From positions 29,642 through 93,641 of the IMG/VR virus record IMGVR_UViG_3300046507_000506: a stretch of DNA of 64,000 nt; one strand, given 5' to 3'. Position numbers and translations under genes: made by a program. The DNA comes from a virus. The notes under the pieces are model-generated. The model had not been told where the DNA came from. It was given only the letters and a program-made list of their open reading frames with translations, and did not search any database. The first letter of the stretch is position 1. Each line of letters begins with the position of its first letter. Positions 1-64,000 of this stretch are shown here, piece after piece.

Positions 1-2827
1 ACGTCCAGCTTAGGAAGCCCTTTTTGCGATCCTCCGTCGCGCAGTAGTTTCGCAGCTCATCGCCGCTCGCGTCCGCGTTGCAGTAGTTCAGGCTGTAGAC
101 GTCGAAAACGTGCTTCGCGCGCAGCGTCATCAGCTGCTCGTTGACCTCCTTGGAGAACGCAAGCGAGTCCGCGTCTGTGAGCTTGAAATAAGCCCCGGTG
201 TTCTCATTCCATCCCGTCAGCCACGACTCGAACATCACGCCCGAACACGACTGGATATAGTTGTTCAGGTTCGAGAATCCCCGGTTTGAAATCAGCTTCG
301 TGCCGGTTCGCGCCTTCAGGTTGTTCACGAGCGCAGCCATCGCGTCGCCCATCTGCGGATACACGTCGGCATCGTCAGGCGTGTCCATGAAAATGCCGTT
401 CATGCGGTGCCCCTTGCGGGTGTACGAAATCAGCAAGGTCTGATTCGCCGTCACCGCAGGCGTGATGCCCGCATTGAACACAAAGGCTCCCGTCTTCATG
501 TCCATCGTGTAGTCCGCATTCTTGCGATAGATGCCCGTCACGCCATCGAGCGTGGTGAGGGTGATATCCGCGTCCGCATCAATCGGGAATTGCGCCGTAT
601 CGAACACGAGCACCGGACCTGATGAAATCGTGGCCGCCTTGACCGTGACCGCCTCGTTTGTCACGACGACCGGGCCTCCGAGCACGGTCGGCACGTAGTA
701 GCTCATGATGCGATCCAGCCACGACGGCTTGCCCGCGTCCGCGTAGTACGCCGCCCACACGCCATTCTGATCGGGCACGGTCGGATTGGCGATGCTGAAG
801 TCCTGCATGTAGCCGCCATCGACCTGTTGATATTTCGGGCACTTGGTGCCCGTTTGCAGTTGGTGGATGGGCTTGTAGCTTGGGCAGGTTGCGTTCGTGC
901 AGGCGGTGTTCGCATCCGGCCGCTGCCATTTGTTCGCCGACGTGAAGCCCGCACCGCAAGCGCCACCGGTTGAAAACGCCAGATACCCGTTCAGGCTGTC
1001 GAAGCTACAGGCCGCGCTGCAACGGCCGGTTCCCATGAAGTACATAGGTTGGGCCTGCGCACAGGTCTTGGTGCCCGCCACGGCCTGATTGTCGAATGTG
1101 CACTCGGTGCATTCGCGACCCTGATACCCGCCCTTCATGTAGTAGCTGGCATTGCCACCCGGCCCGCCACCATCGCCGACATAAGGCGCATTGGCCGAAA
1201 GGAAGTCGTACCGGTTCGAGTAGAAACCATCCTCCTCGCCTATCGAGATATAGCCGTACACCTCGATACCCATTGCCTGCCACGCCAGCACGTCGGCCGC
1301 GCGCGCCGCAAACGGATCGACAATCAGAATGTCGTACTGCGCGAGGGTATCGGCATAGCCCGGCTGGTAGCACACGGCATAGGTCGGAAAGCGCTCAAGC
1401 ACCTCGGTGTATGCGATGTTGCTGTTCTGCCGCACGACCGCGCCGGACGAATCGAGCGCACCCGCCACCGGCGCATCGTAGGAAAGCGAATAGCCATCGT
1501 CCGCCACATTGACCACCGGCAGCGCATACGGCTGCTGCGCATTGGCAACGATGTTCACCGTCTCGGTGATCTGCGAATAGAACGCGCTCGCGGTCCAGCT
1601 TGCCGAGACAAAAATCACGAACTTTTTGCTCGTCGTGCTCTGGCGTAACACGCAGGTATTCGTGCCGGTCGCGGGCCATCCCGAAATCGTTGCGGTGAAA
1701 AGCTGATCCTGATTTGCATTACATGACACGGTCCCCATGAGGGTGCCGTTACCGTCATAGACGTTGAAAATCCCGTAGCCGAAATCCTGCTCGACCGTGA
1801 TCGACAACGATGAACCGGTGAAGGTAAAGGAAAGCTGGTTCGACGCGCTCCCGGCTGCATTGTTGTAGATACGCGTCACGCCGCCGGGCGCGGCCGTGTC
1901 CTTTGACCATGCACCCGTCGCGGTGATCGCGGAACTGTCCGCCGCCATTGTCACATTGACGGCCTGGCTGATCGTTCCATTCGGGTCTTGATACAGCGCC
2001 GAGAGCGCGAGCGGAAACACCTTCTGCCCGCTGACTTCGTCGCCGGTGAAAGCGGGCATGATGACCTGATGCACCGGCGCGCCGTCATTGAGCACGGCCG
2101 CGCTGGTTGGAGCGAGCGCAGCATTGTTCGCATCCACCACCGTGGCCGGATAGGTGAGCGAGACATTGGTAATCGCCTTGCCGCTGCGATTGACGAGGCT
2201 CAGCGTCTGCTGGTTCTGCACGAGCTTTTTGCTCGACGGCACAATCCAGACAGCGTCCTGCACGAGGTCACGGCTCTGGAAGCTGTACGTCTTGTAGCCT
2301 GCGAGCGCGAGATACGCCTCGCCGGTGCCGTTCGCATAGATCACGCAGGTATGCGGACCATTGCTCAGGCCGTCGGCCACGAGCACATCAGCGTAGTCCG
2401 GCCCGTCTAGCTGGTAGGTTGCCGAGTCGCAGGAAACCGTGTTCGCGTAGCCAAGAATGCCGCTGATGGTCGAGGGCTGTACGCCGTCGATAAAGACCTT
2501 ATGCGCGGTCCCCCATCCAAAGTCCGTATTCAGACGCAGCACGAGCGTTGTGCCGGTGAAATGGATTGTGACCGCACCCTTCAGACAGAAGGCGCGCTTT
2601 TCCTGCAACGTCGTCGGGATTGTGTTCGGGCCGCTGTCGCGCACCCAGTCGCTTGTCCCGACGTTCGTGCTCGGCGGAATGGTGAAATTGCCACTCGATA
2701 GCGAGACGCTGGCGTCATCAATGCTGGCCCACTGGGAGCGGTTATCACGGTAGTTCGTACCAACGCCGTCCCACGTCTGACTGCTCTGGATCAACACCGC
2801 ATCGGTGTATTTTACGAGCGCTGCCAT
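1..2827 (-). CDS. Tail fibre or spike with GH114-like glycoside hydrolase domain (3' end cut by window)
   Basis: An unbroken frame runs from ATG at 2827 to the window edge (942 codons, no stop seen). Residues 1 to about 420 look like beta-rich fibre modules. From about residue 483 a TIM-barrel-like region starts (YAVCYQPGY, then YDILIVDPF, then GIEVYGYISIGEED) and later shows GIFMDTPDD near residue 811 and LISNRGF. This order resembles GH114 (endo-alpha-1,4-polygalactosaminidase, TM1410-type) proteins, with conserved E and D residues in the right sort of places. A Cys-rich insertion sits inside the barrel. The start overlaps the previous stop by one base (TAATG). As the last visible gene of a fibre operon it is probably a receptor-binding depolymerase; the substrate is inferred, perhaps a galactosamine-containing exopolysaccharide. 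Confidence 0.72.
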   Translation of the reverse strand, partial: MAALVKYTDAVLIQSSQTWDGVGTNYRDNRSQWASIDDASVSLSSGNFTIPPSTNVGTSDWVRDSGPNTIPTTLQEKRAFCLKGAVTIHFTGTTLVLRLNTDFGWGTAHKVFIDGVQPSTISGILGYANTVSCDSATYQLDGPDYADVLVADGLSNGPHTCVIYANGTGEAYLALAGYKTYSFQSRDLVQDAVWIVPSSKKLVQNQQTLSLVNRSGKAITNVSLTYPATVVDANNAALAPTSAAVLNDGAPVHQVIMPAFTGDEVSGQKVFPLALSALYQDPNGTISQAVNVTMAADSSAITATGAWSKDTAAPGGVTRIYNNAAGSASNQLSFTFTGSSLSITVEQDFGYGIFNVYDGNGTLMGTVSCNANQDQLFTATISGWPATGTNTCVLRQSTTSKKFVIFVSASWTASAFYSQITETVNIVANAQQPYALPVVNVADDGYSLSYDAPVAGALDSSGAVVRQNSNIAYTEVLERFPTYAVCYQPGYADTLAQYDILIVDPFAARAADVLAWQAMGIEVYGYISIGEEDGFYSNRYDFLSANAPYVGDGGGPGGNASYYMKGGYQGRECTECTFDNQAVAGTKTCAQAQPMYFMGTGRCSAACSFDSLNGYLAFSTGGACGAGFTSANKWQRPDANTACTNATCPSYKPIHQLQTGTKCPKYQQVDGGYMQDFSIANPTVPDQNGVWAAYYADAGKPSWLDRIMSYYVPTVLGGPVVVTNEAVTVKAATISSGPVLVFDTAQFPIDADADITLTTLDGVTGIYRKNADYTMDMKTGAFVFNAGITPAVTANQTLLISYTRKGHRMNGIFMDTPDDADVYPQMGDAMAALVNNLKARTGTKLISNRGFSNLNNYIQSCSGVMFESWLTGWNENTGAYFKLTDADSLAFSKEVNEQLMTLRAKHVFDVYSLNYCNADASGDELRNYCATEDRKKGFLSWT

Positions 2828-3438
2828 TACTGAATCCCAAGGAGCTTGATTTCCACATCCAGCGTCATTGGGTTGGCATCAATGTTCGTGACGAGCACAA
2901 ACAGATTGCCGGACGCAAGCGGCGGAATGAAAAAGGAGGCGTTGTCGATAAAGGCCGGATCGGTGATCCCGCTCGACCGGTAGAGCAGCGCACCGGCCGC
3001 GCTGCCGTCATAAAACTCCAGTTCGTAGTTCTGGTTGCCGACGGTCTGATTGGTCGCCTTCACCTGCAACACGAACGAACCGAACGCCGTGCCCACGGCG
3101 AGCGTTGCATTGGCTGTTGCGCCAACGGCGGCAGCAACCGCGATAGACGGCGGCGCGAGCGTGCGCGATGCCACGCCCTCCGTTGCGGTCGAGGCCGCAA
3201 GTTGGGCGGCGGCGGCACTGTCAGAAGCCTGTTGCGCGCTTGTCGATGCGTGGCCCTCCGACGTGGATGCAGCTTGGGCGGCAGCTTCGGCGGCGGCAGC
3301 AGAGGCAGCGGCATCGCCGATCTGACCCAACGCCGTCGTCGCGGTCTGCGCAGCGTCCGTCGCCTGCGCGACAAGCGCTTTCATCGTCTTGGAAATGCCC
3401 GTAAGCTGCCAGAGCTTTATCCACTCGCCATAGTTCAT
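2827..3438 (-). CDS. Alanine-rich tail-fibre-associated protein
   Basis: 203 residues. After about 25 residues comes a stretch rich in Ala, Ser and Gln (about 40-85) that reads as a trimeric coiled coil, as in shafts of phage fibres. The C-terminal 110 residues are beta-rich, with no Cys and no enzyme motif, and look like a small jelly-roll or fibre head. It is translationally coupled to both neighbours (ATGA overlap upstream, TAATG downstream), so it is probably a fibre component or adaptor co-expressed with the hydrolase fibre. I do not recognise a named family. Confidence 0.6.
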   Translation of the reverse strand: MNYGEWIKLWQLTGISKTMKALVAQATDAAQTATTALGQIGDAAASAAAAEAAAQAASTSEGHASTSAQQASDSAAAAQLAASTATEGVASRTLAPPSIAVAAAVGATANATLAVGTAFGSFVLQVKATNQTVGNQNYELEFYDGSAAGALLYRSSGITDPAFIDNASFFIPPLASGNLFVLVTNIDANPMTLDVEIKLLGIQ

Positions 3439-3629
3439 TGCTTCACCCAGGCGCTTTCGCTGGTCATGCCCATCGCGGTGAAGGTGTAGGTCTTCTTGAA
3501 CTTCGTCACGCCGTCCGGTGCCGTGACGGTGTCGCTGTCCATCTGCCCGTCAGGACCGTTGTACGTGTAGTCGTGCTTGCACAGTTCCGTGTCGATAAAC
3601 CCGGCTGTCGCGTCATAGATAATTGCCAC
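3435..3629 (-). CDS. Small hypothetical protein of tail-fibre operon
   Basis: 64 residues starting MAIIYDATAGF. It is mostly polar with predicted beta strands (KKTYTFTAMGM) and has no signal peptide or membrane segment. It is the first gene of the fibre operon, and its last four bases overlap the next start. Short first genes of this kind often encode structural or assembly factors for the fibre. I recognise no family. Confidence 0.5.
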   Translation of the reverse strand: MAIIYDATAGFIDTELCKHDYTYNGPDGQMDSDTVTAPDGVTKFKKTYTFTAMGMTSESAWVKQ

Positions 3630-3705
3630 GGAATGCCCCTATAGATACCGTGCGTCGATTATCAGAGGGCAAGGCGGCGCGGGCGGGCGTGCTTTTCCGA
3701 GGAGC

Positions 3706-3891
3706 TTATTCGAGCGCGGTTTTCACGAGCACCGCGAGGCGTAGATACTCGCCTACCCACTTCGGGAACCTCTGCGCGCCCATCCATCGCGAAACGGTCG
3801 TCGGATCGACGCCGAGGCGGCGCGCGAACTCTGCTTGCGTCCATCCAAGCGTGGCGAGAGAATGGGAAAAGTCGGCTGTTTTCATAGCCAT
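3706..3891 (-). CDS. Small XRE/Cro-type helix-turn-helix regulator
   Basis: 61 residues, essentially only an HTH: WTQAEFARRLGVDPTTVSRW at about residues 17-36 is a textbook recognition unit, followed by a short helical tail. It is divergent from the plus-strand gene at 3955. A perfect 12-base inverted repeat lies just upstream of its start, so it probably represses its own and the divergent promoter. It lies between the fibre operon and the structured RNA region; whether it controls either is unknown. Confidence 0.7.
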   Translation of the reverse strand: MAMKTADFSHSLATLGWTQAEFARRLGVDPTTVSRWMGAQRFPKWVGEYLRLAVLVKTALE

Positions 3892-3898
3892 GATCTTA

Positions 3899-3940
3899 GC
3901 AAAATGCAGAGCTTTGCGCGGGTCAGTATCTGCATTTTGC
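3899..3940. promoter_or_regulatory. Inverted-repeat operator between divergent genes
   Basis: GCAAAATGCAGA at 3899-3910 is exactly inverted as TCTGCATTTTGC at 3929-3940, with 18 bases between. Each arm is itself close to the palindrome TGCA-AAA-TGCA. The site fills the gap between the HTH gene start (3891) and the plus-strand gene (3955), where its promoters must lie. It is a likely binding site for the HTH protein. Confidence 0.6.
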
Positions 3941-3954
3941 AGATTGGAGGGTTT

Positions 3955-4203
3955 ATGGACTTACCGCAAGCTGATGGCGCTGACCCGGCCACCGTTTTCA
4001 CGGCCGCACTTGCCGCCCTGTTCAGCACACACCCCGATCCTGCGGCCCTCCTGAAGGCTTGGGAGCCCGTCGCCACGTCCATCCCCCTGATGATGCTGAA
4101 GAACGGCGCTACGGACGTGCACGCGAATGCAAACGTGGTGATCGCGCAGGCACTGCTCCATATCGCGCGAGTGAATGCAGGCGCGCCGCCACCTGTTGAC
4201 TAG
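3955..4203 (+). CDS. Small hypothetical protein divergent from HTH regulator
   Basis: 82 residues (MDLPQADGAD to APPPVD). I chose the ATG at 3955 because GGAGGG lies a few bases upstream; longer in-frame starts would run through the operator region. The protein is mostly helical with no transmembrane segment or metal motif. It reads away from the HTH gene and is followed directly by the structured RNA region. Function unknown. Confidence 0.5.
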   Translation: MDLPQADGADPATVFTAALAALFSTHPDPAALLKAWEPVATSIPLMMLKNGATDVHANANVVIAQALLHIARVNAGAPPPVD

Positions 4204-4230
4204 GAAACCCGCGCTTCATACACTGGCGAC

Positions 4231-4327
4231 GCTTTCACACATGGCGGCTTGGTGCAGTAAGAGCCTGCCCCGCCAGTGCCAGCCGGTCGCGCGAGCGACG
4301 TATGCGGATAGCCGCCATTGTGAAAGC
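4231..4327 (+). repeat. Long inverted repeat (hairpin) of about 18 bp
   Basis: GCTTTCACACATGGCGGCT at 4231-4249 pairs with AGCCGCCATTGTGAAAGC at 4310-4327, leaving a single bulged base. Inside the loop, GTCGC (4286-4290) and GCGAC (4295-4299) form a stem capped by the GNRA tetraloop GCGA. It is too long and has no T-tract, so it is not a simple terminator. Confidence 0.6.
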
Positions 4328-4328
4328 C

Positions 4329-4392
4329 GCTCCCATGCGGTCCAGTTAGCAAGTCGCCTTGTGCCGCTTGTCCGCATCGCTGCAATGGGAGC
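4329..4392 (+). repeat. Second inverted repeat upstream of tRNA-like element
   Basis: GCTCCCAT (4329-4336) is exactly inverted as ATGGGAGC (4385-4392). An inner stem GCGGA-type (4337-4341 region) pairs with TCCGC (4371-4375). The hairpin begins two bases after the previous one and ends ten bases before the tRNA-like element. Confidence 0.5.
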
Positions 4393-4401
4393 ACCTTCAG
4401 C

Positions 4402-4532
4402 ACGGCCGTAGCTCAGTTGGTAGAGCGCCCCTCGTATGGGGAGAGAAGTAGTCGCGAAATGGCGGTAGCGCCCGCGCGACGATCTTCCGGTATCGGCCGG
4501 TACGCGCGCGGGTTCGAATCCCGTCGGCCGTG
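4402..4532 (+). tRNA. tRNA-like element with about 60-base structured insertion
   Basis: Acceptor arms ACGGCCG (4402-4408) and CGGCCGT (4525-4531) pair perfectly. The D arm GCTC-AGTTGGTA-GAGC and the T arm GCGGG-TTCGAAT-CCCGT are canonical. The anticodon arm is poor: CCCC pairs with GGGG around TCGTAT and does not give a clean 7-base loop, so I assign no amino acid; CGU or GUA triplets are present. Between this arm and the T arm lie about 60 extra bases that fold on their own (GTCGCG 4451-4456 with CGCGAC 4475-4480; GGCG with CGCC inside; CCGG 4487-4490 with CCGG 4497-4500). No CCA is encoded. It may be a tRNA mimic, a degenerate tRNA or an unusual long-variable-arm tRNA. Confidence 0.5.
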
Positions 4533-4533
4533 C

Positions 4534-4633
4534 TGAGGGTGAATGGTGGACGTGAAACTATGTCCCTTACTTTGCATGCACTGACCTGCCTCTGACTGTA
4601 CTGCGAATCAGACCGAGTCATCATTCACTCTCA
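4534..4633 (+). repeat. 100-base hairpin bounded by TGAGGGTGAATG / CATTCACTCTCA
   Basis: The arms at 4534-4545 and 4622-4633 are inverted with one mismatch. The 5' arm starts two bases after the tRNA-like element. An inner stem TGACT/AGTCA lies towards the 3' side. The arm sequence recurs in the two hairpins downstream, so it looks like a repeated unit. Confidence 0.45.
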
Positions 4634-4789
4634 ACAGATGCGGAACCGTGGGCGGCGGTGAGTCAGTAGGGAAAGCGTCGATTGAACGATGTAGCGTTCG
4701 GCGCGGAGCCCGAAAGCAATAGACCGTGCGAGTGGTCGAGCATGCCGTTAAAGCGCAAGGTTCTGGCGCATGAGCAGGGGAAGGGCCTG

Positions 4790-4878
4790 CACTCTCACGC
4801 ATGGCGATCGGTGGAGTACCGTTCAAGAAATCGTCAGTTCCGTGCGCTTGCGGAACCAGTCGCCATGACGTGAGAGTG
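4790..4878 (+). repeat. 89-base hairpin with CACTCTCACG arms
   Basis: CACTCTCACGCATGGCGA (4790-4807) pairs with TCGCCATGACGTGAGAGTG (4860-4878) with one bulged base. Inside, GTTCCG and CGGAAC form a second stem. Its 3' arm TGAGAGTG is also the 5' arm of the next fold, so the two cannot form together. Confidence 0.5.
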
Positions 4879-4947
4879 ATCGGATAGTGGAAAGCGCAGG
4901 CGTCACAGCCGTCTAGCAGGGTTCGATACCGTGCCCTTTCACTCTCA
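4871..4947 (+). repeat. 77-base fold closed by TGAGAGTGA / TCACTCTCA, partly tRNA-like
   Basis: A perfect 9-base stem (4871-4879 with 4939-4947) encloses AGGCG/CGTCT with a 7-base loop, and GGGTTCGATACC, which resembles a T arm. Six extra bases before the 3' acceptor strand and a poor D arm make a functional tRNA unlikely. It competes with the preceding hairpin for the same 5' strand. Confidence 0.35.
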
Positions 4948-5031
4948 ACGCGCGGCCTGTAAGGGTTGTACCGGCCAGCCAGTGACCCCTTAAAAGGTCC
5001 GCCGCGCACCCTTCCCCCTCACACCACCACC

Positions 5032-5514
5032 ATGACATTTCCCTTCCGCGATACCGAAGCGGCGCTAATGGCCGCCGAAATTCGAGAGCAGATTTACGAG
5101 GATTTCCGTTCGGTTGTGGGCACGAATGAGCCCAAGCCTTATACACCGCCCGCGCCGATGCCGACATACGAGGAAATGACCGAGCAGTTGCATCGCGCGG
5201 CGAATCCCACGCCTGCCGACGTGGCGGCGCGCATGCTCAACCAGCAAGCGCAATCCGGTGCACCGCCTTGGTCTTGGGAATGGGTGATGGGCGAACCGCT
5301 ATGGCTCGAAATGCGCCGGGCAATGAAGCGCGTGAAGCGTGAAGCGCCCGCGTATGCGCCGCTGCCGGAAAGCGTCACCAAGCCGGAAGTGCTCGACCTG
5401 GTAGACCTGCGCGACGCTGGCTATGAGTTGTTGGACGTGACAGCCGACGGCGTTGTTACGCTGCGCTCGCCCCATACCGTGCGAGCCGTCTACATGACTG
5501 CGACCATTCGCTAG
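5032..5514 (+). CDS. Hypothetical protein, 160 residues
   Basis: Reads MTFPFRDTEAAL to YMTATIR. The frame is open further upstream, but 5032 is the first ATG after the repeat region. It has no strong Shine-Dalgarno sequence, so the start is uncertain. It is acidic and Pro-rich in the middle, with Trp-rich WSWEWVMGEPLW and no membrane segment. It converges on 5573 across a shared terminator. No family recognised. Confidence 0.5.
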   Translation: MTFPFRDTEAALMAAEIREQIYEDFRSVVGTNEPKPYTPPAPMPTYEEMTEQLHRAANPTPADVAARMLNQQAQSGAPPWSWEWVMGEPLWLEMRRAMKRVKREAPAYAPLPESVTKPEVLDLVDLRDAGYELLDVTADGVVTLRSPHTVRAVYMTATIR

Positions 5515-5533
5515 TGATCGCGCCAAGCCAACG

Positions 5534-5563
5534 AAAAGGCCCGGCATTGCGTCCGGGCCTTTT
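5534..5563. terminator. Bidirectional intrinsic terminator
   Basis: AAAAGGCCCGG (5534-5544) and CCGGGCCTTTT (5553-5563) form an 11-bp stem with flanking A and T runs. It sits between convergent genes ending at 5514 and 5573, so it can end transcription both ways. It would close the long leftward operon. Confidence 0.85.
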
Positions 5564-5572
5564 CACATTCCG

Positions 5573-5971
5573 CTAGATCGGGTGATTCTTTACGAGGTAT
5601 TCGCTCGCCTCGTCTACCGTATCAAACTCAGCGAGCACAACGTAATCCTCATCCGGGCGTTGCGGCATTCGCGCCAGCTTGACCTTGGGCACGTCCATGA
5701 TGATGGTCGGACGCTGGCGACCGCGCAGATAGTCCGCCTGCAACGCCTCTGCCAGTATGCAAGCCTCATCATAGGTATCGACCATGCCGAGGTATGTGGG
5801 CCGGTCCCACGCGCCGCCGTTCAGGCATCGGACCTCGATCTTTCCATCGTCTCGCGTTACGCCGTAAGGATGATCCCACCAGGCATCAAGCTCGGCTTTG
5901 CTGCGCTCCTCATTGGGCGTGGCGTCGAACATTTCCGGCAGGTCTGGATCAAGGGGAATGCGGTTGGGCAT
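5573..5971 (-). CDS. Hypothetical protein, last gene of leftward operon
   Basis: 132 residues, MPNRIPLDPDL to SEYLVKNHPI. An acidic N-terminal third with WWDHPYGVTRDDGKIEVRCL is followed by an alpha-beta segment. It has no membrane segment. It ends 10 bases before the shared terminator and is the most distal gene of the operon that starts at the Cro-like gene. I recognise no family. Confidence 0.55.
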   Translation of the reverse strand: MPNRIPLDPDLPEMFDATPNEERSKAELDAWWDHPYGVTRDDGKIEVRCLNGGAWDRPTYLGMVDTYDEACILAEALQADYLRGRQRPTIIMDVPKVKLARMPQRPDEDYVVLAEFDTVDEASEYLVKNHPI

Positions 5972-6013
5972 GGCGGCTCCTTTTGTGGTGTCCCGCCATT
6001 GTGCCGCAACCGC

Positions 6014-6367
6014 TCACCTTCTACCTATACCGCGCATCTGCTTGCGCTTGCGACGGTCCTGATTCACGCGGGCATTGAACAGCGCCCGCGCCTGCTTTTC
6101 ACGCCACACGTTCTCGCGTCGCAGCCGCGCCGTCTCGCGCCGGTAGCTGTCGTCATAGACCGGCTCGCACTCCTGCTCGAATCGCGCCGGGTAGCGCGTG
6201 CGCACGAGGGCGTCGAGGTCAAGCGCGGGCGGCTCGTCTTTGGGCAGGAGCACGCGCGCGCCGCAATCCTGCACGATGACGTTCGCCACCTCATGCGCGA
6301 GCGCAAGGGCCAGCGCACGGCCAGCCGCGCCGCCCGTAAAGATGATGACGCCGCAGCCCCTGCTCAC
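6014..6367 (-). CDS. Hypothetical protein with basic C-terminus
   Basis: 117 residues. The N-terminal half is hydrophobic to neutral (VIIFTGGAAGRALALALAHEV). The second half is strongly charged and ends in a basic tail (QDRRKRKQMRGIGRR) that might bind nucleic acid. Its start overlaps the stop of the membrane-protein gene at 6364 by four bases, so they are coupled. No family recognised. Confidence 0.5.
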   Translation of the reverse strand: MSRGCGVIIFTGGAAGRALALALAHEVANVIVQDCGARVLLPKDEPPALDLDALVRTRYPARFEQECEPVYDDSYRRETARLRRENVWREKQARALFNARVNQDRRKRKQMRGIGRR

Positions 6368-6669
6368 GCCCTGCCCTCGCGCCCCGCGCCGAACCCGATC
6401 AGCAGCAGGAACACCACGAGCGCGAGCACGCGCAATGCGCTATCGGCGGTGAAGGGTTGGCCGGGCTCGCCGATACCCTTGATCGCCGCGATGACGGCCA
6501 GAACGATGATGGCGATTGCGAGTGTGCGGCGGCCTGACCTGCACACGAAGCGGCCGACAACGCACGCCGCCGCGAGCATCCATTCAGCCAGGACAATGAA
6601 CGCCTTGCCGAGATAGGCACACATCACCCATACGACGTACCAAAATAACTCTTTGACCTGATCTTTCAT
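6364..6669 (-). CDS. Small inner-membrane protein
   Basis: 101 residues with three hydrophobic segments: around residues 8-28 (FWYVVWVMCAYLGKAFIVLA), 48-62 (TLAIAIIVLAVIAAI) and 80-95 (VLALVVFLLLIGFGAG). A basic loop lies between the first two. It belongs to a run of four coupled small membrane genes (6364-7311). No holin signature is clear, and the main lysis genes are elsewhere, so its role is unknown. Confidence 0.55.
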   Translation of the reverse strand: MKDQVKELFWYVVWVMCAYLGKAFIVLAEWMLAAACVVGRFVCRSGRRTLAIAIIVLAVIAAIKGIGEPGQPFTADSALRVLALVVFLLLIGFGAGREGRA

Positions 6670-6863
6670 TGCACTTCCTTCTGTAATGCCCGCAGGTGGG
6701 CGAGTTGATTCGACACGAGCGAGTGACGCGTTTCGAGCCAGTTGTTGTACTGCTCGATGCGGTTCGCCTTGCGCTTATGGCGCAGACAGTCAAATTCCGC
6801 CCACACCCATCCGGCGATAGCAAACGCGAGCATGACTGCGAGGGCGATACTCAGTGTCGTCAT
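6666..6863 (-). CDS. Small single-pass membrane protein
   Basis: 65 residues: one N-terminal transmembrane helix (about residues 5-23, ALAVMLAFAIAGWVWAEF) followed by a charged helical tail (RKANRIEQYNNWLETRH). The arrangement resembles a spanin-like or accessory membrane protein, but nothing defines it. It overlaps its upstream neighbour by four bases and its downstream neighbour by four bases. Confidence 0.5.
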   Translation of the reverse strand: MTTLSIALAVMLAFAIAGWVWAEFDCLRHKRKANRIEQYNNWLETRHSLVSNQLAHLRALQKEVQ

Positions 6864-6967
6864 TCCTTATCTCCCTGTTTGCGCGGCTGTTGAGCGGCGA
6901 ACGGATTGCAGGCATGCGCCATCACCTGCCAGAAAAGCACCCATGCGGTGTACGGATTCAGGCCCAT
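6860..6967 (-). CDS. Very small protein between membrane genes
   Basis: 35 residues from ATG at 6967 (MGLNPYTAWVLFWQVMAHA...). I prefer this start because it overlaps the stop of the DUF3307 gene by ten bases, which fits the coupling seen along the operon; a longer frame to 7057 would read deep into that gene. A short hydrophobic stretch precedes a basic tail. It is small enough that the call is tentative. Confidence 0.4.
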   Translation of the reverse strand: MGLNPYTAWVLFWQVMAHACNPFAAQQPRKQGDKE

Positions 6968-7311
6968 GCGCGCCACTCCATCACGGCCACAACCCAACAC
7001 ACCTTGCAAAACAGGTGGATGGCTTGGTCGGCATTCAGCGAAATGCGCTTCTGGCACTTCGCATGATCGACATAGGCATGAATCACCGCCTCCAACAGAG
7101 CGAGCGCAATCGAGCCAGTGAAAAGCGCGACGAATGCGGCATGAATGAACGCGTGCGCCGCCAGTGCGTGAGGCCAGAACAGCTTGCCGAGAGCGCTATT
7201 GCGGTCCTTTGCCGTCGCGAGGAAATCGCCTTGCAGCGGATAGTCGGCGAGGAAATGCCCCGCCACGAGCCAGAACAGCATGACGGCGGGCGTGAGGTGC
7301 AGGTCGATCAT
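6958..7311 (-). CDS. DUF3307-family phage membrane protein
   Basis: 117 residues. The motif HFLADYPLQGDFL at about residues 19-31 is the hallmark of DUF3307 proteins, which are common in temperate phages of Gram-negative hosts. Several hydrophobic helices follow (HAFIHAAFVALFTG, ALALLEAVIHAYVD), with conserved His residues in the membrane region. The function of the family is not known. It is coupled to its upstream neighbour by a four-base overlap. Confidence 0.75.
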   Translation of the reverse strand: MIDLHLTPAVMLFWLVAGHFLADYPLQGDFLATAKDRNSALGKLFWPHALAAHAFIHAAFVALFTGSIALALLEAVIHAYVDHAKCQKRISLNADQAIHLFCKVCWVVAVMEWRAWA

Positions 7312-7835
7312 TTCGCCTCCAGTTCGGCAACACGCGCGCGCAGGCGGGCAATCTCGGAAACGCGGTCGCGCCAGCCGGGAATGAACTCATCCAGTTCGCT
7401 GGTTCCGAAGCCACCGCGACAGTTACGCCCGGCCAGGTCGATCAGGGCCGGTTGCGGGCTCCACCGTTTGCAATATGCGTCGTAGGCTTCAAGGTGGAGC
7501 GACCAAGGGATGCCCGGCGTATAGCCCTGTACCGGCGCGCGCTTTTCGGACACTGCCGCGCTCATCGCATCGCCGCGAGCCGCGCGGAAAGCCTCCTCAC
7601 GAGCAAGGAAGGTGAAGTGCGGCCACGCCTTGCGGATCGCATCGGAGCGCGCCGCCGCGCGGCCCTTCTCCTCTACGAAGTCTTCCGGCAGGTTGCACGA
7701 AGCCTCGCCGCGCTCGGTCCAGCCGTTGTCAAACCTCAGTTCGCAAAGCGTGGTGCGGCCATCCGGGCGCGTTTCGTATGCGCTCGATACGATGCGCGCC
7801 TCGATCATGTGGAGTGTGATGCGTTGGATTTTCAT
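7308..7835 (-). CDS. Gp49-family (N4 gp49 / Sf6 gene 66-like) phage protein
   Basis: 175 residues. The N-terminal 75 residues fit the Gp49 pattern: IEARIVSSAYETRPDGRTTL, then a WTERGEASC strand pair, then FVEEKGRAAARSDAIRKAW. The C-terminal half (GIPWSLHLEAYDAYCKRW and a final coiled coil EIARLRARVAELEAK) is an extra module. The function of the family is unknown. It is in the middle of the small-gene run after the terminase. Confidence 0.7.
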   Translation of the reverse strand: MKIQRITLHMIEARIVSSAYETRPDGRTTLCELRFDNGWTERGEASCNLPEDFVEEKGRAAARSDAIRKAWPHFTFLAREEAFRAARGDAMSAAVSEKRAPVQGYTPGIPWSLHLEAYDAYCKRWSPQPALIDLAGRNCRGGFGTSELDEFIPGWRDRVSEIARLRARVAELEAK

Positions 7836-7837
7836 GA

Positions 7838-8614
7838 TTACGCGCCTCCCATGCGCAGCAGCGTCGCCTCAATCACGCGCCGCCCGAACGCTTCGAGAAT
7901 CGCATCGCCGTGATCGCCCGGCTCGACGTTCGCCAGCACGTCCTCGCTCTTCATGGAGTTGTACAGCGCGAGCAATTCCGGGCCGCTGAACTTCGCCGAA
8001 CGCTGGCGCGCCGCCGTTTCGAGCGCGTGAATGAGGAACAGTGCAATCGCGTCCGCGTCCGTAAAGCCTTCGGTCACGTCGAGCGAGACGTGTATCCCTT
8101 CTTCCACGCCTGCATCAATGCAGATACGCAGGGGAGTCCGGGTAACGTCGCCCATGCGCGAATTCAGCACGAAGCTCAGGTTCGGCAGGTCCACGCGCGA
8201 GACGTATTTCGCGAGGCTATCGGCCACCTGCCCGGCGATAGTCGGCGGCGCGGGTGCAGGCGGCTCGTCCGCTACCAGTTCCACGACCGTACCGGCAGGA
8301 GCCTGAACAGTCGCGGATACCGGCTCCATGGGGCACGGGCCACGGTCGCACGAGAGCTTTTCACCCGCCACGCAACGCGCACCGCACCGCTTGCAGGCGT
8401 AGGCCGCGACCGCTTCAGGCGCATCCGCATCCTGCTGGCCTTCAACGATGGGCAGGGTGCGCGTCAATGTGCCGTCAAGTCTCACCGGACCTAGAAAATA
8501 CGCCTCGCGATCAAGGCTAACTACGCCATTGAGCACGATGTGCCCGCCCCTCACCGTGATTTCGACCGGGCCAGTGCTGTCCGGGCAGACGCGAATATTC
8601 ATTACGCCGCTCAT
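7838..8614 (-). CDS. Hypothetical protein with a Cys-rich zinc-ribbon-like segment
   Basis: 258 residues from ATG at 8614, which gives the usual ATGA overlap with the gene ending at 8611. The N-terminal 60 residues are beta-rich. A segment CKRCGARCVAGEKLSC contains paired Cys motifs that could bind zinc, followed by an Ala/Pro linker. The rest is mainly helical (LFLIHALETAARQR). It is probably cytoplasmic. I recognise no family. Confidence 0.55.
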   Translation of the reverse strand: MSGVMNIRVCPDSTGPVEITVRGGHIVLNGVVSLDREAYFLGPVRLDGTLTRTLPIVEGQQDADAPEAVAAYACKRCGARCVAGEKLSCDRGPCPMEPVSATVQAPAGTVVELVADEPPAPAPPTIAGQVADSLAKYVSRVDLPNLSFVLNSRMGDVTRTPLRICIDAGVEEGIHVSLDVTEGFTDADAIALFLIHALETAARQRSAKFSGPELLALYNSMKSEDVLANVEPGDHGDAILEAFGRRVIEATLLRMGGA

Positions 8615-9153
8615 TGCTGCACCTGCGTCGGTTGTTGCAGGGCAATGGTGCGCTCGCACGCGGTGCGGATCGCTTCGAGCACGAGGCGGCGCTCAGGCGT
8701 CGTCTCGACACTCAGGCCATCGGCCGCAATCGCCTGAATGATGCTCAGGTGATCGTCGCTGTGACCGAGCACGATGGACGTTTCAATGCCGCGCACGAGC
8801 CCGGCTTTCTCCATCATCCGGCCAAGCGCACGTGTCGGCATCTTGCGTGCGATCTGTGCGGCCTGAACGACAGCAGCGGGCACGACTGGCGTTGCGGGCT
8901 GCTCGGCCTCGATCACTTCCATTTGGCCGTTCGCCCACGAGTCGTCCATATCGAGCGCGTCAGCCTCCTTGACCTTGACTGCCTGCGCCTTCACGTCGGA
9001 CCAGTTCATGTTGTTTTTCGCCCAGTCCAGCAGGTCCGAATCGTGCCCCGGATCGTTCGGGTAGTTCGCCCTGATATCGGCGAGCACAATCGCTGCCGGA
9101 AGATGCCACTTGCTGCCGTCAAGCGCTGTCAGTACGAGAACCTTGTTTTTCAT
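8611..9153 (-). CDS. Hypothetical protein, 180 residues
   Basis: Starts MKNKVLVLTALDGSKWHLPA, ends in a Gln-rich tail. The N-terminal domain reads as a small alpha-beta fold ending at SDLLDWAKNNMNW; the C-terminal 80 residues are helical. No metal or catalytic motif is visible. It is in the post-terminase gene run; function unknown. Confidence 0.55.
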   Translation of the reverse strand: MKNKVLVLTALDGSKWHLPAAIVLADIRANYPNDPGHDSDLLDWAKNNMNWSDVKAQAVKVKEADALDMDDSWANGQMEVIEAEQPATPVVPAAVVQAAQIARKMPTRALGRMMEKAGLVRGIETSIVLGHSDDHLSIIQAIAADGLSVETTPERRLVLEAIRTACERTIALQQPTQVQQ

Positions 9154-9179
9154 AGCGGGTGAGTTGGTTGGTTATGGGT

Positions 9180-9500
9180 TTAAACGGCCGCCTGAGCGGC
9201 TTGCTGCTTCTCTTGCTTCAAACGGTCCCTGCGGGCTCGAACGCGGGTCTTGATGGCGTCCGAGTTCTTCACGTAGTACTCGCGCTTGGCGTCCAGAATC
9301 CGAGCCTTGTGGCGGCCGTAGTGCTCCTTCACCGTGCGCCGCGACCGCTCGCGATTGCACTCGCAACAGATACCGCTTTTCACGTAGTGCTCTGTCTTGT
9401 GACCATCGCGACACACGCGGCCGTCATAGAACCGGACGAGTCCCGCAGTGCGCGCATCAGCACGACTGATTATCGGGAGGGTGTTTTCCTTACTGTCCAT
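9180..9500 (-). CDS. Zinc-binding protein resembling the N-terminus of endonuclease VII
   Basis: 106 residues from ATG at 9500 (MDSKENTLPI); a longer frame would run into the terminase gene. The core VCRDGHKTEHYVKSGICCEC has the C-x3-H and C-x2-C spacing of the zinc site found at the front of endonuclease VII-like phage proteins, and a long basic helix follows (ARILDAKREYYVKNSDA). The active-site part of endonuclease VII is not evident, so it may be only the zinc-binding portion. Confidence 0.5.
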   Translation of the reverse strand: MDSKENTLPIISRADARTAGLVRFYDGRVCRDGHKTEHYVKSGICCECNRERSRRTVKEHYGRHKARILDAKREYYVKNSDAIKTRVRARRDRLKQEKQQAAQAAV

Positions 9501-9513
9501 CGGTTTTCCTAAG

Positions 9514-11073
9514 TCAATGGTCTGCGTGTTGCGCGGCCTGCGCAGCCTGCTGATTGAGTGTTGCGAGAATCCGGGCGCGCGCATCCTCCTTCGCGCCGCC
9601 AGCGGCAGGCGAATCGAAGTCCTCAGCGAGCGAGTAGTGCGCGTCTTCGAGGAACACGAACGAGCACGTATCCCAAATGTCCGGCGACGGGATGCCGTCG
9701 GTGCGCATGTCCTCTTTCTTTGCGATCACGCGTCGGGCCTTCTCGTCATAGTGGTAAGGGATGCGCGAGCCCTGCTCAACGAGCTTGTCAACGAACGAAG
9801 CGGGCACTTCCGGCGAGATACCAAAGCGGCCTTCCTGCACGGCCCGCGTGAGGCCGCAGATAGCCTGCGCACGCTGGTTGAAATAGCGCTCCTTGTATTC
9901 CTTGGCGAAGTTCGGGTTACCCCAGTTCACCTTGCGGTAGTTCGCAAAGCCGTCGAGGTCGAGCTGCTTGCACACCACAAGGCCCATACCGCCCGCGTCG
10001 ATGAGCGCACCGGCGTTGGCGCGTTCGCGCGATTCGGTGAGCACATGGCCGTGCAGTTCGGCCGGGTTGATACTGTTCGAGAACACCGGCACAGAGACAA
10101 GCTGCGCGCGGCGCGCGTCCGGCCCGTATTCGCCCAGGCCGTTGACCTTGAACGCAGGCATAACCGACGCGTCGCGGTAGCCGCCGCCGCCCACGTCGAG
10201 CGGCAGAAGCCAGCCGTACTGATCGCCCGGCTTGATGACTTCGAGCCCCTTGCACGCCTCGATAGCCTTGCGGCCAAGCAGGAACTTGCTGCTGTTCTCA
10301 GGGAACTCGCCGCGCACCTTGATGGAGTACTCCTCCTCGGTGTACTGCTGTTTCTTTTCCGCGATGAACTCGGCGGACACAATCGGCGAATCCTCGCTGT
10401 TGAAAACGAGGTTGTTCCACCGGCCGCCCTTTCCGATAGAGAGCTTGTGGTGCGTGTCGTAGAAGAAACCGGACGGCCGCGTAGGCTGCGAGGCAATCGC
10501 CATGCGGTTGCGCTTGTCCGTCAGCGAGCCGGTGATGACGCCAAAGTTCTCATCCGTGATACCGCTCGCCTCGTCGCCGAGCCAAAGCAACCAGTCGCGG
10601 TGAGCCCCCGCCAAATTTTCAGGGGAGCCGCGCGGGGCCGTCTTTGCGATGACAAACCAGTTCGCCTTGAAACCCTTCACAAAGACGCGCTCTGTCTCAA
10701 TGGTGAAGTAGTCCCATATCCACGCCTGGCGGCCGTTCTGAATCTTTGCCGAGAGGTCGGCGAACTCCTTCCAGACGCCGTCCGACACGGTCGAGATTTT
10801 CGGCGCAGTGAGGATGGTGTTCGAGAGGAAGTAGCAGAGCAGGTGCCACAGGGCGATGATGGCAAAGCCCGACGTCTTACCCGTACCGTGGCCGGACGAT
10901 ACCGACGTGCGCGAGCCCGGATCGCTGACGCTGTCAAACAGGTCGATCTGCTGCCACGTCGGCTTGAGCCCGCATACCTCAATGGCAAAGCGGGTGCAGT
11001 CGAACGCGTACCGCTGCACGAACTCCTTGTAGCGCGGGTCCGCAGGCAGAAAGATGCGTGCTTTTGTTGCCAC
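9514..11073 (-). CDS. terL: Terminase large subunit
   Basis: 519 residues, the expected length. This is the packaging motor and nuclease. Walker A is SGHGTGKT at residues 60-67; Walker B is WLLWLGDEAS with D167 and E168 as the acidic pair. The nuclease domain shows acidic residues in LDVGGGG (D293), LIDAGG (D359) and SPDIWD (D464/D467), as in RNase-H-like terminase nucleases. It starts one base after the terminase small subunit stop, so the two are co-translated. It converts concatemeric phage DNA into packaged genomes together with the small subunit and the portal at 46961. Confidence 0.9.
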   Translation of the reverse strand: MATKARIFLPADPRYKEFVQRYAFDCTRFAIEVCGLKPTWQQIDLFDSVSDPGSRTSVSSGHGTGKTSGFAIIALWHLLCYFLSNTILTAPKISTVSDGVWKEFADLSAKIQNGRQAWIWDYFTIETERVFVKGFKANWFVIAKTAPRGSPENLAGAHRDWLLWLGDEASGITDENFGVITGSLTDKRNRMAIASQPTRPSGFFYDTHHKLSIGKGGRWNNLVFNSEDSPIVSAEFIAEKKQQYTEEEYSIKVRGEFPENSSKFLLGRKAIEACKGLEVIKPGDQYGWLLPLDVGGGGYRDASVMPAFKVNGLGEYGPDARRAQLVSVPVFSNSINPAELHGHVLTESRERANAGALIDAGGMGLVVCKQLDLDGFANYRKVNWGNPNFAKEYKERYFNQRAQAICGLTRAVQEGRFGISPEVPASFVDKLVEQGSRIPYHYDEKARRVIAKKEDMRTDGIPSPDIWDTCSFVFLEDAHYSLAEDFDSPAAGGAKEDARARILATLNQQAAQAAQHADH

Positions 11074-11994
11074 TTACTCGCCCTGCCCGGCCATCTGCGA
11101 TTCAGCCTGAGCCTGACGGCGGCGCGCGGCCACTGAGTTCCGCCCGGCCTCAGCATTCGCGATTCCCTCCTGATAGACCTTGTCCAGTTCATCGGCGGTT
11201 GCCTGCGTCACAGTCGCCGTCACGGTCTGATCGATCTGATCGCGCCAGCCCGCAATATTCTTCAGCGCAAGGTTGGCAATCCGCGACTCATAGAGCCCGC
11301 CAAGTCCACCCTCAGTGAGCAATGCGGCTTGCAGGTCGCGCGCGCGCGCGTAGGTGTAAGAAAATTCCGGGTGCCTGAGTGTCACACCGTCCTCAGTCAC
11401 GGACGTTGCCCAGTCATGCAGGGTCTGCCGGGTGACGTCGATTGAGTCGGCGAAGCGTTCGAGTGTCGGAAAGCGATTGACGACCGTTTCAGTCACGGTG
11501 ACGGGCCTGCCGTCCTTATCCTGCTTGGTGACCTCTACCTGTTTCTCCAGGTCAATGCGAAAGTACGATAGCAGCATGTCGCAGAACTCGTCGCGGTAGA
11601 CAGTCGGGCGCCCTACCCTGCGTTTCTCTACCGGTGCGGCAGTCGATGCAGGCTCTACAGGCGGTTTGCCTGCCTTGGGTGCGGCCTTACCCTTTGCGGG
11701 CGTCTTGGCGGCTGTCTTGCGCGCCGCCGTGCGCTTTTCCTTGCTATCCTGTGCGGCTGGCTTCTGTGCTGCCTTACGCGCGGGCCGCTTCTTTGCCTCG
11801 CCATCCGGCCAATCCGTCACCGTGTGCGTGGGCGGCACCTTGCGCGGCTTCTTTCCCGGCGCGTGCTCGATCACTCCATCGCGCGAATGAACCGCCACCG
11901 TCTCGCCCCTCGCGTTAGCCTGAGCAATTTCCTTCTTCAGCGCGGTCGTCTTGCCTGCGCGCCGCCCGCCCGTCGTGATTGTTTTCGTTGCCAT
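11074..11994 (-). CDS. terS: Terminase small subunit with an N-terminal extension
   Basis: 306 residues. The C-terminal part (about 130-306) carries the DNA-recognition region: RVGRPTVYRDEFCDMLLSYF, then FADSIDVTRQTLHDWA, a clear HTH used by small terminases to bind the packaging site. The first 130 residues are unusual: a P-loop-like GGRRAGKTTALKK at 9-21 and then a Lys/Ala/Pro-rich tract resembling histone H1 tails. Small terminases are usually 150-200 residues. It sits immediately before terL. The HTH assignment is good; the role of the extension is unknown. Confidence 0.75.
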   Translation of the reverse strand: MATKTITTGGRRAGKTTALKKEIAQANARGETVAVHSRDGVIEHAPGKKPRKVPPTHTVTDWPDGEAKKRPARKAAQKPAAQDSKEKRTAARKTAAKTPAKGKAAPKAGKPPVEPASTAAPVEKRRVGRPTVYRDEFCDMLLSYFRIDLEKQVEVTKQDKDGRPVTVTETVVNRFPTLERFADSIDVTRQTLHDWATSVTEDGVTLRHPEFSYTYARARDLQAALLTEGGLGGLYESRIANLALKNIAGWRDQIDQTVTATVTQATADELDKVYQEGIANAEAGRNSVAARRRQAQAESQMAGQGE

Positions 11995-12009
11995 GCTGTG
12001 TGTGCGTGA

Positions 12010-12828
12010 TTAGTTTCTGAGATCAAGCGATATCTGTTGCAGCCGCTGTTTCTGCCTGCGACCTAGCCGCTTGCCGCTCGCCGCGCGAATCTCTAGCTCG
12101 GACGCGAACGGCACCGGGCATGCGCGGCCGGACTCGACGTCGTCGGTGTAGCGTTCAGTGAGGTAGGGAATTGCCGTCGAGCGACCGCTGCGCAGGTCAT
12201 CGATATAGGTTTCGATGGAGCGGTAGTGACTGACCTTCTGGCGTAACGGTGCGACAGCGCGCGCGAGGTCCGTTGCGGCGGCAACAAGCGTCGCGCTCCC
12301 CTGCACGTCATCGAGCCCGAATCGCTTGCGCATGGTCGTGAGCGCGCGGTCGATACGCTCTGCCGCGTCCGTGACGCGCGTGAAATCGTCCTGGACGGGC
12401 TGCGTCTGGTTGGTGTACTGGATCATGGCCGTCGCGAACTGTGCGGCGACCTGCCCCAATATCGACTCAGCCCCGCGCATGAGGGCGTGCTGATGAGCAA
12501 CGCGCGAGTCAAACTCCGTGTGCGGTGAGAGTCCGAGCAGAAAGTCCGTCGAGACGGCATAGACATGCGCGGCCTGCCGCAGGAACTGATGATCGCGCGG
12601 CGTGGGCCGCTCGCCGGACTCGATGAGGCTAATCTGCGTCGAGTTCTTGTAGCCAAAGTGCCCGGCCGCCTCGACGGCGGTCATACCCGACAGCACCCGC
12701 GCAACGATCAGGTTATAGCGCAGCGTTTCCAGTTCCTCAGGCTTGTTCTTGTTGCGCACGAAGCGCCGCAGAGCCTGTTTCACCTGTGCATCACGTTGCG
12801 CGTCTGTGACGGCTGTTCTGTTTTTCAT
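12010..12828 (-). CDS. XRE-family HTH transcription regulator
   Basis: 272 residues. The HTH is at about residues 40-75 (YNLIVARVLSGMTAVEAAGHFGYKNSTQISLIESGERPTP in sense, seen as the usual AAGHFGY...QISLIESG signature). The C-terminal 180 residues are helical with Arg-rich ends and no peptidase motif, so it is not a CI-type repressor. It is just upstream of the terminase genes and might regulate late expression or assist terminase; that is inference. Confidence 0.65.
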   Translation of the reverse strand: MKNRTAVTDAQRDAQVKQALRRFVRNKNKPEELETLRYNLIVARVLSGMTAVEAAGHFGYKNSTQISLIESGERPTPRDHQFLRQAAHVYAVSTDFLLGLSPHTEFDSRVAHQHALMRGAESILGQVAAQFATAMIQYTNQTQPVQDDFTRVTDAAERIDRALTTMRKRFGLDDVQGSATLVAAATDLARAVAPLRQKVSHYRSIETYIDDLRSGRSTAIPYLTERYTDDVESGRACPVPFASELEIRAASGKRLGRRQKQRLQQISLDLRN

Positions 12829-13298
12829 CCAACGAACCCCAGTATGCGGTCTACCTTCTCATTGACTACCGCGTCCAGTTGGGCGCGGGTGTATCGACAC
12901 AGCACTTTTTGCAGCAACACATTCGCCGCCGCGCTGTACAGCTTTTCGAAGTCTTCTTCTTCCATCGAGCCGAAACTGATGCTCTGCGGCGTCACGCGCA
13001 CACGGCCGCTCAGGCTCGTGCTCACGTCGAAATAGCCCGCAGAGATGGTCACATTCGCGCGGAACTGTTTGAAATTGGTCTGTACCTCGAATCCCTTGTA
13101 TTCCGTCATGGGCGGCTCCCACGACTCGAAACCGACCTGCAACAGGGCAAAGAACTTGCGCAGAAAGCGCGGATTGCGCACGCGCTTCATGTCGGCGCGG
13201 ATCAGCTTGCCGACGGGCAGCTTGGCCGCGAGTTCGGCCTGTTCGGCGTCGGCGGGCACGAACGAGCCGTCCGCGCGTTTGATAAGCAGCACTTCCAC
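12825..13298 (-). CDS. DUF1367-family phage protein
   Basis: 157 residues from a GTG at 13298. The pattern VGKLIRADMKRVRNPRFLRKFF near residues 29-50, then LLQVGFESWEP, is typical of DUF1367 proteins in lambdoid-type phages, where they lie near recombination and nuclease genes. Function is unknown. It overlaps the next gene by four bases. Confidence 0.75.
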   Translation of the reverse strand: MEVLLIKRADGSFVPADAEQAELAAKLPVGKLIRADMKRVRNPRFLRKFFALLQVGFESWEPPMTEYKGFEVQTNFKQFRANVTISAGYFDVSTSLSGRVRVTPQSISFGSMEEEDFEKLYSAAANVLLQKVLCRYTRAQLDAVVNEKVDRILGFVG

Positions 13299-13301
13299 GG
13301 C

Positions 13302-13793
13302 TCAGACCTCGCGCACGAGCAGGCTGTGCTCGCTCATCATCAAGTGCTTTTTGATGCGGTATTCAGGCGTGCTCATGCCCTTGGCGTCCTCTACGACCAT
13401 TTCTCCCACCTCGCCGAGTTCGCACTCCTCGCGGACGATGTAGACGAAGTCAGCGTAGTAGCGCAGCGCGGGCTTCTTACGCTTGCCGCCGAGGTCCACC
13501 GCAGGCGCGAGAACAAAGCGCACCTGGCATTGCAGGTCGCTGATCGTCCCGGCGAGTTGCAGCAGCACCAGTTCGCTGTACCGGTTTGCTTCACGCATGC
13601 TGGCGAATACGCGCTCGCCGATGGCCACGCGCTTGTTGCCGTACTTGGGAGTTGACGCGGGCACAGCCCCATCGTCGCGACGCTCACGCGCCGCCGCGTT
13701 GCGCTGCATGGCAGCGAACTGCGCTTCTGTGAGGCGCTTGCGCGGGCGCTTGTCGCGGCTTTTGATCCGGCGCATCTGCGACTTATTCACCAC
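13302..13793 (-). CDS. DUF1064-family protein, predicted nuclease-like
   Basis: 163 residues. A basic N-terminus (KSRDKRPRKRL) is followed by KYGNKRVAIGERVFASMREANRY, a spaced E, and YYADFVYIV...VVEDAKG. This order (S-x2-E-A, then D-F, then ED-x-KG) is the DUF1064 pattern, which resembles the restriction-endonuclease fold used by Holliday-junction resolvases. It lies in a cluster of small nucleases and probably helps process replicating DNA. Confidence 0.75.
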   Translation of the reverse strand: MVNKSQMRRIKSRDKRPRKRLTEAQFAAMQRNAAARERRDDGAVPASTPKYGNKRVAIGERVFASMREANRYSELVLLQLAGTISDLQCQVRFVLAPAVDLGGKRKKPALRYYADFVYIVREECELGEVGEMVVEDAKGMSTPEYRIKKHLMMSEHSLLVREV

Positions 13794-14019
13794 GCACGCC
13801 CCGCTTCAGCCAGTAGGTGCGCACGCCCATGAGCCATGCGCCCGTATAGAAAACGGACAGCAGGAACATGCCCCATTGCCCGGCGTTGCACGTTGCATAG
13901 AGCCAGAAAGGCTGACCGGCGAGCCCGATCAGGCAGGCGACGCGGCTCGCTTTCAGACTTCCCACTTGCGTGAGCCATATCGCGAGCGCGCCGGACAACA
14001 GAATCACCGCTTGAACCAT
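13783..14019 (-). CDS. Small membrane protein
   Basis: 78 residues, with three hydrophobic segments (VILLSGALAIWLTQVG, ACLIGLAGQPFWLYA, WGMFLLSVFYTGAWL) and a basic end. The pattern GQPFWLYAT...WGMFLLS recurs in small phage membrane proteins as I recall them. It overlaps the DUF1064 gene start. Role unknown. Confidence 0.6.
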   Translation of the reverse strand: MVQAVILLSGALAIWLTQVGSLKASRVACLIGLAGQPFWLYATCNAGQWGMFLLSVFYTGAWLMGVRTYWLKRGVRGE

Positions 14020-14030
14020 GTATCACGCCC

Positions 14031-14077
14031 TATAAACGCTTCTATACGTGCGATACATTATATAGACGCGTCTATAT
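14031..14077. promoter_or_regulatory. Operator pair of the ATAGAC palindrome family
   Basis: ATATAGACGCGTCTATAT at 14060-14077 is an 18-base perfect palindrome. A degenerate copy TATAAACGCTTCTATA lies at 14031-14046, 14 of 16 bases alike. They lie between genes at 14019 and 14084, in the leftward operon, so they may control an internal promoter. Confidence 0.65.
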
Positions 14078-14083
14078 CAGCGG

Positions 14084-14311
14084 TTAAATTTTTTTGGCTA
14101 GGAGACTTTCGATAGCGGGCATCGTTTCCGGGTCGTTCTCCTCGATCATTGGGAGCAGGTCAATAAGCGCGCTCTCTAATGCCCGTATGCGTTTGCGGTC
14201 ATCATCAACTGCGCGCGTGTTCAAGCGCCGGTCATAGCTGCGCAAGGTGTTTTCCAGCATCGAAATGCGATTGCGCAGGATTGCCTCAACGCTCATTACA
14301 TCAATAGACAT
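14084..14311 (-). CDS. Small coiled-coil hypothetical protein
   Basis: 75 residues, almost all helical, with heptad-like spacing (ILRNRISMLENTLRSYDRR). The start ATG at 14311 follows GGAG and lies inside a perfect ATAGACATGTCTAT palindrome, so a repressor bound there would cover the ribosome site and start of the DNA. The second ATG at residue 6 is an alternative. Function unknown. Confidence 0.5.
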   Translation of the reverse strand: MSIDVMSVEAILRNRISMLENTLRSYDRRLNTRAVDDDRKRIRALESALIDLLPMIEENDPETMPAIESLLAKKI

Positions 14312-14318
14312 GTCTATT
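14303..14318. promoter_or_regulatory. ATAGACATGTCTAT operator overlapping a start codon
   Basis: AATAGACATGTCTATT is a perfect 16-base palindrome with the same core as the site at the early promoter (20637-20652). The ATG of the gene ending at 14084 lies in its centre. Confidence 0.65.
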
Positions 14319-14559
14319 TTCTCCTTTCCGGCTGACCGGTTTTCGCCCGTTGCTCGACGCCGCGCTGATATTCCGCCTTCACGAGTTCGATCACGGCCGT
14401 GAGCGATTCCCGGCCGCCGCGCTCCTCAATGCGCGCGTATTCGCGCCGCCGCCGCTCCTTCGGCATGTTCGCGAGCAGCCTGATCTGACAGCACCGGCAG
14501 AAGTTGCTATAGAGCCCGGAAAACTTCTCATCGAGCGGGCAGCGTGTCAGTGCATCCAC
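14314..14559 (-). CDS. Hypothetical protein with Cys pair
   Basis: 81 residues from GTG at 14559, chosen because GGGAG lies about seven bases upstream and the overlap with the previous gene is then short (13 bases); a GTG at 14601 is the alternative. The sequence has FCRCCQIRLL near the front and a strongly basic helix MPKERRRREYARIEERGG. This layout is known in small phage proteins next to replication genes. Function unknown. Confidence 0.5.
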   Translation of the reverse strand: MDALTRCPLDEKFSGLYSNFCRCCQIRLLANMPKERRRREYARIEERGGRESLTAVIELVKAEYQRGVEQRAKTGQPERRK

Positions 14560-14789
14560 CGCCGCTCTCCCGTTCGCGTGAGTTCGTGCTCGCTCGCACA
14601 CAACACCTCACCCGTCTCCTCGAACTGCACGTCATACACGCCGCCGAACGTCTCCAGTGCGTCGCCATTGGCCAGATGCATGCCGAGGTATCGCATGCGC
14701 ACCGTGCAGAGCTTGCCGACGAGGCGATGCAACGCGGTGCGGCGCGGCCGGTACACGAGCGTCTCCTCAACCTCATAGGCGAAGTGCAT
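14547..14789 (-). CDS. Small hypothetical protein
   Basis: 80 residues from ATG at 14789, overlapping the upstream stop by one base (TGATG). Contains MRYLGMHLANGDALETFGGVYDV, beta-rich, no motif I can name. It is part of the tightly coupled gene set behind the replication-type HTH gene. Confidence 0.5.
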   Translation of the reverse strand: MHFAYEVEETLVYRPRRTALHRLVGKLCTVRMRYLGMHLANGDALETFGGVYDVQFEETGEVLCASEHELTRTGERRWMH

Positions 14790-15913
14790 CACGCGCTCAC
14801 CTCGTCGGGCGTGCACAGGTGCGCGCGACACGCGTTGCGATCCATGTAGTAAGGAAAATGCGGATCGATGCGCACGGCGGGCGCGCTGCACTGCGCGCAC
14901 GTCTCGATGTGCCTGTTCTGCATGCGGGCATCGGCAATCAGCATCGTCTCGCACGCGGACCAATCCTTATCCGGCACATAGCACTCGTCTTCGCCCATTG
15001 CGCGGAAGCCCTGACCCACGCGCGGGGCGTCGTAGTACTCGCCTCGCGCGAGCCGGTTGACGGCGTTCTGGAGCAGGCGCACGGCGGCGGCATCGCACGG
15101 CGCGACGTACGAGCCGATGAACGCACAGGCGCGCGGCTTCTCATCCTCAGTCCAGTGCGCCCGGTAATCGTCCAGGCGCACGACGGTGCCGACGGGCAGA
15201 CGCTGGCACAACACGTCACCCTCTTTCGTTCGTACGTTCAGCGTGCTCATGCCGTCGGTGAGCGCCACGAGGTACACGTAGCCAGTCGCATCGACGTGCT
15301 CGCCGACGTGCCGCCCCCATCCGTACAGCTCGACCTTCTGCGTGTTGACCGTACCCACCACAACATCGCCTTCAGGGCGGTCCTCTCTCGTGTCGAGCAC
15401 GTACGCGGCGGCGAGCGCTTCGGTCACGAACCGGTGCGCGGCGACGGTGTCAGCGACCTCGATGCGGCCCACCACTTCCAATGGGCTCACGGCCGGAATG
15501 CGCACGCCAGCGCGCCGCACGTATTCGATGCAGTCGGCGCGCGTCATGCCGCGATCTGCGAGCACGGCATACACCGCAAAACCGTTGTACGCATTCATGT
15601 ACGCGTCATAGCGGCCCTGCTCCTCAACGGGCACACCGATCACATGCGCATCAGTGTCGAGCCGGTAGAGGCCCGTCTGATCGACCACGGTAAGCGGCTC
15701 GGTGATCGCGGCGGCCGGGTCATTCAGCAGCACGACGGGCACACCAAGCCAGTCCATCGCGTCGATCAGGTAATGCGCGTCTATCTCGGCGCGCAGCGCG
15801 ACGACTACGAGCGGCAGGGTCTGCGCGCTGTGCTCGTTCTCGCGTATCGCGAGCTTCGTCGCGGCGAGTGAGGCGGGGTCATTGGTGAGCCAGCAAACGA
15901 TGCGACGGGTCAT
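14789..15913 (-). CDS. Degenerate PP-loop (PAPS-reductase-like) protein
   Basis: 374 residues. The first 140 residues follow phage PAPS-reductase-type PP-loop proteins: RIVCWLTNDPASLAATKLAI at 4-23, a PLVVVAL strand, DAMDWLGVPVVLL, and later RGMTRADCIEYVRRAGVRIPA. The ATP-binding SGG-x-DS/SCGAAS element is replaced by TNDPAS, so classical chemistry is doubtful. A long beta-rich middle and a C-terminal CAQCSAPAV with a Cys pair follow. It may have kept the fold for another use. It is coupled to the replication-type gene upstream. Confidence 0.5.
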   Translation of the reverse strand: MTRRIVCWLTNDPASLAATKLAIRENEHSAQTLPLVVVALRAEIDAHYLIDAMDWLGVPVVLLNDPAAAITEPLTVVDQTGLYRLDTDAHVIGVPVEEQGRYDAYMNAYNGFAVYAVLADRGMTRADCIEYVRRAGVRIPAVSPLEVVGRIEVADTVAAHRFVTEALAAAYVLDTREDRPEGDVVVGTVNTQKVELYGWGRHVGEHVDATGYVYLVALTDGMSTLNVRTKEGDVLCQRLPVGTVVRLDDYRAHWTEDEKPRACAFIGSYVAPCDAAAVRLLQNAVNRLARGEYYDAPRVGQGFRAMGEDECYVPDKDWSACETMLIADARMQNRHIETCAQCSAPAVRIDPHFPYYMDRNACRAHLCTPDEVSA

Positions 15914-16836
15914 TACGCGGAGTCTCCGGTCAGGTGTTTGGGAACGCTGGTGCGCCGGGCGAGGTCGCGCAGAGCGGCGCGGGCTTCTTCCGGCATGGGT
16001 GCGCGGGCAGCAGCGTCCGGCACCGGATCAAGGGGAGTAACGGGTTGTGCGCGCGGCGTGGGCGGCTTGCCGCCGTTGTCGATAGCGGCGCGAATGCGCG
16101 CATGCCACGAATCATTCGACTCGCCGCTGTGCGCCGGGCCTACGCCCACCTCGATAGCTTTCGCGAGCGCAGTCTCTGGCGAACGGAACCAGCCAGCGTT
16201 TGCCTGACGCACTGCCTCTGGATTGCTCAACGGGTTGCGGCACCAGTTGCGCCACGTCGCGAACCAGTCTTTCATCGGCTTGCCGGTAGCGAGCCAGTGA
16301 TCGTGAAAAATCTCGGCGGTCAGGCGGATATGGTCGGCATCCCACCCGCCGCGCTTTTGCAGACGTTCATCGGCGAGCGCCCATTCGCCCCATTTTTTCG
16401 GCAATTTCCAATCATCTGGAAGCGCCGCGCGCTTCTTACGGTTGGTTGATGATTGTTGGTGGTTATTTGCGGGTGCACCACTTGTTGCACCCTTTCTGCC
16501 GCCAACTGCACCCTTTTCGTCGTCGCTTGCACCGTTTTCGCGGGGTGCAATTTCTGCACCCTTTAACCAGTCGGGGTTGATGACGTACTCATTCGACATG
16601 TTGCGACCGCCGTTACCGGCATTCACAAGAATGATGAAGCCATCGCCCTCCATCTTGCGAAGCTGGTATTGAACCGTACGCACCGACTGACGCGTCTTCT
16701 TTGCCAGTGTTGCGACTTTCGGCCAAATGTGCGTACCGTCGTCGTGTGCGTGATCGGCGAGCGCGAGCGCGAGCGTCAACTCGCCGCCGCCGTTTGGGTA
16801 GCGCTGCCACACCTGCGATGAAACAAAAACACTCAC
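15913..16836 (-). CDS. Replication-type HTH protein
   Basis: 307 residues from GTG at 16836. The N-terminal 100 residues form a winged helix: ALALADHAHDDGTHIWPKVATLAKKTRQSVRTVQYQLRKME in order, the pattern of phage replication initiator (O-like) and primosomal proteins. A Gln/Asn linker is followed by KKWGEWAL...FHDHWLATG and WFATWRNWCRN, a C-terminal motif common to DnaT-like and O-like phage proteins. It probably recruits host helicase or primosome during lytic replication, separate from RepA. It overlaps the next gene by one base. Confidence 0.65.
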   Translation of the reverse strand: MSVFVSSQVWQRYPNGGGELTLALALADHAHDDGTHIWPKVATLAKKTRQSVRTVQYQLRKMEGDGFIILVNAGNGGRNMSNEYVINPDWLKGAEIAPRENGASDDEKGAVGGRKGATSGAPANNHQQSSTNRKKRAALPDDWKLPKKWGEWALADERLQKRGGWDADHIRLTAEIFHDHWLATGKPMKDWFATWRNWCRNPLSNPEAVRQANAGWFRSPETALAKAIEVGVGPAHSGESNDSWHARIRAAIDNGGKPPTPRAQPVTPLDPVPDAAARAPMPEEARAALRDLARRTSVPKHLTGDSA

Positions 16837-17282
16837 TGCTCTACCCCGCTACGTCTTGTCACTGTCACTTCAATTTGCGCACGCATGTCATAGCTCGCGA
16901 TCTGCGCGCCGCGCATGCAATGCTCCTCCCACGCCGCCAGGTCGGCCGCACTCATCGCGCTCGTTCGGATGCGCTGCGATTCGGGCACGAATCCTCGCCG
17001 GGCTGACTGGTCAATGTTGAGGATCGGCTGTAGATCGGCAATCGCGTCCGCCTCTGCTTTCAGCGCTTCGCGCTTGCTTTTGAACGTGACGAACGTATAG
17101 CCCTCATAGTCCGCCCACGCGGCACGCGCGTGCTTCGCGATGCGCTGAGGCAAGTCCTTTGTGTATCCGACGTAGACGACTTTGCCAGCCGTCCACAAGG
17201 CATAAACGCAATATGTATCGCGATGCAGCGGGATGAGCGACGCATCGTTGAGCAGGCGATCCCGAAAATCCTCACCTTTCAT
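16833..17282 (-). CDS. GIY-YIG family nuclease
   Basis: 149 residues. The motif YCVYALWTAGKVVYVGYTKDLPQRIAKH at residues 24-51 (here read as CVYAL then VVYVGYT then R46) is the GIY-YIG nuclease core: two Tyr-bearing strands and an Arg helix. E77 (EADAI) may be the metal-binding Glu. It has no DNA-binding extension, so it could be a repair or recombination nuclease rather than a homing enzyme. Coupled to its neighbour by a four-base overlap. Confidence 0.8.
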   Translation of the reverse strand: MKGEDFRDRLLNDASLIPLHRDTYCVYALWTAGKVVYVGYTKDLPQRIAKHARAAWADYEGYTFVTFKSKREALKAEADAIADLQPILNIDQSARRGFVPESQRIRTSAMSAADLAAWEEHCMRGAQIASYDMRAQIEVTVTRRSGVEQ

Positions 17283-17876
17283 TTAGCGGCTCCCGAATGG
17301 GCGGGATTGCAGGCGGTTCGCGGACATGAGCTTGCGTTTGGGCCAGCGGTTCGCACTCTTGATGGTCGGCTTTTCCTTAGTCGGGTTTGCCGATATAATT
17401 GCGGTTCTCACTGCATTTCCTTTCGAAAAGCCGCGACCTGCTCCAACAGGTTCGCGGCTTCGTCGTTCTACGGGCGTCACTTTCTTTTCGATGGTCCGCG
17501 CCGCCAGCGGCGTGACCTTCTTCGTGATCGGCTTGTGAGCCGTAACGGGTTTCGACGCCAGAAACTCGTCAGTCGGCCAGAGCCCCTTACGCTTTAACTT
17601 CTCCTCGCTCTCGCGCATCGCGGCGGCAAACCGCGTGAGCACGAATTCGCGCGTCATGCCGTCCGGGCGCTTTGCCTGCCCATCGAGCACCATGTGGCAC
17701 GCGTAGCAGGCGTATGCGCCGATGTGATCGACGCGCGCGAGCTTCTTGCCTTTCGCCTTGCCGCCCTCGTGCGAGTTCGAGTGCGCCCAAACCGTTGTTT
17801 CCCAGTTCCCATTGCACACGCCGGGCAAACGCAAGGCGCACGTTTCCCCGCGTGCCGATTCAGTGATTCGGCTCAC
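17283..17876 (-). CDS. YbcO/DUF1364-like HNH nuclease with C-terminal extension
   Basis: 197 residues, probably from GTG at 17876. The N-terminal 70 residues match the DUF1364 (YbcO) pattern: ITESARGETCALRLPGVCNG, an H-x-N-S-H (AHSNSHEGG), then DHIGAYACYACHMVLDG with paired Cys and His. YbcO proteins are HNH-type nucleases of lambdoid phages. The last 100 residues are a Lys/Arg-rich tail that may bind DNA and is longer than usual. It is next to the GIY-YIG gene. Confidence 0.75.
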   Translation of the reverse strand: MSRITESARGETCALRLPGVCNGNWETTVWAHSNSHEGGKAKGKKLARVDHIGAYACYACHMVLDGQAKRPDGMTREFVLTRFAAAMRESEEKLKRKGLWPTDEFLASKPVTAHKPITKKVTPLAARTIEKKVTPVERRSREPVGAGRGFSKGNAVRTAIISANPTKEKPTIKSANRWPKRKLMSANRLQSRPFGSR

Positions 17877-17901
17877 GTCGTATTCTCAGAAAATGGGGGT
17901 G

Positions 17902-18075
17902 TTACTGACTGGCGCGCTTCGCCTTGTAGCAGGTGGCGCACATACCGTAACGCTCAAGCTGGATCGAGGTGACTACCTTGTTACAGGCGCACCTCTTGCG
18001 AACATGCGACAACGGCAAAGCGCTTGCCGTTGTCGCGCGGAATTTCGCAATCGCATTAGGATCGGCGCGATGCAT
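17902..18075 (-). CDS. Short zinc-ribbon protein
   Basis: 57 residues (MHRADPNAIAK to YKAKRASQ). The core CACNKVVTSIQLERYGMC is followed by ATC, giving a C-x1-C and C-x2-C pair as in small phage zinc ribbons. It starts ten bases after the upstream stop and lies between the antirepressor fragment and YbcO. Its length, coupling and composition support a real gene. Function unknown; perhaps a protein-interaction adaptor. Confidence 0.6.
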   Translation of the reverse strand: MHRADPNAIAKFRATTASALPLSHVRKRCACNKVVTSIQLERYGMCATCYKAKRASQ

Positions 18076-18084
18076 CTTGACGTC

Positions 18085-18480
18085 TTACTGGATTGCCTTG
18101 GCTGCCTGATGGGTGACACGCGCGGCGTCCGTCATGCCATAGCGGTTCAGCAGCCACGACATACCCCACGGCGTGACCAGCACGTCCGGGCGGTTCGCAT
18201 CGTCGCTCTCGACGGCGGCGAAATAGCCGGTATCGAGATAGTGCTGATACGGCAGTCCGTCCGCCTGGAGCAGGCCATCCGACACCATGCGCTCATGCAG
18301 GTCGGCATGGCCGAGGAATTGGGCGATGTAATCGATGGTGCAGCAGTTATCGACATTCGTGACGCGCTCGCGCACGGCCACGGCGCGAGTGCGCGGAATG
18401 CGCTGATACGAGCGCAGCGCAACCGCTGCGGTAATGGTGTTGTTACAGGAAACGGCTGAGTTTTTTATGTGTTCGTTCAC
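18085..18480 (-). CDS. KilAC/ANT-domain antirepressor-like protein
   Basis: 131 residues. From residue 45 on it follows the KilAC (phage antirepressor C-terminal) pattern: TIDYIAQFLGHADLHERMV, GLLQADGLPYQHYLDTGYFAAVE, then VTPWGMSWLLNRYG. No N-terminal Bro/KilA-N DNA-binding domain is present, so it is a stand-alone ANT module. It lies downstream of the Cro-like gene, where antirepressors that switch prophages often sit; it may counteract the repressor at 19509. Confidence 0.6.
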   Translation of the reverse strand: MNEHIKNSAVSCNNTITAAVALRSYQRIPRTRAVAVRERVTNVDNCCTIDYIAQFLGHADLHERMVSDGLLQADGLPYQHYLDTGYFAAVESDDANRPDVLVTPWGMSWLLNRYGMTDAARVTHQAAKAIQ

Positions 18481-18547
18481 GCGAAATCCCGGTCCAATGT
18501 TGCGGCCTTTCGGCCTGTCTTTTTGTGCTGCAACTATGCGAGTCGGC

Positions 18548-19054
18548 CTATGCCGCCTCGCGATAAAGATTCCCTTCCTTGACGCGTCGGCCTACCTCGA
18601 CGCCAGCAGCAATCAATTCGCCCTGCCCGGCGACTTCGGCCTGCGCACAAACTACGTCGAATGCGCGTTGCAAGGCCGCTCGCCCTACTTCGTCAAATTG
18701 CCAGGTGCCTCGACGCTTGAAGCAGATGTTTGCGCGGAATACGGCATCGAGTGCGGCGACAACGTCTTTCTCGTATTGCGGGCCGTGGCCCCGCGTGCAG
18801 AGCACCAATGCCAGATTGCACATTTCCGCCAAGATCCTGATGTGCTCGACGGTTCCCTTCCCGTTCACAATTGCATCGAGACTCGCGCCGAAGGCAATCG
18901 CCACGTCGCGCTGATCGTCTGCATTGAGCGGCTGATAGAACTCCGCATTCACTTCCCGCATGACGTGCGAGTTGTTGAGCACACGCGCAAACGAGCCAAT
19001 GCCGTCCAGACCTTTCGGCCGATACTTGCGGCGGGGTTTCTTCGTGCCAGCCAT
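18548..19054 (-). CDS. Hypothetical protein, early leftward gene
   Basis: 168 residues from ATG at 19054 (MAGTKKPRRKYRPKGLDG). The first 15 residues are very basic, then a helical domain (FARVLNNSHVMREVNAEFYQ, DLALVLCTRGHGPQYEKD-like). A longer frame runs into the Cro-like gene and was not used. No family recognised with certainty. Second gene of the operon. Confidence 0.5.
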   Translation of the reverse strand: MAGTKKPRRKYRPKGLDGIGSFARVLNNSHVMREVNAEFYQPLNADDQRDVAIAFGASLDAIVNGKGTVEHIRILAEMCNLALVLCTRGHGPQYEKDVVAALDAVFRANICFKRRGTWQFDEVGRAALQRAFDVVCAQAEVAGQGELIAAGVEVGRRVKEGNLYREAA

Positions 19055-19058
19055 CGCT

Positions 19059-19277
19059 TTAAGAATCCATCCGCGTCGGGGCGGCCAGCCTGCGCGCGTA
19101 ACGGCGCTTGAGCTTGGTGATGCCAGCAACAATGTCCGCGCTCGGACGCGGGTTGTTCGCCGGGTGATTCTCCAGGTGCGAGACATGCGCCTGCGACCGG
19201 TTGATTGCCGCCGCGATTTCCTTCTGAGTCAGGCCCGCTTTCTGGCGCAGGGCGCGGATTTCTTCAGCTATCTGCAT
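19059..19277 (-). CDS. Cro-like XRE regulator
   Basis: 72 residues: LRQKAGLTQKEIAAAINRSQ and AHVSHLENHP form a standard HTH at about 9-40, followed by a short basic tail. AGGTAA precedes the ATG. It is divergent from the S24 repressor and is the first gene of the leftward operon behind a well-formed promoter. This arrangement fits a Cro-type regulator controlling the lysis-lysogeny switch. Confidence 0.75.
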   Translation of the reverse strand: MQIAEEIRALRQKAGLTQKEIAAAINRSQAHVSHLENHPANNPRPSADIVAGITKLKRRYARRLAAPTRMDS

Positions 19278-19324
19278 TTTTTACCTGTCAGTTACGTTTT
19301 GTGACCATCCTTACAGCGAGGCAA

Positions 19325-19353
19325 AGTATAAGCATGTCTATGGTTTGTGGCAA
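19325..19353 (-). promoter_or_regulatory. Leftward (Cro-operon) promoter with operator half-site
   Basis: On the minus strand TTGCCA (19353-19348), 17 bases, then TATACT (19330-19325): a good sigma-70 promoter. The spacer contains CCATAGACATGC, a half-site of the ATAGAC operator family. It lies 48 bases upstream of the Cro-like start. Confidence 0.7.
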
Positions 19354-19360
19354 GGCGCAC

Positions 19361-19440
19361 ATAGATGCGTTTGTTTTCGGCAAGATAGATAAATAGATAC
19401 CCTGATCGACGCGCAAAACTTCCATAGACACGCTATTCCG
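19361..19440. promoter_or_regulatory. Cluster of ATAGAC half-sites upstream of the repressor
   Basis: ATAGATGCG (19361), ATAGATAAATAGATA (19385) and CATAGACACGCTATT (19423-19437) resemble the operator core. They are between the Cro-like promoter and the repressor gene, so they could set autoregulation. A TATAAG box near 19443 may be the repressor promoter; its -35 box is weak. Confidence 0.5.
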
Positions 19441-19508
19441 TGCTATAAGCTCGACAGGCAGAACATAAGTATTCTTATAAAAAGAAACGATTGGGAATCG
19501 CAAAATCA

Positions 19509-20234
19509 ATGACGGACAAACTGAACATGACAGCCGAGCCGCCCGAAACACTGGGGGACCGCATTCGTGCGCGTCGAACTGAGTTAGGCATGTCTCAGGG
19601 GGCACTAGCCAGGCAGGTTGGACTGACTCAGCCAACGATCTCTAGCCTGGAAAGAAACGAGTCAATGCAGACAAGCAGTATTGGCTCAATTGCTCATGCC
19701 CTTCATGTCTCAGCGCTATGGCTAGAAACGGGACTGGGAGATAAGAAACTAACAAACCAGCCCAAGGGTTTCCGCCGCACATACAAGGGCGGCTCAGACA
19801 TGGAGTTTGAGATTCAGTTGTTGCCGTCCAAGGGAAGCTGCGGGGGTAACACAGCAGGCAAGCCGGACGTCTCCGACATCCAGGCGGCCCTGCTCCCAAT
19901 AATCAAAGATCAGGCTTTCTTTGACCGTTTTGAGGTCGAACCAGCGGACGTGATCGCTCTCATTGCTGACGGCGATAGTGGGGCAAATTTCATCGTGCAT
20001 GGCGATACCGTTCTCTTTCGCACCTCTCAATGCGAACGCCTTGAAAGCGGACTGATTTATGCCCTCGATACGCCGGATGGTCCGCGCATCAAAAGGGTTC
20101 ATCGCCGCAGTGATGGTCACGTCATCCTGTCTTGCGACAATCCCGACAAAGTCCGCTACCCCGACGAGGACTACACCGCCGAAGCTGCGGAAAATCTCAG
20201 ACCTCTGGGACGCTATCTCTATCGGCAGGGGTGA
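19509..20234 (+). CDS. CI-like repressor with LexA/S24 peptidase domain
   Basis: 241 residues from ATG at 19509; a TTG at 19491 is the less likely alternative. HTH: LGMSQGALARQVGLTQPTIS near residues 26-45. The C-terminal half has an S24 signature: IADGDSGANFIVHGDTVLF, where GDS supplies the Ser, and PRIKRVHR supplies the Lys. This suggests RecA-stimulated self-cleavage, so the prophage may be SOS-inducible. It faces away from the Cro-like gene and probably binds the ATAGAC-family operators. Confidence 0.8.
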   Translation: MTDKLNMTAEPPETLGDRIRARRTELGMSQGALARQVGLTQPTISSLERNESMQTSSIGSIAHALHVSALWLETGLGDKKLTNQPKGFRRTYKGGSDMEFEIQLLPSKGSCGGNTAGKPDVSDIQAALLPIIKDQAFFDRFEVEPADVIALIADGDSGANFIVHGDTVLFRTSQCERLESGLIYALDTPDGPRIKRVHRRSDGHVILSCDNPDKVRYPDEDYTAEAAENLRPLGRYLYRQG

Positions 20235-20290
20235 CATTTCAAATGTAACGTGACCTGTGTCAATTTGTTACGAACGTAAGTAAACCATAC

Positions 20291-20319
20291 AAAAGGCCCA
20301 CGATTGTGGGCCTTTTTTT
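20291..20319 (+). terminator. Intrinsic terminator after repressor
   Basis: AAAAGGCCCAC pairs with GTGGGCC followed by seven T. It lies 57 bases after the repressor stop and separates it from the early operon. The remaining 280 bases before the early promoter hold no gene; they contain scattered ATAGAC-like half-sites near 20555 and AT-rich runs. Confidence 0.9.
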
Positions 20320-20602
20320 ATCTTAAGTTTGCGTGCGCTGCAACATAATCGGCACAACTTACCGAATCTCACACGCGCTCGATCAATGGCAAACGCTTGC
20401 GCGCACCAATTATGCGCACCACATGCGTGTTTAACCGGCTATTAGGCTAGTTGCCGTTTCACTTTCATCACCGCTGCAATGATCTGTCGTCGGCTTGCAA
20501 CACCGTAAATATTGTAACGGCGCAGGCATTGTCACTTCTATACAACACATAGACGCCGCTGCCGAAATACCCGGTTTTTCGTCAAAAAAACAGGCGCATC
20601 TA

Positions 20603-20652
20603 TTGACGTCTATATTTACGTACCTATAATCACGGACATAGACATGTCTATG
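20603..20652 (+). promoter_or_regulatory. Early rightward promoter with repressor operator
   Basis: TTGACG (20603-20608), 16 bases, TATAAT (20625-20630). The expected start falls at about 20637, where CATAGACATGTCTATG (20637-20652) is a perfect 16-base palindrome; another copy of GTCTAT follows directly. GACGTCTATA overlaps the -35 box. A bound repressor would cover both the promoter and the start point. Confidence 0.8.
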
Positions 20653-20690
20653 TCTATCAACCGGCAGCACTTACCGATTAGGGGACGCAG

Positions 20691-20831
20691 ATGAAGACGT
20701 TCGCAGTGACGATAACGACGCAGGAAGGTGCGAAGCACCAGTACACCGCTATCAGTTCGCACAGTTTCGATGTGTGGGATGCAGCCATCACCACGTTTGG
20801 CCTGTGCAAGGTCAAGGTCACCCTTCAGTAA
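20691..20831 (+). CDS. Small first gene of early operon
   Basis: 46 residues (MKTFAVTITTQEG to KVKVTLQ). AGGGGA lies nine bases upstream of the ATG. Short beta-rich proteins of this kind open early operons of several Burkholderia phages as far as I recall. It is directly behind the early promoter and 40 bases before the next gene. Function unknown. Confidence 0.6.
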   Translation: MKTFAVTITTQEGAKHQYTAISSHSFDVWDAAITTFGLCKVKVTLQ

Positions 20832-20874
20832 GTACGCCTAACCCCTTCCACGCAACCACCACGCGAGACACCAA

Positions 20875-22221
20875 ATGACGAACATGAGCGACGTTTCCGA
20901 AGTCATCGATACCGTTGAATCAGCGGAGGGTGCAAAAGACCTCGTATCGCGCACGCTGGCTCTTGTTGAGGCACCGGAACCCCTCAAAATCAAGCCGTTT
21001 CTCGACAAGCCGACGGTCACGAGTGATGGCGAAATCATCGCCAATATCAAGCCGATCCAGTACCCGGTGCGCGATCTGCACATTGCAGCGCTGCACCACT
21101 ACCTCGACGGTGCACAGTTCGCCGTGACGACGGCCGAGGGCATGAGCGAGGCCAAGCAGGTTGCCGCGCGCCTTTCCAAGCTGAAAACAGCGATGAAGGA
21201 TGCCTACACCACATGGAACGGCCCGATTCTCGAAATGACGGCGGACGCGCGCAGCAAGCGCGATCACATCATTGCCGAGGTCGATCTGATCCTCGCGCCG
21301 ATCAAGGAACAGATCGACACGCAGGCGGCGATTGAGGCTGAAGTGCGTACCCGCAAGGCGCGTGAAGAAAGCGAGCGCGTAGCAGCGCACACGGCCGCCC
21401 TCAAGGTGCTTGAGGACATGCCGGGCAAGTATCTGTCGGAGCCGTCGGAAACCATTGCGAAAGTCGTCACGGAGATTTCCTCGTTTGACTACCTCTCGCG
21501 CCGTGACTGGCAGGAATACCTGCCCGCTGCAACGGACGCGATCCGCGCCGCTATCGCCACGCTCGAACAGCACCTGACCAACGCCATGGCGCGCGAAGAA
21601 CTGGCGCGCATTCAGGCCACGCAGGCCGCCGCCGATCAGGAGCGCCTTGAGCGCGAGCAGGCAGCAGAGCGCGAGCGTGAACGCATCGCCGGTCTGCGCG
21701 AGCGCATCCATAACATCGAGCTTGCGCCCACGACGGTTGTCGGTGCAACGAGCGAGGCCATTCAGAAGAAGCTGGCGCGCCTCGAACAAACCGAGCCGTC
21801 CTCGTTTGAGGAAATGGCATCCGAAGCGACCGCCGCCATCGAGAACGTGCGCAACGTGCTGCAAACGATGCTCGACGGCGCGCTGAAGGCAGAGGCCGCA
21901 CAACGGCAGGCCGACACTGATGCGGCCGAACTCGCGGCGTTCCGCGCCGCTGCCGCACGTCAGCAGCAGGAGCAGCAGGAAGCGGCCGACCGCGCCGCGA
22001 ACGAGGCCCGGCAGGCGGCAGAAGCCGAGCAGCGCGAAAAGCAGGAACAGGCTGAGCGCGAGCAGCGTGAGAGAGACGAAGTCGCGCGCATCGCACGCGA
22101 ACGCGCCCAAGCCGTTGCAGAAATCCTGCGCGACCTGCTCGTTGAAGCGCGCCCGCACGTTCCGGCCGGTGACCTCGCCGAGCGCATCGACGTCGCAATT
22201 GCAGCCGCCCAAGGGGAGTAA
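20875..22221 (+). CDS. Coiled-coil protein upstream of ERF gene
   Basis: 448 residues. After an N-terminal domain (to about 150, with AARLSKLKTAMKDAYTTW) there are long charged coiled coils: EELARIQATQAAADQER and a second Gln/Glu/Arg-rich one from 350 to 410. Proteins like this (DUF1351-like) often precede single-strand annealing genes in phage recombination cassettes. It probably acts as a scaffold or partner for ERF; no enzyme motif is visible. Confidence 0.6.
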   Translation: MTNMSDVSEVIDTVESAEGAKDLVSRTLALVEAPEPLKIKPFLDKPTVTSDGEIIANIKPIQYPVRDLHIAALHHYLDGAQFAVTTAEGMSEAKQVAARLSKLKTAMKDAYTTWNGPILEMTADARSKRDHIIAEVDLILAPIKEQIDTQAAIEAEVRTRKAREESERVAAHTAALKVLEDMPGKYLSEPSETIAKVVTEISSFDYLSRRDWQEYLPAATDAIRAAIATLEQHLTNAMAREELARIQATQAAADQERLEREQAAERERERIAGLRERIHNIELAPTTVVGATSEAIQKKLARLEQTEPSSFEEMASEATAAIENVRNVLQTMLDGALKAEAAQRQADTDAAELAAFRAAAARQQQEQQEAADRAANEARQAAEAEQREKQEQAEREQRERDEVARIARERAQAVAEILRDLLVEARPHVPAGDLAERIDVAIAAAQGE

Positions 22222-22227
22222 GACGCC

Positions 22228-22989
22228 ATGAACGCACCACTTCAATTAACGCCTGAACAAGCTTTCCCGTCGCTCGAAGTGAACCTGATCCCGCTGCCGG
22301 ACGGTCACATGGGCGAGTTCTTTGGTGCGCTCGCTGCCGCTCAGGGCGCATTCGATCATATCGAGAAAAGCAAGCATGTGATGATCCGCCCGCGTGACGC
22401 AAGCAAGGCCGCCTACTCATTCAAGTATGCGGACCTCGCTGAAATCCGCAGCAAGACTACGCCCGCGCTGGCCGCCAATAAACTCGCGCTCACGCAACTC
22501 GTGACGAACAAGCCGCGCGAGGTCGGCGGCATCATGATCCGCACGATTCTCGGTCACGCAAGCGGCGCGCGCATGGAGGCCGTGCTTGACCTCCCCAAGA
22601 CAAATGGCGACGTCAAGGATTTGGGCGCGTATATCACCTATCTGCGCCGTTATGTCGTTGGGCCGATGCTTGGCATCGCGGCCGATGATGACCTTGATGA
22701 GGATGGCGAGCCGCCTGCCGGTTCGTCACCAATGGGCTACTCGGCGGAACCGTCCACGCTGCGCAATCCGGCACCGTCGAACCCGGCTGAAACGCCCCTG
22801 CTGCGCGACGCGAAAAGCATCAAGGAACTGACGACGGCGTTCAACAAGTTTTCGCCGGAAAACAAAGACCGTTTCCGCGCGCAGTATGAACGCCTGCTCG
22901 AAGCGCTTGACGTCCCGCCCCCTACCGCTGCTGCCGCCAAGGGTGCGACACCGGCCGCCGCCGCTGCAAAGCCCAAGGATGACCTGTGA
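22228..22989 (+). CDS. erf: ERF-family single-strand DNA annealing protein
   Basis: 253 residues. The ERF pattern is clear: KAAYSFKYADLAEIRSKTTP at about 53-72, then ANKLALTQLV, then YITYLRRYVVGPMLGIAADD near 133-152. The C-terminus is an Ala/Pro-rich tail. ERF proteins form rings that anneal complementary strands and, with an exonuclease, perform Red-type recombination. Its stop overlaps the start of the exonuclease gene (GTGA). This pair would circularise and recombine phage DNA. Confidence 0.85.
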   Translation: MNAPLQLTPEQAFPSLEVNLIPLPDGHMGEFFGALAAAQGAFDHIEKSKHVMIRPRDASKAAYSFKYADLAEIRSKTTPALAANKLALTQLVTNKPREVGGIMIRTILGHASGARMEAVLDLPKTNGDVKDLGAYITYLRRYVVGPMLGIAADDDLDEDGEPPAGSSPMGYSAEPSTLRNPAPSNPAETPLLRDAKSIKELTTAFNKFSPENKDRFRAQYERLLEALDVPPPTAAAAKGATPAAAAAKPKDDL

Positions 22990-23711
22990 TCGTCGTTGAC
23001 TGCGATCAGGGCACGCCCGAATGGCACGCTGCGCGTGCTGGCGTCATCACCGCCAGCATGTTCAGCACCGCCCGCAAGTACAAGGCGGGCGGCGAAATGT
23101 CGGAAACCGCCAAAAACTACGCGTTCAAGCTTGCCATCGAGCGGATCAGCGGCGTGCCGCTCGATGAGTGCCATCAAACGTGGCAGATGACGCGTGGCCA
23201 ACGGCTCGAACCTGAAGCCCGCGATCACCACATGGCTGATATTGGCCGCCGCGTCAAACAGGTCGGGCTCGTGCTCAGTGATGACCGGAAGTTCGGCGCG
23301 AGCGCGGACGGCGCGATTGACGGTGACCCGCAAGGGCCGGGCGGTGCCGAATACAAGTGTCTCGTGAGCCCGCTCGAACTGCGCAAGGTCTACACCGAGA
23401 ACGACTACATGAAGTTCTACGATCAGGTGATGGGCGGCCTGTGGCTCACCGGCAAAAACTGGTGGGACTTTTGTGTGTACTGCCCCGCCATGCGCAACGT
23501 GAACAAGCATTTCAGGCGCTGGCGCATCCGGCGCGATGACGACTATATCGACGCCATGTCGCTCGACCTCGTTGCATTCGACAACCTGGTCGAGAGCTAC
23601 CGCGCCACGCTGATGATCGAAGCCGATCCGGCAGTAATGGAGGCCGCTGCTGCAACGCTCGACCCGCTTTCGCGCGCCCTTCTGATACCACCTGGTATCA
23701 GTGTTATGTGA
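22986..23711 (+). CDS. YqaJ-type viral recombinase exonuclease
   Basis: 241 residues from GTG at 22986 coupled to ERF. Motifs of lambda-exonuclease-like YqaJ proteins: [16 protein letters not shown] near the start, [21 protein letters not shown] with the metal-binding Asp, and AEYKCLV with E and K. It resects DNA ends to give 3' strands for ERF. The tail includes a palindromic DNA site (23682-23701) over its last codons. Confidence 0.88.
23682..23701. promoter_or_regulatory. TGATACCA-CC-TGGTATCA palindrome (partition-like site 1)
   Basis: CTGATACCA and its exact inverse TGGTATCAG with CC between, inside the end of the exonuclease gene and just before rdgC. Three related sites lie upstream of parA. 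Confidence 0.6.
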
Positions 23712-23745
23712 CCTTGTAACACAACATAAAAACAGGATATTTCAC

Positions 23746-24867
23746 ATGTGGTTTCGTAATCTCACCCTCTACTCGTTTGACAGCATCCCGACGCTGGAAA
23801 GCCTGAATGCCGCGCTCATGACGCGCCGCTATACGCCGTGCACGGACATAGAGCAGTCCTCAGCCGGGTTCGTGCCGCCGCGCGGCGACGATGCCCTGCT
23901 CGTGCTGCCGGTCGATACCCAGTGGCAGATTGCGCTGTGCATCGAGCAGAAGGTGCTGCCCGGCTCTGTCGTGCGCGACGAAACCGAACGGCGCGCGGCC
24001 GAAGTCGAGCGCTTGCAGGGTTTCAAGCCCGGCCGCAAGCAGCGCCGCGAAATCAAGGATGAGGCAACCGACATGCTGCTCGCGCAGGCATTCAGCAGGC
24101 GCAAGACGGTGCGCGGCTGGATCGACACGCGCCGCGCGATTCTCGCCATCGATACCGCCTCGACCACGACCGCCGATCTGTTCGTGGCGAACCTGCTGCG
24201 CGCCATCGAGGCCAATATCGGCCTGCGCCCGCTCAAAACCGTGCTGAGTCCGGTTGACGTAATGACGGCATGGGTTGGCGAGAGCGACGCGCCTGACGGC
24301 TTCACGATTGACAGCGACGCGACGTTCTCAGGCTCCAATCGCGGCGTCGTGAAGTACTCGAACACCGCCCTTGAGGGTGCGGACGTGGCAAGCCAGATTG
24401 AAGCCGGAAAGCGCGTGACGCGCCTCGCAATGACTTGGGGTGACAAAGTCTCGTTCGTGTTTTCGTCTGACCTCGTGATCCGCCGCGTGAACCCGCTCGA
24501 CGTGCTCAAGGAAAAGCCGGAAGACGGCAAGCTGTCGGCCGCTGCCGATTTCCTGCTGATGGCCGAATGCCTCGCCGCGCTCGTGCAGGCGCTCGTTGCC
24601 TCGCTTGATGGCATCGCGCCGGTGTCCGACCTCGCCGACGAGGAGCCTGCCGCCCCTACCCTGCCCGCCGACGGCGACGACCTGCTGCCGCAGGCCCGCG
24701 ATATCGTCATCAAGAATGAGCGCGCGTCTATCTCGCTCGTGCAGCGGCACCTGCGCATTGGCTACAACCGCGCTGCCGCCCTGCTCGAAGCCCTGGAGGC
24801 CGCTGGCGTGGTAAGCGAAATGAAATCCAATGGCTCGCGTGACGTTCTCGCAGGAGCGCAAGCATGA
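23746..24867 (+). CDS. rdgC: RdgC fused to an FtsK-gamma-like winged helix
   Basis: 373 residues from ATG at 23746. Residues 1 to about 300 are Rdg[12 protein letters not shown] start, [45 protein letters not shown]. RdgC forms DNA-encircling rings and limits RecA. From about 311 comes [20 protein letters not shown], then [21 protein letters not shown], which matches the FtsK gamma domain (KOPS-reading winged helix). Normal RdgC is about 300 residues, so this is a fusion. The next gene (ParB-like) starts inside its stop. Confidence 0.82.
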
Positions 24868-25763
24868 CGAACCTCGTGAGCCTGAAGAAGATCGCCGAGG
24901 ACAAGACGCAGACGGCCATCGGCATCAAGAAAATGACCGATTACATGCTCGACCCCCGCGCGATCAGCATCAAGCCGAATTTCAACGCGCGCGACATGGT
25001 CAACATGAGCCGTCGCACGCGGGAGCACGTCGATAGCATCAAGGCGGCCGTTCGCGCCGGTGAGACAATGCCGCCGCTCGACGTGCGCATCGAGGGCGAC
25101 AAGATCTACGTGGTGGAGGGTCACTGCCGCCTCGTCGCCTACCTCGAACTGATCGCCGAGGGCGTGGAAATCATGCTCGTGGCGGTGCGCCAGTTCAACG
25201 GCAACGATGAGGACGCGGATTTTCACGTGCTCAACAGCGCGAGCCAGTTGCACCTGACCCGGCTCGAACAGGGCCGCAAGTACAAGGGCCGCGTCAGCCT
25301 GGGATGGACGGTCGCACAGATTGCCGAGCGCGCGCGCAAGTCGCCGAGCTACGTCGAGCAAAACCTGATGCTAGCGAACGCGGATTCGGACGTTCAGCGC
25401 CTGCTCGAAGACGAGACGGTATCGGCGAAAGTCGCGCTTACCGCAATTCGCAAGCACGGCGCGAAGGCCGGTGCCTACCTGCAAAGCATTGTGGATGGCA
25501 CTGACGGCAAGGTCACGCCGAGCAAGATCGGCCCTACCCTCTCGCCGAAACTCGCCGCGCGCGCGGCCGATTCGATGGCCGGTTTGTTCGGCAATTTTCA
25601 GCCTTCCCGCCTGGAGGCGATTCGCGTCGCGGAGCCGGACGAGGTCATTTCCCTGCGCGCCGCCGACCTGCAAGCGCTGCTCGCGGTGTACGACGCACAC
25701 CTCGCGAAAGCCGCCCGCAAGGCCGGAAACAACGCCGTCGGGGCCGCCGCCGATGCCTCGTAA
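24864..25763 (+). CDS. ParB/Spo0J-family DNA-binding protein
   Basis: 299 residues. ParB N-terminal domain: [28 protein letters not shown], where GHCR replaces the usual GERR. An HTH follows ([21 protein letters not shown], residues about 149-169) and [11 protein letters not shown]. ParB proteins bind centromere sites and slide on DNA as CTP switches. Here it is in the recombination operon, 1 kb from parA, which has its own promoter. It may be the ParB partner or an early regulator. Confidence 0.75.
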
Positions 25764-25992
25764 CGGATGCTTTGACCGCCCGCAAGGGCGGCCATCCTAC
25801 TTCGCACAGGATGGCTATATCGAAGTTTCGCAGCCATTCGGACACGTCATCCGAACGCCGAAATGGGTTGTCGTGGAGGACACCGTCATGTCAAAAGACT
25901 GCCGCCACAGTGCCCTGAAAGTCGATCCGGCCTGCGAAGGCTGCAAGCACAATCAACGCGGCATGGCCGCTCCGACCGAGGAGACGCAATGA
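25753..25992 (+). CDS. Small hypothetical protein with Cys cluster
   Basis: 79 residues. The C-terminal half has KDCRHSALKVDPACEGCKHN, possibly a zinc site. It starts inside the end of parB (11-base overlap) and its stop overlaps the next start (ATGA). An internal ATG at 25891 is a second possible start. Function unknown. Confidence 0.5.
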   Translation: MPRNGCFDRPQGRPSYFAQDGYIEVSQPFGHVIRTPKWVVVEDTVMSKDCRHSALKVDPACEGCKHNQRGMAAPTEETQ

Positions 25993-26207
25993 AAAATCTG
26001 ATTCGAGAGCTTCCCGTCACGATGCTCGCGTGCGCCGGTGCACTCGCCCTGCTTATGCTTCAGGCTACGCTCGACGCGCCGCGCAGCGCGCCGGAATGCC
26101 GCGCCAGCGGACCCGCCGACCCCGCCCGGACGGCCCTTTACAAGGCGTCGCACCGCCCTGAGTGTGACAGCGCCCGACCCCGCCTAACCGCGCAGCATCC
26201 CGTATAA
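25989..26207 (+). CDS. Small single-pass membrane protein
   Basis: 72 residues: a hydrophobic segment VTMLACAGALALLMLQ at 10-25 after a basic start, then a polar Pro/Arg-rich tail with two Cys. Last gene of the early operon before the 600-base partition region. No family recognised. Confidence 0.5.
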   Translation: MKNLIRELPVTMLACAGALALLMLQATLDAPRSAPECRASGPADPARTALYKASHRPECDSARPRLTAQHPV

Positions 26208-26231
26208 GCTCACCCTGATTGACTTGGTTGC

Positions 26232-26263
26232 GTGTGACTGATACCAGTTGGTATCAGTCACAC
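26232..26263. promoter_or_regulatory. 32-base perfect inverted repeat (partition-like site 2)
   Basis: Left arm GTGTGACTGATACCA (26232-26246), a GT spacer, and the exact inverse arm to 26263. This is the longest and best copy of the family. It lies 25 bases after the last early gene. Confidence 0.7.
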
Positions 26264-26317
26264 CGCACAAAACCATTCCCCATCCTATCGCCCCACACTT
26301 CCCCGCGCACCGCGCGG

Positions 26318-26337
26318 CTAATACCAGTTGGTATTAG
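26318..26337. promoter_or_regulatory. TAATACCA palindrome (partition-like site 3)
   Basis: CTAATACCA, GT, then TGGTATTAG. Compared with site 2, G changes to A in both arms symmetrically, so the palindrome is preserved. Confidence 0.65.
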
Positions 26338-26658
26338 TCCCATAACGTATTTTCTGTTCTGTTTTTGTCTTTTCTGACTTGGCCTTGCCTGTTTTGGCCT
26401 GATCTTCCCACCTCAAGTCATGCAATTTCAAGTTTGAACACACAAAATAACGTATTTCCGCTTCACACCGTGTCTTTTCTAGTAAAACCGGTTCAAACAT
26501 GGCATGTACACGTTAGCCAACACCCAAAATGAACGGAAAACAGTAAATCTGTTGCTTTTCGACTCAGTTTTATGGATTTACGTTTGGCTTCGTTGGCCCT
26601 AGACAGAGTTTTGAACGGAAAAGAACAGAGAACGTCCGAGAACCCTTGCGCGGCGGGA

Positions 26659-26685
26659 CTGGTATCAGTTGGTATCAATCACACT
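26659..26685. promoter_or_regulatory. Direct TGGTATCA repeats (partition-like site 4)
   Basis: TGGTATCAGT is followed by TGGTATCAAT and CACAC, so the right half-site is complete but the left half is in direct, not inverted, orientation. It is about 90 bases upstream of the parA promoter and could be the autoregulatory operator. Confidence 0.5.
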
Positions 26686-26749
26686 AGGCCCAGTCTTACA
26701 TGAGGTGTCCCGGTATGGCTCTGTGCCTTGTGGCCTGAGGTGTTCCGGC

Positions 26750-26778
26750 TTGTCCGAATATAAGGAAGTAAATACACT
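26750..26778 (+). promoter_or_regulatory. Putative parA promoter
   Basis: TTGTCC (26750-26755), 17 bases, TACACT (26773-26778), 33 bases upstream of the parA ATG. The match to consensus is moderate. Confidence 0.5.
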
Positions 26779-26810
26779 GCGCGACATACCAAACCAACAG
26801 AGGTCGCGTC

Positions 26811-27470
26811 ATGTCTATTACTGTCGTAGCTCACACGAAGGGAGGCGTGAGCAAAACAACGACCGCCGTCAACCTCGCCGTCATGCTCATGTCGGCCGGG
26901 CGCGACGTTCTCCTCGTGGACAGCGACACCGGGCAATCAGCCCGACGCTTCGCCAGCAAGCGCGCGAAAGCGCCCGGCCTGCCGTTTGTCGAGTGCGTTG
27001 CGCTGTTCGATAACGAGGGTGACTATCACCGCCAACTCGCCGCGCTCGCCGCTCGCCATGATGAGGTCATTGTGGACGTTGGCGGGGAAGGGCAGGGCGC
27101 GCGTGAAATCCGCCTTGCCCTCACCGTCGCCAATCGCGTCCTGACGCCGTGTCGCCCGTCGCCCGCTGACATTCAGCGACTGGACATGATGCACGGCATG
27201 ATCGAACTGGCACGCGACCTGAATCCGGGCCTCGACGCAATGCTTTTCCCGGTTCAGGCGTCAACGAACGCCAAAGCCACGGACGTAGACGTTTTCTATG
27301 AGAAAGCCGTCGAATTTCCACAGTTTCGCCTGCTCGATGCCGTCGTGTGCATGCGCGATGCCTACAAGCCGTGGGCTGACACCGGCGAGGCGGTTTTCGA
27401 GCAGGTCAAGCTGGATAAAAAGGCGATGGCCGAAATGACCAAACTCTACAAAGAGGTATTCAATGGCTGA
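26811..27470 (+). CDS. parA: ParA-type partition ATPase
   Basis: 219 residues, size of the small (type Ib) ParA proteins. Deviant Walker A HTKGGVSKTTTAVNLAV at residues 8-24 has the signature Lys; VLLVDSDTGQS is the A' motif; VIVDVGG is Walker B. No N-terminal HTH is present. It would position the plasmid prophage by ATP-driven gradients on the nucleoid. It has its own promoter and is followed, with an overlap, by two related small genes. Confidence 0.9.
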   Translation: MSITVVAHTKGGVSKTTTAVNLAVMLMSAGRDVLLVDSDTGQSARRFASKRAKAPGLPFVECVALFDNEGDYHRQLAALAARHDEVIVDVGGEGQGAREIRLALTVANRVLTPCRPSPADIQRLDMMHGMIELARDLNPGLDAMLFPVQASTNAKATDVDVFYEKAVEFPQFRLLDAVVCMRDAYKPWADTGEAVFEQVKLDKKAMAEMTKLYKEVFNG

Positions 27471-28005
27471 ACTCTCCGAGAAGGAACAGCGGCAGGCGGC
27501 AGCCCGCGAGGCCGCCCGCGAAAAGCGGATTCGTGAGTTTGCTGCCGGGGCTGATGCCCGCCCGGCATCGGCCGCGCCGGGTATCACGCCCGCACCGGCC
27601 GCCCCGCCCATTGCCGAGCCCACGACCCCGACTGACCTGCAAACGGCCGTTGAGAGCCCCGCAGAGGCCGCCGCCGCGCCCGATGAGGTGCAGACCGCCA
27701 CCAATGCGCCGCAGGCGGCTGAGGAGGCCGCCAGCGAGCCCGTCGCGACCGCGACCGATTCCGAGGCACCGGCCGCCGCAACGAAGCCCGCCAGCAAGGT
27801 TAGAAAGGGCAAGGACGCCGGATTGCCGTGGGAGCACGCCCACCCAAGGGTAGAGGTGAACTTTTCGACCAAGCTCTCTGAAGAACAGCACATGAAGCTG
27901 ACCTGGCTTGTCCAGAACATGACCGGCCGCCAGTCAATCCAGAAGCTCGTACACGAGGGCATCGACATGATGCTCGACAAGCGCATCAAGGAGGTTCTCA
28001 AATGA
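27463..28005 (+). CDS. Partition partner protein with RHH-like C-terminus (copy 1)
   Basis: 180 residues. Residues 1-35 are a charged helix; 36-110 are Ala/Pro/Thr-rich and flexible. The last 60 residues (PWEHAHPRVEVNFSTKLSEE, then LTWLVQNMTGRQSIQKLVHEG) form a strand followed by two helices, as in ribbon-helix-helix centromere-binding proteins. It overlaps the parA stop and is homologous to the next gene in this end region. Probable centromere-binding adaptor. Confidence 0.6.
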   Translation: MAELSEKEQRQAAAREAAREKRIREFAAGADARPASAAPGITPAPAAPPIAEPTTPTDLQTAVESPAEAAAAPDEVQTATNAPQAAEEAASEPVATATDSEAPAAATKPASKVRKGKDAGLPWEHAHPRVEVNFSTKLSEEQHMKLTWLVQNMTGRQSIQKLVHEGIDMMLDKRIKEVLK

Positions 28006-28343
28006 AATACGCGCTCAAGCCCGGTTTCGCATTTCAGCCCGGTGACCTCGTGCCGGTGGAGGAGGGCACGGCGCGCCCGGCCGCGCTCACGATGGTTGCG
28101 CAGAAGGGCGAGCCTGAGCAGGGCAAGCTCGACCTGAAGGCCAAGCCGCGCAGGCCGTGGGAGGATGCTCACCCGAAAGTCACCGTGCCGTTTAATCTGC
28201 GGCCCAAGCAGGAGCTTCACGCCAAGCTCAAATGGCTCGCAGAACGGATGCCTGCCACGTCCATGCAGAAGATCGCCATGCAGGGCATCGAGGCCGAAGT
28301 AGACCGCCTGCTTAAAATCTACGACAAGCCCGACCGCGACTAA
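28002..28343 (+). CDS. Partition partner protein with RHH-like C-terminus (copy 2)
   Basis: 113 residues. The end PWEDAHPKVTVPFNLRPKQE, then LKWLAERMPATSMQKIAMQG matches the same region of the preceding protein position by position (PWE-AHP, LKWL/LTWL, SMQK/SIQK), so the two arose by duplication. The front differs. It overlaps copy 1 by four bases and ends before a terminator. Two partners per ParA is unusual. Confidence 0.6.
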   Translation: MKYALKPGFAFQPGDLVPVEEGTARPAALTMVAQKGEPEQGKLDLKAKPRRPWEDAHPKVTVPFNLRPKQELHAKLKWLAERMPATSMQKIAMQGIEAEVDRLLKIYDKPDRD

Positions 28344-28359
28344 GATAGATACGTCTATC
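28344..28359. promoter_or_regulatory. ATAGAC-family operator after partition genes
   Basis: GATAGATACGTCTATC matches the operator core with one mismatch. It lies immediately after the stop of the last partition gene and before its terminator. Confidence 0.5.
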
Positions 28360-28363
28360 GCCG

Positions 28364-28394
28364 AGCCCGACACTCGCAAGAGGTCGGGCTTTTT
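28364..28394 (+). terminator. Intrinsic terminator of partition operon
   Basis: AGCCCGAC (28364-28371) pairs with GTCGGGCT (28383-28390), followed by TTTT. Confidence 0.85.
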
Positions 28395-28518
28395 GCTTTT
28401 CAGGGTTGGAAATCTCTCAAAAAAACAACAAGGGGTTGTTGGTGTTTTTTAAAAGACAACACCTTTAAAAACCTTTAGCCAGGCGAGAGCCTTATCTGGC
28501 TTGGCTTTGCCGGGAGAT

Positions 28519-28787
28519 AGGTAACCTTTCCGGGTTACTCAGGTAACCATTCCGGGTGAGGTTTTTGACGCTCAGGTAACCGTTTAGGGTTTGAAGTTAC
28601 CGTATCGGGTAGACCCATCAAAACCCTCGAAAAACACGCCTAAGTAACTGATTTTAAACGATATATATGCGTCTATATCCTCATTCAGGTAACTATATCG
28701 GGTTGCTCAGGTAACGAAATCGGGTTCCCGGCCTCGCGGACCTCGCTTGAGGTAACCAAATCGGGTTTCAGGTAACCAAACCGGGTT
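28519..28787 (+). repeat. Iteron array (replication origin)
   Basis: Eight copies of an 18-base unit, consensus AGGTAACCAAATCGGGTT, start at 28519, 28541, 28574, 28594, 28687, 28709, 28750 and 28770. Spacing within pairs is 20-22 bases, so copies lie on one DNA face. Two weaker copies follow, one inverted, near 28813 and 28837. The block is split by an AT-rich stretch (28612-28680) that could be the melting region and that contains an ATAGAC-like site. Such arrays are the binding sites of Rep_3 initiators. Confidence 0.9.
28663..28680. promoter_or_regulatory. ATAGAC-family site inside the origin
   Basis: ATATATATGCGTCTATAT differs from the perfect operator at 14060 at only two positions. It sits in the AT-rich gap between iterons 4 and 5. 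Confidence 0.5.
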
Positions 28788-28881
28788 TCCTTTGTGCGGC
28801 TCACCCTCTAAAGTAACCTTGCAAGTGTTGCGCATGGTTACTTTGCGGCGTACGATACCGCCGAATGAAGGAGGGCATCCA

Positions 28882-30114
28882 ATGCCGAGAGCAAAACCCA
28901 AGACACTGGAAGCGCCGCCGAGCATCGGCGGCCGTAGCGAAGTCAAGAAACACAATAACGCAATTCACGTCAGCGGCGAGCTTTCGCTCGTTGGCCGCAA
29001 GCTCGTGAATGTGCTGCTGCTCAATGCATACGACAATCTCGCGCGGCAGCGCGATCACACCATTCCGGTGCCGCTGCTGTGCGACCTGATCGGTTGGGAG
29101 AGTAGCGGCAACATCGACAGCCTCAAAGACGCGCTGCGTCAGTTGGCATCGACGCCAATAGAGTTCGACCTGTTCAACCGCGACGGCAAGCCCACATGGG
29201 ACGTTACCGCGATGGTTGCGCACGCACGCATTGAGGGCGGCGTGTGCCGGTACGAGTACAGCAAATTCCTGTCTGAAAAACTCTCGGACCCGGAAATGTA
29301 TTCGATCATCAATATCGGCGTGCAGCGCGAGTTCAAGGGCGCGTACTCCCTTACCCTATATGAGAACTGTCTGCGCTTTCGCGGCACAGAAAGCGGCTCG
29401 ACGGGATGGTGGCCTATCGCGACGTGGCGCAAGGTGCTCGGCGCAAATGCCGCGCTATACGACGAGTTCAAGTTCTTTTCGAGCAAGGTCATCAAGCCCG
29501 CCGTTGACGAAATCAACAAGGTTTCCGACCTGATCGTTGAGCCCGAATACCAGCGTAAGGGCCGCTTCGTCACAGATATCCGGTTTCTCGTGAAAGACAA
29601 TCCGCAGCGTTCACTGCTCGACATGACGACAGACGCGAGCGGCGCAAAGGATTCGGACGCCTACAAACTGCTCGTTGAACTGGGCGTCGGCGCGACGCTC
29701 GCGCTCTCGATGGTGACGAAAGACGAGGCGCGCGCGGCTGAGATTGCCCGCTACACAAAGGAACGGCTCGATAGCGGTGAAATCACCGGCAGCGCGGGCG
29801 GCTATGCGCGCACGCTGTTCGAGACAAACGCGGTCGTGAAGAAACCGGCGAAACGAAAGGGTGCAGACAAGAAAGCCGATGGAGTGGGGGAGGGCGGGAG
29901 CGAGGCCGACGAGCAAGCCAGCAAGACGCGCGCGGCGGTTGCGGCGTTGACCGCAGAGGAGCGGGCCGCGCTCGCTGCCGAGTTCATCACGAACACCGGA
30001 ACGAGCGCGACATATGATGCAGGCAAAGACAAGGTTGGCACCCTGGTGGAGACTCGCCAGTATCGCGACTTCACGCGGCAGCGGGCGGCCGACGTGATCG
30101 CCGCGCGCCGTTAG
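28882..30114 (+). CDS. repA: Rep_3-family plasmid replication initiator
   Basis: 410 residues from ATG at 28882, preceded by AAGGAGG. Rep_3 winged-helix features: NNAIHVSGELSLVGRKLVNVL near the front, LCDLIGWESSGNIDSLKDAL, then YEYSKFLSEKLSDP and SLTLYENCLRFRG. Two winged-helix domains bind the iterons directly upstream and load host DnaB. From residue 290 the protein continues into a charged, flexible extension. Iterons, ParA and this initiator define a low-copy plasmid replicon within a phage genome. No copy-control gene is seen. Confidence 0.88.
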   Translation: MPRAKPKTLEAPPSIGGRSEVKKHNNAIHVSGELSLVGRKLVNVLLLNAYDNLARQRDHTIPVPLLCDLIGWESSGNIDSLKDALRQLASTPIEFDLFNRDGKPTWDVTAMVAHARIEGGVCRYEYSKFLSEKLSDPEMYSIINIGVQREFKGAYSLTLYENCLRFRGTESGSTGWWPIATWRKVLGANAALYDEFKFFSSKVIKPAVDEINKVSDLIVEPEYQRKGRFVTDIRFLVKDNPQRSLLDMTTDASGAKDSDAYKLLVELGVGATLALSMVTKDEARAAEIARYTKERLDSGEITGSAGGYARTLFETNAVVKKPAKRKGADKKADGVGEGGSEADEQASKTRAAVAALTAEERAALAAEFITNTGTSATYDAGKDKVGTLVETRQYRDFTRQRAADVIAARR

Positions 30115-30590
30115 TGGTGCGCGTAGGTAATCGACGCCATCAACGCGGCGCATGCTGCGCTGCCGTCCGGCAGCGATACCGGCTGAGCGGCCGCCTTGTC
30201 GGCTGATGAACTTTCATCGGTTGCCGCCGTGCCCCAGTGCGACCATCCAAAGGCGCGCACACCCGCCCACATGAGTTGACGTCTCCACCACGGCACCGCT
30301 GTAGCAGCCGATGCCTCGCGCAATACCGCGTCCGCGACGTCTCGCGTGACGATATGCGTTGAATAGAGGTAGTCATGCACCGTCGCCGCCGCGCTCGACG
30401 TGTCGCCTGCCAGTTCATAGATGACGGGCAGGCGCGGGACGCTCGCGAAATTGGTCACGAAGCCTTCAGGCACGGTGATCGTGAACCCGGCGACGTCGGA
30501 CTGATAGACGAGGTCGGCGAGCAATAGCCAGTTACCGTCATCTTTATCCGTCGCAGGTTGTACCTTCAGAGCGGTTTTAAACTCGCTCAT
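30111..30590 (-). CDS. DUF1353-family phage protein
   Basis: 159 residues. Pattern FTITVPEGFVTNFASVPRLP, then a VHDYLYSTHIVTRD segment (residues about 36-90) is typical of DUF1353 proteins, which occur near lysis and tail genes of phages. Function unknown. The stop overlaps the end of repA, so the two genes converge. Confidence 0.75.
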   Translation of the reverse strand: MSEFKTALKVQPATDKDDGNWLLLADLVYQSDVAGFTITVPEGFVTNFASVPRLPVIYELAGDTSSAAATVHDYLYSTHIVTRDVADAVLREASAATAVPWWRRQLMWAGVRAFGWSHWGTAATDESSSADKAAAQPVSLPDGSAACAALMASITYAHH

Positions 30591-31120
30591 TGCGTGTTCA
30601 CTACCGCGAGCAGCAGCGCAGCCTGCATGCCGGTAATCGCGAGATTCGCAGCGGTCTTTTGAGGCTCAGTCAGGCTCGATGTTTTCACGAGCGTAAGCAG
30701 GCCCGGTAGCTGCGAATCGGCGAACGCTTTCACGGTTGCGAGGTCGAGTGTTGGCAAGGGCGCACCACTCACCGGGTGCGCAATCGCGGCGGCGACGGTG
30801 CAGACCTTACCCGCCCGGTCCTGCGCGTCTTTCAGGAACGCGATGGCGGCCGGGTCCGTCTCGATAACGATCATCGACGCGAGGAACGGCTGTCCGACAG
30901 TGCAGTTTTTATCGACCGTCACCGCGAGCGCCGCGAGCTTTTGCGCCGCTGCCTGAGCGGGCGTTTGCGTGCTGGCCGGTGCGGTGGCGGTTGCCTGCGC
31001 ACCGCTGCCGGTTGCAATGGCCGTGGCAGGGCCGCTCGTGTTCACAGTGGCGCAACCTGCCATCATAGCCACGCCGACCAACGCGCCGGGCATCAAAATA
31101 CGTCTGAACGATTTCTGCAT
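30587..31120 (-). CDS. Lipoprotein
   Basis: 177 residues. Signal sequence RRILMPGALVGVAMMAGC ends in a lipobox with the lipidated Cys at about residue 23, followed by a Ser/Thr/Ala linker. The rest is helical with two Cys that may pair. It follows the endolysin genes and might be an outer-membrane part of lysis or an exclusion lipoprotein; it is longer than a usual Rz1. Confidence 0.65.
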   Translation of the reverse strand: MQKSFRRILMPGALVGVAMMAGCATVNTSGPATAIATGSGAQATATAPASTQTPAQAAAQKLAALAVTVDKNCTVGQPFLASMIVIETDPAAIAFLKDAQDRAGKVCTVAAAIAHPVSGAPLPTLDLATVKAFADSQLPGLLTLVKTSSLTEPQKTAANLAITGMQAALLLAVVNTQ

Positions 31121-31163
31121 GTGTGTACCTGTAGAGGCAGTTAAAAAAGCGATCGCGCCGGGC

Positions 31164-31736
31164 TCAGTCGTGCCCGTCGCCTTCGAAGTGGTGAATGGTT
31201 GTCGTGCTCGAAAACACGTAACCCTCCAGGCCGTAGCGTTTCGCGACCCAGATAGGGAAGGGCGAATCGTGAATTCCGTCGTTCTTTCCGGTGTGGTGCT
31301 GCTTCGTGAGCAGCATGCCGTTGACCGTCATGTCATCCACGAACAGGTACGGATCGCGCGGCCTGACGATCTGCTTATCGTTTTCGAGCGGGTGCGCGGC
31401 CGGAATGACCGTCACAATCGGGTCTTTGAAAAATCCATCCCAATCGAATGCCTGCGCGTGCGGCCCCCACTGGCCTTTTTTGCAATCGGCTGCAAAACGA
31501 TGCCAGTCGATCATGTTCGCCATCGATCTTTCGATGGGATAGTGATGGGCTTCCAGCGGATGACCGCTTTCTTCGGCGGTTGCCCCCGAAATCCAGCAAC
31601 GCCCACCCTCGCGCTCAATCAGTAGCTTTTTCGAGTGCGTGAAAAGCGCCGTCGTCGTTCGCGCCTCATGCCCCGGAATGTTGACTTCAACCGAGAGCGT
31701 TTCACGCTCGACGTGAACCTGTTCTACCGTGCTCAT
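31164..31736 (-). CDS. HNH-like phage protein
   Basis: 190 residues from ATG at 31736, overlapping the endolysin stop by four bases. GGRCWISGATAEESGHPLEA then HHYPIERS resembles an HNH start (C, then HH), and KQHHTGKNDGIHDSPFPIW is a later His-rich segment. It is not a standard homing enzyme; other phage genes with this LTKQHH-TGKNDGIH pattern are annotated as HNH-like. It lies in the lysis cassette. Confidence 0.5.
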   Translation of the reverse strand: MSTVEQVHVERETLSVEVNIPGHEARTTTALFTHSKKLLIEREGGRCWISGATAEESGHPLEAHHYPIERSMANMIDWHRFAADCKKGQWGPHAQAFDWDGFFKDPIVTVIPAAHPLENDKQIVRPRDPYLFVDDMTVNGMLLTKQHHTGKNDGIHDSPFPIWVAKRYGLEGYVFSSTTTIHHFEGDGHD

Positions 31737-32365
31737 GCAATCACTTCCTTCGTCAGTTGCCACAGGCCGATGCGCGCTGCACCGCCGATATCGCCGCCGT
31801 TGACGACGGCCGTCGTACCCTTGAAATTGCCGGTGTCGGCAATCTCGTTCAGGCCATGCGACTTCCAGAACCACGCACCGGCACGCGCTGCGTGCAGGGG
31901 CTGTTCGAGCAGTTCGGGATGCGCGATAACGTCGATCTTCAGGGCCGTTTTTGCGGCGAGGTAGTTCGCTTTTCCAGTCAGGTGCAACAGGCACCGGCCG
32001 CGATACGCAAAGCCGTCGCCGCTCGCCTCGTCGCCGTTGCCTAGCCGGTTTGCGTAGACGTTGTTCCCGATGGCCTGCGGATTGCGTGCGAGGCGCAGCG
32101 CGAGCGCATTGGGCGGGCCGCCCCGTTTTCCGCTCGCGCTGTAGCGGTCCCATGTGTTCGCCAGCCCTTGCGCGGAGTAATTCAGGTTTTCCGACAGCCG
32201 CGACAGGCTTGCCGTCTCGTGCAGGCTTTGTGCGAGGAACATTTCAATGCGCTGTTCCGTCGTGATGCCAAACTCCAGCATCGCGGCATTGATCGCATCG
32301 ACCCATACGGGGCTTGCGGCCGGACCCGGCGCAAGCCGCTGCAATTGCGCAAGCGTGATCTGCAT
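31733..32365 (-). CDS. GH19 (chitinase-like) endolysin
   Basis: 210 residues from ATG at 32365. GH19 lysozyme motifs: AQSLHETASLSRLSENLNYS with the catalytic Glu (LHET), then FAYRGRCLLHLTGKANYLA, and ARAGAWFWKSHGLNEIAD. It cuts peptidoglycan after holin action. No signal peptide is evident, so release depends on the holin. It is coupled to the holin gene at 32365 (TAATG). Confidence 0.85.
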   Translation of the reverse strand: MQITLAQLQRLAPGPAASPVWVDAINAAMLEFGITTEQRIEMFLAQSLHETASLSRLSENLNYSAQGLANTWDRYSASGKRGGPPNALALRLARNPQAIGNNVYANRLGNGDEASGDGFAYRGRCLLHLTGKANYLAAKTALKIDVIAHPELLEQPLHAARAGAWFWKSHGLNEIADTGNFKGTTAVVNGGDIGGAARIGLWQLTKEVIA

Positions 32366-32790
32366 TACGCGCCCTCGCCCGGCGTAGTGCCGCTCATACG
32401 GCTCACCCATGCCACGAAGCCGCTGACGGCCGGTTCAAGGATTCGCGAGCCGCTATAGCCGCCAAGCGTGATGAGCCCGGCCTGCACGACGGATTGCCAG
32501 TTGAAATACGAGCCGAGAAAGAAAATGCAGAGCCCCACCACAATCGAGGTCAACAGGTCTTTCACGATTTCGAGCGCCACGCTTCTGACGACAGTTGCCG
32601 GGTCCGCGATCTTTTGCGCCGTGTACGCCGAGCCGCCGATGATCGCGAGCAGCACTGAGATGCCGATTGCAGCGGGCGGAATGTCGCGCAGGTCATGCGC
32701 GAACGTCACCTGAGCGGCGAGGGCAGCGGCCGACCAAAAGAGCAGCAGGAGCGCGTAAAAGAGTTGTTTCAGTTGCAGGCTTTGAAGCAT
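32365..32790 (-). CDS. Holin
   Basis: 141 residues with hydrophobic segments at about 7-25 (LQLKQLFYALLLLFWSAAALAA-type), 40-58 (AAIGISVLLAIIGGSAYTAQ) and 77-100 (DLLTSIVVGLCIFFLGSYF), and a polar tail. Placed directly before the GH19 endolysin, it fits a LydA/Phage_holin_3-type holin. It times lysis by permeabilising the inner membrane. Confidence 0.75.
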   Translation of the reverse strand: MLQSLQLKQLFYALLLLFWSAAALAAQVTFAHDLRDIPPAAIGISVLLAIIGGSAYTAQKIADPATVVRSVALEIVKDLLTSIVVGLCIFFLGSYFNWQSVVQAGLITLGGYSGSRILEPAVSGFVAWVSRMSGTTPGEGA

Positions 32791-33200
32791 GTCGCGTCCT
32801 TGGAGCGTTGGTGTGCGTCAATCAGAGAAAAGGTCACGACGAGCAGCGCATGCCAAAGACACGCTATCGCGAGGCCCAACGATGCGAGCTTGAGCACTGC
32901 GATAAACAACACGGCGACGTAACAGAAGGCGAGGAAGGCAAAGCCGAAGTGCCGGTGCGCTCGAACCCACGCGAATTGCACCGGCACGAGAGGTGTATCG
33001 TTGATGAGGACATCGAGCGCGCCCGCGATGCCACAGATGAGCATGAGCCAGAGCAGGGTGTAGCCCTCATCGCTAATGGCGATTTGGGCGTACAGGGATC
33101 GCGGCTCATTCATGCCGATGTACCACGTCAGAATGGCGACTCCACAGACGTACAGCCGGAACAGGGCACTTGCTACACACACTTGCGGGCGCGATTTCAT
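32769..33200 (-). CDS. Multi-pass membrane protein of lysis cassette
   Basis: 143 residues with four hydrophobic segments (residues ~15-29, 50-65, 85-103, 112-130). It overlaps the holin start by 22 bases. It may be an antiholin or second holin, judged only by location and topology. The Cys pair at the very end is unusual. Confidence 0.5.
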   Translation of the reverse strand: MKSRPQVCVASALFRLYVCGVAILTWYIGMNEPRSLYAQIAISDEGYTLLWLMLICGIAGALDVLINDTPLVPVQFAWVRAHRHFGFAFLAFCYVAVLFIAVLKLASLGLAIACLWHALLVVTFSLIDAHQRSKDATCFKACN

Positions 33201-33230
33201 CGTGCGTCGCCTTAATCTAGGGTCACGGGT

Positions 33231-33482
33231 TCAGCGCATACGTCTCGCTGCCATCACCTTGCCAAGGCCGCCGATAGCGCGAACGATGTTATCGAGCCGT
33301 TCGCATATCGCCAGGAACCGGGAGCCTTGCGCCTCACGCGCCTTCTTCCAGTCCTCAAACGCTTTGCTCTCAAACAGCGCCTTGCAGTCCGAGCGTTGCA
33401 TGGCCATTGCCTTGTCCAAGGGTTGATCGAAGTTTAAGAACAGTGAGGCGACCTGCTCATTCAGATTTTCCAGTGACGCCAA
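33231..33482 (-). CDS. Small helical hypothetical protein
   Basis: 83 residues; I chose TTG at 33482 because GGTGAG lies seven bases before it. A GTG at 33494 is possible. The sequence has coiled-coil character (AFEDWKKAREAQGSRFLAIC) and a basic end. It overlaps the gene ending at 33457 by 26 bases. No family recognised. Confidence 0.45.
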   Translation of the reverse strand: MASLENLNEQVASLFLNFDQPLDKAMAMQRSDCKALFESKAFEDWKKAREAQGSRFLAICERLDNIVRAIGGLGKVMAARRMR

Positions 33483-34236
33483 GCGCAAGCTCACCGACGA
33501 CGGAACGCACGAGAAATCGCGCCGCAGGCGTGACCGCCTGCGCTCCGTGCGGTAGCAGTTTAGGCAGCACAATGACGCCCTCGCGGTCGAACCAGATTCT
33601 GAAAAACTGCGTGTCGCGGTCGAGCGCAATGCGATACTGCGCATACATGCGGTCGAACGTGGACGCAGGCAGGCCCGCCATCACGGCGATGCGCTTCGCC
33701 AGCCATTTCACATAGCCGGTTGCGTCCACGACGGCATCAGGCACGCCCTGCTCGTGATCGGATGCGCGCAGCAGTTGGGCGGCCATTGCAGCCGTCATCC
33801 AGTGCGCGACGCCTGTGAGTGTTGTCGAGCCTTGCAGCGATTCAATCGCTTCGGCCATTGCGCCGGTGAGCGGGTGAAGCGTCCAAGTATCGCCTGCCTC
33901 CTCGAACGTAGAGGGCTCAGGCAGGTCGCGCGCAACGTCCAGATAGTCTGACAGCGTGGACGTGTCGGTGACCGCGTAGTCCGGCCGATCCTCGCGCGTA
34001 TGCACGCAATAGTGCGCGAGGGCAAAGAGGCGTTCGCCGACGGTCCACGCGCGCGTATCGGACACATGGCGCGGCGAAGGCACGCCCGCGTATTCGACGG
34101 CGCGGCGCAAAAACTCGCTCATCGTCGCCTCGTGCGCGGTTTCATGCGTCTGACAGAGCGCGATTTCGTCGCCAAACGAGAGTTCGCGAAGGCGTACATC
34201 AAGGCGCGCGGTGCGCAGGGGTTCGAATCGGATCAT
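33457..34236 (-). CDS. Hypothetical tail/baseplate assembly protein
   Basis: 259 residues. It is mainly helical with several conserved-looking Trp and His (LCQTHETAHEATMSEFLRRA; HWMTAAMAAQLL). Position between a baseplate-type gene and the lysis cassette suggests a morphogenesis or chaperone role, as seen for T4 gp26-like proteins. I see no firm match. Confidence 0.4.
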   Translation of the reverse strand: MIRFEPLRTARLDVRLRELSFGDEIALCQTHETAHEATMSEFLRRAVEYAGVPSPRHVSDTRAWTVGERLFALAHYCVHTREDRPDYAVTDTSTLSDYLDVARDLPEPSTFEEAGDTWTLHPLTGAMAEAIESLQGSTTLTGVAHWMTAAMAAQLLRASDHEQGVPDAVVDATGYVKWLAKRIAVMAGLPASTFDRMYAQYRIALDRDTQFFRIWFDREGVIVLPKLLPHGAQAVTPAARFLVRSVVGELALGVTGKSE

Positions 34237-35078
34237 TTGATGTTGAAATAGCCCGCAACGTCTCGGCGGTCGATTGCCGTGAGCGTCGCAACGGTGAGTT
34301 GAACGGCCACATTGAGCACTTCACCCTGGCTTGTGCGCGGCACGGTGAAGGGCTTCGAAATGCTCTCGATGACGATAGGCAGGATGGTCTGATCGCCGTA
34401 TTTCATCGCGAGCAGTTGCGGCGCGACGGATGGGTAAATCGTTTCGAGCGGGCTTTGCTTCAGCCCGTTTTGCAGTGCGCCCGAAATGACGCCCTGATCG
34501 GCCAGATACTGCGGCACCGCCCACTGTTCGAGCTGCGTGACCGGCTGGCGGACTTCGGTGTACGGGTCGATGAGCGCACGAAAATGCGCCGTGAAGGAAA
34601 ACTTGACGGGCGGCATACCGGAGAACACCTGCGTCGAGTTCAGCTTGGTGATGCCGGTGCGGCCGGTCGCGCTGCGCAGTAGCTTTCCAACATCGCCCTG
34701 ACTGGCGTCGCCTCCCAGCAGCGCCTGTAAATCCGCCGTCAGCGTGCCCGATTGCAGCATGCTCGACAGGGTCGGCACTTTCGATTCAGCGCCCGCGCCC
34801 TCAAACGGACTCGTCCAGTTCAGCGTCATTTCCTGCGAGCCGTCCGTGAGCGGTGCCCATACCTCATAGCCGTCATCGACGGTGAAGTTATCTGCGGCCG
34901 ACAGGGTGCGCGTGTCAAAGCTCTGCACCCAGTCATTGCCGTTATCGGCGCGCTTGACGGGGTAGAACTTCGCGATCAGGTGCTGATTGAGCCCGTCCCA
35001 TTTCGAAGACAGGATTTTGGCGGTTGGCGTCTGAGCCGATGACGGCGCGGCGGCCGACGAAAAATCGTTGAACGACAC
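34233..35078 (-). CDS. Baseplate or tail-structure protein
   Basis: 281 residues from GTG at 35078. A longer frame from 35120 would start inside the terminator hairpin, so I rejected it. The sequence is beta-rich with a central EVWAPLTDGSQEMTLNWTSPFEG and ends in QLTVATLTAIDRRDVAGYF, like tail-tube or baseplate wedge domains. No enzyme motif. It overlaps the next gene by four bases. Confidence 0.45.
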   Translation of the reverse strand: MSFNDFSSAAAPSSAQTPTAKILSSKWDGLNQHLIAKFYPVKRADNGNDWVQSFDTRTLSAADNFTVDDGYEVWAPLTDGSQEMTLNWTSPFEGAGAESKVPTLSSMLQSGTLTADLQALLGGDASQGDVGKLLRSATGRTGITKLNSTQVFSGMPPVKFSFTAHFRALIDPYTEVRQPVTQLEQWAVPQYLADQGVISGALQNGLKQSPLETIYPSVAPQLLAMKYGDQTILPIVIESISKPFTVPRTSQGEVLNVAVQLTVATLTAIDRRDVAGYFNIK

Positions 35079-35102
35079 AGGGGCAGTCCGGCAGAAAGGG
35101 GA

Positions 35103-35136
35103 GGGGAAACCGCCCCGCACGAGAGCGGGGCGGCAA
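35103..35136 (-). terminator. Hairpin terminator between virion genes
   Basis: CCGCCCCGC and GCGGGGCGG form a 9-bp GC stem with a short loop; on the minus strand TTT follows. It separates the EF-hand protein gene from the baseplate-type gene. Confidence 0.6.
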
Positions 35137-35152
35137 AGCGTTCAGCCTGGCG

Positions 35153-35893
35153 TTACATGCCCGACTGGGTACGCTTGCGCATCGACTTCATGCGCTTGAG
35201 CGTGGCCGATGCCGAGTGCGACTTGCGCAGCATCTTTTTGACGGCAACTTTCTGCTTTGCCGACAGCCGGACGTTGCCCGACACACGCTTGTTGACCTTC
35301 ATTTTCTTGCCGCCGCGCACAACCGTCGTGCGCCGGTACGTCGCGTCATAGAAAATCTCGCCAGCAGTGCTGTCGAAAATCGCCGTCTGCGAATCGTCAT
35401 CGAAAGCAAAGCCGTCGATATCCTCAGCCGCCGCGTCATCGTCGCTCGGTAGCGAATCAGCGAGGAGGTCTTTCACGCGCAGTGCAACGTCGTTGTCGCC
35501 ACCGTTGAGCAGCGCGTCGCAGTCTTCCTCCGAGACGCCCTTGGCGTTCAGGTAGTCCCACACGTAATCGAGCAGGACCGCCGCGACCTGTGCCTCATCG
35601 TCGGAAATCTCACCGTCCTTATCGACGTCAATCACGCCGATCACGAGCATCAGCAGGCGGTCTGCCATGCTCTCGCCCTCGCCGAGGTCAGACGGGTCCG
35701 TGTTGGCCCATTCCTGCACGATGGCGGCGGCCTTCACGCGCAGGTCCGTCGAGGCGTAGTCGGCCGAATCGCCGCCAACGTCGTCGTCGGTCGTGTTATC
35801 GAGCAGGGTCTTTCCCTTGCCCTTGCCCTGGGCGGGCACTGCGGGGCTCATCAGGCCGCGCAGCAGGTCCGATGCCGGGTGCATGCTTTTCAT
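35153..35893 (-). CDS. Acidic virion-region protein with an EF-hand motif
   Basis: 246 residues. Residues 89-100, DVDKDGEISDDE, fit a canonical calcium-binding EF-hand loop (D1, D3, D5, G6, I8, E12). The middle is very acidic (DDDAAAEDIDGFAFDDDSQT), while the end is strongly basic (KQKVAVKKMLRKSHSASAT and on). It follows the tail sheath gene. It could be a structural or maturation protein that responds to calcium. No known family. Confidence 0.5.
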   Translation of the reverse strand: MKSMHPASDLLRGLMSPAVPAQGKGKGKTLLDNTTDDDVGGDSADYASTDLRVKAAAIVQEWANTDPSDLGEGESMADRLLMLVIGVIDVDKDGEISDDEAQVAAVLLDYVWDYLNAKGVSEEDCDALLNGGDNDVALRVKDLLADSLPSDDDAAAEDIDGFAFDDDSQTAIFDSTAGEIFYDATYRRTTVVRGGKKMKVNKRVSGNVRLSAKQKVAVKKMLRKSHSASATLKRMKSMRKRTQSGM

Positions 35894-35905
35894 GTTTCAG
35901 ATTCC

Positions 35906-37537
35906 TTATGCGGAAACGGTTTGCGTGATGTAGATCGCACGCGCCACGCCGTCGTAATGCAGGCCGTAGGTCACGTCCATGCGGTCGGCCGGGCGTTGAG
36001 CGTTGCGCGTCACGGTGAACGTGTAGCCCTTGTCGCCCAGTGCGCTATCGTCCGAAGCCACGAGCCAGCCCGACGAACGCGCGCTGAAGAACAGGCTTTC
36101 GAGAAACTTCTCCATCTTGCCGATAGCAATGTCCATCGGCTTCTGAAGCGCTTCCTTGCCGTACTTCGACACCATGTCGTCAAACGAGCCCGCCATTTCA
36201 GCGACAGACGCGAGCTTGAGATAGCCGGTCGTTTTCTTCGTGGTGAGCGAGTCCGTGAACACGTATTTGCCGCCGCTGTTGTACTTCTCGAACAGCACCG
36301 GATTGATACCCGCGTCAGCGAGGTCGCTTTTCTCGGTGATATCGTCGGGCGTCACAAGCTGCTTGACGCCGGTACGCGGCAGAACCCAGTCAGAGCCCGC
36401 AATCGGAAAATTCTTCGGCGCGAGGCCAAAGCTATTCGTCTGCGCGTTGCGCGCGCAGCGCAGGCCCGCTTGCAGGCCACCTGTGCCGATCACCGCCTTG
36501 CCACCATTGACCGGATCATCCGTTTGCAACGGAGCCCAGTAGACGGTCACATACTCCTCATCAAAGTCAAACTGGTTGATGAAGGTGATCCCAGCCGCCA
36601 CGGTGAGCGAGCCGGGCACGTCCACCACGAGGTGACGGTTTGCACGAACGTTGAGCGCGGCCTGCTTCGAGATTTGCGCGACAGACTGGGAGCCCGCCGT
36701 AATCATGTAGCCGTAGTCGAACGTCGATTGTTCCAGCGCGGCAATAACGCGGTCATAGTCCGCGCTTGCGTAGGCTGTGCCGCCTTCCGTGAACAACACC
36801 TGAACATCACTCGATGCGACTTTGTTGTTGCCGTTCGTGTCGCGTCCGTAGCAGTCAGCAATAGCCGGAATGCTTGCGTCTGCTGCAACGTCGAGTTCGA
36901 TCAGGTCGGTTTGCGCGGCGAGCAGCGAGCCGATGAAATAATCCTTGCCGTATTCGTCTGTTGCCGACGGGTCGAGCGAGCCGGTTTGCGTAAAGCGCAC
37001 CGTGACGCCGTCCGGGTCCAGAATCGTGAGCGTGATAACGTCGTTCGCGACCGGCTGGCCGCTCGTGGCGTCTGTCGCCTTTGCCGCGCTGACCTGATAG
37101 ATCGAACCGTCGTTGTAGCACTCGCGATCCAGCAGCGCGAAAACATACGCCGTCGTTGGCAGGGCGGCCGACGTGCTCCAGCTAGATGCGCCAGTCGCCG
37201 CGTCGATGTTGTACACAAGGTACTTGTTGACGGCTGCGCTCGTGGTCAGACGGCACACGACAGCCGTACGCGCGCCGTTGTTGACGGCCTCGTAAGTCTG
37301 CACGTATGCCTCGTTGAGAGCCGACACGCGAAGCGATTCCGGCGAGCCGAGCTTGCGCCGGATATTGCCGCGATCCACGAGAAACGGCAGGTCGATACGG
37401 CCGCGCTTGAAACGGCCAAGCACCGACATGACCTGATCGCTCTGATCGGTCACGAACCCGTCGGTGTTGTCACGCTTCGGATTCAGTTGCACGCCCGGTT
37501 GCGAGCCGAGCGAGCGGGTATGCGGGTAAAAAGACAT
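35906..37537 (-). CDS. Tail sheath protein
   Basis: 543 residues, typical of sheath proteins. N-terminal SQPGVQLNPKRDN, DKYLV-type strands, and GRFKRGRIDLPFLV match the domain-1 pattern of contractile sheaths; the C-terminus ends in DYVGLHYDGVARAIYITQTVSA-like beta strands and SDDSALGDKGYTFTVTRNAQR. A contractile tail means myovirus. It lies downstream of the capsid gene. Confidence 0.75.
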   Translation of the reverse strand: MSFYPHTRSLGSQPGVQLNPKRDNTDGFVTDQSDQVMSVLGRFKRGRIDLPFLVDRGNIRRKLGSPESLRVSALNEAYVQTYEAVNNGARTAVVCRLTTSAAVNKYLVYNIDAATGASSWSTSAALPTTAYVFALLDRECYNDGSIYQVSAAKATDATSGQPVANDVITLTILDPDGVTVRFTQTGSLDPSATDEYGKDYFIGSLLAAQTDLIELDVAADASIPAIADCYGRDTNGNNKVASSDVQVLFTEGGTAYASADYDRVIAALEQSTFDYGYMITAGSQSVAQISKQAALNVRANRHLVVDVPGSLTVAAGITFINQFDFDEEYVTVYWAPLQTDDPVNGGKAVIGTGGLQAGLRCARNAQTNSFGLAPKNFPIAGSDWVLPRTGVKQLVTPDDITEKSDLADAGINPVLFEKYNSGGKYVFTDSLTTKKTTGYLKLASVAEMAGSFDDMVSKYGKEALQKPMDIAIGKMEKFLESLFFSARSSGWLVASDDSALGDKGYTFTVTRNAQRPADRMDVTYGLHYDGVARAIYITQTVSA

Positions 37538-37571
37538 TTATTCCCCTTGATCGGATTGCCTGGAGGCCCGC

Positions 37572-37946
37572 TTAGGCCGTCGCGCCGTCGCTTTCAGCGG
37601 CCGTCGGCATTTCTGCCTCATCGTCCAGTTCCTCGATGCGCAGCGCGTTCGGCGCGGCCGTTTCGCCTTCTTCCGGCTCGACGGGCTTGTAGTGATCGCT
37701 CACCGAAAGGATGTATTCGCAGTCGGTACGGTGACGCTTGAGCGCGTCCTCGTCGCGCACGGTGTGCGGCGCGCTCGAACCCGGCGCGACGTACGTTCCG
37801 CCGATCACCCACGGTTGCGCGGTGTCGTTGACGAGCTTCATCTGACGCGGAAACTTCGGCAGGTTCGCGTCATCGGCGGGCGTGGATGCTGCCGCGAGCG
37901 CGGCGTTCGTTGCGGTCTTTTTGGGTGCGGTTTTGGTCGTTGCCAC
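37572..37946 (-). CDS. Small virion-associated hypothetical protein
   Basis: 124 residues. A Lys/Ala-rich N-terminus (KTAPKKTATNAALAAAST) precedes a beta-rich core (MKLVNDTAQPWVIGGTYVAPG) and a very acidic end. It lies between the capsid and sheath genes. It may be a head decoration or head-tail joining protein. No firm family. Confidence 0.45.
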   Translation of the reverse strand: MATTKTAPKKTATNAALAAASTPADDANLPKFPRQMKLVNDTAQPWVIGGTYVAPGSSAPHTVRDEDALKRHRTDCEYILSVSDHYKPVEPEEGETAAPNALRIEELDDEAEMPTAAESDGATA

Positions 37947-37972
37947 GGTGATCCTCTGAATTCAGTTCGGGA

Positions 37973-38007
37973 AACGGCGGCACCGCTAAAGAGCCGGTGC
38001 CGCCGTT
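37973..38007 (-). terminator. Stable hairpin after capsid gene
   Basis: AACGGCGGCACCG (37973-37985) and CGGTGCCGCCGTT (37995-38007) form a perfect 13-bp stem just after the capsid stop. There is no T run on the minus strand, so it may slow RNA decay or reduce read-through rather than end transcription. Confidence 0.5.
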
Positions 38008-38031
38008 GGTCATTCGCTTGCGCGAGACGGC

Positions 38032-39669
38032 TTACTTCAGGTTGATAACCGTGATGAGCGCCGCGCCCTTGGTGGACATGACATGCGGGTTGACCGCATT
38101 GAACGAACGTGCCGAGAAGCCGTAGCCCGACTTCAGCGCTTCCGTCACACCCAGTTGCTCGAACATCGGGGCTTGTGCGTCGCCCATGATGATCGGGCAG
38201 CGTGCCGTCTGCGTGGAGCGGCCCACGCCGAGGATTTCCGCCGTCGTGCCGTCCGCAGCTTCGTTGACGACCTTCGGCGAGTAGTACACCTCGAACTGGC
38301 CGAACAGACGACCCACGCGGTAGATACCCGGACGGTCAACGATGCCCGACGAGACGAACAGTTCCTGCGGCATCGAGCGGAATTGCGCCGCGACCGACTT
38401 CGTCACGTACAGATGCGTGATGCCGTGGTCTGCCGTGTCTTCGGCCATCTGCTGCGACGCGAGGCCGAGCACCGCTGCGAAGTCCTGCCAGATTTGCGCA
38501 CGAACTTTCTGCTGAATCTGCACGCTGTATTCGTAGTCGAACACGCGGTTGTTCTGGAACTTCGCGATGCGCTTGGCCTTGGCCAGCGCGTCGTAATGAC
38601 GCTCCATCGAGAACTGGCCGCGCACCGACAGCATCGCTTCCGCGCCTGCGTCAACGCCGACTTCGTTCGCGAACTGCGAGCGCGATTCCGGCGTGACCTG
38701 ATAGAGCGCACGGTACGGAGCGGCGAACAGTTGGAACATTTGCGCCTGCACCTGCATGCGCGGCGTCACGCTTGCGTCGGCTTCATAGTCGATGAACGAC
38801 TCAGCCGTTACGACCGTGCCAGCCGGGAAGGCGGGCGTCGGCGTAACCGTCACCGTGCCGGTGCCCGGATTGACCGTGCCCGAAAGCGCGTAATCCGTGC
38901 CTGCCAGCGTCAGATGGCCCACGATGGGCACCGCCGCAGCCGTGCTCGGGCCGTTGGACACTTCCGTTGCCGCGACGAGGCCATTCACGTAGATGATCGA
39001 ACGGCCGCGCAGCAGGATATTGGGGTTGCCGCCTGCCGTTTGTGCCGTGAACGTGAACTTGTAGTCGGTAGTGCCCACGCCGCTGTTCGGTGCGGCGAGG
39101 TCGATCGAACGCGACGACGACATGTAATTGCCGCCCTGCGCGATACCGTCCATCAGGTCGCCCTGGTTGTAATCACCAAAGTTCGAGCCTGCCTGGTGGG
39201 TCACGATAATCAGTCGCGCCTCGTTCGAGCCGCGATCCGCAGGCAGATAGCCTGCGAACGGGCACGCTTCGGCCAGTGCGCCGAGAATTGCGATCACCGG
39301 CGCATTCGGCGCGAGCGAAATCTGATCGTGGTGCGAGTTGGTCGCCGAGTCGAACAGGGTATGCGCCTGATGGATCGCCGACAGGATCACGTCGCCCGAC
39401 GGCAGCATGCCGTGCTGTTCCTGATACTTGCGAACGCCGTCGAACAGTGCGCCGACGATTTGCTTTTCGTCGTCCGCTGCGCCGAGCAGTTCCGAAAGCA
39501 CGGCGGGCGGCGTAACGCCGTTTTCGCCGCCACCGATCACAGCCGTCGCGGCCGATGCCGAGTCGAACAGCGTGTTGGCTGCCGCGCCGGTATGCGCGAC
39601 CGTCTTACGGACGAACGATTCGAGTTCGTCTTGATCCTGCAAGTTGAATTTGGATTGAGTTCCGCTCAT
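38032..39669 (-). CDS. Major capsid protein
   Basis: 545 residues. A helical N-terminus (residues 5-60, with the scaffolding-like LFDSASAATAVIGG) is followed by a HK97-type pattern: long helix around 115-140, beta strands, and a late YEYSVQIQQKVRAQIWQ and LFVSSGIVDRPGIYR domain. It is the only large gene between the DarA-like protein and the sheath and has its own hairpin leader. No prohead protease is seen nearby. Confidence 0.6.
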   Translation of the reverse strand: MSGTQSKFNLQDQDELESFVRKTVAHTGAAANTLFDSASAATAVIGGGENGVTPPAVLSELLGAADDEKQIVGALFDGVRKYQEQHGMLPSGDVILSAIHQAHTLFDSATNSHHDQISLAPNAPVIAILGALAEACPFAGYLPADRGSNEARLIIVTHQAGSNFGDYNQGDLMDGIAQGGNYMSSSRSIDLAAPNSGVGTTDYKFTFTAQTAGGNPNILLRGRSIIYVNGLVAATEVSNGPSTAAAVPIVGHLTLAGTDYALSGTVNPGTGTVTVTPTPAFPAGTVVTAESFIDYEADASVTPRMQVQAQMFQLFAAPYRALYQVTPESRSQFANEVGVDAGAEAMLSVRGQFSMERHYDALAKAKRIAKFQNNRVFDYEYSVQIQQKVRAQIWQDFAAVLGLASQQMAEDTADHGITHLYVTKSVAAQFRSMPQELFVSSGIVDRPGIYRVGRLFGQFEVYYSPKVVNEAADGTTAEILGVGRSTQTARCPIIMGDAQAPMFEQLGVTEALKSGYGFSARSFNAVNPHVMSTKGAALITVINLK

Positions 39670-39701
39670 GTCTTAACCTTGAAAAATGGTTTCTTCAAAC
39701 A

Positions 39702-39724
39702 AGAGCAAGGAACCCCCTTGCTCT
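39702..39724 (-). promoter_or_regulatory. Stem-loop in the capsid gene leader
   Basis: AGAGCAAGG and CCTTGCTCT form a 9-bp stem with a 5-base loop, 33 bases upstream of the capsid ATG. It may act on mRNA stability or translation. Confidence 0.45.
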
Positions 39725-39785
39725 GATCGAGATTTCATTTTCAGAGCGGTTTTACAAGGCGCTTCGTCGAGTTTTCCTAAACCCG

Positions 39786-39809
39786 AAAAGCCCTGTTTTT
39801 AAGGGCTTT
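39786..39809 (-). terminator. Terminator after DarA-like gene
   Basis: AAAGCCCT pairs with AGGGCTTT around TAAAAAC on the minus strand, followed by T. It overlaps the stop of the DarA-like gene, and the capsid gene follows, so capsid mRNA may start separately. Confidence 0.65.
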
Positions 39810-40291
39810 CAGGCTAGTTGCGCCTTCAGGTTGTCGCGCTTTTCCGTTGCCTGCGCAATCTCTGCGTTGAGAGAATTGACCTTCTCAGTCCACACCTGTT
39901 CGAGCTTCGGTGCGGCCGTGCGAATCGTGGCGGGAAGCGCGAGCTTGACCTTGGCCTGTTGCTGCTGAAACTTCGCGCGGCTCTTGTCCATTGCCGAGAC
40001 GATTTCCTTGATCGCCGCGCCGTGGTCGTCGGGGTTTTTCAGCGGAATTGACCTGCCGTTGAGCTTGACCTGCGCAACGTCACCCGACGCATTCACGCCA
40101 AAGCGCACCTGCTGACTATCGGCAAAGCCGAACTGGACTTCCCGATACTCGACGCCAAGCGTCTTTTTCGTTTTCGGGTCTACGTCCACGGTCGTGACCT
40201 GCGCACCCGCCTTGGCGAATGCGCGCACGGCGGCCTTGACCGATGCGTCTTTGTGCGAGAGGTTGTAAATGTCGAAAATCAGGTTTTTCAT
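39809..40291 (-). CDS. DarA N-terminal-domain protein (defence against restriction)
   Basis: 160 residues. The core VEYREVQFGFADSQQVRFGV then AQVKLNGRSIPLKNPDDHGA matches the DarA_N pattern of P1-type anti-restriction proteins, which are packaged in the head and injected with DNA. A C-terminal coiled coil (AEIAQATEKRDNLKAQLA) follows. It sits directly before the capsid gene, consistent with head association. Confidence 0.65.
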   Translation of the reverse strand: MKNLIFDIYNLSHKDASVKAAVRAFAKAGAQVTTVDVDPKTKKTLGVEYREVQFGFADSQQVRFGVNASGDVAQVKLNGRSIPLKNPDDHGAAIKEIVSAMDKSRAKFQQQQAKVKLALPATIRTAAPKLEQVWTEKVNSLNAEIAQATEKRDNLKAQLA

Positions 40292-40298
40292 GGTTGCC

Positions 40299-40910
40299 TT
40301 ATGACTTGATCGGTACGTCCGTCACTGAGCCCGTTTCGGGGTGCTTGTGACCGCTCACGCTCACGCCGTTGGCGTCCACGTCGCCACTGAATGACGCGCC
40401 GCCCTGCACGGTGATGGCCTTGCCGCCACCTTCACCGGCCTTGCCCGTCATGCCGCCGTTGAACGTGAGCAGGCCGCCCACTGTGAGATTGCCGCTCACG
40501 TTGGTATCAGTGCTGTCTACGTTCGTTGTCGTCGCCTCTACGTGCACGGTTGGAGCCTTTACATGCACGAGCGTATTGGCGATGACCTCGAACGTGTTGT
40601 CTGCGTTGAACTGAAAGTTTGCGTGGAAGAACCGTCGCCAGTCGATGCCGTTTTCCTGATTCTTTGGCCGGAAACCGACGATCACCGGAAAGCGGGGGTC
40701 GCCGCCCTCGAACGCGACCCATACGCGAGCACCGGCCGGAATGCGGATTTCGGTGTCCTCGCTTTCGTCGCCGATTGGGTTGCACAGTTGCGCGCGCGGC
40801 ATCACGGCCGCGCCATCGGTGAGCCCTGGAATGCTGATCCGGTACAGGCGGCCCTTGCGGTCATCGTCTGTGACTGATGCAACTACGGCAGGTAATAGGC
40901 CGCCGATCAT
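40299..40910 (-). CDS. Baseplate spike protein (gpV/gp5-like)
   Basis: 203 residues. N-terminal OB-fold-like domain: GGLLPAVVASVTDDDRKGRL, then VWVAFEGGDPRFPVIVGFRP. From residue 110 a repetitive beta-helix (VHVKAPTVHVEATTTNVDST) follows, and the end GHKHPET carries an HxH metal site, as in spike tips. It forms the membrane-piercing needle of the contractile tail. Coupled to the hub gene. Confidence 0.75.
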   Translation of the reverse strand: MIGGLLPAVVASVTDDDRKGRLYRISIPGLTDGAAVMPRAQLCNPIGDESEDTEIRIPAGARVWVAFEGGDPRFPVIVGFRPKNQENGIDWRRFFHANFQFNADNTFEVIANTLVHVKAPTVHVEATTTNVDSTDTNVSGNLTVGGLLTFNGGMTGKAGEGGGKAITVQGGASFSGDVDANGVSVSGHKHPETGSVTDVPIKS

Positions 40911-41785
40911 GAAAGACTCCCTAGCCAGAGGCGCGTGTATTGCTCGATGCTGTCACCGCCCGAACCGTTTTTCATCACCTGCGCAGCCGTCATCACCACG
41001 AGCGGCGTACCTCGCACGAGCAACACGTCACCGGCGCGCACCGTGGGCGATGCCTTGCCGGTGATGACCTTGCGGCGCACGAGCACGCGGCCCATTGCAT
41101 TGAGCGCCCGCTCGCTTTTGCGCGGCGTGTATTCGACGCGCTGCGTAGGGCTGCGGCGCGGCCCCCACACAATCGAGCCGTCGGCGGCCACGGTGTAATA
41201 AACGGGCACTTCGTCAGCGACGAGAAACTGACTCGTCACGCCATCGGAGGCGGTAGCGTCGATTGAGTCAACCGGCACCTGTGCGATGAGGTCGCGCAAT
41301 GACATGGCCTTGATGCTGCCTTTACGCCACATCACGACGGCCGACTCCTCCTGCAACACGCGCGCAATCTGGAATGTCGGAATGCCGCCGATCATGCAGG
41401 CGAAATGCGTGACCGGCAGGTCACCCGTCACCGGCGCATTTGAGCCGCACGCACGGTAGACGCCGGAAAGGCTCGTGTTCTCGAAAATCACGGCGCTCGT
41501 GCGCGGGCGCGCAACGTTGGCGATTGCATCCGGGTACGCCGTGATCGACACCGCGCTGATTGGGTCTTTCCCCTGCGCGCCGCCGCCTGCGTTGTACATC
41601 GGCTCGGTGTGCACGATGCGAAAGGCCGTCGAGTTGACCGTGATAACCGCGTTATCCACGAAATTGGAGGCTGTGTCGGGCGTGATGCGCACCTGCGCCT
41701 CAAACGTGTACGGAATAGGCGCAAGGTCGGAGCGCAGCACGGCCGACAGGATCATGTCGCCGCGCATGTTCGCGACTTCAATCAC
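40907..41785 (-). CDS. Putative baseplate hub protein
   Basis: 292 residues, beta-rich, with a domain break near 120. It ends SIEQYTRLWLGSLS. It is coupled by four bases to the spike gene, the usual partner of hub proteins. No catalytic motif. Position is the main evidence. Confidence 0.5.
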   Translation of the reverse strand: MIEVANMRGDMILSAVLRSDLAPIPYTFEAQVRITPDTASNFVDNAVITVNSTAFRIVHTEPMYNAGGGAQGKDPISAVSITAYPDAIANVARPRTSAVIFENTSLSGVYRACGSNAPVTGDLPVTHFACMIGGIPTFQIARVLQEESAVVMWRKGSIKAMSLRDLIAQVPVDSIDATASDGVTSQFLVADEVPVYYTVAADGSIVWGPRRSPTQRVEYTPRKSERALNAMGRVLVRRKVITGKASPTVRAGDVLLVRGTPLVVMTAAQVMKNGSGGDSIEQYTRLWLGSLS

Positions 41786-42027
41786 CGCTTCGCCTCGTCA
41801 GCACGCCCGCGCATGTACCAGGTGTACGCGTGCGAATCGACCTCGCCGCCGCAATGCTTGCAGCGATAGCGCTGGCGCAATAGCGACTCAGGCCCAATGG
41901 GCTCAAATGCGTGATTCGTGCACGCATCGAGTCGCCTCACGTTCGCGCGGGCCTTCTCGGCTATTGCCTGTACTTCCTCTTTGCTCAGGCCGGACACGCG
42001 CGAGAGCGCTTCGATAGCGTTTGGCAT
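41782..42027 (-). CDS. Small zinc-finger-like protein
   Basis: 81 residues. The segment CTNHAFEPIGPESLLRQRYRC and then KHCGGEVDSH contains C-x2-H and C-x2-C pairs, as in small phage zinc proteins. A helical N-terminus precedes it. It is in the tail operon between hub and a neck-type gene; role unknown. Confidence 0.55.
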   Translation of the reverse strand: MPNAIEALSRVSGLSKEEVQAIAEKARANVRRLDACTNHAFEPIGPESLLRQRYRCKHCGGEVDSHAYTWYMRGRADEAKR

Positions 42028-42524
42028 CAGACAGTCTCGATAGTTTGGGCGAACGCGAGGTGCGGCAAGTCCTGCGTCTCATACTGGCGAATGTCCGCCT
42101 CTACCTGATCGACCGTGCGGCCATAGACGTCCACGCCGAGCCCGCGTGAGGCTTCGAGCGCGCGCGCATTCTCCCGCTCGACGTACAGCAAGTACAGCGG
42201 CCGGATGAGTCCCCATTCGCCGTCGGTAATGTCCGAGGCAGCGGTAAGCGGCGTTGTCGGCGCGGGGTAGGTGGGCACCCTTGGCGGGCGCGGCGGCGCA
42301 TCGAAAATCGTGCCGTTGTACCCCATGACGACCTCTGCGGCCGGGTCCGGTGCCGGGCACGTCGGCGGCGCATCGACCATTACAACCGGGTCAATACTGG
42401 CAATGTGCCCCCACGCGAGATACGTGCGGGCAGCATTGACCGCCTGCTGTTCGAGCACGCTGTCATCGAGCACGATGCCGAACGCCCAATGCACGTCGGC
42501 GGCCAGTTCGGCGAGCTTCGTCAC
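42027..42524 (-). CDS. Hypothetical neck or tail-completion protein
   Basis: 165 residues. N-terminal helical segment (LAADVHWAFGIVLDDSVLEQ), Pro-rich centre, then DGEWGLIRPLYLLYVERENARALE, which is common in phage head-completion-type proteins. Located between tube and hub genes. Assignment from position only. Confidence 0.4.
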   Translation of the reverse strand: MTKLAELAADVHWAFGIVLDDSVLEQQAVNAARTYLAWGHIASIDPVVMVDAPPTCPAPDPAAEVVMGYNGTIFDAPPRPPRVPTYPAPTTPLTAASDITDGEWGLIRPLYLLYVERENARALEASRGLGVDVYGRTVDQVEADIRQYETQDLPHLAFAQTIETV

Positions 42525-42526
42525 GA

Positions 42527-43012
42527 TCAGATATTGCCGGGCAGCTTGTCGCCGGTGTAGTGGAAGTGCAGCGTGCCCGACAGCATCAGCACCTGCGAGC
42601 GGTTTTCCCAGTCGCGATCCGGGTTTTCGACCTCGATAAAGCAGTTCGAGATACGCCAGGCGCGCTTGTACTGCTCCATCGTGCCCTCGTAAATCGTCGC
42701 GTCAAAACGCGAGCCGTTAAGCTGGATGGATTCGAGAAACGCCTCGACCAAGCCGTCTTCCGTCTCGTAAAACTGAATCTGGCCGGACTGGTAGACCTTC
42801 AACTGCTGCGGCTGAACCGTGACCGTGCCGAGTGGGCCGGGCACTTCAATTTCACCGGCCGTCGTGGTCACCGGTTGCGGAAACTGCTTGGTCAGCAGAC
42901 GAATGTCTTCATAGCCGTCCACGACGAACATCGCGTCGCTCGAAATGGCCTTGCTGCCCATCTTTGCCACAGTGCCGAGCACCTGCTTGAGGTATGCGCC
43001 GGTGTTGTTCAT
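42527..43012 (-). CDS. Putative tail tube protein
   Basis: 161 residues from ATG at 43012, with AGGTGA eight bases upstream. The beta-rich sequence with YKRAWRISNCFIEVENPDRD and a final SGTLHFHYTGD strand resembles contractile-tail tube proteins, which end with a paired strand. It precedes the hub and spike. The family match is by shape only. Confidence 0.5.
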   Translation of the reverse strand: MNNTGAYLKQVLGTVAKMGSKAISSDAMFVVDGYEDIRLLTKQFPQPVTTTAGEIEVPGPLGTVTVQPQQLKVYQSGQIQFYETEDGLVEAFLESIQLNGSRFDATIYEGTMEQYKRAWRISNCFIEVENPDRDWENRSQVLMLSGTLHFHYTGDKLPGNI

Positions 43013-43104
43013 GTGCGTGTCACCTGAAAGGGGTTGAATCTGCATCGATTCTCAGGGTGACTTTTCGCCGGATACGCGGCCCTTTTCCTAAACGGCGAGG
43101 GCGC

Positions 43105-43130
43105 AAAAAAGCCCGCTCGCGGCGGGCTTG
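43105..43130 (-). terminator. Intrinsic terminator
   Basis: AAGCCCGC pairs with GCGGGCTT; on the minus strand TTTTTT follows. It lies right after the secreted-protein gene (stop 43152), so it ends that transcript before the tube gene. Confidence 0.8.
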
Positions 43131-43151
43131 GTTGCGGCGTACGGCTCGGGC

Positions 43152-43571
43152 TTACATGCGCTTCAGAACCTGCTCGCGAACGTATTTCATGCGCGGCACG
43201 ATGTATTCCGGGTCTTGTTCCGGCAGTTCCACCACATGCGCGCGCAACAGGTTGTATTTCGCGCGCACCATGACGTCGCCTGGCTGAAAATACTGGGACT
43301 GAGCGAGCTTCCCGTCATGCTGAAGCATCACCACGCCCGCCGCTTCAAGCGCCATGCAGTATTCGACCTCTTTTGCCGGGCTCGACACTGCGCCGCTCAG
43401 GTCAACGCCCGTCGTGCAGAGATTCGCCTTGGTCGCGAGGGCCGACTCGCCGCCCTGGCGATAGGTCGAGAGGGCGTCATTCACGGCGCGGTCAAGGTTG
43501 GCCTGATCGGCAAAGGCAGGCGTCGCAATGGCGATAAGTGACGCGACAAGCAGCGTTTTGGTGAGGCGCAT
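43152..43571 (-). CDS. Secreted periplasmic-type protein
   Basis: 139 residues from ATG at 43571, preceded by GGGGG. Signal peptide MRLTKTLLVASLIAIATPAFA ends at AFA (about residue 21), then a helical domain with paired Cys (LCTTG...VEYCMALE). A longer frame exists upstream but would bury the signal. A secreted protein inside the tail operon is unusual and may protect the lysogen or modify the host envelope. Confidence 0.6.
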   Translation of the reverse strand: MRLTKTLLVASLIAIATPAFADQANLDRAVNDALSTYRQGGESALATKANLCTTGVDLSGAVSSPAKEVEYCMALEAAGVVMLQHDGKLAQSQYFQPGDVMVRAKYNLLRAHVVELPEQDPEYIVPRMKYVREQVLKRM

Positions 43572-43623
43572 GGTTCCCCCGGTGATGGTTTTGCGCGAGT
43601 TTGCCATGCGCGCTTTCATTTTC

Positions 43624-46071
43624 CTAGCCCGACCCCGACACACCGCCAGTAGCGATCTGTGCGAGTCGCCGGTTATTCAAGTCCTGCCCGACGGCGCGAT
43701 CATCGGCGAGGCGCACCTCCAAAGGCTTGTCGCTGCTGACGGGCACCGGGATTTGAGCGGTCTGCGCGGGCGGGGCGACGGGTGAGGCCGGAACACTTGG
43801 AACGGACACAGACGGCGGCGGCGCGGGCGTAGCTGAGGCGGTCGCGACGACGGGCGTGCTGTTGCCTACGACTGTGCTGTAGCGCGATTCCAGTGCGGTT
43901 GCATTTGCCGAGAGGTAATCGGCGGCGGTCTTTGAGCCCTTTCCGTAGTTGAGCGCGACGGCCTTTTGCGTGTCGGCAGAGAGGTCGCTGATGTTTTTCC
44001 CATTCGCCGCGCCGTTGATGATTTCCTTGGCGGCTCCCGGCCCTAACTGGTGCATCATGTACAGGTTTTCAGGCGTGACGGCGAGGCCCGCCTTGGTCAG
44101 TACGGCCGCGTTCTGCTTCGCGAGCTTCATGCCGCCCGCGATGTTCTGATCGACGTCGAAACGGTTTTTGATGCCTACGCCGCTCGCCGTCTTGCCGGTG
44201 AACTGAAAAATGCCGATTGCGCCGGTGCCGGAAATCGCGTTTGCATTGCCGCCGCTTTCAATCGACGCGAATTCGAGCATCGTCTTTGGATCGAGCCCTT
44301 CTTTCGTTGCCGCCGCCGCGATCTTGGCCTGCACGTCGGCGGGCATGCCGCCTTTGAGGTTTGCGCTCGTGTTCGCGCCGCTCGCCTTCAATTGCCGAAT
44401 CTGATTCGCTTCGTCATTGGTGTAGCTGCCGTACTTCGATAGCGCCGTACCGCCTTTGACTCCGTCGAAATTTGCGCTGTGCCGGTAACCGGGAATGAGG
44501 TCTTCAAGCACACCTTGCCCGGCCGCCACCGCGTTTTTGGTCGCAGTGGCAATGGGGTGCGCCATCTTTTCAGCCCGCTCTTTGGCGTAGTCCGCAGCCG
44601 CCTTGCCCGCATCCTTCGCCGCATCCACTCCGGCCTTGGCGGCATCGACGGCCGGTTTCGCCACGTCGCTGGCCTTTTTGACGATGGCGTCTACGTCAAT
44701 GCCGAACTTGTCTTTCAGGAACGCTTTCGCGCCGGTCAGGATCACGCCCCACGCTTCGCCGATGGTCTTGGCAACCGAGGAGAGCTTGTCGGTAATACCT
44801 TTCCAGTCATCCTTTAGCGTGCTGACCGTGCTATTCCATGTGTCCGAAATCTGCGCGCCGACCTTGGCCCAATCCACGGTCGCAAGCCAGCCGCCGACAA
44901 TCTCGCCGAGCTTGTCGCCGATCATGCCGCCGATCACTGTGCCGACAGGACCGCCGAGCAGGGTGCCGATGCCGCCGCCGATCAGCGCGCCGATACCGGA
45001 GCCCGCGCCGGTGAACCGGTCCTGCTTGTTCTGTTCGGCAGTCTTGTTCGGATCATCGCCGCCAAAGATCGAAGCGAGCGCCGAGCCGCCCGCGAACAGC
45101 GCGCCGAGAAGTGGCAGGCGTTTCAGCCCAAACTTGCCGAACTTCAGCGCGCCGCCCATCAGCGACGAGAGCAGGCCGCCGCCCTTGCCGAGCGCACCCT
45201 TGAGGAAGTCACCAATGCCGCCGAGCATGCCACCGCCGCCGCCCGCGCCGTGCTCGCCGCCCGTCTTGTTGTCGATTTCCTTCAGGGTGCGCGTTTGCAC
45301 GAGGCCGAACTCGCCCTGTTCGTCATGCGTGGACTTGAGTACGCCAAAAATCTTGCGGAACCACGGTAGCGACGCATCCTTGCCGATGCCGAACGCGCGC
45401 GACGCACCGGCCTTCGTGAGCTTGCCGACGGTCGCCAGCGGGCCGCCGACGACCTTGGACACCTCTTTGGCGGCCTCGACCGTCGGGTCAATCTTTTCGT
45501 AGTCGCCGAGGTCCGGGCCGTGCAGGCGCGGAAGTGAAAGGTCTTTCAGGCGCGAGAACATGTTGCGCAGCGCCGAGTCGCCGCCGCCATTGCCGCCGCC
45601 CTCGCGCCGCGAGCCGCCACGGCCAACGAACCGGCCGCTTTTGTCGCGCACCTGCTCAACGGCCTTGACGCTTGCCACCGTTGCCGCCGCCTCTGTACGC
45701 TTCTGTTGCGCCTTCTCGTTGCCCTGCCTGCGCGTGAGCGCATTGACAGCCTGCGTGATGCCCGTCAGGCCGCCTGGTGCGTTCGGCAGGAACCTGCCTT
45801 GCGCGTCACGCGTACGCGTTTGCGCGAGGGCAGAGCGCACCGCCGACGTGACCGCGCCCGATGTTGCGCGCTGCAAGGCCGCCGTCACTGCCTGCGGCGG
45901 GCTCGACACGCGCTGACGCTTCATGACGGACGCCGAGCGCGCGCCGCCCCTGAGCAGCGAAAGAATAGCGCTCGTGTCGCTGTGAACGGCGTCAATCCCG
46001 CGCGCCATCGTCGCGGTATCTACCGGGCCGTCTGCAATCAGAAAGCCCTTGGAGTCGGTTTTGATGGTCAT
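43624..46071 (-). CDS. Tail tape-measure-type protein with lytic transglycosylase domain
   Basis: 815 residues. The middle has Gly/Ala-rich transmembrane-like stretches (GGGIGTLLGGPVGTVIGGMIG near residues 365-390) and an Ala/Asp coiled coil. Residues about 580-735 form an SLT domain: AAAATKEGLDPKTMLEFASI, ESGGNANAISGTGAIG with the catalytic Glu, and ALNYGKGSK. Such proteins pierce peptidoglycan during DNA entry. A Pro/Ala tail ends it. Short for a tape measure, so tail length would be modest. Confidence 0.75.
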   Translation of the reverse strand: MTIKTDSKGFLIADGPVDTATMARGIDAVHSDTSAILSLLRGGARSASVMKRQRVSSPPQAVTAALQRATSGAVTSAVRSALAQTRTRDAQGRFLPNAPGGLTGITQAVNALTRRQGNEKAQQKRTEAAATVASVKAVEQVRDKSGRFVGRGGSRREGGGNGGGDSALRNMFSRLKDLSLPRLHGPDLGDYEKIDPTVEAAKEVSKVVGGPLATVGKLTKAGASRAFGIGKDASLPWFRKIFGVLKSTHDEQGEFGLVQTRTLKEIDNKTGGEHGAGGGGGMLGGIGDFLKGALGKGGGLLSSLMGGALKFGKFGLKRLPLLGALFAGGSALASIFGGDDPNKTAEQNKQDRFTGAGSGIGALIGGGIGTLLGGPVGTVIGGMIGDKLGEIVGGWLATVDWAKVGAQISDTWNSTVSTLKDDWKGITDKLSSVAKTIGEAWGVILTGAKAFLKDKFGIDVDAIVKKASDVAKPAVDAAKAGVDAAKDAGKAAADYAKERAEKMAHPIATATKNAVAAGQGVLEDLIPGYRHSANFDGVKGGTALSKYGSYTNDEANQIRQLKASGANTSANLKGGMPADVQAKIAAAATKEGLDPKTMLEFASIESGGNANAISGTGAIGIFQFTGKTASGVGIKNRFDVDQNIAGGMKLAKQNAAVLTKAGLAVTPENLYMMHQLGPGAAKEIINGAANGKNISDLSADTQKAVALNYGKGSKTAADYLSANATALESRYSTVVGNSTPVVATASATPAPPPSVSVPSVPASPVAPPAQTAQIPVPVSSDKPLEVRLADDRAVGQDLNNRRLAQIATGGVSGSG

Positions 46072-46961
46072 GGGTTAAACATGAAAGTGTCGAACTGCGT
46101 GAACGTCAGTTGAATCTGCTGCATCTGCTGATCGGCGCGGTCAAGCTCAACGCTGATGGCGGCGGGCCGCATCACCCATATGCGTTCGAGTCCGCCGTAT
46201 CGCTGCATCGTGGCGTCATTGACGGCCGCCTGCAAAAGCCTGATCTGTACGAGATAGTCGGCAGGCAGGCCAACGGACCCATCATTGCGCGCAAGCGCCT
46301 CGAACCGCGTGTCATACCATCGCTGGATCGAGCCGTAGGCATCATCAAGCGTGGTGATGTGAATATCGGTACGCTCCGAGCCGTGGACGCTATCCATCTG
46401 CGCGGAACCGATGTTGATGGCTTCGCCGGACACCGTGCTCGGCTCGAACGAAACCGACGTGGCAAAGAGGTTGAACAGGCCCGAAGTCTGTCCCTGCGCG
46501 CCACCATTGGCGGGGAAGTAGTCGAGCAGTTCCAGATAGAACAGGTTTTTGCGGGCGAAATTCGTGCTCTGGATATCCTGCAAAATCTGCCGCGCCTCGA
46601 ACGGTGTGATGCCGCCGAGCAGCGGGATATCCATCGTCTCGTAAAGCATGCTTGTCGCGGCACTGTCTGTCAGCGCGCTATTGATGGACTTGCCGATACC
46701 CGTTTTTGAGAAAGCGGACAGGCCCGCGCCGACATAGTCGCCCGATAGCGCTTTCGAGAGCGCGCCGCTCATTGAAGGCGCGAACCTGCCAACGGCCGTT
46801 TTCAGCAGGCCGCTTGCCGCGCCCACACCTGAGAATCCACCCATGGAAAACGATGACGCCGACGTACCCGAATGCGCGCTCGTGCGATGGTTGACCTCAT
46901 CGAACTGCGTAGAATTCGAGCCGCCGCCGATAGCGTTTGCGACCGCGTCAAAGATGGACAT
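46068..46961 (-). CDS. Tail-tube-initiator or tube-like baseplate protein
   Basis: 297 residues. The Gly/Ser-rich N-terminal 100 residues lead to a tube-like domain: FARKNLFYLELLDYFPANGG, ERTDIHITTLDDAYGSIQRW, and a final strand QMQQIQLTFTQFDTFMF. This resembles T4 gp54/gp48-type proteins that start tube assembly. It overlaps the tape-measure gene by four bases. Confidence 0.55.
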   Translation of the reverse strand: MSIFDAVANAIGGGSNSTQFDEVNHRTSAHSGTSASSFSMGGFSGVGAASGLLKTAVGRFAPSMSGALSKALSGDYVGAGLSAFSKTGIGKSINSALTDSAATSMLYETMDIPLLGGITPFEARQILQDIQSTNFARKNLFYLELLDYFPANGGAQGQTSGLFNLFATSVSFEPSTVSGEAINIGSAQMDSVHGSERTDIHITTLDDAYGSIQRWYDTRFEALARNDGSVGLPADYLVQIRLLQAAVNDATMQRYGGLERIWVMRPAAISVELDRADQQMQQIQLTFTQFDTFMFNP

Positions 46962-48580
46962 TATTCGTCTCCCTCACCGGGCGGGGGAGCCTTGGGCTTG
47001 CGCGGCGGCGCGCCGCCACCGCCGCCACCACCACCGAATCCACCGCCCCCGGCATCGCCGCCGCCGTCGTCAGGCTGCTCTTTGGGCATGCCCTTGACGA
47101 TCAGTTTTGCCTGGTCTTCATCAAGCAGCATGATTTTGGTGAGGACTTCGGTAAGCGCCTTATCGTCCAGTCCAAGGTCGCGCAACTGCTGAAGCGCCTG
47201 CACGAGCAGCAGGCCCGTATTCATGGCTTCGGTTTTGGTTTTCTGGCGTTCGGTTTCGAGCGCGGAAATCGTGCCGTAGAAGTTGACGTGCCACGGCCGC
47301 TCATCGGCCTCAAACACCACACCATATTTCAGGTGCGTGTGAATGTTGATGATGTGGTTGTAGAAGTCCGTGAGCCCGACGCGAATCAGGCGCGAGCGTT
47401 CGGCCGCCTGCGCGGAGGTGCGGAAAAACCCGCCATCGCCAAGGCCGCCCGCCAGCAGTTCGGAGAATCCGAGCATCGAGAGGTCGATGCCAAGCGCGCC
47501 GGACAGCAGCTTGGCATGGAACAACACGTCTTCAATGCTGAGGGAGCCGCTAGGGCCACGGCCGCCCCCATTGGTGAGGCTGCCATTGATCGCAGTGAGT
47601 TGCTTCTCGCCGGTGACCGGAATGATGTTGTAGACCCGTTCGAGCACCGGCTTGCCGCTTCTGATGGCATCCTCTGCGCGCTTTTTGCTGGCCCGCAGCA
47701 CATTCTTGATGTTGGTCATGAACGTGATGCGCTGCTCTTTGGTCATGCCGTCCTGATTGACGGTCATCATGGACTCATCGAGCGAATCGAGCACGCGCTG
47801 GCCCACGAGGCCCACGAGCGCCGCCGATAGCTGATCGTAGGGCTGCTCGGCAGCATCGAGAAACGAGCCGCCGATAAGCGAGGGCAGCAGCGGCAGGGCG
47901 TTGATATCGTCCTCAATCAGCGCCATCCGAATGGCCTTCTCCATCGCCCGCACCTGCGGGATATAGACCATGCGCGGCATTTTCATGCGCGCCATCTGAA
48001 AGAGGCTCAGCCGTTCGGTTTGGCGCTGGCCGGATGCGACGACAAATCCGACCGTCTGATTGCCGCGCTCATAGGAGGTCACCATCGACGGATGCACAAG
48101 CTCATCGACGTACACGTCGCAAACGCCTTTTTTGCCGTTGGTATAGACGCGCCCGTAGGCATCACCAAAGCCCGCGCCGTTAAATGCGACCGTGTACGCG
48201 ATCCGGTTAAAGATCGGCATGAGGTCTTTGGCGAGTTCGGCCGCGATTTTTTCTTTCTGCTTGTCCCCTTTAGCCTGCGGCGCGGTTTCAATGAATACCA
48301 CGTCGCCGGACGTTTCGTGACCGCCGAGCGCGGCCGTGACGTGCAGGCGCAATGCGGTCGAAATGATCGGGTCGCCGACCATTTCAATCCACTTGAGGTA
48401 AATCTGCATCCGGTTGCGCGCAACGCGCTTGCCGGTGCCGAGCAGCATCGAGATAGTCAGGCCGTCAGTGAGGGCGTCTGACTGTTCGGCGGCCGAGAGT
48501 TGATCTGATGCGCCAGCGCGGCTCAGGATCCGCGACAGAAAGCCTTTGGCCTTGCGCGTTACTTCCGTGGTTGTTTGCAT
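46961..48580 (-). CDS. Portal protein
   Basis: 539 residues. Portal features: ARNRMQIYLKWIEMVGDPII, ALRLHVTAALGG near residues 55-85; a central tunnel-loop region; and LERVYNIIPVTGEKQLTAIN. The end is a Gly/Pro tail. It forms the ring through which DNA passes and works with TerL. It is the first gene after the terminator at 48667, so it probably heads the virion operon. Confidence 0.75.
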   Translation of the reverse strand: MQTTTEVTRKAKGFLSRILSRAGASDQLSAAEQSDALTDGLTISMLLGTGKRVARNRMQIYLKWIEMVGDPIISTALRLHVTAALGGHETSGDVVFIETAPQAKGDKQKEKIAAELAKDLMPIFNRIAYTVAFNGAGFGDAYGRVYTNGKKGVCDVYVDELVHPSMVTSYERGNQTVGFVVASGQRQTERLSLFQMARMKMPRMVYIPQVRAMEKAIRMALIEDDINALPLLPSLIGGSFLDAAEQPYDQLSAALVGLVGQRVLDSLDESMMTVNQDGMTKEQRITFMTNIKNVLRASKKRAEDAIRSGKPVLERVYNIIPVTGEKQLTAINGSLTNGGGRGPSGSLSIEDVLFHAKLLSGALGIDLSMLGFSELLAGGLGDGGFFRTSAQAAERSRLIRVGLTDFYNHIINIHTHLKYGVVFEADERPWHVNFYGTISALETERQKTKTEAMNTGLLLVQALQQLRDLGLDDKALTEVLTKIMLLDEDQAKLIVKGMPKEQPDDGGGDAGGGGFGGGGGGGGAPPRKPKAPPPGEGDE

Positions 48581-48666
48581 GGCGGGGACGTGAAAAGAAC
48601 AGCGTCCATTGTTGACGGCGTTTTTTCATGCCCTTCGTTGCGTTTTCCTCGTACCGCCCGGAAAGC

Positions 48667-48702
48667 AAAAAGCCCCTGTGACGCGTATCACAGGGGCTTT
48701 TT
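48667..48702 (-). terminator. Strong intrinsic terminator
   Basis: AAAAAGCCCCTGTGA (48667-48681) is exactly inverted in 48688-48702, a 15-bp stem with T runs on both strands. A second stem, CTGTCGGC/GCCGACAG, lies at about 48747-48769. Together with the 278-base gap (48581-48857) this separates the virion operon from the small genes upstream. Confidence 0.85.
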
Positions 48703-48857
48703 GGGAGCTTCGAACAATGGATCGAGACTACACCCTTCCGGGGTTCTGTCGGCCTGGCCAGCCGACAGTATCGCGCCGTCACCACCACAGAGAGCGACGC
48801 GACGGAACGAACTATATCAAGCGCGCTTTTGCAGTGGAAGGGGCAACTATCTGATAG

Positions 48858-49082
48858 TTAGGCGCGCGTGGCGCGGCGCGCCGCCGCAATGAGCCCTTCG
48901 GCCATTTCGAGCGCTTCATCCGGCGTCATGTGCATGGACAGGGTACGCATGTCGTCATCGCTGGGCAGGGTAAAAAACTCGAGCTTGATGCCGAGCGCGT
49001 ACTGAGCACCGGTATGGATAGAAGCCGGTTGTACTGCAATCAGCTTCGCGTCGCGTTTGTTGAATTTTTCTTCTATTTTCAC
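48858..49082 (-). CDS. Small hypothetical protein
   Basis: 74 residues from GTG at 49082, with GGGGA upstream; longer frames overlap the zinc-ribbon gene heavily. Alpha-beta sequence with LGIKLEFFTLPSDDDMRTL and an acidic helix (TPDEALEMAEGL). Function unknown. It is last in a small operon. Confidence 0.5.
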   Translation of the reverse strand: MKIEEKFNKRDAKLIAVQPASIHTGAQYALGIKLEFFTLPSDDDMRTLSMHMTPDEALEMAEGLIAAARRATRA

Positions 49083-49086
49083 GCTG

Positions 49087-49236
49087 TCATTCCCCTTCAC
49101 AGTATTGGCACTTGTACTGTGCATGGCGCGGGCTTCCACAGGTCTTGCACGGCACGATTTTAGGCGCATACAAGTCGAGCACTTCACGCTCGCGCTTTCG
49201 GTACAAACGCCCGTCTTGCTTGATTTTGCGGTCCAT
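49087..49236 (-). CDS. Very small zinc-ribbon protein
   Basis: 49 residues (MDRKIKQDGRLY to QYCEGE). CKTCGSPRHAQYKCQYC has two C-x2-C pairs, a complete zinc ribbon. The start is three bases before the upstream stop. The stop is five bases before the next start, in keeping with an operon. Role unknown. Confidence 0.6.
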   Translation of the reverse strand: MDRKIKQDGRLYRKREREVLDLYAPKIVPCKTCGSPRHAQYKCQYCEGE

Positions 49237-49238
49237 GT

Positions 49239-49643
49239 TCAGTCTGCCGCCATCAGTTCGTCCGCTCCCAGGGCAGCGAGGGCCGTGCGCAGGTTGGCGA
49301 GCACAGTCGCCGTTTCATCGCCTTCCTCGCGCACGAATGCGACGCTATCGAGCAGGGCGATTGCGTCGGTCATAGCCTTGCGGACTACGCCGTTTTCGGT
49401 CAATCCATTCACCAGTTCGAGCCGCGCGCCTTTGGTGAGAGGGTGCCCGGTGTGATAGCCCTGAGCGTCAAGCACGGCCTGCGTGGGCGGTGCGTCGAGC
49501 ACGACCGCTGCAAACTCGTCATCCGTTGCCGCGCTCAATTGTTCGGCGAGCATGTCTTTTGCACGAGCGTCGGACAGAGTGAACCCGTCTGCAACCCATT
49601 CGCTCGACACGTCGAACCGAACAGTCCAAGAAAACATTTCCAT
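49239..49643 (-). CDS. Hypothetical protein, 134 residues
   Basis: Starts MEMFSWTVRFDVSSEWV at 49643 after GGGGAC. It has WTVRFDVS then VLDAPPTQAVLDAQGYHTGH. Acidic, helical C-terminus. No family recognised. Part of the run of small genes 48858-50184. Confidence 0.5.
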   Translation of the reverse strand: MEMFSWTVRFDVSSEWVADGFTLSDARAKDMLAEQLSAATDDEFAAVVLDAPPTQAVLDAQGYHTGHPLTKGARLELVNGLTENGVVRKAMTDAIALLDSVAFVREEGDETATVLANLRTALAALGADELMAAD

Positions 49644-49687
49644 GATGGTCCCCAAGGTTAAGCCCGGCACGGGGCCGGGCGAGTAGT

Positions 49688-49963
49688 TTAGCTTCCGTAG
49701 CCAGGCGAGAGGCAGCGTTCGGCGCGGCCTTCTGCGCGCACGTCAGCGGCAGCTTGCCAGTCGGCGCGAACCTCGTCTGCGGCGGCTTCCGGCGTGTCGC
49801 CGTCACGGAAGTACGTCTCGCAAATTTCGGCTTCGTCCGATACCAGTGCGAATTCGACACCCAAAATGCGCTCTACCTTACGCACGAAACGATCAAGTTC
49901 GCGCTCATCATCCGTTGTTGCGTTTTCGGCCTGCAACATCGTCAGCATGTTTTGCCCTTCCAT
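49688..49963 (-). CDS. Hypothetical acidic protein, 91 residues
   Basis: From ATG at 49963 with GGGAG eleven bases upstream. Acidic helical sequence (ATTDDERELDRFVRKVERIL). A GC stem-loop (about 49662-49680) follows the stop. No family recognised. Confidence 0.5.
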   Translation of the reverse strand: MEGQNMLTMLQAENATTDDERELDRFVRKVERILGVEFALVSDEAEICETYFRDGDTPEAAADEVRADWQAAADVRAEGRAERCLSPGYGS

Positions 49964-50031
49964 GTGTTGCTCCCTACGTGGTGGATTTGAGAAGCCCGGC
50001 GCGAACCGGGCGGGTTGGTGCGCAGCGCGCC

Positions 50032-50184
50032 TTATTCCACGGTCGCGACGAACAGATGCCAGTTCGGCACCTTCGTGAACCGGAAGCCGTTGCCCCAACA
50101 GTAGGCGCGGCATTCATCGTGCGTGCCACTGAACAGCACGTTTTCGCTCTTGTCTTCGACTCGCCACTTTGTTTGCGCTTCCAT
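50032..50184 (-). CDS. Small hypothetical protein, 50 residues
   Basis: MEAQTKWRVEDKS to LFVATVE from ATG at 50184, preceded by AGGGAG. Aromatic-rich centre (CRAYCWGNGFRFTKVPNWH). It is divergent from the BrnT gene, whose promoter lies in the 124 bases between them. Function unknown. Confidence 0.5.
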   Translation of the reverse strand: MEAQTKWRVEDKSENVLFSGTHDECRAYCWGNGFRFTKVPNWHLFVATVE

Positions 50185-50307
50185 GCTGACTCCCTGCGTT
50201 GCGTTGGTGTATTGCAATAGTATGTTGTCACGAATCCAAATGCAACTACTTTTTGAAGCTGCAAAAAGTCTTTGCGCTTCCGACATTTTGCACCTACAAT
50301 AAGTGAC

Positions 50308-50577
50308 ATGAAAATCACTTTCGACCCGGCGAAAGACGCCATTAACAAAGAGCGGCACGAGGGTACGTCGCTCGCCGAAGCGGTGCGCATGGATTGGGAT
50401 GGCATGCTGGTAGTGCCGGACACGCGCAAAGCCTACGGCGAGGATCGTTACAGGGGTATTGCCCTGTTAGGTGACCGGTTGTACAGCGTAGTATTTACGC
50501 CCCGCGATGAAACGATGCGAATCATCAGTCTGCGCAGGGCCAGCAATAAGGAGATTGACGCATATGAGCACGACTAA
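50308..50577 (+). CDS. brnT: BrnT-family toxin
   Basis: 89 residues. BrnT hallmarks: FDPAKDAINKERHEGTSLAEA at 5-25, then RYRGIALLGDRLYSVVFTPR and RIISLRRASNKE near the end. BrnT folds like RelE toxins and inhibits translation as an RNase. It precedes the antitoxin with a 14-base overlap, the usual order for this family. The pair could stabilise the plasmid prophage. Confidence 0.88.
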   Translation: MKITFDPAKDAINKERHEGTSLAEAVRMDWDGMLVVPDTRKAYGEDRYRGIALLGDRLYSVVFTPRDETMRIISLRRASNKEIDAYEHD

Positions 50578-50866
50578 ACTGAAACGCAACACGGCCGCCG
50601 AGGAGGCGGCAATCCAGCGCGGCATCGCGGCTGACCCGGATAACCCGGAATGGACGGATGAGGATTTCGCTAAGGCGCGGCCGTTCAAAGAGGTCATGGC
50701 CAAGCGCATGGGCCGCCCGCCAAAGGAGAACCCGAAAGAGCAGGTGAGCATTCGATACGATGCGGACGTGGTTGCGGCATTCCGCTCGACCGGCGACGGA
50801 TGGCAAACGCGCATGAATGACGCGCTTCGCACTTACCTGAAAGAGCACCCACTCAGGGCGGCCTGA
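50564..50866 (+). CDS. brnA: BrnA-family antitoxin
   Basis: 100 residues from ATG at 50564 (MSTTKLKRNTAAEE). The C-terminus NPKEQVSIRYDADVVAAFRS then WQTRMNDALRTYLKEH is the ribbon-helix-helix DNA-binding part of BrnA; the middle wraps the toxin. It would autorepress the operon. Its start lies inside brnT. Confidence 0.85.
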   Translation: MSTTKLKRNTAAEEAAIQRGIAADPDNPEWTDEDFAKARPFKEVMAKRMGRPPKENPKEQVSIRYDADVVAAFRSTGDGWQTRMNDALRTYLKEHPLRAA

Positions 50867-50915
50867 GCGTCAGGAACCAATCGTGCTGCGAGCGGTTATC
50901 AATGGGAGAGCCTTC

Positions 50916-51128
50916 ATGTGCTATGGAAACCCTGAAAAACTGCTCGCGATCATCATGCCGGACCCGATGCCGCGCAACGAGCGGGGGCACACCCCGCTAG
51001 ATGACTTCGACCACTTCTGCGCCTACTCTGGCCTGATCGAGGCTGAAGTCGGCGCACTCGCATTCGCCTGGGCAAAGTGCGGTTACGTCGCAGCATGGTT
51101 GACCCGCAATGCCGCTACCGCCCATTGA
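50916..51128 (+). CDS. Small hypothetical protein
   Basis: 70 residues from ATG at 50916, chosen for GGGAGAG just upstream; a GTG at 50883 is possible. Contains MPDPMPRNERGHTPLDDFDH. It ends 20 bases into the ligase frame, so the two are co-transcribed. No family recognised. Confidence 0.5.
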   Translation: MCYGNPEKLLAIIMPDPMPRNERGHTPLDDFDHFCAYSGLIEAEVGALAFAWAKCGYVAAWLTRNAATAH

Positions 51129-51765
51129 AGCGTCGGACCTGATGCTTGCGACGGTTTTCAAGCGTCCATTCTCTGACGACGCCTGGCTGTTCGATCTTAA
51201 ATACGATGGCTACCGCTGTCTCGTGCGCAAGAGCGGCCCGCGCACAGAACTCGTCAGTCGGGAGGGGAACCTGCTCAATGCGTCATTCCCCGAAGTGGTT
51301 GCCGCCGTTGCCGCGCTGCCCGGCGACTTCGCGATGGATGCCGAGCTAACCGTGGATGAGGACACCGGGCGGTCGTCATTCGAGCGGCTTCAGCGGCGCG
51401 CTGTCACAAAGACGCCAAGGAATGTGCGCGCGGCGGCGTTGCAGAATCCGGCGCGGCTCTATCTCTTTGATGCGCTCGCGCTCGATGGCAAAGACCTGCG
51501 CGCGCTGCCGCTTGTCGAGCGCAGGCAGTATCTGCGCGGCGCGTTCGAGAACACGAACACGCTGATTCTCGCGAGTGGCATAGTCGGCGCGGGCGAATTC
51601 GTTTTTGAGCAGGTCAAAGCCCACGATCTTGAAGGCATGATTGCCAAGCGGCTTTCATCGCCCTATGTCCGGGGCCGCACGCGCGACTGGCTGAAAATCA
51701 AGTATCAGGACTACAGCCGTCAGGCCGCGTTAGGCTTCGGACGGAAGAAAAAAAGCCCCACCTGA
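51109..51765 (+). CDS. Minimal ATP-dependent DNA ligase (adenylation domain only)
   Basis: 218 residues. Ligase motif I LKYDGYRC with nucleophile K31; FAMDAEL is motif III; DLEGMIAKR motif IV; WLKIK motif V. There is no room for the C-terminal OB domain found in nearly all ligases, so it is either a minimal sealer or needs a partner. It resembles the LigD/minimal ligase nucleotidyltransferase core. It is downstream of the BrnTA pair. Confidence 0.8.
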   Translation: MPLPPIEASDLMLATVFKRPFSDDAWLFDLKYDGYRCLVRKSGPRTELVSREGNLLNASFPEVVAAVAALPGDFAMDAELTVDEDTGRSSFERLQRRAVTKTPRNVRAAALQNPARLYLFDALALDGKDLRALPLVERRQYLRGAFENTNTLILASGIVGAGEFVFEQVKAHDLEGMIAKRLSSPYVRGRTRDWLKIKYQDYSRQAALGFGRKKKSPT

Positions 51766-51774
51766 GCGGGGCTT
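51753..51774. terminator. Terminator between ligase and Dar block
   Basis: AAGCCCC and GGGGCTT form the stem; on the minus strand a T run follows. It overlaps the ligase stop and follows the minus-strand gene ending at 51793. Confidence 0.75.
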
Positions 51775-51792
51775 CGCATTGGTGCGCCTGGC

Positions 51793-52185
51793 TTACTTCG
51801 GTTCCGCCTGATCCGGGTCGTACAGCAGGAAATCTGTGCCGTCGAGGTCGTACTCGTTCGACTGCACGCCGAACTGGCCCATGTTGTCGTCGGCAAACTC
51901 CCATGCCGCGATCAGTGTCAGTTCCGGCGTCTCGCACGCGTACTCGTTCGCCCAAATAGGCTCATCGTACTCACCCACACCGATATCGTTGGCGCGCAGC
52001 ACGCGCTTGACGGCCCACCAGTACGGGCCGTAGCGCAGATAGGCGCTGCGGTCGTGATTCAGAATCTTTGCAGTCTGCGCGACGAAAACGGGCAGCAACG
52101 GCTTTCCCTCGCCGACCTGAGCCTGATATTCGGCCTGCTTACCGGCCAGATATGCCGGGTCAATCTTATATGCCGTGATGGTCAT
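51793..52185 (-). CDS. Hypothetical protein downstream of DarB-like gene
   Basis: 130 residues. Features YLRYGPYWWAVKRVLRANDI and a central aromatic/acidic region (DEPIWANEYACETPELTLIA). No enzyme motif. A GC hairpin lies in the 45-base gap after the DarB-like gene. Could be a companion of the anti-restriction block. Confidence 0.5.
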   Translation of the reverse strand: MTITAYKIDPAYLAGKQAEYQAQVGEGKPLLPVFVAQTAKILNHDRSAYLRYGPYWWAVKRVLRANDIGVGEYDEPIWANEYACETPELTLIAAWEFADDNMGQFGVQSNEYDLDGTDFLLYDPDQAEPK

Positions 52186-52230
52186 GTTATTCCTTGTGCC
52201 CGCCGCCCCTTGCGAGGCGGCGGTGCGTCA

Positions 52231-55200
52231 TTAAGCGAGGTAGTCCGACATGTTCAGTCCAAGGTGCTTGAACAGAGAATTGACGGATGCAACCGGCTTG
52301 CCGTCGCTAAACGTCTCACCGTCTTTGATCGTCACGCGGAAGCACTTGCGAACGCTGTCAAACGTGCGCCCCTGCAAGCCCTCTGCACCCGCAGCAGCGA
52401 CCTTCTTTTGCGTGTCGGAGTAGCGAACGAACGTGATGTTAATGTACGTGTTCGCGTGATAAACAAAGTGCGCTGAGTAACGGTCAGCGAACTTTGTTTC
52501 GTCCGTCGTGCCGACGTCGGCACTCAGCACACCCGACAGCGAGCGGATCGCCGTCAGAATGCCCTGAATGTCCACGCCAGCGGCATCGAGCGCGCGAATC
52601 GACTTGGCCTTTTTCGCCCACTGGCACATTGCCGCCCACTTCTGCGAAATGATAGCAAGGGCGAGGGCATTAGCGTCCGCCCAGTTCTCGACATACAGCC
52701 GGGCGTTCTTCGACAGCGACATGGCGGCGCGCGCGTCATCAACTCCCACCTTCAGCTCGATGTAGTCGCCGGTGTCCGCGAACATCAGTTCAGTGAACTG
52801 GCGGCCGTACTCGCGGGTGATATCGGCAGGCATATACGAGCCATAGCCCGACGACGCGGCGGCGATTTCGTCATTGAGGAAACCGCCCTCAATAGCCGTT
52901 TTAAGCGCCGCCTCGATAGCCGCCGAAATGGCGTAACGCTGCGACTGGCTCACGACATACCAACGCTCCTTGCCGTCGTCAATCCTGTTCTGCTCACGGC
53001 GAAAGCGCGAGATATCGTAGCCGAGTGCCGATTCGAGCCGGTCAACCGTCAGGAAATCCTGCGCGTTGTTGAGCCAGTTCTGAGCCCACGTTTCGAGGTC
53101 TTCCGGCGACTTCGACTGTGCAACACCATCGGGCAGCGCGCGGAAAAACTCATCATTCAGGCCGAGCGAATCGAAGCACTTTTCCAGCGACAGGTACGAG
53201 GAAATGCAGGCCACGTCCTGAGCCGTCGCGCGCAGGCCCGTCGCGCGCGAGTAGTCGCGGATAGCCTTGCAGCGGCCGGGCACGTCCGTCGGCACCTTCG
53301 GGCCGATCACGCGCAGGTCTTTCAGGCGCACGTTATCGCGGAAATCGCGCTCTGCGATCAGCGATTCCTGTTCGGCCTTGATCCGGTCGGTGAATTCGCT
53401 GCCCACCGCGTCAGTAACGAGGATGAACGGGAACAGCGGCGGCGCGAGCGAAATCGTGTCCGGGTCCACCATCGTTGACGGAATGGCAACCGTGAGCGCT
53501 TCGCGCACGTCGGCATTGAGCGACGAATACAGGTAGGGGCTGCTCGCCGCGAAGCCGGACGGATTGTCTGCGATCACCCGTTCGTCAGCCGCCACGGCGC
53601 GCGCGATGGCCGCCGAGTATTGCGGCGTATTCTGTTCGAGATACACCGGGCCGGTGAGGCGCAGCAGTTCCGTTTCGGACTGGTCGGCCGGGTTGTAGCC
53701 GACAAAGCCCTTGGCGGCGTCCGTTGCCCTGCGCGGCTTCGTCACCACGAGCAGCTTGCCCTGATACTCCACCAGCGAGCCCACGGCCACCAGGTTGCCC
53801 GTCACGATAGCCGCATCGCCGCGCATGAACGCATCGAGCGTATCGCCCGTATAGCCGTCGTCGGTGCGGTTCTGGAACGTCACGGCGGCCTCATCGCGCA
53901 TGCGGTTTGCCATCGTCACGTCTTTCTGCCAGTTCGCATAGGCGGCCGTGGCTTTCTCGTCGTCGGTGACTGCCGACCATTCCGAGCGCACCACCACCAC
54001 GCCGCGCGAGTCACGCGGCAGGCCGTCGAGCACAGACGACTGGGTTTGCAGCTTCTGCGACAGGTCGGTAATCTGCCCGCGCAGGCGCGTGGCCATCAGC
54101 GTGGATTCCGTCTTGTCCAGGCGTTCCTGCAATTCGCCGATTTTTGCGGCGGTCTGCGAGACGATGCCGTTTTTGTTCTTGATCCACGCGGTAAAGCCCT
54201 TGCGGCCGTCCGCGTCGCGGTCGTCGGCGGCTCCCATGCCAAAGCGCGCGAGCCAGTTTGCTTGCGCCTCAATGATGCGCACGCTCTGCAACTGTGCGGC
54301 CTTGTTGACGGCCTGTTTCTGGCGCTTGTTGCGCGCGGAGATTTCATCGTTGATGCGATCCATCGCGGACGCATCGCCCACCGCATTCGCGAGCAGTTCA
54401 TAGTCGGAGGAGGTCATGTCGCCCTCAATCACGACCTTGGAGCCGTCGCCCTGCATGAGCGCACCGATCCAGTCCGCCTTGATACCCACGAGCTTGCGCT
54501 TGTACGCATCGAACGTGCCGTCAGCATCGTAGTGGTAGACCTTGACCGTCTCGACCGGGTTGCCCTGGCGAACGCCGCGACCGTTGCGCTGATGCACCGA
54601 ATCGGGCGTCCATCCAATCGTCATATGGTGGATAGCCTGCGTGCCCTTTTGCAGGTTGATGCCGACTTCCGCCTTTTTGTTGGCGATAACGATGGTGTAC
54701 TTGTTGTCCTCACCGTCGGCGTTATAGCCGTCCTGCACGTCCTGCATGCCCGCCACGTCCACCGACACGGCATTGACGATCTTGATCTTCGAGGCGGAAA
54801 TGCCGACCTGCTGCACGAGCGCGAGCTTGATCTTGTGGTGCAGGCTCAGTTCGTCACAGAAAATGATCTGCTTGGCCTGCCCGATGTAGCGCGGGTGCAG
54901 GTTTTCAAGCTTCACGTTTTCAATCAGCGCGGCCAGTTTCGGGCTCACGTTGATCGTCGGCGTGATGCTGCCCGCGTCGAGCAGCTTGAGCAGCGATTCC
55001 TGCGTCGAATAGTCCGTCGAGAGCAGTTCGATTGCGTTGCCCGTTTGCGCCATGCGCGCGCGGATTGTCACGAGGTATTTCGAGACGGATTCGCCCGTTT
55101 CCGCATCCTTGACGACCTTGGTACGAATGTCGGCCGGGTCCGCGTTCGAATCCCAGTAGTCGCGCTCCTCAACGATGTTCTTTTTGTTGAACCCGTCGAT

Positions 55201-58200
55201 GGCCTTCTGTGCTGCCTCGCGCTGATCGGCCTGGAACTTGAACGCAAAGATTCCTGCGTCCATTTCCGGGTCGTTGATGACGCGCGTCATCTTTCGGATC
55301 AGGTTGAAGGGCGATCCCGTGAGCTTGTCCTCAGCGTCGCCGCCGCCTGCCTTCAGGCGCTCGACGGCTTCGAGATACTGGTTTTTGTAATCGATGATGA
55401 GGTCATACGAGTCCTGACCGATATCGACGCCCGTTGCGATTTCATCGAATTCCGGCACCACGATATTGATACCGTCGGCCTTTACATCGTCGGCCGTCTT
55501 GATGAGGGCGGACGTTTGCAGCAGGCGGCGCAGCAGCCCCGCGTTTTGCAGGCCCGTAAAGACGCGCACCGGGCGCATCATGCCGACGATGTTCTCCTCC
55601 TCGCGCTCCTCGATATCGCAGGCGGCGGCCATGAACGAGTCGGCACCCGTCACGCCATACATCGCGTTGACTTCGCGTTCGCCGAGCGCCAGCGTGAGCA
55701 TCGAATAGACTTCAAGCGGGCTGTTGGTGACGGGCGTAGCGGTCAGGCTCAGCACGCCGTCATTGCGCGTCGAGAGGCCGCGCACGTACCACGATTTCGC
55801 CTGCATATCCATGCCGCGCTGCGACTTGGACGGGTCCGCCAAATACTTCGCGCCCTTGAACTCGCTCGACGTCATTTTCGAGTTCTTATAGTTGTGCGCC
55901 TCATCGAGCACGAGCGAATCGACGCCCATGTCCTCAAAGTAGGGGATGGCTCCCGACTTCGCGCCGATATCCTTCACATTGCCCTGCTTGCTCGCGGCGG
56001 CAATGTTCGCGCGCTTTTTCATCGCGTCTTCTTCGGCGAGCAGATAGGCGTCGTCGTTTTCCGTCAGGTAAGCGACGTAGGCGTCCATCGTTTCGTCGCG
56101 CACCGGGATCAGCTTGAACGCTTCGAGCGTCATGAAAATCTTGCTGTGCCGGTTCTCGCGAATCACGTTCAGGTCGATCTTGACCTGTGCGTTATCGACC
56201 TTATCCTTTCCGTCCTTACCCTTCACGATGCCGACGAACAGGCAGTCTGAAGTGTCCAGATACGCCTTACCGGCTTCTTTCTTCCAGTTCGTGAGCGTCG
56301 CATTGGGCACCACGAACATGGTTTTTTTCTTCACACCGATGCTCTGTGCGTACTGCACCGATGCGAGCGCGGTGAGCGTCTTGCCGAGGCCCACATCAAA
56401 GCCGAGGATGCCCGAAAACTGGCGGGCGTACCGGCGCGCGGCGGCGTACTGGTACGCGTGCGGGCGGAACGTCGTGGTATTGAGGTTCGGAATGTCCAGC
56501 GGCGTGCCGTCGGGCTCCTCAATGAAGCGCAGCGCGTCCGGCGCATTGAGCTTGTTGTGCAGAGAAACCTGAATCTCATCGTTCGCGCGCGCCCATGCGT
56601 CAAACTGTGCCTTGGCCTTGTCGGTGATTTCCTTGATCCGGCGCAGCAGGGCGGCCTCTTTCGCCGGGTCCGATTCCACGTCGGCCGACTTCGACATGGT
56701 CGTGATGTTCTGGTTGCGCAGATAGCCCTTGACGAAGCGCTGCATCGCCTTCCACGCGGCTTTCTCCTCCTCGCTGGCCCACTTCCCGACGGAGGGCTGC
56801 TTGATATCGAACACGTCGCGGCCGTCGGCATCGACCGTCAGGAAAATATCGGGCGAGACATACTGCTTGAAAAATTCGAGCTTTTGCAGCGGCGAGATAT
56901 GCGGCGTGAACAGGCTGAATGTCATTTTCGACACGTCAACCGTGTTGATGCGCGCCTTACCGGCTTCCATCTGCTTGACGAGTTTCGCGCGGATATCCGG
57001 GTCCGTGCACTGCTCAAGCTCGGCATTGGCCTGCGTCAGGAACGCGGCGTAGGAGCCGGTGTAATAGTCGTTCGCATGCGTGACGTGCTGGCCGTCGGCC
57101 GACACGCACCACTCATCGGACGTGAGAGGGTCAAAGTCCGAAAACACGGTGCGCAGCTTTTCAACCGACACATACCCGGTTTCATCCTCGCTCTCGTATT
57201 TCGTCTTTTCGTAAAGCTGCGTCGGCGTGAGCGCGACCGTTTCCACGTTCGCCTTGATTTCGCCGCGCCAGAATGCGGTGAAGTCGCCCTTGTAGCGCGC
57301 ATTGCGAATCGAGAGCAGCGCATCCTTCACGAGGCGCGACGCCTTGCCGATGGTCTTGTTACCGTAGCTCTGTGCGCGCGCGAGTTGCGCGGAGAGCACC
57401 GGGTACGCTTCGAGATAGTTGAACGGCTCGACGCTGTCAGCATCCTGCATGAGTTGCATCGCAGCCATACCGGCCGTGATCGCTTCCCACCACGGTTGCA
57501 TGTCGCCCTCGCCGAGCGATTCGAGCGCCTTGATGGTCGCCGTGAGCCATGCGGGGACGTCCCCATAGCTGCCCATTGCATTGCAGTAGCGGGCGTATTC
57601 CTGCGCATCCTTCCACGTCACGCCCGCCTCGATAGCGGCAAAGGCCGTCGTGATCTTGGTGCCGACGTCGAGCATCTTCCGATCATCAGCAACCGCCGAT
57701 TCGAGCACCGTCCATTCGCCATCGCGCATTTCAAGCGTTTGGCCGTCCTTGTGCAGCACGTCGCCGTCCTGATAGACGATAGGTGCGGTTTCCGTAGCTT
57801 CGAGCAATGCCCAGTCGATATGCGAGCCCGGAAAGCGCTTAATCATGCGCGCGATGTTGCTGATCGAGTCGTCGGAAATGACGGCTTCGACCTCGCCGAA
57901 CTTGCCGTTGGTCGTGCCGACTTCGCCGAGAATGTACTTGTGACCGGTGCCGAGGAAATAGCGGCCTTCCAGAAACTCATCCCACAGCACGCGGGCCTGC
58001 GTGAGCGTGTCCGGGCTCTGCGTTTGCAGTTCGTCAATCTTTCGCGCCGTCTCGCGGGAGAACTTGCGGAAAACGATGACGTCGGTAATGGTGTCGGCCG
58101 CTGCGGACTCGCTGAAAATCTTGTTCGGCAGGCGGTACGCGCCGACAAACTCAGCCATGAGCGACGATTGCAGGCGCAGCTTCTGCGACTTCGAGCCCTT

Positions 58201-59058
58201 GCCGCTCACAATCGACGGCGGCACGATGAATGCGGCCAGGCCGTTCGGCTTGAGCTTTTGCAGCGAGCGCAGGATGAAATACTCTTGCAGGTTCGCTTTC
58301 TGGAACCGCTTGTCTTTCAGCTTGGCGTCGCCGCGCATGGCGTTGTCGCCGAACGGCACATTGGTAATGATCGCGTCGTAAATCTCGTCGGGCGTCTCTG
58401 CTGCGATGGCTTCAAAGGGCGAAACCGTCGTGCTCACGGTCGGGCCGTCGTTGATTGCGCCGTTGACCGCGCCGCTCGTGGCGTCGAGTTCGATCTGCGT
58501 CATGACGGCCGTTTTCGGGCGCGTCGCGGTGAATACGCCAGTGCCCGCCGACGGATCGCACACGCTACCGCCCTGAAAGCCCATTTCGCCGAGCAGTTCC
58601 CACATGGCCGCCGCGACGGGCTTCGGCGTGTAGTACTCGTGCGGAGAGCCGGTGAGGCCGTCCGCGCCCGTCAGGCCGCCGCCATTGCCGGAATACTTGG
58701 CGAGCACAACGCGATCCTCGTCAGTCACGGCGCGGCCGGACTCCTGAATCTCGCGGATCAATGCGATAGCGGCGTTATTGTCTTTCTGGCGTTGCGCGAG
58801 GGTTTTGCGCCCTTCCTCCGGGTAAAACTCGGCGGTCGGTTCGGTGCGCACTTCGGCGACTGGGGCCGGTTCGGGTATCACGTCCGGTGCGGGCGCGGCT
58901 TTGCCGAGAGCAATCGCGATATCGCGCAGGCGCTTGCCGATGTTCAGCGCGCGCAGCACGTCGGTCGTGCTGTCGGTCAGTCTCGCACGCTCGGTGATGA
59001 GGTCGCGCGCCTCTTTCGCCAGCTTCAGGCGTTCGAGGTCATTCTGTAAAGTCGTCAT
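52231..59058 (-). CDS. darB: DarB-like DNA methyltransferase-helicase (anti-restriction)
   Basis: 2275 residues, close to the size of P1 DarB. Residues 130-240 hold an N6-adenine methyltransferase-like core: DPSAGTG at 168-174 (AdoMet site) and TNVPFG at 232-237 in place of NPPF. An SF2/SNF2-type helicase follows: GLGKT near 888, DEAH near 1050, and GRGVRQG near 1490 (motif VI). In P1, DarB is packaged and injected and protects DNA against type I restriction. A terminator separates it from the ddrB-like gene upstream. Confidence 0.85.
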   Translation of the reverse strand: MTTLQNDLERLKLAKEARDLITERARLTDSTTDVLRALNIGKRLRDIAIALGKAAPAPDVIPEPAPVAEVRTEPTAEFYPEEGRKTLAQRQKDNNAAIALIREIQESGRAVTDEDRVVLAKYSGNGGGLTGADGLTGSPHEYYTPKPVAAAMWELLGEMGFQGGSVCDPSAGTGVFTATRPKTAVMTQIELDATSGAVNGAINDGPTVSTTVSPFEAIAAETPDEIYDAIITNVPFGDNAMRGDAKLKDKRFQKANLQEYFILRSLQKLKPNGLAAFIVPPSIVSGKGSKSQKLRLQSSLMAEFVGAYRLPNKIFSESAAADTITDVIVFRKFSRETARKIDELQTQSPDTLTQARVLWDEFLEGRYFLGTGHKYILGEVGTTNGKFGEVEAVISDDSISNIARMIKRFPGSHIDWALLEATETAPIVYQDGDVLHKDGQTLEMRDGEWTVLESAVADDRKMLDVGTKITTAFAAIEAGVTWKDAQEYARYCNAMGSYGDVPAWLTATIKALESLGEGDMQPWWEAITAGMAAMQLMQDADSVEPFNYLEAYPVLSAQLARAQSYGNKTIGKASRLVKDALLSIRNARYKGDFTAFWRGEIKANVETVALTPTQLYEKTKYESEDETGYVSVEKLRTVFSDFDPLTSDEWCVSADGQHVTHANDYYTGSYAAFLTQANAELEQCTDPDIRAKLVKQMEAGKARINTVDVSKMTFSLFTPHISPLQKLEFFKQYVSPDIFLTVDADGRDVFDIKQPSVGKWASEEEKAAWKAMQRFVKGYLRNQNITTMSKSADVESDPAKEAALLRRIKEITDKAKAQFDAWARANDEIQVSLHNKLNAPDALRFIEEPDGTPLDIPNLNTTTFRPHAYQYAAARRYARQFSGILGFDVGLGKTLTALASVQYAQSIGVKKKTMFVVPNATLTNWKKEAGKAYLDTSDCLFVGIVKGKDGKDKVDNAQVKIDLNVIRENRHSKIFMTLEAFKLIPVRDETMDAYVAYLTENDDAYLLAEEDAMKKRANIAAASKQGNVKDIGAKSGAIPYFEDMGVDSLVLDEAHNYKNSKMTSSEFKGAKYLADPSKSQRGMDMQAKSWYVRGLSTRNDGVLSLTATPVTNSPLEVYSMLTLALGEREVNAMYGVTGADSFMAAACDIEEREEENIVGMMRPVRVFTGLQNAGLLRRLLQTSALIKTADDVKADGINIVVPEFDEIATGVDIGQDSYDLIIDYKNQYLEAVERLKAGGGDAEDKLTGSPFNLIRKMTRVINDPEMDAGIFAFKFQADQREAAQKAIDGFNKKNIVEERDYWDSNADPADIRTKVVKDAETGESVSKYLVTIRARMAQTGNAIELLSTDYSTQESLLKLLDAGSITPTINVSPKLAALIENVKLENLHPRYIGQAKQIIFCDELSLHHKIKLALVQQVGISASKIKIVNAVSVDVAGMQDVQDGYNADGEDNKYTIVIANKKAEVGINLQKGTQAIHHMTIGWTPDSVHQRNGRGVRQGNPVETVKVYHYDADGTFDAYKRKLVGIKADWIGALMQGDGSKVVIEGDMTSSDYELLANAVGDASAMDRINDEISARNKRQKQAVNKAAQLQSVRIIEAQANWLARFGMGAADDRDADGRKGFTAWIKNKNGIVSQTAAKIGELQERLDKTESTLMATRLRGQITDLSQKLQTQSSVLDGLPRDSRGVVVVRSEWSAVTDDEKATAAYANWQKDVTMANRMRDEAAVTFQNRTDDGYTGDTLDAFMRGDAAIVTGNLVAVGSLVEYQGKLLVVTKPRRATDAAKGFVGYNPADQSETELLRLTGPVYLEQNTPQYSAAIARAVAADERVIADNPSGFAASSPYLYSSLNADVREALTVAIPSTMVDPDTISLAPPLFPFILVTDAVGSEFTDRIKAEQESLIAERDFRDNVRLKDLRVIGPKVPTDVPGRCKAIRDYSRATGLRATAQDVACISSYLSLEKCFDSLGLNDEFFRALPDGVAQSKSPEDLETWAQNWLNNAQDFLTVDRLESALGYDISRFRREQNRIDDGKERWYVVSQSQRYAISAAIEAALKTAIEGGFLNDEIAAASSGYGSYMPADITREYGRQFTELMFADTGDYIELKVGVDDARAAMSLSKNARLYVENWADANALALAIISQKWAAMCQWAKKAKSIRALDAAGVDIQGILTAIRSLSGVLSADVGTTDETKFADRYSAHFVYHANTYINITFVRYSDTQKKVAAAGAEGLQGRTFDSVRKCFRVTIKDGETFSDGKPVASVNSLFKHLGLNMSDYLA

Positions 59059-59136
59059 GTATCGCCGATAAAGGTAGTTGGCCGCGATAAATTCTCGCGG
59101 CCGTACTTGCCTTTACCGGCGTGCGTTTTCCTACGC

Positions 59137-59162
59137 AAAATCCCTCAGAAGTGAGGGATTTT
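59137..59162 (-). terminator. Intrinsic terminator between ddrB and darB
   Basis: AAAATCCCTCA and TGAGGGATTTT form an 11-bp stem with T runs. It ends the ddrB transcript eight bases after its stop, so darB may need its own promoter or read-through. Confidence 0.8.
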
Positions 59163-59169
59163 CCCGGCC

Positions 59170-61968
59170 TTATGCGCCGATGGCCTTCGTCATGTAGTCG
59201 GTGTAGGAGGCCACGGCCGCGCGCACGGCCGCCTCAATCTCGCTGTCACCGGGGTATGCGCCGAGCGTCGTCTCGATGCGTTCGGCGACGCCGTCGGCCA
59301 TCATGTCGATACTCTGCGCTTCGACGGCCTTCAGGAAATCGAGGTCGGCGGCCCGATTGCCGTTCTCAGCGGGCACGACGGGCGGCACCACGGTGACACC
59401 TTCGGGCAGCGGCTCCGTGAGCGTGGCGGCCGGTTCTGCTGCCGTTGGCGCGGCCCATCCGTCGCCCGGCCACTCCTCAGCCATGACGCTCGCGACCTCC
59501 TGCAGGAGGTCCGGGCGCTTCGTGACGATCCACGTTGCGAGCGCGGCGCGCGTCATGCCGTCGGGGTTGTCGGCGGGCAGCGCATCGAGCACGCGGTAGA
59601 CGTCGATACGGCGCAGGGCTTCGATAGAGTCGGCAGCAATGGCGATGTACTTCTGCATGATTTCGTCGGAAAGGGTGGTTGCGGGTTGGCCCACAGAATC
59701 GGGCACAACTGGCGCAGCTTCGTCCGGCGTTTTCCCTGCATCAAGCGAATCGGCCGGTTCTGGCGTCCAATCGGGGTTTTTGAGGGAACCCACCGGCTTC
59801 GAAACCCAGTAGAGGTCGAGTTCAACGCCATTTCGCACGAGTTCATCAATGCTGATATAGCCCAGTTCCGCGTTTTGCAGGTCACCGTTCAGGATGGCGA
59901 GACCAAACGCCTGACGCGTGCCGTTACCCGACTTGTCCTTTTCGGTGATGTACCAATCCGAACCGCCATTGAAGTAGTGCAGGCGTGCGGGTGCGCTCAG
60001 ACCCATGCCGTCGGTATCGTAGGTGCCTGGCATCGTGTCGATCACATTCGCCCATTCGATGGCCATGTCGATGAAATGCTGGCCTTCCTCGCCTGACATG
60101 GCGGACGCCATAACAGTGCGCTGCGCACGCGGCAGGAACGCGGTGAGGCGTTCTAGCGCCTTCATGCCTTGGCCGCGCGTGGCGACGGGCGGCACGATTG
60201 GAGCGGCTTCAACCGGGTCCGGCTCGACGGGAGCAATCCGCGCGTTGGCCGCGTTGGCGGTGTGCCACGCCTTCGTGTAGGCCGTCAGAATCTCATTGGT
60301 GCCACCGCCCACCGGCAGGCCCGCAATCAACGGCATAACAGCCGGGTTAAGCGCGGGAGCCGATCCAAGTCCGTCGGCAAAAGCCTGCGCGCCCATTTCA
60401 GTCGCGCGTGCAATGCGCTCATCAATGCTCAGGGCTTGCGGTTCCGGCGCGGATTCTTCAAGTTCGCGAATGATCGTCAGAATTTCGTTCGAGAGGTCGA
60501 GCGAAGCCAGCGGGTCGTCAGAGGCGGATAGCGATGCTGCAAGCTGCATCAGACTGCCGGATAGCTCGATGGCCCGCAGTGGATCGACAGAGTCGAACAT
60601 TGACACGCCAGCAGGTCCCGCGCTGAGTTGTTCGAGCACTTGCGCGCGGGTAGCCTTTTCAACGGGGCCGAACATATCGGAATCGTCCTTGGTGAATTCT
60701 TCGTAGGCGAAGCGCGCGGCAGTGCGCAGACGCTCGCCGATCTTCTTCGCGCTTCGGATATTGTCAGCAAAGAGGCGAACAACGGCCATCGTGTCAGGCG
60801 ATAGCGTCATGTCGGTTTGCTTGGCGAATTCCGCCAGCTTCACGCCTTGGCGCTTTGCGTTGATCGCGAGGCTCGCGGCTTCGGTGACAATGCCGCGAAA
60901 ATCGAGGTCGCCTGCGCCTTCGAGCCGTGCGAGTTCGCTTGAGGCCGCCGCCATGCCGCCCAAAATCGTCTTGATTTCTGGATCGACGGATTGAGCGTAA
61001 AGCCGCACTAGCTCTGCATCGCCGTAGGCTTTCCAAAAGACCGCCGCCATCAGCCGGTCATAGGCTTTCTGGCCCGGATGCTTGCCGTCCATCAGATTGT
61101 TGCGCTCGCTCTCGGGCATGGCAGCGATGAAATCGAGCGCAGCGGCTTCGGTCGGCTTGCCATCGTCCGATACGTCGAGGTCCGATAGGTCGAGCCGCTT
61201 GGCGTCGTTCTGGGCCGCTTCGACCGGCGAAAGGTCCGACGTGCCACGCTGATTCGATATATCGCCGATGTTATCGGTCACGTCCTCAGCACGCATGATC
61301 CGCACGAGCACTGGCGCATCAAAGGCGTCGATCTGCGTGGACGCTATGCCCGTCGTCTCGTCCTCTCGCAATTCGCGCACATATTCCGCAGCAGTTCCGC
61401 GAGCGAAGCCCGCCACCAGTCCGGCGACACGTCCATTGCCCGCGATTGCGCGCAGCTTGCCGGGCGCGCCGTTCGTGTAGTCCGCATTGGAAAGACCGTC
61501 AGCCGTGTTGCTCGTGAGCAGGTCGGCGGCTTCCACGACGGCATACTGCACGGCAAATCGGCGGCCGTCAGCGGCGACCGCCTTATCTTTTCGTCCAAGC
61601 GCGATCCGCGAGGGCATGGCGTCGTCGTTGCCGAAAACGATGGGCGTGCCGCTTGCGAATTCCTTGGTCGGCGCGACGCGGTAATAGTCCGGCATCGCCG
61701 CAATGGAGTTCATTTGCGCAATCATCGCAGGAGTGCTGCGGTCGCGATTTTGCAGGATGACATTGCGTGTCGGTGCGGTAAGTCTTTTCAGGAGCGCGAG
61801 CAGGATTCCGGTTGCGGTTAACTCCGCCACCGGGTCCGTTGCTTCTTCCACGACCTTGACGGCGGCGAGCACGTCGCCGGACAACAGTGCTTCACTGAGG
61901 TCCATACCGCGCGCATCGTCAAAGAGAACCCGCAGGCTCTCCAGTTCCGGTTTGTCTGCGGTTTCCAT
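59170..61968 (-). CDS. ddrB: DdrB-like polyvalent protein (ddrB-ParB domain, DUF2958)
   Basis: 932 residues. Near residues 130-200: FAVQYAVVEAADLLTSNTAD, then LRAIAGNGRVAGL, which is the ddrB-ParB superfamily pattern (GNGR with basic contact residue). At about 670-715 a DUF2958-like part follows: DWYITEKDKSG, then AELGYISIDELVRNG. Long Ala/Pro-rich helical linkers join them. P1 DdrB belongs to the same anti-restriction system. The gene starts one base into the stop of its upstream neighbour. Confidence 0.75.
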   Translation of the reverse strand: METADKPELESLRVLFDDARGMDLSEALLSGDVLAAVKVVEEATDPVAELTATGILLALLKRLTAPTRNVILQNRDRSTPAMIAQMNSIAAMPDYYRVAPTKEFASGTPIVFGNDDAMPSRIALGRKDKAVAADGRRFAVQYAVVEAADLLTSNTADGLSNADYTNGAPGKLRAIAGNGRVAGLVAGFARGTAAEYVRELREDETTGIASTQIDAFDAPVLVRIMRAEDVTDNIGDISNQRGTSDLSPVEAAQNDAKRLDLSDLDVSDDGKPTEAAALDFIAAMPESERNNLMDGKHPGQKAYDRLMAAVFWKAYGDAELVRLYAQSVDPEIKTILGGMAAASSELARLEGAGDLDFRGIVTEAASLAINAKRQGVKLAEFAKQTDMTLSPDTMAVVRLFADNIRSAKKIGERLRTAARFAYEEFTKDDSDMFGPVEKATRAQVLEQLSAGPAGVSMFDSVDPLRAIELSGSLMQLAASLSASDDPLASLDLSNEILTIIRELEESAPEPQALSIDERIARATEMGAQAFADGLGSAPALNPAVMPLIAGLPVGGGTNEILTAYTKAWHTANAANARIAPVEPDPVEAAPIVPPVATRGQGMKALERLTAFLPRAQRTVMASAMSGEEGQHFIDMAIEWANVIDTMPGTYDTDGMGLSAPARLHYFNGGSDWYITEKDKSGNGTRQAFGLAILNGDLQNAELGYISIDELVRNGVELDLYWVSKPVGSLKNPDWTPEPADSLDAGKTPDEAAPVVPDSVGQPATTLSDEIMQKYIAIAADSIEALRRIDVYRVLDALPADNPDGMTRAALATWIVTKRPDLLQEVASVMAEEWPGDGWAAPTAAEPAATLTEPLPEGVTVVPPVVPAENGNRAADLDFLKAVEAQSIDMMADGVAERIETTLGAYPGDSEIEAAVRAAVASYTDYMTKAIGA

Positions 61969-64000
61969 TATTGGCCCATCGCTGCGCGAGCCTTTGCCAA
62001 GGCGTACGTTTTGTATGCGTTTGCCGCCTGTGCGAAAAGGTCGACAAATTCGGCATCGTCCTTATAGTCGGCATGCAGCAGTTTCAGGTCACCCGGAATG
62101 CTTGCGTCCGCGAGGTCGCGCGCGCCATCAATGATCGAGCGCAGGAAGTCGAATGCCTCGCTACGCGGGTCCGCAGCGGTAGAGGTCGGCTCTGCAACGG
62201 CGGGTTCTGCTGCTGCCACCGGCTCGACGGGGGGCGCTTCCGGCTCCTTCGGCTTCATCCATTCGGCGGCTTCCGGCGAGGGCGTGAGATCCGGCTCGCC
62301 ACCGAGCGATTCAATGAACGCATCGCCGTCGATACCGTTGTTACTGGCGAGTTTGCGGAATTCGGAGAGAACAGCCTGAGCGCTTTCGATTTCCGCTTTG
62401 CGGTTCAGGTATGCGTCGGCCTGATAGCGACCATTGCCACCGATCTTCTGTTCGAGCGCTTTCGCGTCGTCAATGCCCTGGCGGATTTCGCGCAAGGTAT
62501 CGAGCGCGAACTGAACGCGCTTTCTCACCACTTCTGGCACGGCAGGCGCGAGAGGAGCGGTAGCGGCTTGTTCAGCGACAACGCGCGCGGCTTCATCGGC
62601 GGCGGCTTGTTCAGCGGCCACGCGGGCAGCCTCTTCTTCGGCTTCTGCTGCTGCCTGTGCCTCAGCGGCGGCCTGCGCATCGGCGGCGACGCGGGCCGCT
62701 TCAGCTTCGGCAGCAACGCGCTCGGCTTCGGCGGTGGCTTCTGCTGCAACGGCGTCGCGGCCCTGTTTGTTGCCAAGCATCCACGCGTCGAGCAATGTCT
62801 GATCGCCCGTCACCCAGTCCGGGGGCGTCGCGTTGCCTTCGCGGCCTGCGGCGAGGCCGTCAGAGACGGCGCGGTCGAGGTCCGCTTCGCCTGCGTGCGG
62901 ATCGACGGCGGGCAACGGTTCCGGGTCCGGCGTGGGTTCGATGACCGGGTCCGTCGTGTCCGTCACATCGGTGATGGTCGGCTTTACCTGCGCGGTGTCT
63001 TTGACGACCGGCGTGACTTTCTTCAGCGCGACGGCCGATTCCAGTTCGGTGATTTCGGTATTGAGCGCGGCAAGCGTAGCCTCGCCATCGGCGTACTGTT
63101 TTTGCAGGCTCGCGATGTTCGCCATCCGTTCCGAGCGCTTGGCGTTGGTCCGCGCAAAGCTGGCACTGTTGCGCGAGGCGAGCGTCATCACGCGCGCGGC
63201 GACGTTCTGGACATTCAGGTCACGGCCACGCTCAGGCGCGACAACAATCGTCACATCCTTTTTGTTCAGCATCCACTTCCACGACACGACGTCGTCAGTC
63301 GCCATGATCTTCTTAGGCGTGACGTCCGGGTTGTGGAAAAAGATCGTGATCGTCTGCCCGTCGGACAGTTCGAACACGGCCGCCACGTTCGTTGTTCCCT
63401 TCTGCGTGAAGGGGTCGCTGATCTGCACGCTAAGCGCGCTCAGGTCGCCGCCCTTGCGGTTCATCACCCGCTGGAGGATTGCCATGCGTTGCGGCAGCTT
63501 CGCATACGGCACCACCAATGCGTCGAGCGTCACGATACCGTCGGCGTCATCCATGATATCGGCCATGCACACCGGATCGAACATCAGGCCGTCCGCGCCG
63601 TCATGCGCGCGGAGGTCATAGAGCACCTGCGCAATCGTCTTGCCGCGCGGTTGGTTCGCGCTATCCCAAAGCACCTTTTGCATAGGGGTTTTTTCCTCTT
63701 TAGGGAGTTGATCTTTTGTGAGCGGCTTCGACAGGTCGCCGTTCGCCATCCACCACCGCAGTTGATCTAGCGAGCAGGGCACGCAGCCCATAAGGCCCGG
63801 CCAGCCCGCATTGAAGTTGCTCAGATATCCCGCCTCAGCCGTGCGCTGATCGGGGAAACCGAGCATCACCTTGTGCTCATCGAACGCGCCATTGAAGCCC
63901 TGATTGACGACGTAGACCGCGCCGCTTTCCGGGTACGGCCCGACGTAGCAATCCAGTTCATCACCGTCTGCACCCGTCACGCCCTCGATGTAGCCGTAAT
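61968..64000 (-). CDS. Polyvalent protein with InPase and DarA-C-type domains (5' end cut by window)
   Basis: The frame is open to the window edge, so the true start is beyond 64000. At the front of the visible part: YGYIEGVTGADGDELDCYVG, a soluble-pyrophosphatase-like (InPase) domain known in phage polyvalent proteins, followed by FDEHKVMLGF. At about residue 200 of the visible part lies a DarA C-terminal-type pattern: SDGQTITIFFHNPD, then LNKKDVTIVVAPE. A long Ala/Glu coiled coil (residues 400-470) and charged linkers follow. It is probably injected with DNA as part of the anti-restriction set. Confidence 0.7.
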   Translation of the reverse strand, partial: YGYIEGVTGADGDELDCYVGPYPESGAVYVVNQGFNGAFDEHKVMLGFPDQRTAEAGYLSNFNAGWPGLMGCVPCSLDQLRWWMANGDLSKPLTKDQLPKEEKTPMQKVLWDSANQPRGKTIAQVLYDLRAHDGADGLMFDPVCMADIMDDADGIVTLDALVVPYAKLPQRMAILQRVMNRKGGDLSALSVQISDPFTQKGTTNVAAVFELSDGQTITIFFHNPDVTPKKIMATDDVVSWKWMLNKKDVTIVVAPERGRDLNVQNVAARVMTLASRNSASFARTNAKRSERMANIASLQKQYADGEATLAALNTEITELESAVALKKVTPVVKDTAQVKPTITDVTDTTDPVIEPTPDPEPLPAVDPHAGEADLDRAVSDGLAAGREGNATPPDWVTGDQTLLDAWMLGNKQGRDAVAAEATAEAERVAAEAEAARVAADAQAAAEAQAAAEAEEEAARVAAEQAAADEAARVVAEQAATAPLAPAVPEVVRKRVQFALDTLREIRQGIDDAKALEQKIGGNGRYQADAYLNRKAEIESAQAVLSEFRKLASNNGIDGDAFIESLGGEPDLTPSPEAAEWMKPKEPEAPPVEPVAAAEPAVAEPTSTAADPRSEAFDFLRSIIDGARDLADASIPGDLKLLHADYKDDAEFVDLFAQAANAYKTYALAKARAAMGQ

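What the first reader, a model, noticed from the sequence alone, without database searches (positions are those of the whole stretch)
4204..4960. A gene-free locus packed with long-range RNA-like folds
In 760 bases I find five inverted-repeat structures plus a tRNA-like element in tandem, with no convincing gene. Virion or lysis genes flank no comparable region. It could encode one or several structured RNAs, or be a packaging or regulatory region. It is the most unexplained piece of the window.
Basis: partly seen in the sequence, partly recalled or inferred. Interest (0 to 1): 0.82.

Follow-up and report, generated by a model that had tools for sequence, protein, structure and literature searches.

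The report
Phage array of tRNA-like structured RNAs
This gene-free stretch of a bacterial virus encodes a chain of folded, tRNA-like RNAs of a kind that also sits, largely unnoticed, in phage P1 and E. coli prophages next to the small RNA DicF, which points to an undescribed way for phages to make families of small RNAs.

Summary
Window 4204-4960 holds a sigma-70-like promoter (4196-4224) followed by tandem hairpin modules and no conserved reading frame. Module M3 (4392-4542) is a tRNA-like RNA: acceptor, D and T arms are normal, but the anticodon region is replaced by three hairpins.

Homologues occur in Burkholderia plasmid pBVIE05 and in many enterobacterial prophages and phage-plasmids. 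Across 18 sequences 20 of 36 predicted pairs show two-sided compensatory changes; G-U outnumbers A-C 28:1, so the plus-strand RNA is what is selected. A model trained only on enterobacterial copies finds the window copy (E = 1e-13).

In the relatives, hairpin (H) modules tend to alternate with tRNA-like (T) modules, joined by a shared complementary linker that differs between host groups. Several enterobacterial arrays end in a DicF-like terminator; in E. coli K-12 the published RNase III cut that yields the DicF precursor maps inside an H module. A second T family, with complementary D and T loops, has about 70 phage copies, P1 included. Neither family is in Rfam.

Most likely: an early phage transcript cut into tRNA-like small RNAs. 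Their target (antisense, decoy or scaffold) is unknown.

The parts
3706..3891 (-). 61-aa Cro/C1-type HTH gene, next to the array in all three Burkholderia-type relatives
   Evidence: HTH_31/HTH_3 above Pfam cut-offs, PHROG transcriptional regulator; 82-84% identical in L001 and L005
3900..3939 (.). 11-bp perfect inverted repeat CAAAATGCAGA...TCTGCATTTTG between the HTH gene and the array: possible operator (inferred)
   Evidence: repeat I20
4196..4224 (+). sigma-70-like promoter TTGACT-17-TACACT; predicted start just upstream of M1
   Evidence: only promoter-like site on either strand of 3850-5600; the ACTGGCGACGCTTTCA stretch that follows is shared with L005
4230..4328 (+). M1: long hairpin module closed by GCTTTCACA...TGTGAAAGC
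   Evidence: z -4.1; relative in Burkholderia phage Mana (L003, about 2450-2552) keeps the interior while the closing stem is replaced by a different complementary stem
4331..4391 (+). M2: short hairpin module closed by CTCCCATGCGG...CCGCATCGCTGCAATGGGAG
   Evidence: z -3.1
4392..4542 (+). M3 (C-type T module): tRNA-like core 4400-4533 on a 17-bp helix (4392-4408/4525-4541); D arm 4411-4426, extra hairpin 4428-4441, long variable arm about 4442-4490, GGCC-loop hairpin about 4487-4502, T arm about 4508-4524
   Evidence: Rfam tRNA 43.7 bits; covariation over 18 homologues; found by a model that excluded it, E 1.3e-13; z -5.7
4534..4630 (+). M4: probable T module GAGGGTGAATGG...CATTCACTCTC, sharing the GGTGAA start of the kissing T family but without its loops
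   Evidence: sequence; fold not significant alone (z -1.6); no R2 match
4637..4772 (+). M5: linker with weak closing stem ATGCGGAACC/GGTTCTGGCGCAT
   Evidence: z -0.5; weak, may not be a module
4789..4878 (+). M6 (H module): CACTCTCACGCATGGCGA...TCGCCATG(A)CGTGAGAGTG with one bulged A
   Evidence: z -5.4; two copies in L001 keep CACG/CGTG and the bulged A while the inner stem changes in a compensatory way
4871..4947 (+). M7 (T module): acceptor GAGAGTGA/TCACTCTC, canonical T-loop TTCGATA; re-uses the 3' arm of M6
   Evidence: z -2.8; nearly identical copy in L001, found by an exact 45-nt pattern with one free base, although the neighbouring protein is only 43% identical
4949..5008 (+). M8: hairpin GCGCGGC...GCCGCGC after the last T module
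   Evidence: z -1.8; not significant
5032..5514 (+). 160-aa gene of unknown function downstream of the array
   Evidence: one viral relative, in L001, also downstream of an array; no Pfam or PHROG match

Best explanation
The locus encodes a polycistronic non-coding RNA: a tandem array of structured modules transcribed from the promoter at 4196-4224, next to the phage's small HTH regulator gene. H modules (hairpins such as M6) serve as RNase III processing stems. T modules (tRNA-like, such as M3 and M7) use the same linker sequence as acceptor stem (CACTCTCA/TGAGAGTG here, CACAAC/GTTGTG in enterobacteria). RNase III, RNase E and possibly RNase P release them as stable tRNA-like RNAs that carry variable extra hairpins. 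By analogy with DicF, which lies in the same kind of array in E. coli, the products most likely act as small regulatory RNAs on host or phage RNA early in infection or lysogeny. Shown here: anatomy, homology, covariation, strand, absence of ORFs. Shown elsewhere (K-12): transcription and the RNase III cut that maps into an H module. Inferred: expression and processing in this phage, and the function of the T modules.
For: Covariation of M3 over 18 sequences: 96.6% of cells paired against at most 56.5% when slid, 12 of 30 pairs changed on both sides, score 0.28 against at most 0.09 slid; unguided RNAalifold gives the same arms with 20 of 36 two-sided pairs. Held-out model finds window and pBVIE05 only. 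G-U 28 against A-C 1. Same array layout in L005, L001 and enterobacterial loci. Kissing T family: about 70 modules with 21 different acceptor starts, covariation, matches in P1 and, weakly, SfV, e14 and Qin. The 5' end of the 190-nt DicF precursor falls in the H hairpin of Qin (PMC10448788). Promoter. No ORF.
Against: No transcript data for this phage. No DicF and no clear terminator in the window array. M4, M5 and M8 do not fold clearly better than shuffles. Antisense matches of the array to its own genome are few and not clearly above chance. The T modules have no demonstrated function anywhere, and the H/T alternation is imperfect (M2 and M5 do not fit neatly).
Confidence: 0.6

Rival explanations
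1. Decoy array: the T modules mimic tRNA (in enterobacteria including the initiator anticodon loop GGGCUCAUAACCC) and bind or occupy tRNA-acting host factors such as anticodon nucleases, toxins or modifying enzymes.
For: tRNA-like acceptor, D and T arms; a CAU loop motif recurs in several module types of enterobacterial loci; [quoted passage not shown] hypervariable interiors fit an arms race.
Against: The Burkholderia-type copies, the window included, lack the CAU loop (no match in the array); no defence or toxin partner is linked.
Confidence: 0.2
2. Cis-acting early-operon control: the array is a leader that makes RNA polymerase read through the terminator at its end (processive antitermination, as HK022 put RNA does) or attenuates the downstream genes.
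For: In SfV, e14 and Qin the array lies between the repressor and further early genes, and several arrays end in a terminator; in L001 a terminator follows the array.
Against: The window has only one small gene downstream and no clear terminator; module number and order vary widely; a solo copy occurs elsewhere (Mana).
Confidence: 0.12
3. RNA scaffold or cage: a large ornate phage RNA that assembles, in the manner of GOLLD or ROOL.
For: Similar length, setting in phages and neighbouring tRNAs (L010, L011, P1); GOLLD and ROOL form cages (PMC12286853).
Against: No GOLLD or ROOL match at gathering score or at E<=10 in 4100-5100; modular variable architecture instead of one conserved fold; the K-12 precursor is cut.
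Confidence: 0.06
4. A decayed phage tRNA cluster without present function.
For: M3 still scores as a tRNA; genuine tRNAs lie inside or beside related arrays.
Against: Compensatory changes across phages of two bacterial classes and near-identity of M7 with L001 show selection.
Confidence: 0.03

Closest known systems
dicF region of E. coli prophage Qin (DicF, RF00039) and the P1 'dicF-like region'
   Same: H and T modules lie beside DicF in K-12 and beside the dicF-like region of P1; the published RNase III cut maps into the H hairpin; similar position near the prophage repressor (PMC10448788, PMC5069750)
   Different: The window array has no DicF; the modules beyond DicF itself are not described in the papers that could be read. 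Faubladier and Bouche 1994 (J Bacteriol 176:1150), the most likely earlier account, is not held.
Phage tRNA arrays
   Same: Tandem array; true tRNAs occur inside or beside related arrays (L010, L011, P1)
   Different: M3 has no 7-nt anticodon loop on a 5-bp stem and carries extra hairpins; ARAGORN rejects it
Bacterial Y RNA YrlA
   Same: tRNA-like domain in a longer non-coding RNA (PMC7790460; likeness in layout partly from general knowledge)
   Different: No Rfam match; array organisation; in phages
GOLLD / ROOL
   Same: Large ornate phage RNAs, often near tRNAs (PMC12286853)
   Different: No Rfam match; modular and variable

Membership tests
Decoding tRNA | Acceptor, D and T arms with T-loop TTCRA | tested here: met
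   Rfam RF00005 43.7 bits; covariation
Decoding tRNA | 5-bp anticodon stem with 7-nt loop at the usual place | tested here: not met
   4-bp stem and 6-nt loop CCCC-TCGTAT-GGGG, then further hairpins; ARAGORN 0 genes; loop varies to CTGAAG in homologues
Decoding tRNA | Aminoacylation | not testable with these tools
   no biochemistry
DicF sRNA (RF00039) | Rfam covariance match | tested here: not met
   no match in the window; found in K-12 L033
C-type tRNA-like module (this work) | Match to a model built without Burkholderia-type copies | tested here: met
   54.4 bits, E 1.3e-13, only window and L005 among 118 kb
Kissing T-module family (this work) | D-loop GCTGAY complementary to T-loop RTCAGC, R2 match | tested here: not met
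   no convincing R2 match in the window; met in L005, L010, L014 and P1
RNase III-processed H module | Cut by RNase III | not testable with these tools
   shown only for the K-12 relative (PMC10448788)
GOLLD / ROOL | Rfam covariance match | tested here: not met
YrlA / Y RNA | Ro60-type (Rsr) protein gene close by | not tested
   only some window proteins were scanned
HK022 put antiterminator | Two put stem-loops that cause antitermination | not tested
   no put reference sequence was compared

The most novel reading that the evidence does not exclude
Phages of Burkholderia and enterobacteria (P1, SfV and e14 among them) share an undescribed RNA system: arrays of tRNA-like frames, some held together by D-loop/T-loop kissing, that display hypervariable payload RNAs and are cut out of an early transcript by RNase III at hypervariable hairpins. 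These would be natural tRNA scaffolds for small RNAs or decoys used in phage-host or phage-phage conflict.
Probability: 0.35. Interest if true: 0.9.

Novelty: new variant of a known kind. Interest (0 to 1): 0.78.

Why it matters
The region points to covarying RNA families that are absent from Rfam 15 yet lie in classic objects of genetics (P1, SfV, e14, Qin). They would explain what surrounds DicF, give a defined substrate for the old RNase III result, and offer dozens of natural tRNA-like frames with exchangeable inserts. Because the modules sit in laboratory phages, their function can be tested directly. It also warns that some short ORFs annotated there (for example ymfH in e14) overlie RNA.

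Tried and rejected
Relatives of the upstream 82-aa ORF: none. RF00005 search of the own record through the genome search returned nothing, although cmscan finds the hit; taken as a loss in the first-look filter. Blind 200-nt windows: little signal. Promoter-stretch pattern TAYACTGGCNNCGCTTTCA: three of the four contigs were chance; the fourth is L001's. HTH relatives: no further array of the Burkholderia type was recognised; 15 of the 16 loci are distant and their flanks were not examined. Antisense pairing to the own genome: 6 matches of 13 nt (3 places) against 1.6 in shuffles that ignore dinucleotides; not convincing. AbbeyMikolon tRNA hit (39.7 bits with R1): no better than a match elsewhere in a bacterial genome among ordinary tRNAs (40.2 bits in G001), so not counted. 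GOLLD/ROOL and integron attC considered; Rfam negative for the first, the core-site sequences of the second do not fit (from general knowledge).

Full report
What is there. The window is 29642-93641 of a 93.6-kb virus record with terminase, portal, tail-sheath and transglycosylase/tail genes. Between two short plus-strand ORFs, about 830 bases encode no conserved protein. A promoter TTGACT-17-TACACT ends at 4224 and is the only promoter-like site on either strand of 3850-5600. It is followed by hairpin modules M1 (4230-4328), M2 (4331-4391), M3 (4392-4542), M4 (4534-4630), a weak stretch M5, M6 (4789-4878) and M7 (4871-4947). M1, M2, M3, M6 and M7 fold better than nearly all dinucleotide shuffles; M4, M5 and M8 do not. 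The number of long local helices (9) exceeds every shuffle (maximum 5) and every one of 36 other stretches (maximum 6).

M3 is a modified tRNA. Rfam scores 4402-4532 as tRNA, 43.7 bits, while ARAGORN rejects it. The fold has acceptor, D and T arms, but between the D and T arms come a CCCC-TCGTAT-GGGG hairpin, a long arm and a GGCC-loop hairpin. The acceptor continues into a 17-bp helix (I3).

Homologues. A distant search finds the element in Burkholderia vietnamiensis plasmid pBVIE05 (L005), where the neighbourhood is again an array with no annotated gene (5822-6675 of L005). A pattern based on the hairpin after the D arm finds it in two viral contigs with enterobacterial relatives, then in plasmids, one genome and 16 further viral contigs. 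The 18 distinct copies show 12 of 30 named pairs changed on both sides, 96.6% of cells paired, and a covariation score three times that of any slid structure. RNAalifold without guidance predicts the same arms, with 20 of 36 pairs supported by two-sided changes. A model from the 16 enterobacterial-type copies alone, with its own predicted structure, finds the window (54.4 bits, E 1.3e-13) and pBVIE05 copies and nothing else in 118 kb. Imperfect pairs are G-U 28 times and A-C once: selection acts on the plus-strand RNA. In any one frame at most 6 of the 18 copies are open.

The array logic. In the relatives, modules of two kinds tend to alternate. H modules are hairpins with constant ends and hypervariable interiors: in enterobacteria ACAACAGGTAAGAGCAYTG...CAGTGCTCTTTCCGTTGTGG, in Burkholderia-type arrays CACTCTCACG...(A)CGTGAGAGTG. 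T modules are tRNA-like and use the neighbouring linker as acceptor stem (GTTGTGG/CCACAAC or GAGGGTG/CACTCTC). Each linker arm can therefore pair with the module before or after it. M6/M7 in the window are such a pair. M7 has a near-identical copy in L001 although the adjacent protein is only 43% identical. M1 has a relative in Burkholderia phage Mana that keeps the interior while its closing stem has a different, still complementary sequence.

A second T family. Scanning for T modules whose D-loop can pair with the T-loop gave five modules: two in pBVIE05 and one each in a Citrobacter plasmid, a Klebsiella plasmid and P1 itself (69817-69918), with one hit in ten rounds of shuffled loci. About 70 distinct modules among all loci have acceptor, 4-bp D stem with loop RRGCTGAY, a variable insert and a T stem next to the acceptor, most with GCCGG/CCGGC and a T-loop ending in CAGC; acceptor pairing is 94% against 77% when the 3' letters are shuffled. 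The 32-sequence alignment gives 96% of cells paired against at most 58% slid. The D-loop was fixed by the search pattern, so the kissing pair is supported only by changes on the T-loop side (GC to GU, UA to UG), not by true covariation. No match to an Rfam 15 family covers these modules in the loci scanned. Model R2 hits P1, pBVIE05, L010 and L014 and, weakly, SfV, e14 and Qin, and 15 of 198 genomes of one enterobacterial family and 4 of 399 of the phylum. The window itself has no convincing member.

Link to DicF. In several enterobacterial loci the array ends in a terminator hairpin that resembles DicF. In K-12 Qin an H module (L033:1175-1258) and a T module precede DicF and another T module follows it. 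PMC10448788 reports RNase III and RNase E processing of a polycistronic transcript, with a 190-nt RNase III product. If its 3' end is that of the 53-nt form, its 5' end is L033:1246, inside the 3' strand of the H hairpin. P1 carries an annotated 'dicF-like region' and tRNAs in the same setting. The Faubladier and Bouche 1994 paper on dicF-like prophage sequences is not held; ten searches of the held library found no description of the tRNA-like modules.

Setting in the window. A 61-aa HTH gene on the minus strand (3706-3891) is 82-84% identical to genes next to the arrays in L001 and L005. In SfV, e14 and Qin the array likewise lies near the repressor. This suggests early or lysogeny-linked expression; it is an inference.

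Mechanism and rivals. The best-supported reading is a processed non-coding transcript that releases tRNA-like RNAs. What those RNAs do is open. DicF as a product of the same kind of array argues for regulatory RNAs. The repeated initiator-type CAU loop in enterobacterial modules and the tRNA frame argue for decoys. A cis role in the early operon is possible. A cage of the GOLLD or ROOL type has no sequence support. Confidence is high (about 0.85) that the region is a selected, structured plus-strand RNA array and about 0.6 for the processing model.

Limits. No transcript data exist for this phage; its host is unknown; module borders in M2-M5 are uncertain; E-values from the short calibration are rough; the L001, L005 and window arrays are the only Burkholderia-type ones found. 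The host labels of metagenomic contigs are inferred from their relatives.

Noticed in passing
L032:19817-19918 (phage P1 69817-69918): P1 carries a kissing T module under ORFs annotated on the other strand (plp/upl), and H modules around its tRNA-Asn/tRNA-Thr genes.
   Followed up: partly
L033:1175-1590 (E. coli K-12 Qin): DicF is flanked by an H module and T modules; the one after DicF ends shortly before dicB.
   Followed up: partly
L013:1876-2187 (e14): The annotated small protein gene ymfH overlaps RNA modules of this family and may not be a protein gene.
   Followed up: no
L007, about 8394-8465; L012, about 2077-2145: A hairpin module contains the 13-nt anticodon arm of E. coli initiator tRNA as I recall it, GGGCTCATAACCC; DNA similar to some part of the L007 array occurs in 2996 of 5426 complete E. 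coli genomes.
   Followed up: partly
L141:523-744: A 222-nt kissing T module holds a second tRNA-like T arm (GCGGGTTCGATTCCCGC) inside its insert.
   Followed up: no
L003, about 2450-2552 (Burkholderia phage Mana): A solitary relative of M1 with a different, still complementary closing stem, near the predicted cos site.
   Followed up: partly
L010:1550-1625 and L011:2485-2560: Genuine tRNA-Met (CAU) genes inside or after two arrays.
   Followed up: no
PMC13192938: The Pas sRNA preprint reports tRNA hits near Pas genes and explains them as integration sites; some could be modules of this kind.
   Followed up: no
window 52231-59058 (-): A 2275-aa ORF in the late gene block, not examined.
   Followed up: no

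Follow-up and report, generated by a model that had tools for sequence, protein, structure and literature searches.

A conserved, non-decoding tRNA-like RNA domain in arrays of linker-joined modules of temperate phages and phage-plasmids

A stretch of 64,000 nucleotides of viral DNA (here the window; bases 29642-93641 of the 93,641-base virus record IMGVR_UViG_3300046507_000506) was analyzed for an element with partial likeness to tRNA. Comparison with homologues revealed that the element is real, under structural conservation and not decaying. On the same comparative grounds it is a non-decoding tRNA-like domain, neither an intron-bearing nor a decaying tRNA, and forms one cassette in a longer array of structured RNA modules joined by linkers.

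Terminase subunits and a portal protein are encoded in the window together with:

28792-30114: Rep3 plasmid initiator
24864-25763: ParB-like protein

Because all of these are encoded in the window, the replicon is most likely a phage-plasmid. The nearest annotated relative found was pBVIE05, a plasmid of Burkholderia vietnamiensis G4 that also has the tRNA-like element. In the window the element lies in a noncoding gap that extends from the end of an ORF at 4203 to the next ORF, whose start (4966 or 5032) is a matter of our choice.

By Rfam scan, the tRNA family (RF00005) was found to match positions 4402-4532 of the plus strand at 43.7 bits, with E values of 5.3e-6 in the scan of all 64 kb and 7.9e-8 in a local scan. 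This was the sole match above a gathering cut-off in the whole window, and it agrees with the coordinates given in the original prediction. ARAGORN, which had been named there as a check, did not report a tRNA anywhere in the window. As had been described, intact acceptor, D and T arms are present; the acceptor, however, extends to 9 bp (4400-4408/4525-4533) and, when its flanks are included, makes a stem of 17 nt with 94% complementarity (4392-4408/4525-4541). The anticodon arm had been called poor, and the hairpin in its place does have only 4 bp and a 6-nt loop (CCCC-UCGUAU-GGGG). The insert was also seen to fold by itself, into two hairpins (4445-4487 and 4490-4503), and GIRTRA can be read from the sequence antisense to the T arm. 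The parts of the cassette, designated C, are as follows:

4392..4541, plus strand: whole tRNA-like cassette C; linker copies CACCTTCA (4392) and TGAGGGTG (4534) lengthen the end stem
4400..4408, plus strand: 5' strand of the 9-bp acceptor-like stem, which pairs with 4525-4533 (sequence; covariance helix 1)
4411..4426, plus strand: D arm of 4 bp, with A14, R15, G18 G19 and A21
4428..4441, plus strand: X hairpin in the anticodon position, CCCC-UCGUAU-GGGG, with no 7-nt anticodon loop
4445..4487, plus strand: Y arm, with GAAG/CUUC base and inner GUCGCG..CGCGAC and GGCG..CGCC hairpin
4490..4503, plus strand: Z hairpin, GUAUC-GGCC-GGUAC, with self-complementary GGCC loop
4508..4524, plus strand: T arm, loop UUCGAAU
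4525..4533, plus strand: 3' strand of the acceptor-like stem, with no CCA after it

The folding energy of the element alone was unremarkable (z of -1.46, 21 of 200 shuffles as good). Since this lies within the shuffle range, the support beyond chance comes from the covariance model and from covariation among homologues.

Homologues of the element were detected in phage-plasmids and prophages of Burkholderia and enterobacteria. L002/L053, the virus whose terminase is closest (83%), contains the element, and the sequence changes in its copy preserve the stems. By BLAST, the element was located in P1-like phage-plasmids of Salmonella, Citrobacter, Enterobacter, Serratia and E. coli, and in Cronobacter phage JK004. 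Pattern scans of viral contigs returned 4, 19 and 23 stretches; L053 and L002 are one contig, and the 23-stretch scan found L050, L051 and L052 again. The exact T-arm pattern gave 0 matches in viral contigs, the Burkholderia-type Z/T pattern matched L053 alone, and a pattern for module E of the array (see below) matched L053 and a chance site in an apparent coding region of L054. The search patterns included part of the X arm (4-stretch scan) or part of the Y 3' strand and Z arm (19- and 23-stretch scans); conservation of X, the Y 3' strand and Z is therefore partly by construction. The acceptor, the Y 5' strand, the Y tip and the T arm were absent from these patterns, and the D arm was represented by its 3' strand only, in one of them. 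An ordinary CAU tRNA was noted near the tRNA-like cassette in L055 (where it is annotated as tRNA-Ile), L060, L061, L062, L096, L101 and L104.

The element was rare in bacterial genomes. Four pattern matches were obtained in genome contigs, and two were confirmed by model, in Yersinia massiliensis and Raoultella ornithinolytica; the genome contigs L120 and L121 were chance pattern matches, neither of which is matched by covariance model R2. In the family to which the Raoultella genome belongs, 2 of 392 genomes (itself included; no more than 8 candidates scored per genome) were positive, as was 1 of 5,426 E. coli genomes. When 20 whole records of terminase relatives were searched with R1, the element was found only in the record of the window itself and in that of L002; weak R1 matches in G008, G018 and G019 fall within the range of ordinary tRNAs.

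Two alignments were used to examine the structure of the element. A1 holds all 44 distinct sequences out of 55 loci, including three Burkholderia-type copies (that of the window and two others). A2 holds 29 enteric copies, hand-picked from the 41 non-Burkholderia sequences to remove near-duplicates. Three later finds (L119, L122 and L127) stand outside both. In A1, a common structure of 38 pairs is kept: 96.8% of 1667 cells were paired, 21 of the 38 pairs had changed on both sides, and 0 of 500 shuffles matched the observed value on any of five measures. Pairing dropped to 40-51% when the partners were slid out of register. In A2, 98.4% of cells were paired and both-side changes were present at 12 pairs. 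RNAalifold, left to its own choice of structure, recovered the D, X, Y, Z and T arms and three outer acceptor pairs. The X hairpin (helix 3) has both-side changes at 2 of its 4 pairs. The 9-bp acceptor stem was paired in 90.7% of cells in A1, many of the misses being due to a bulged A in rows with GUUGUGGAUG, and L053 and L056 retain it with A-U replacing C-G.

The covariance model R2 was built from A2 and thus without the three Burkholderia-type copies. It recovered the window element at 64.9 bits (E of 6e-13), the copies of L002/L053 at 80.5 bits and that of L056 at 63.8 bits. Non-family matches of R2 reached at most 30.3 bits among the 21 sources searched, and R1 gave ordinary tRNA-sized matches of up to 35.3 bits on two genomes. 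The window element thus belongs to the family, as it is matched well above ordinary tRNAs by a model that excludes its Burkholderia-type kin. Compensatory changes in every arm, together with the spread of the element across unrelated phages, contradict the possibility of a decaying tRNA that the original prediction had raised.

The elbow of a tRNA is retained nearly without exception. U8, A14, R15, C56, R57 and A58 were present in all 44 copies and U54 and U55 in 43, near-invariance that supports the suggested tRNA ancestry or mimicry. Other tRNA hallmarks are missing. The X hairpin, 14 nt long in 43 of the 44 copies, carries loops of 4-6 nt that vary (UGAA, UCGUAU, UUGUGU and AGCA among them), and for this reason it cannot be a normal anticodon arm; no 7-nt anticodon loop is present on the stem after the D arm. 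The 7-bp acceptor and 5-bp T stem (12 bp) of a decoding tRNA were likewise not found, the acceptor being 9 bp. The tip of the Y arm forms an anticodon-like loop in which U is followed by CAU (32 of 44 copies), CGC (6 of 44) or CGU (3 of 44), and in enteric copies a 2x2 internal loop precedes the CAU loop, which has an arm of its own. The three Burkholderia-type copies, that of the window included, have other Y tips and no anticodon-like loop. The Z loop is self-complementary and reads GGCC in most copies, and kissing between such palindromic loops is conceivable. CCA directly follows the acceptor, or follows it after one base, in 10 of 44 copies and is absent from 34, including that of the window. 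An intron-bearing tRNA, as had also been proposed, does not fit: removal of the insert leaves the 14-nt hairpin with its varied 4-6 nt loop and no normal anticodon arm, and the insert is itself a conserved, covarying structure of two arms. The tmRNA-like option found no backing either, neither ARAGORN nor Rfam giving a tmRNA match in the window.

The original prediction did not mention the array to which the element belongs. Its other modules in the window are listed below, with the cassette C between hairpins B and D:

4196..4224, plus strand: weak match to a sigma-70-like promoter, ahead of the array (1 found versus 0.5 expected)
4231..4327, plus strand: hairpin A (GCUUUCACA..UGUGAAAGC)
4324..4397, plus strand: hairpin B (CGCUCCCAU..AUGGGAGCAC)
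4531..4636, plus strand: hairpin D, with a 5' arm that overlaps the 3' arm of cassette C
4626..4798, plus strand: module E, noncoding, between CACTCTCA repeats
4790..4879, plus strand: hairpin F (CACUCUCACGCAUGGCGA..UCGCCAUGACGUGAGAGUG)
4871..4948, plus strand: hairpin G (UGAGAGUGA..UCACUCUCA), with T-loop-like GGGUUCGAUACC

The arms of adjacent modules overlap, the 3' arm of hairpin B (4385-4397) with the 5' arm of the tRNA-like cassette (4392-4408) and the 3' arm of the latter (4525-4541) with the 5' arm of hairpin D (4531-4548). The linker pair of the window is CACUCUCA/UGAGAGUG. All four copies of CACTCTCA in the 64 kb were located within 4626-4947, and four copies anywhere were obtained in 2 of 100 shuffles. 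The stretch 4206-4965 folded better than its 20 shuffles (z of -2.59), compared to a z of -0.66, with 4 of 20 shuffles as good, for a terminase-coding control of the same length. No terminator above shuffle level, and none that was RprA- or DicF-like, was detected in the window. The stretch of hairpin B (4321-4406) has 83.5% identity over 91 bases in L011, a record without the tRNA-like cassette, in which hairpin B is joined at the linker straight to a module F without C, D and E. This arrangement looks as if C-D-E had been excised between two linkers. The noncoding block 4626-4808 has 88.5% identity to L053 over 183 bases, which is above most neighbouring stretches; it had no BLAST match in L056 or L011.

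Enteric arrays use a different linker, CACAAC, and its complement GUUGUG. CACAAC was detected 35-160 bases upstream in 37 of 50 loci versus 79 of 2578 background stretches, the remaining 13 loci having none in the upstream stretch tested. The enteric GUUGUG closes the upstream hairpin and doubles as the 5' acceptor strand of the tRNA-like fold. The two competing closings could be compared at 10 of 16 loci (at two no partner was obtained, and at four the register failed), with energy differences between -7.4 and +4.2 kcal/mol. Balance between the folds does not hold at every locus, L055 favouring the upstream hairpin by 7.4 kcal/mol. A separate second CACAAC was present at +129..+133 in 9 of 24 loci; the total downstream count (35 of 52) is not evidence, because the 3' strand of the acceptor is itself included. 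Integron attC sites have the core RYYYAAC, and attC-like sites, considered for the short inverted core, were rejected as CACAAC does not fit it.

Comparison of the loci showed shuffling of the linker-bounded cassettes between phages. Of the locus pairs among 31 distinct combinations, 15 were at least 90% identical in the upstream module and at most 85% identical in the tRNA-like cassette, and 12 were at least 95% identical in the tRNA-like cassette and at most 65% identical in the upstream module. Besides a P1-like plasmid of E. coli, pBVIE05 contains a module starting GGTGAATGC(G/A)CAGGCTGATG(C/T)GC, and pBVIE05 has a second, related copy of it. What the arrays of beta- and gammaproteobacterial phages have in common is thus not limited to the tRNA-like cassette. 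Upstream modules are often found where that cassette is missing, parts of one array matching 1,274 of 5,426 E. coli genomes and 72 phage records. The upstream modules of L072 and L092 contain two T-arm-like hairpins (loops UUCAAUU and UUCGAUU), and a similar module sits downstream of the tRNA-like cassette in L086. In L130 (885-1615; P1-like E. coli plasmid pKFu022_2), an array adjoins tRNA genes, with no tRNA-like cassette in the stretch examined.

A cI-type repressor (phrog_4, an assignment that rests on one representative) was found upstream and in the same direction in 23 of 38 loci. The other 15 had no cI-like neighbour within 3.5 kb, some of these loci being short. Genes of phrog_204 type follow in 12 of the 38 loci and those of phrog_210 type in 7. 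The array of many prophages sits between cI and the early operon, with a DicF- or RprA-like terminator (below cut-off) at its end. In Salmonella phage-plasmids the array is followed by a short gene and then the repressor c1, and lpa, pacA and terminase come after the array of E. coli CH468. In many arrays the last part is GCUGUGUGUAGUCUU together with a terminator-like hairpin. RprA-like ends (RF00034) scored 63.4, 55.2, 45.1 and 37.4 bits, all below the cut-off of 70; such 3' ends close the arrays at L128 (31067-31169) and in L060, L067 and L131. On neighbouring modules, DicF-like hairpins (RF00039) scored 33.0 and 29.1 bits versus a cut-off of 48, and an STnc100-like module (RF02076) scored 20.3 bits versus 47. 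An intrinsic terminator directly after the tRNA-like cassette was rejected as a general rule, with only 4 of 28 loci having one under the filters used. Downstream of the tRNA-like cassette, GGGCUCAUAACCC, which we take to be the initiator-tRNA anticodon stem-loop, recurs in 14 of 52 loci (at +244 to +476 from the tRNA-like start in L050, L051, L066 and others).

From the structure and the array described above, we infer a function for both. The chances seem to us even that the tRNA-like domain, without decoding, acts within its array of RNA modules as a leader/processing and regulatory RNA. The array would probably be made as one long noncoding leader transcript for an early operon, or for one of the immunity or packaging region, in temperate phages and phage-plasmids. 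In the growing transcript, the upstream hairpin and the tRNA-like fold may compete for the 5' acceptor strand that they share, and the completed tRNA-like fold could then be recognized by a host tRNA-binding factor. Recognition would set how the transcript is cut or ended, and thereby both the choice of small RNAs set free and the expression of the operon that follows. RNase P is our guess at the first candidate for the host factor; against it, the acceptor and T stem together make 14 bp, longer than the usual 12. Also against this reading, conservation of the extra arms exceeds what processing alone would demand, a point in favour of a specific ligand.

By analogy, the nearest working models may be P4 CI RNA and DicF; antitermination of the HK022 put type is a further conceivable parallel. 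P4 CI RNA and P1 C4 RNA are phage-immunity leader RNAs with repeated complementary stretches, of which CI is matured by RNase P; we know of no tRNA-like domain in either, and the arrays resemble RNAs of the P4 CI type in complementary linkers alone. The dicBF prophage transcript is similar in that arrays follow a cI-type repressor and some loci have the DicF-like hairpin (sub-cut-off). It differs in that no tRNA-like domain is described for DicF in the portions of the sources at hand, and the window array has no DicF-like end.

The main rival to the leader/processing reading is a decoy acting in trans, in which a stable tRNA-mimic RNA would be released and would occupy a putative host target, either a tRNA-attacking enzyme or the initiation machinery. 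We consider this improbable but deserving of weight. Candidate targets would be an anticodon nuclease, a VapC-like toxin or a tRNA-sensing defence, with the shuffling of cassettes as the mark of an arms race. Consistent with a decoy are that shuffling, the U plus CAU, CGC or CGU of the Y-tip loop in 41 of 44 copies, and the initiator-like stem-loop downstream in 14 of 52 loci. Phage tRNAs are described as countering tRNA-targeting defence in the excerpts available of two reports (PMC10264068, PMC11455837), and this published counter-defence also fits. The three Burkholderia-type copies, including that of the window, argue against a decoy in having no anticodon-like Y loop.

It is unlikely that the element works at the level of DNA, with linkers as recombination sites and structures that matter as DNA. 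Cassette exchange at short direct repeats would suit such an element, but G-U pairs are common among the kept pairs, which fits RNA rather than DNA, and the conserved bases of the T and D loops make RNA tertiary motifs. We regard a working, decoding tRNA of unusual shape (for Met or Ile2 in enterics) as very unlikely. The tRNA-Met label given by PGAP to the E. coli CH468 copy, the CAU in a 7-nt loop of most enteric copies and the CCA of 10 of the 44 copies would speak for it. Set against these are the 14-nt hairpin with its 4-6 nt loop after the D arm, the placement of the CAU loop on a separate arm, the 9+5 bp acceptor/T helix, the missing CCA of the other 34 copies, the window copy without a candidate anticodon loop, and the normal CAU tRNA that several of these phages have alongside. 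A degenerate tRNA or chance tRNA-like sequence, which the folding energy by itself would allow, is hardly credible and, unless the alignment is wrong, is refuted by compensatory changes in all arms and by the blind recovery of the window element with R2.

More broadly, we tentatively suggest that temperate phages may carry combinatorial arrays of interchangeable, self-folding RNA cassettes that share one closing linker pair, are reassorted by recombination and act jointly on host RNA-handling enzymes. The repertoire would include tRNA-like cassettes, T-arm hairpins, initiator-like anticodon hairpins and STnc100-, DicF- and RprA-like pieces, as an RNA counterpart of a gene-cassette platform. 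The family is a covariation-supported phage tRNA-like RNA of beta- and gammaproteobacterial hosts whose members are missed or mislabeled by tRNA finders, and the tRNA-like cassette serves as a marker for control regions, in temperate phages and P1-like phage-plasmids, that contain arrays of shuffled RNA modules. Acting in trans, such arrays would amount to a new phage arsenal; acting in cis, they would control early operons in a new way.

Compared to known RNAs, the element is most like canonical tRNA (RF00005) in its acceptor, D and T arms and elbow bases, and it scored above the RF00005 cut-off in 11 of 14 loci scanned and in the window. It is unlike canonical tRNA in the 9-bp acceptor, the 14-nt hairpin in place of the anticodon arm, the two extra arms and the CCA that is mostly absent, and its Burkholderia-type copies are embedded in a longer stem. 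The GCUGUGUGUAGUCUU-hairpin ends of many arrays resemble the RprA 3' end; matches to RprA and STnc100 are sub-cut-off and lie on neighbouring modules, never on the tRNA-like one. In animals, mascRNA-menRNA uses a tRNA-like element with different arms as a processing signal, and the match of this family (RF01684) in the window was weak (19.9 bits versus a cut-off of 42.5). The bacterial Y RNA YrlA is a noncoding RNA with a tRNA-mimic module; no Y RNA family was matched in any Rfam scan of the window and the loci scanned. GOLLD and ROOL are likewise large, ornate phage RNAs near tRNA genes, with no Rfam match in the window or in other loci scanned. The linker of GOLLD contains tRNAs, according to the part of the report available (PMC12286853). 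Matches to tRNA and STnc100 near prophage sRNAs are given in a further source, the accessible part of which does not describe the tRNA-like element (PMC13192938). No description of this tRNA-like family was found among titles and the starts of abstracts, a body of text that scarcely covers subscription journals and the dicF-type prophage work of the 1990s. Elsewhere in the window, an RdgC domain and an FtsK gamma domain (Pfam, 274.5 and 80.6 bits) were found joined in one ORF (23701-24867), a fusion that is unusual for a phage-plasmid.
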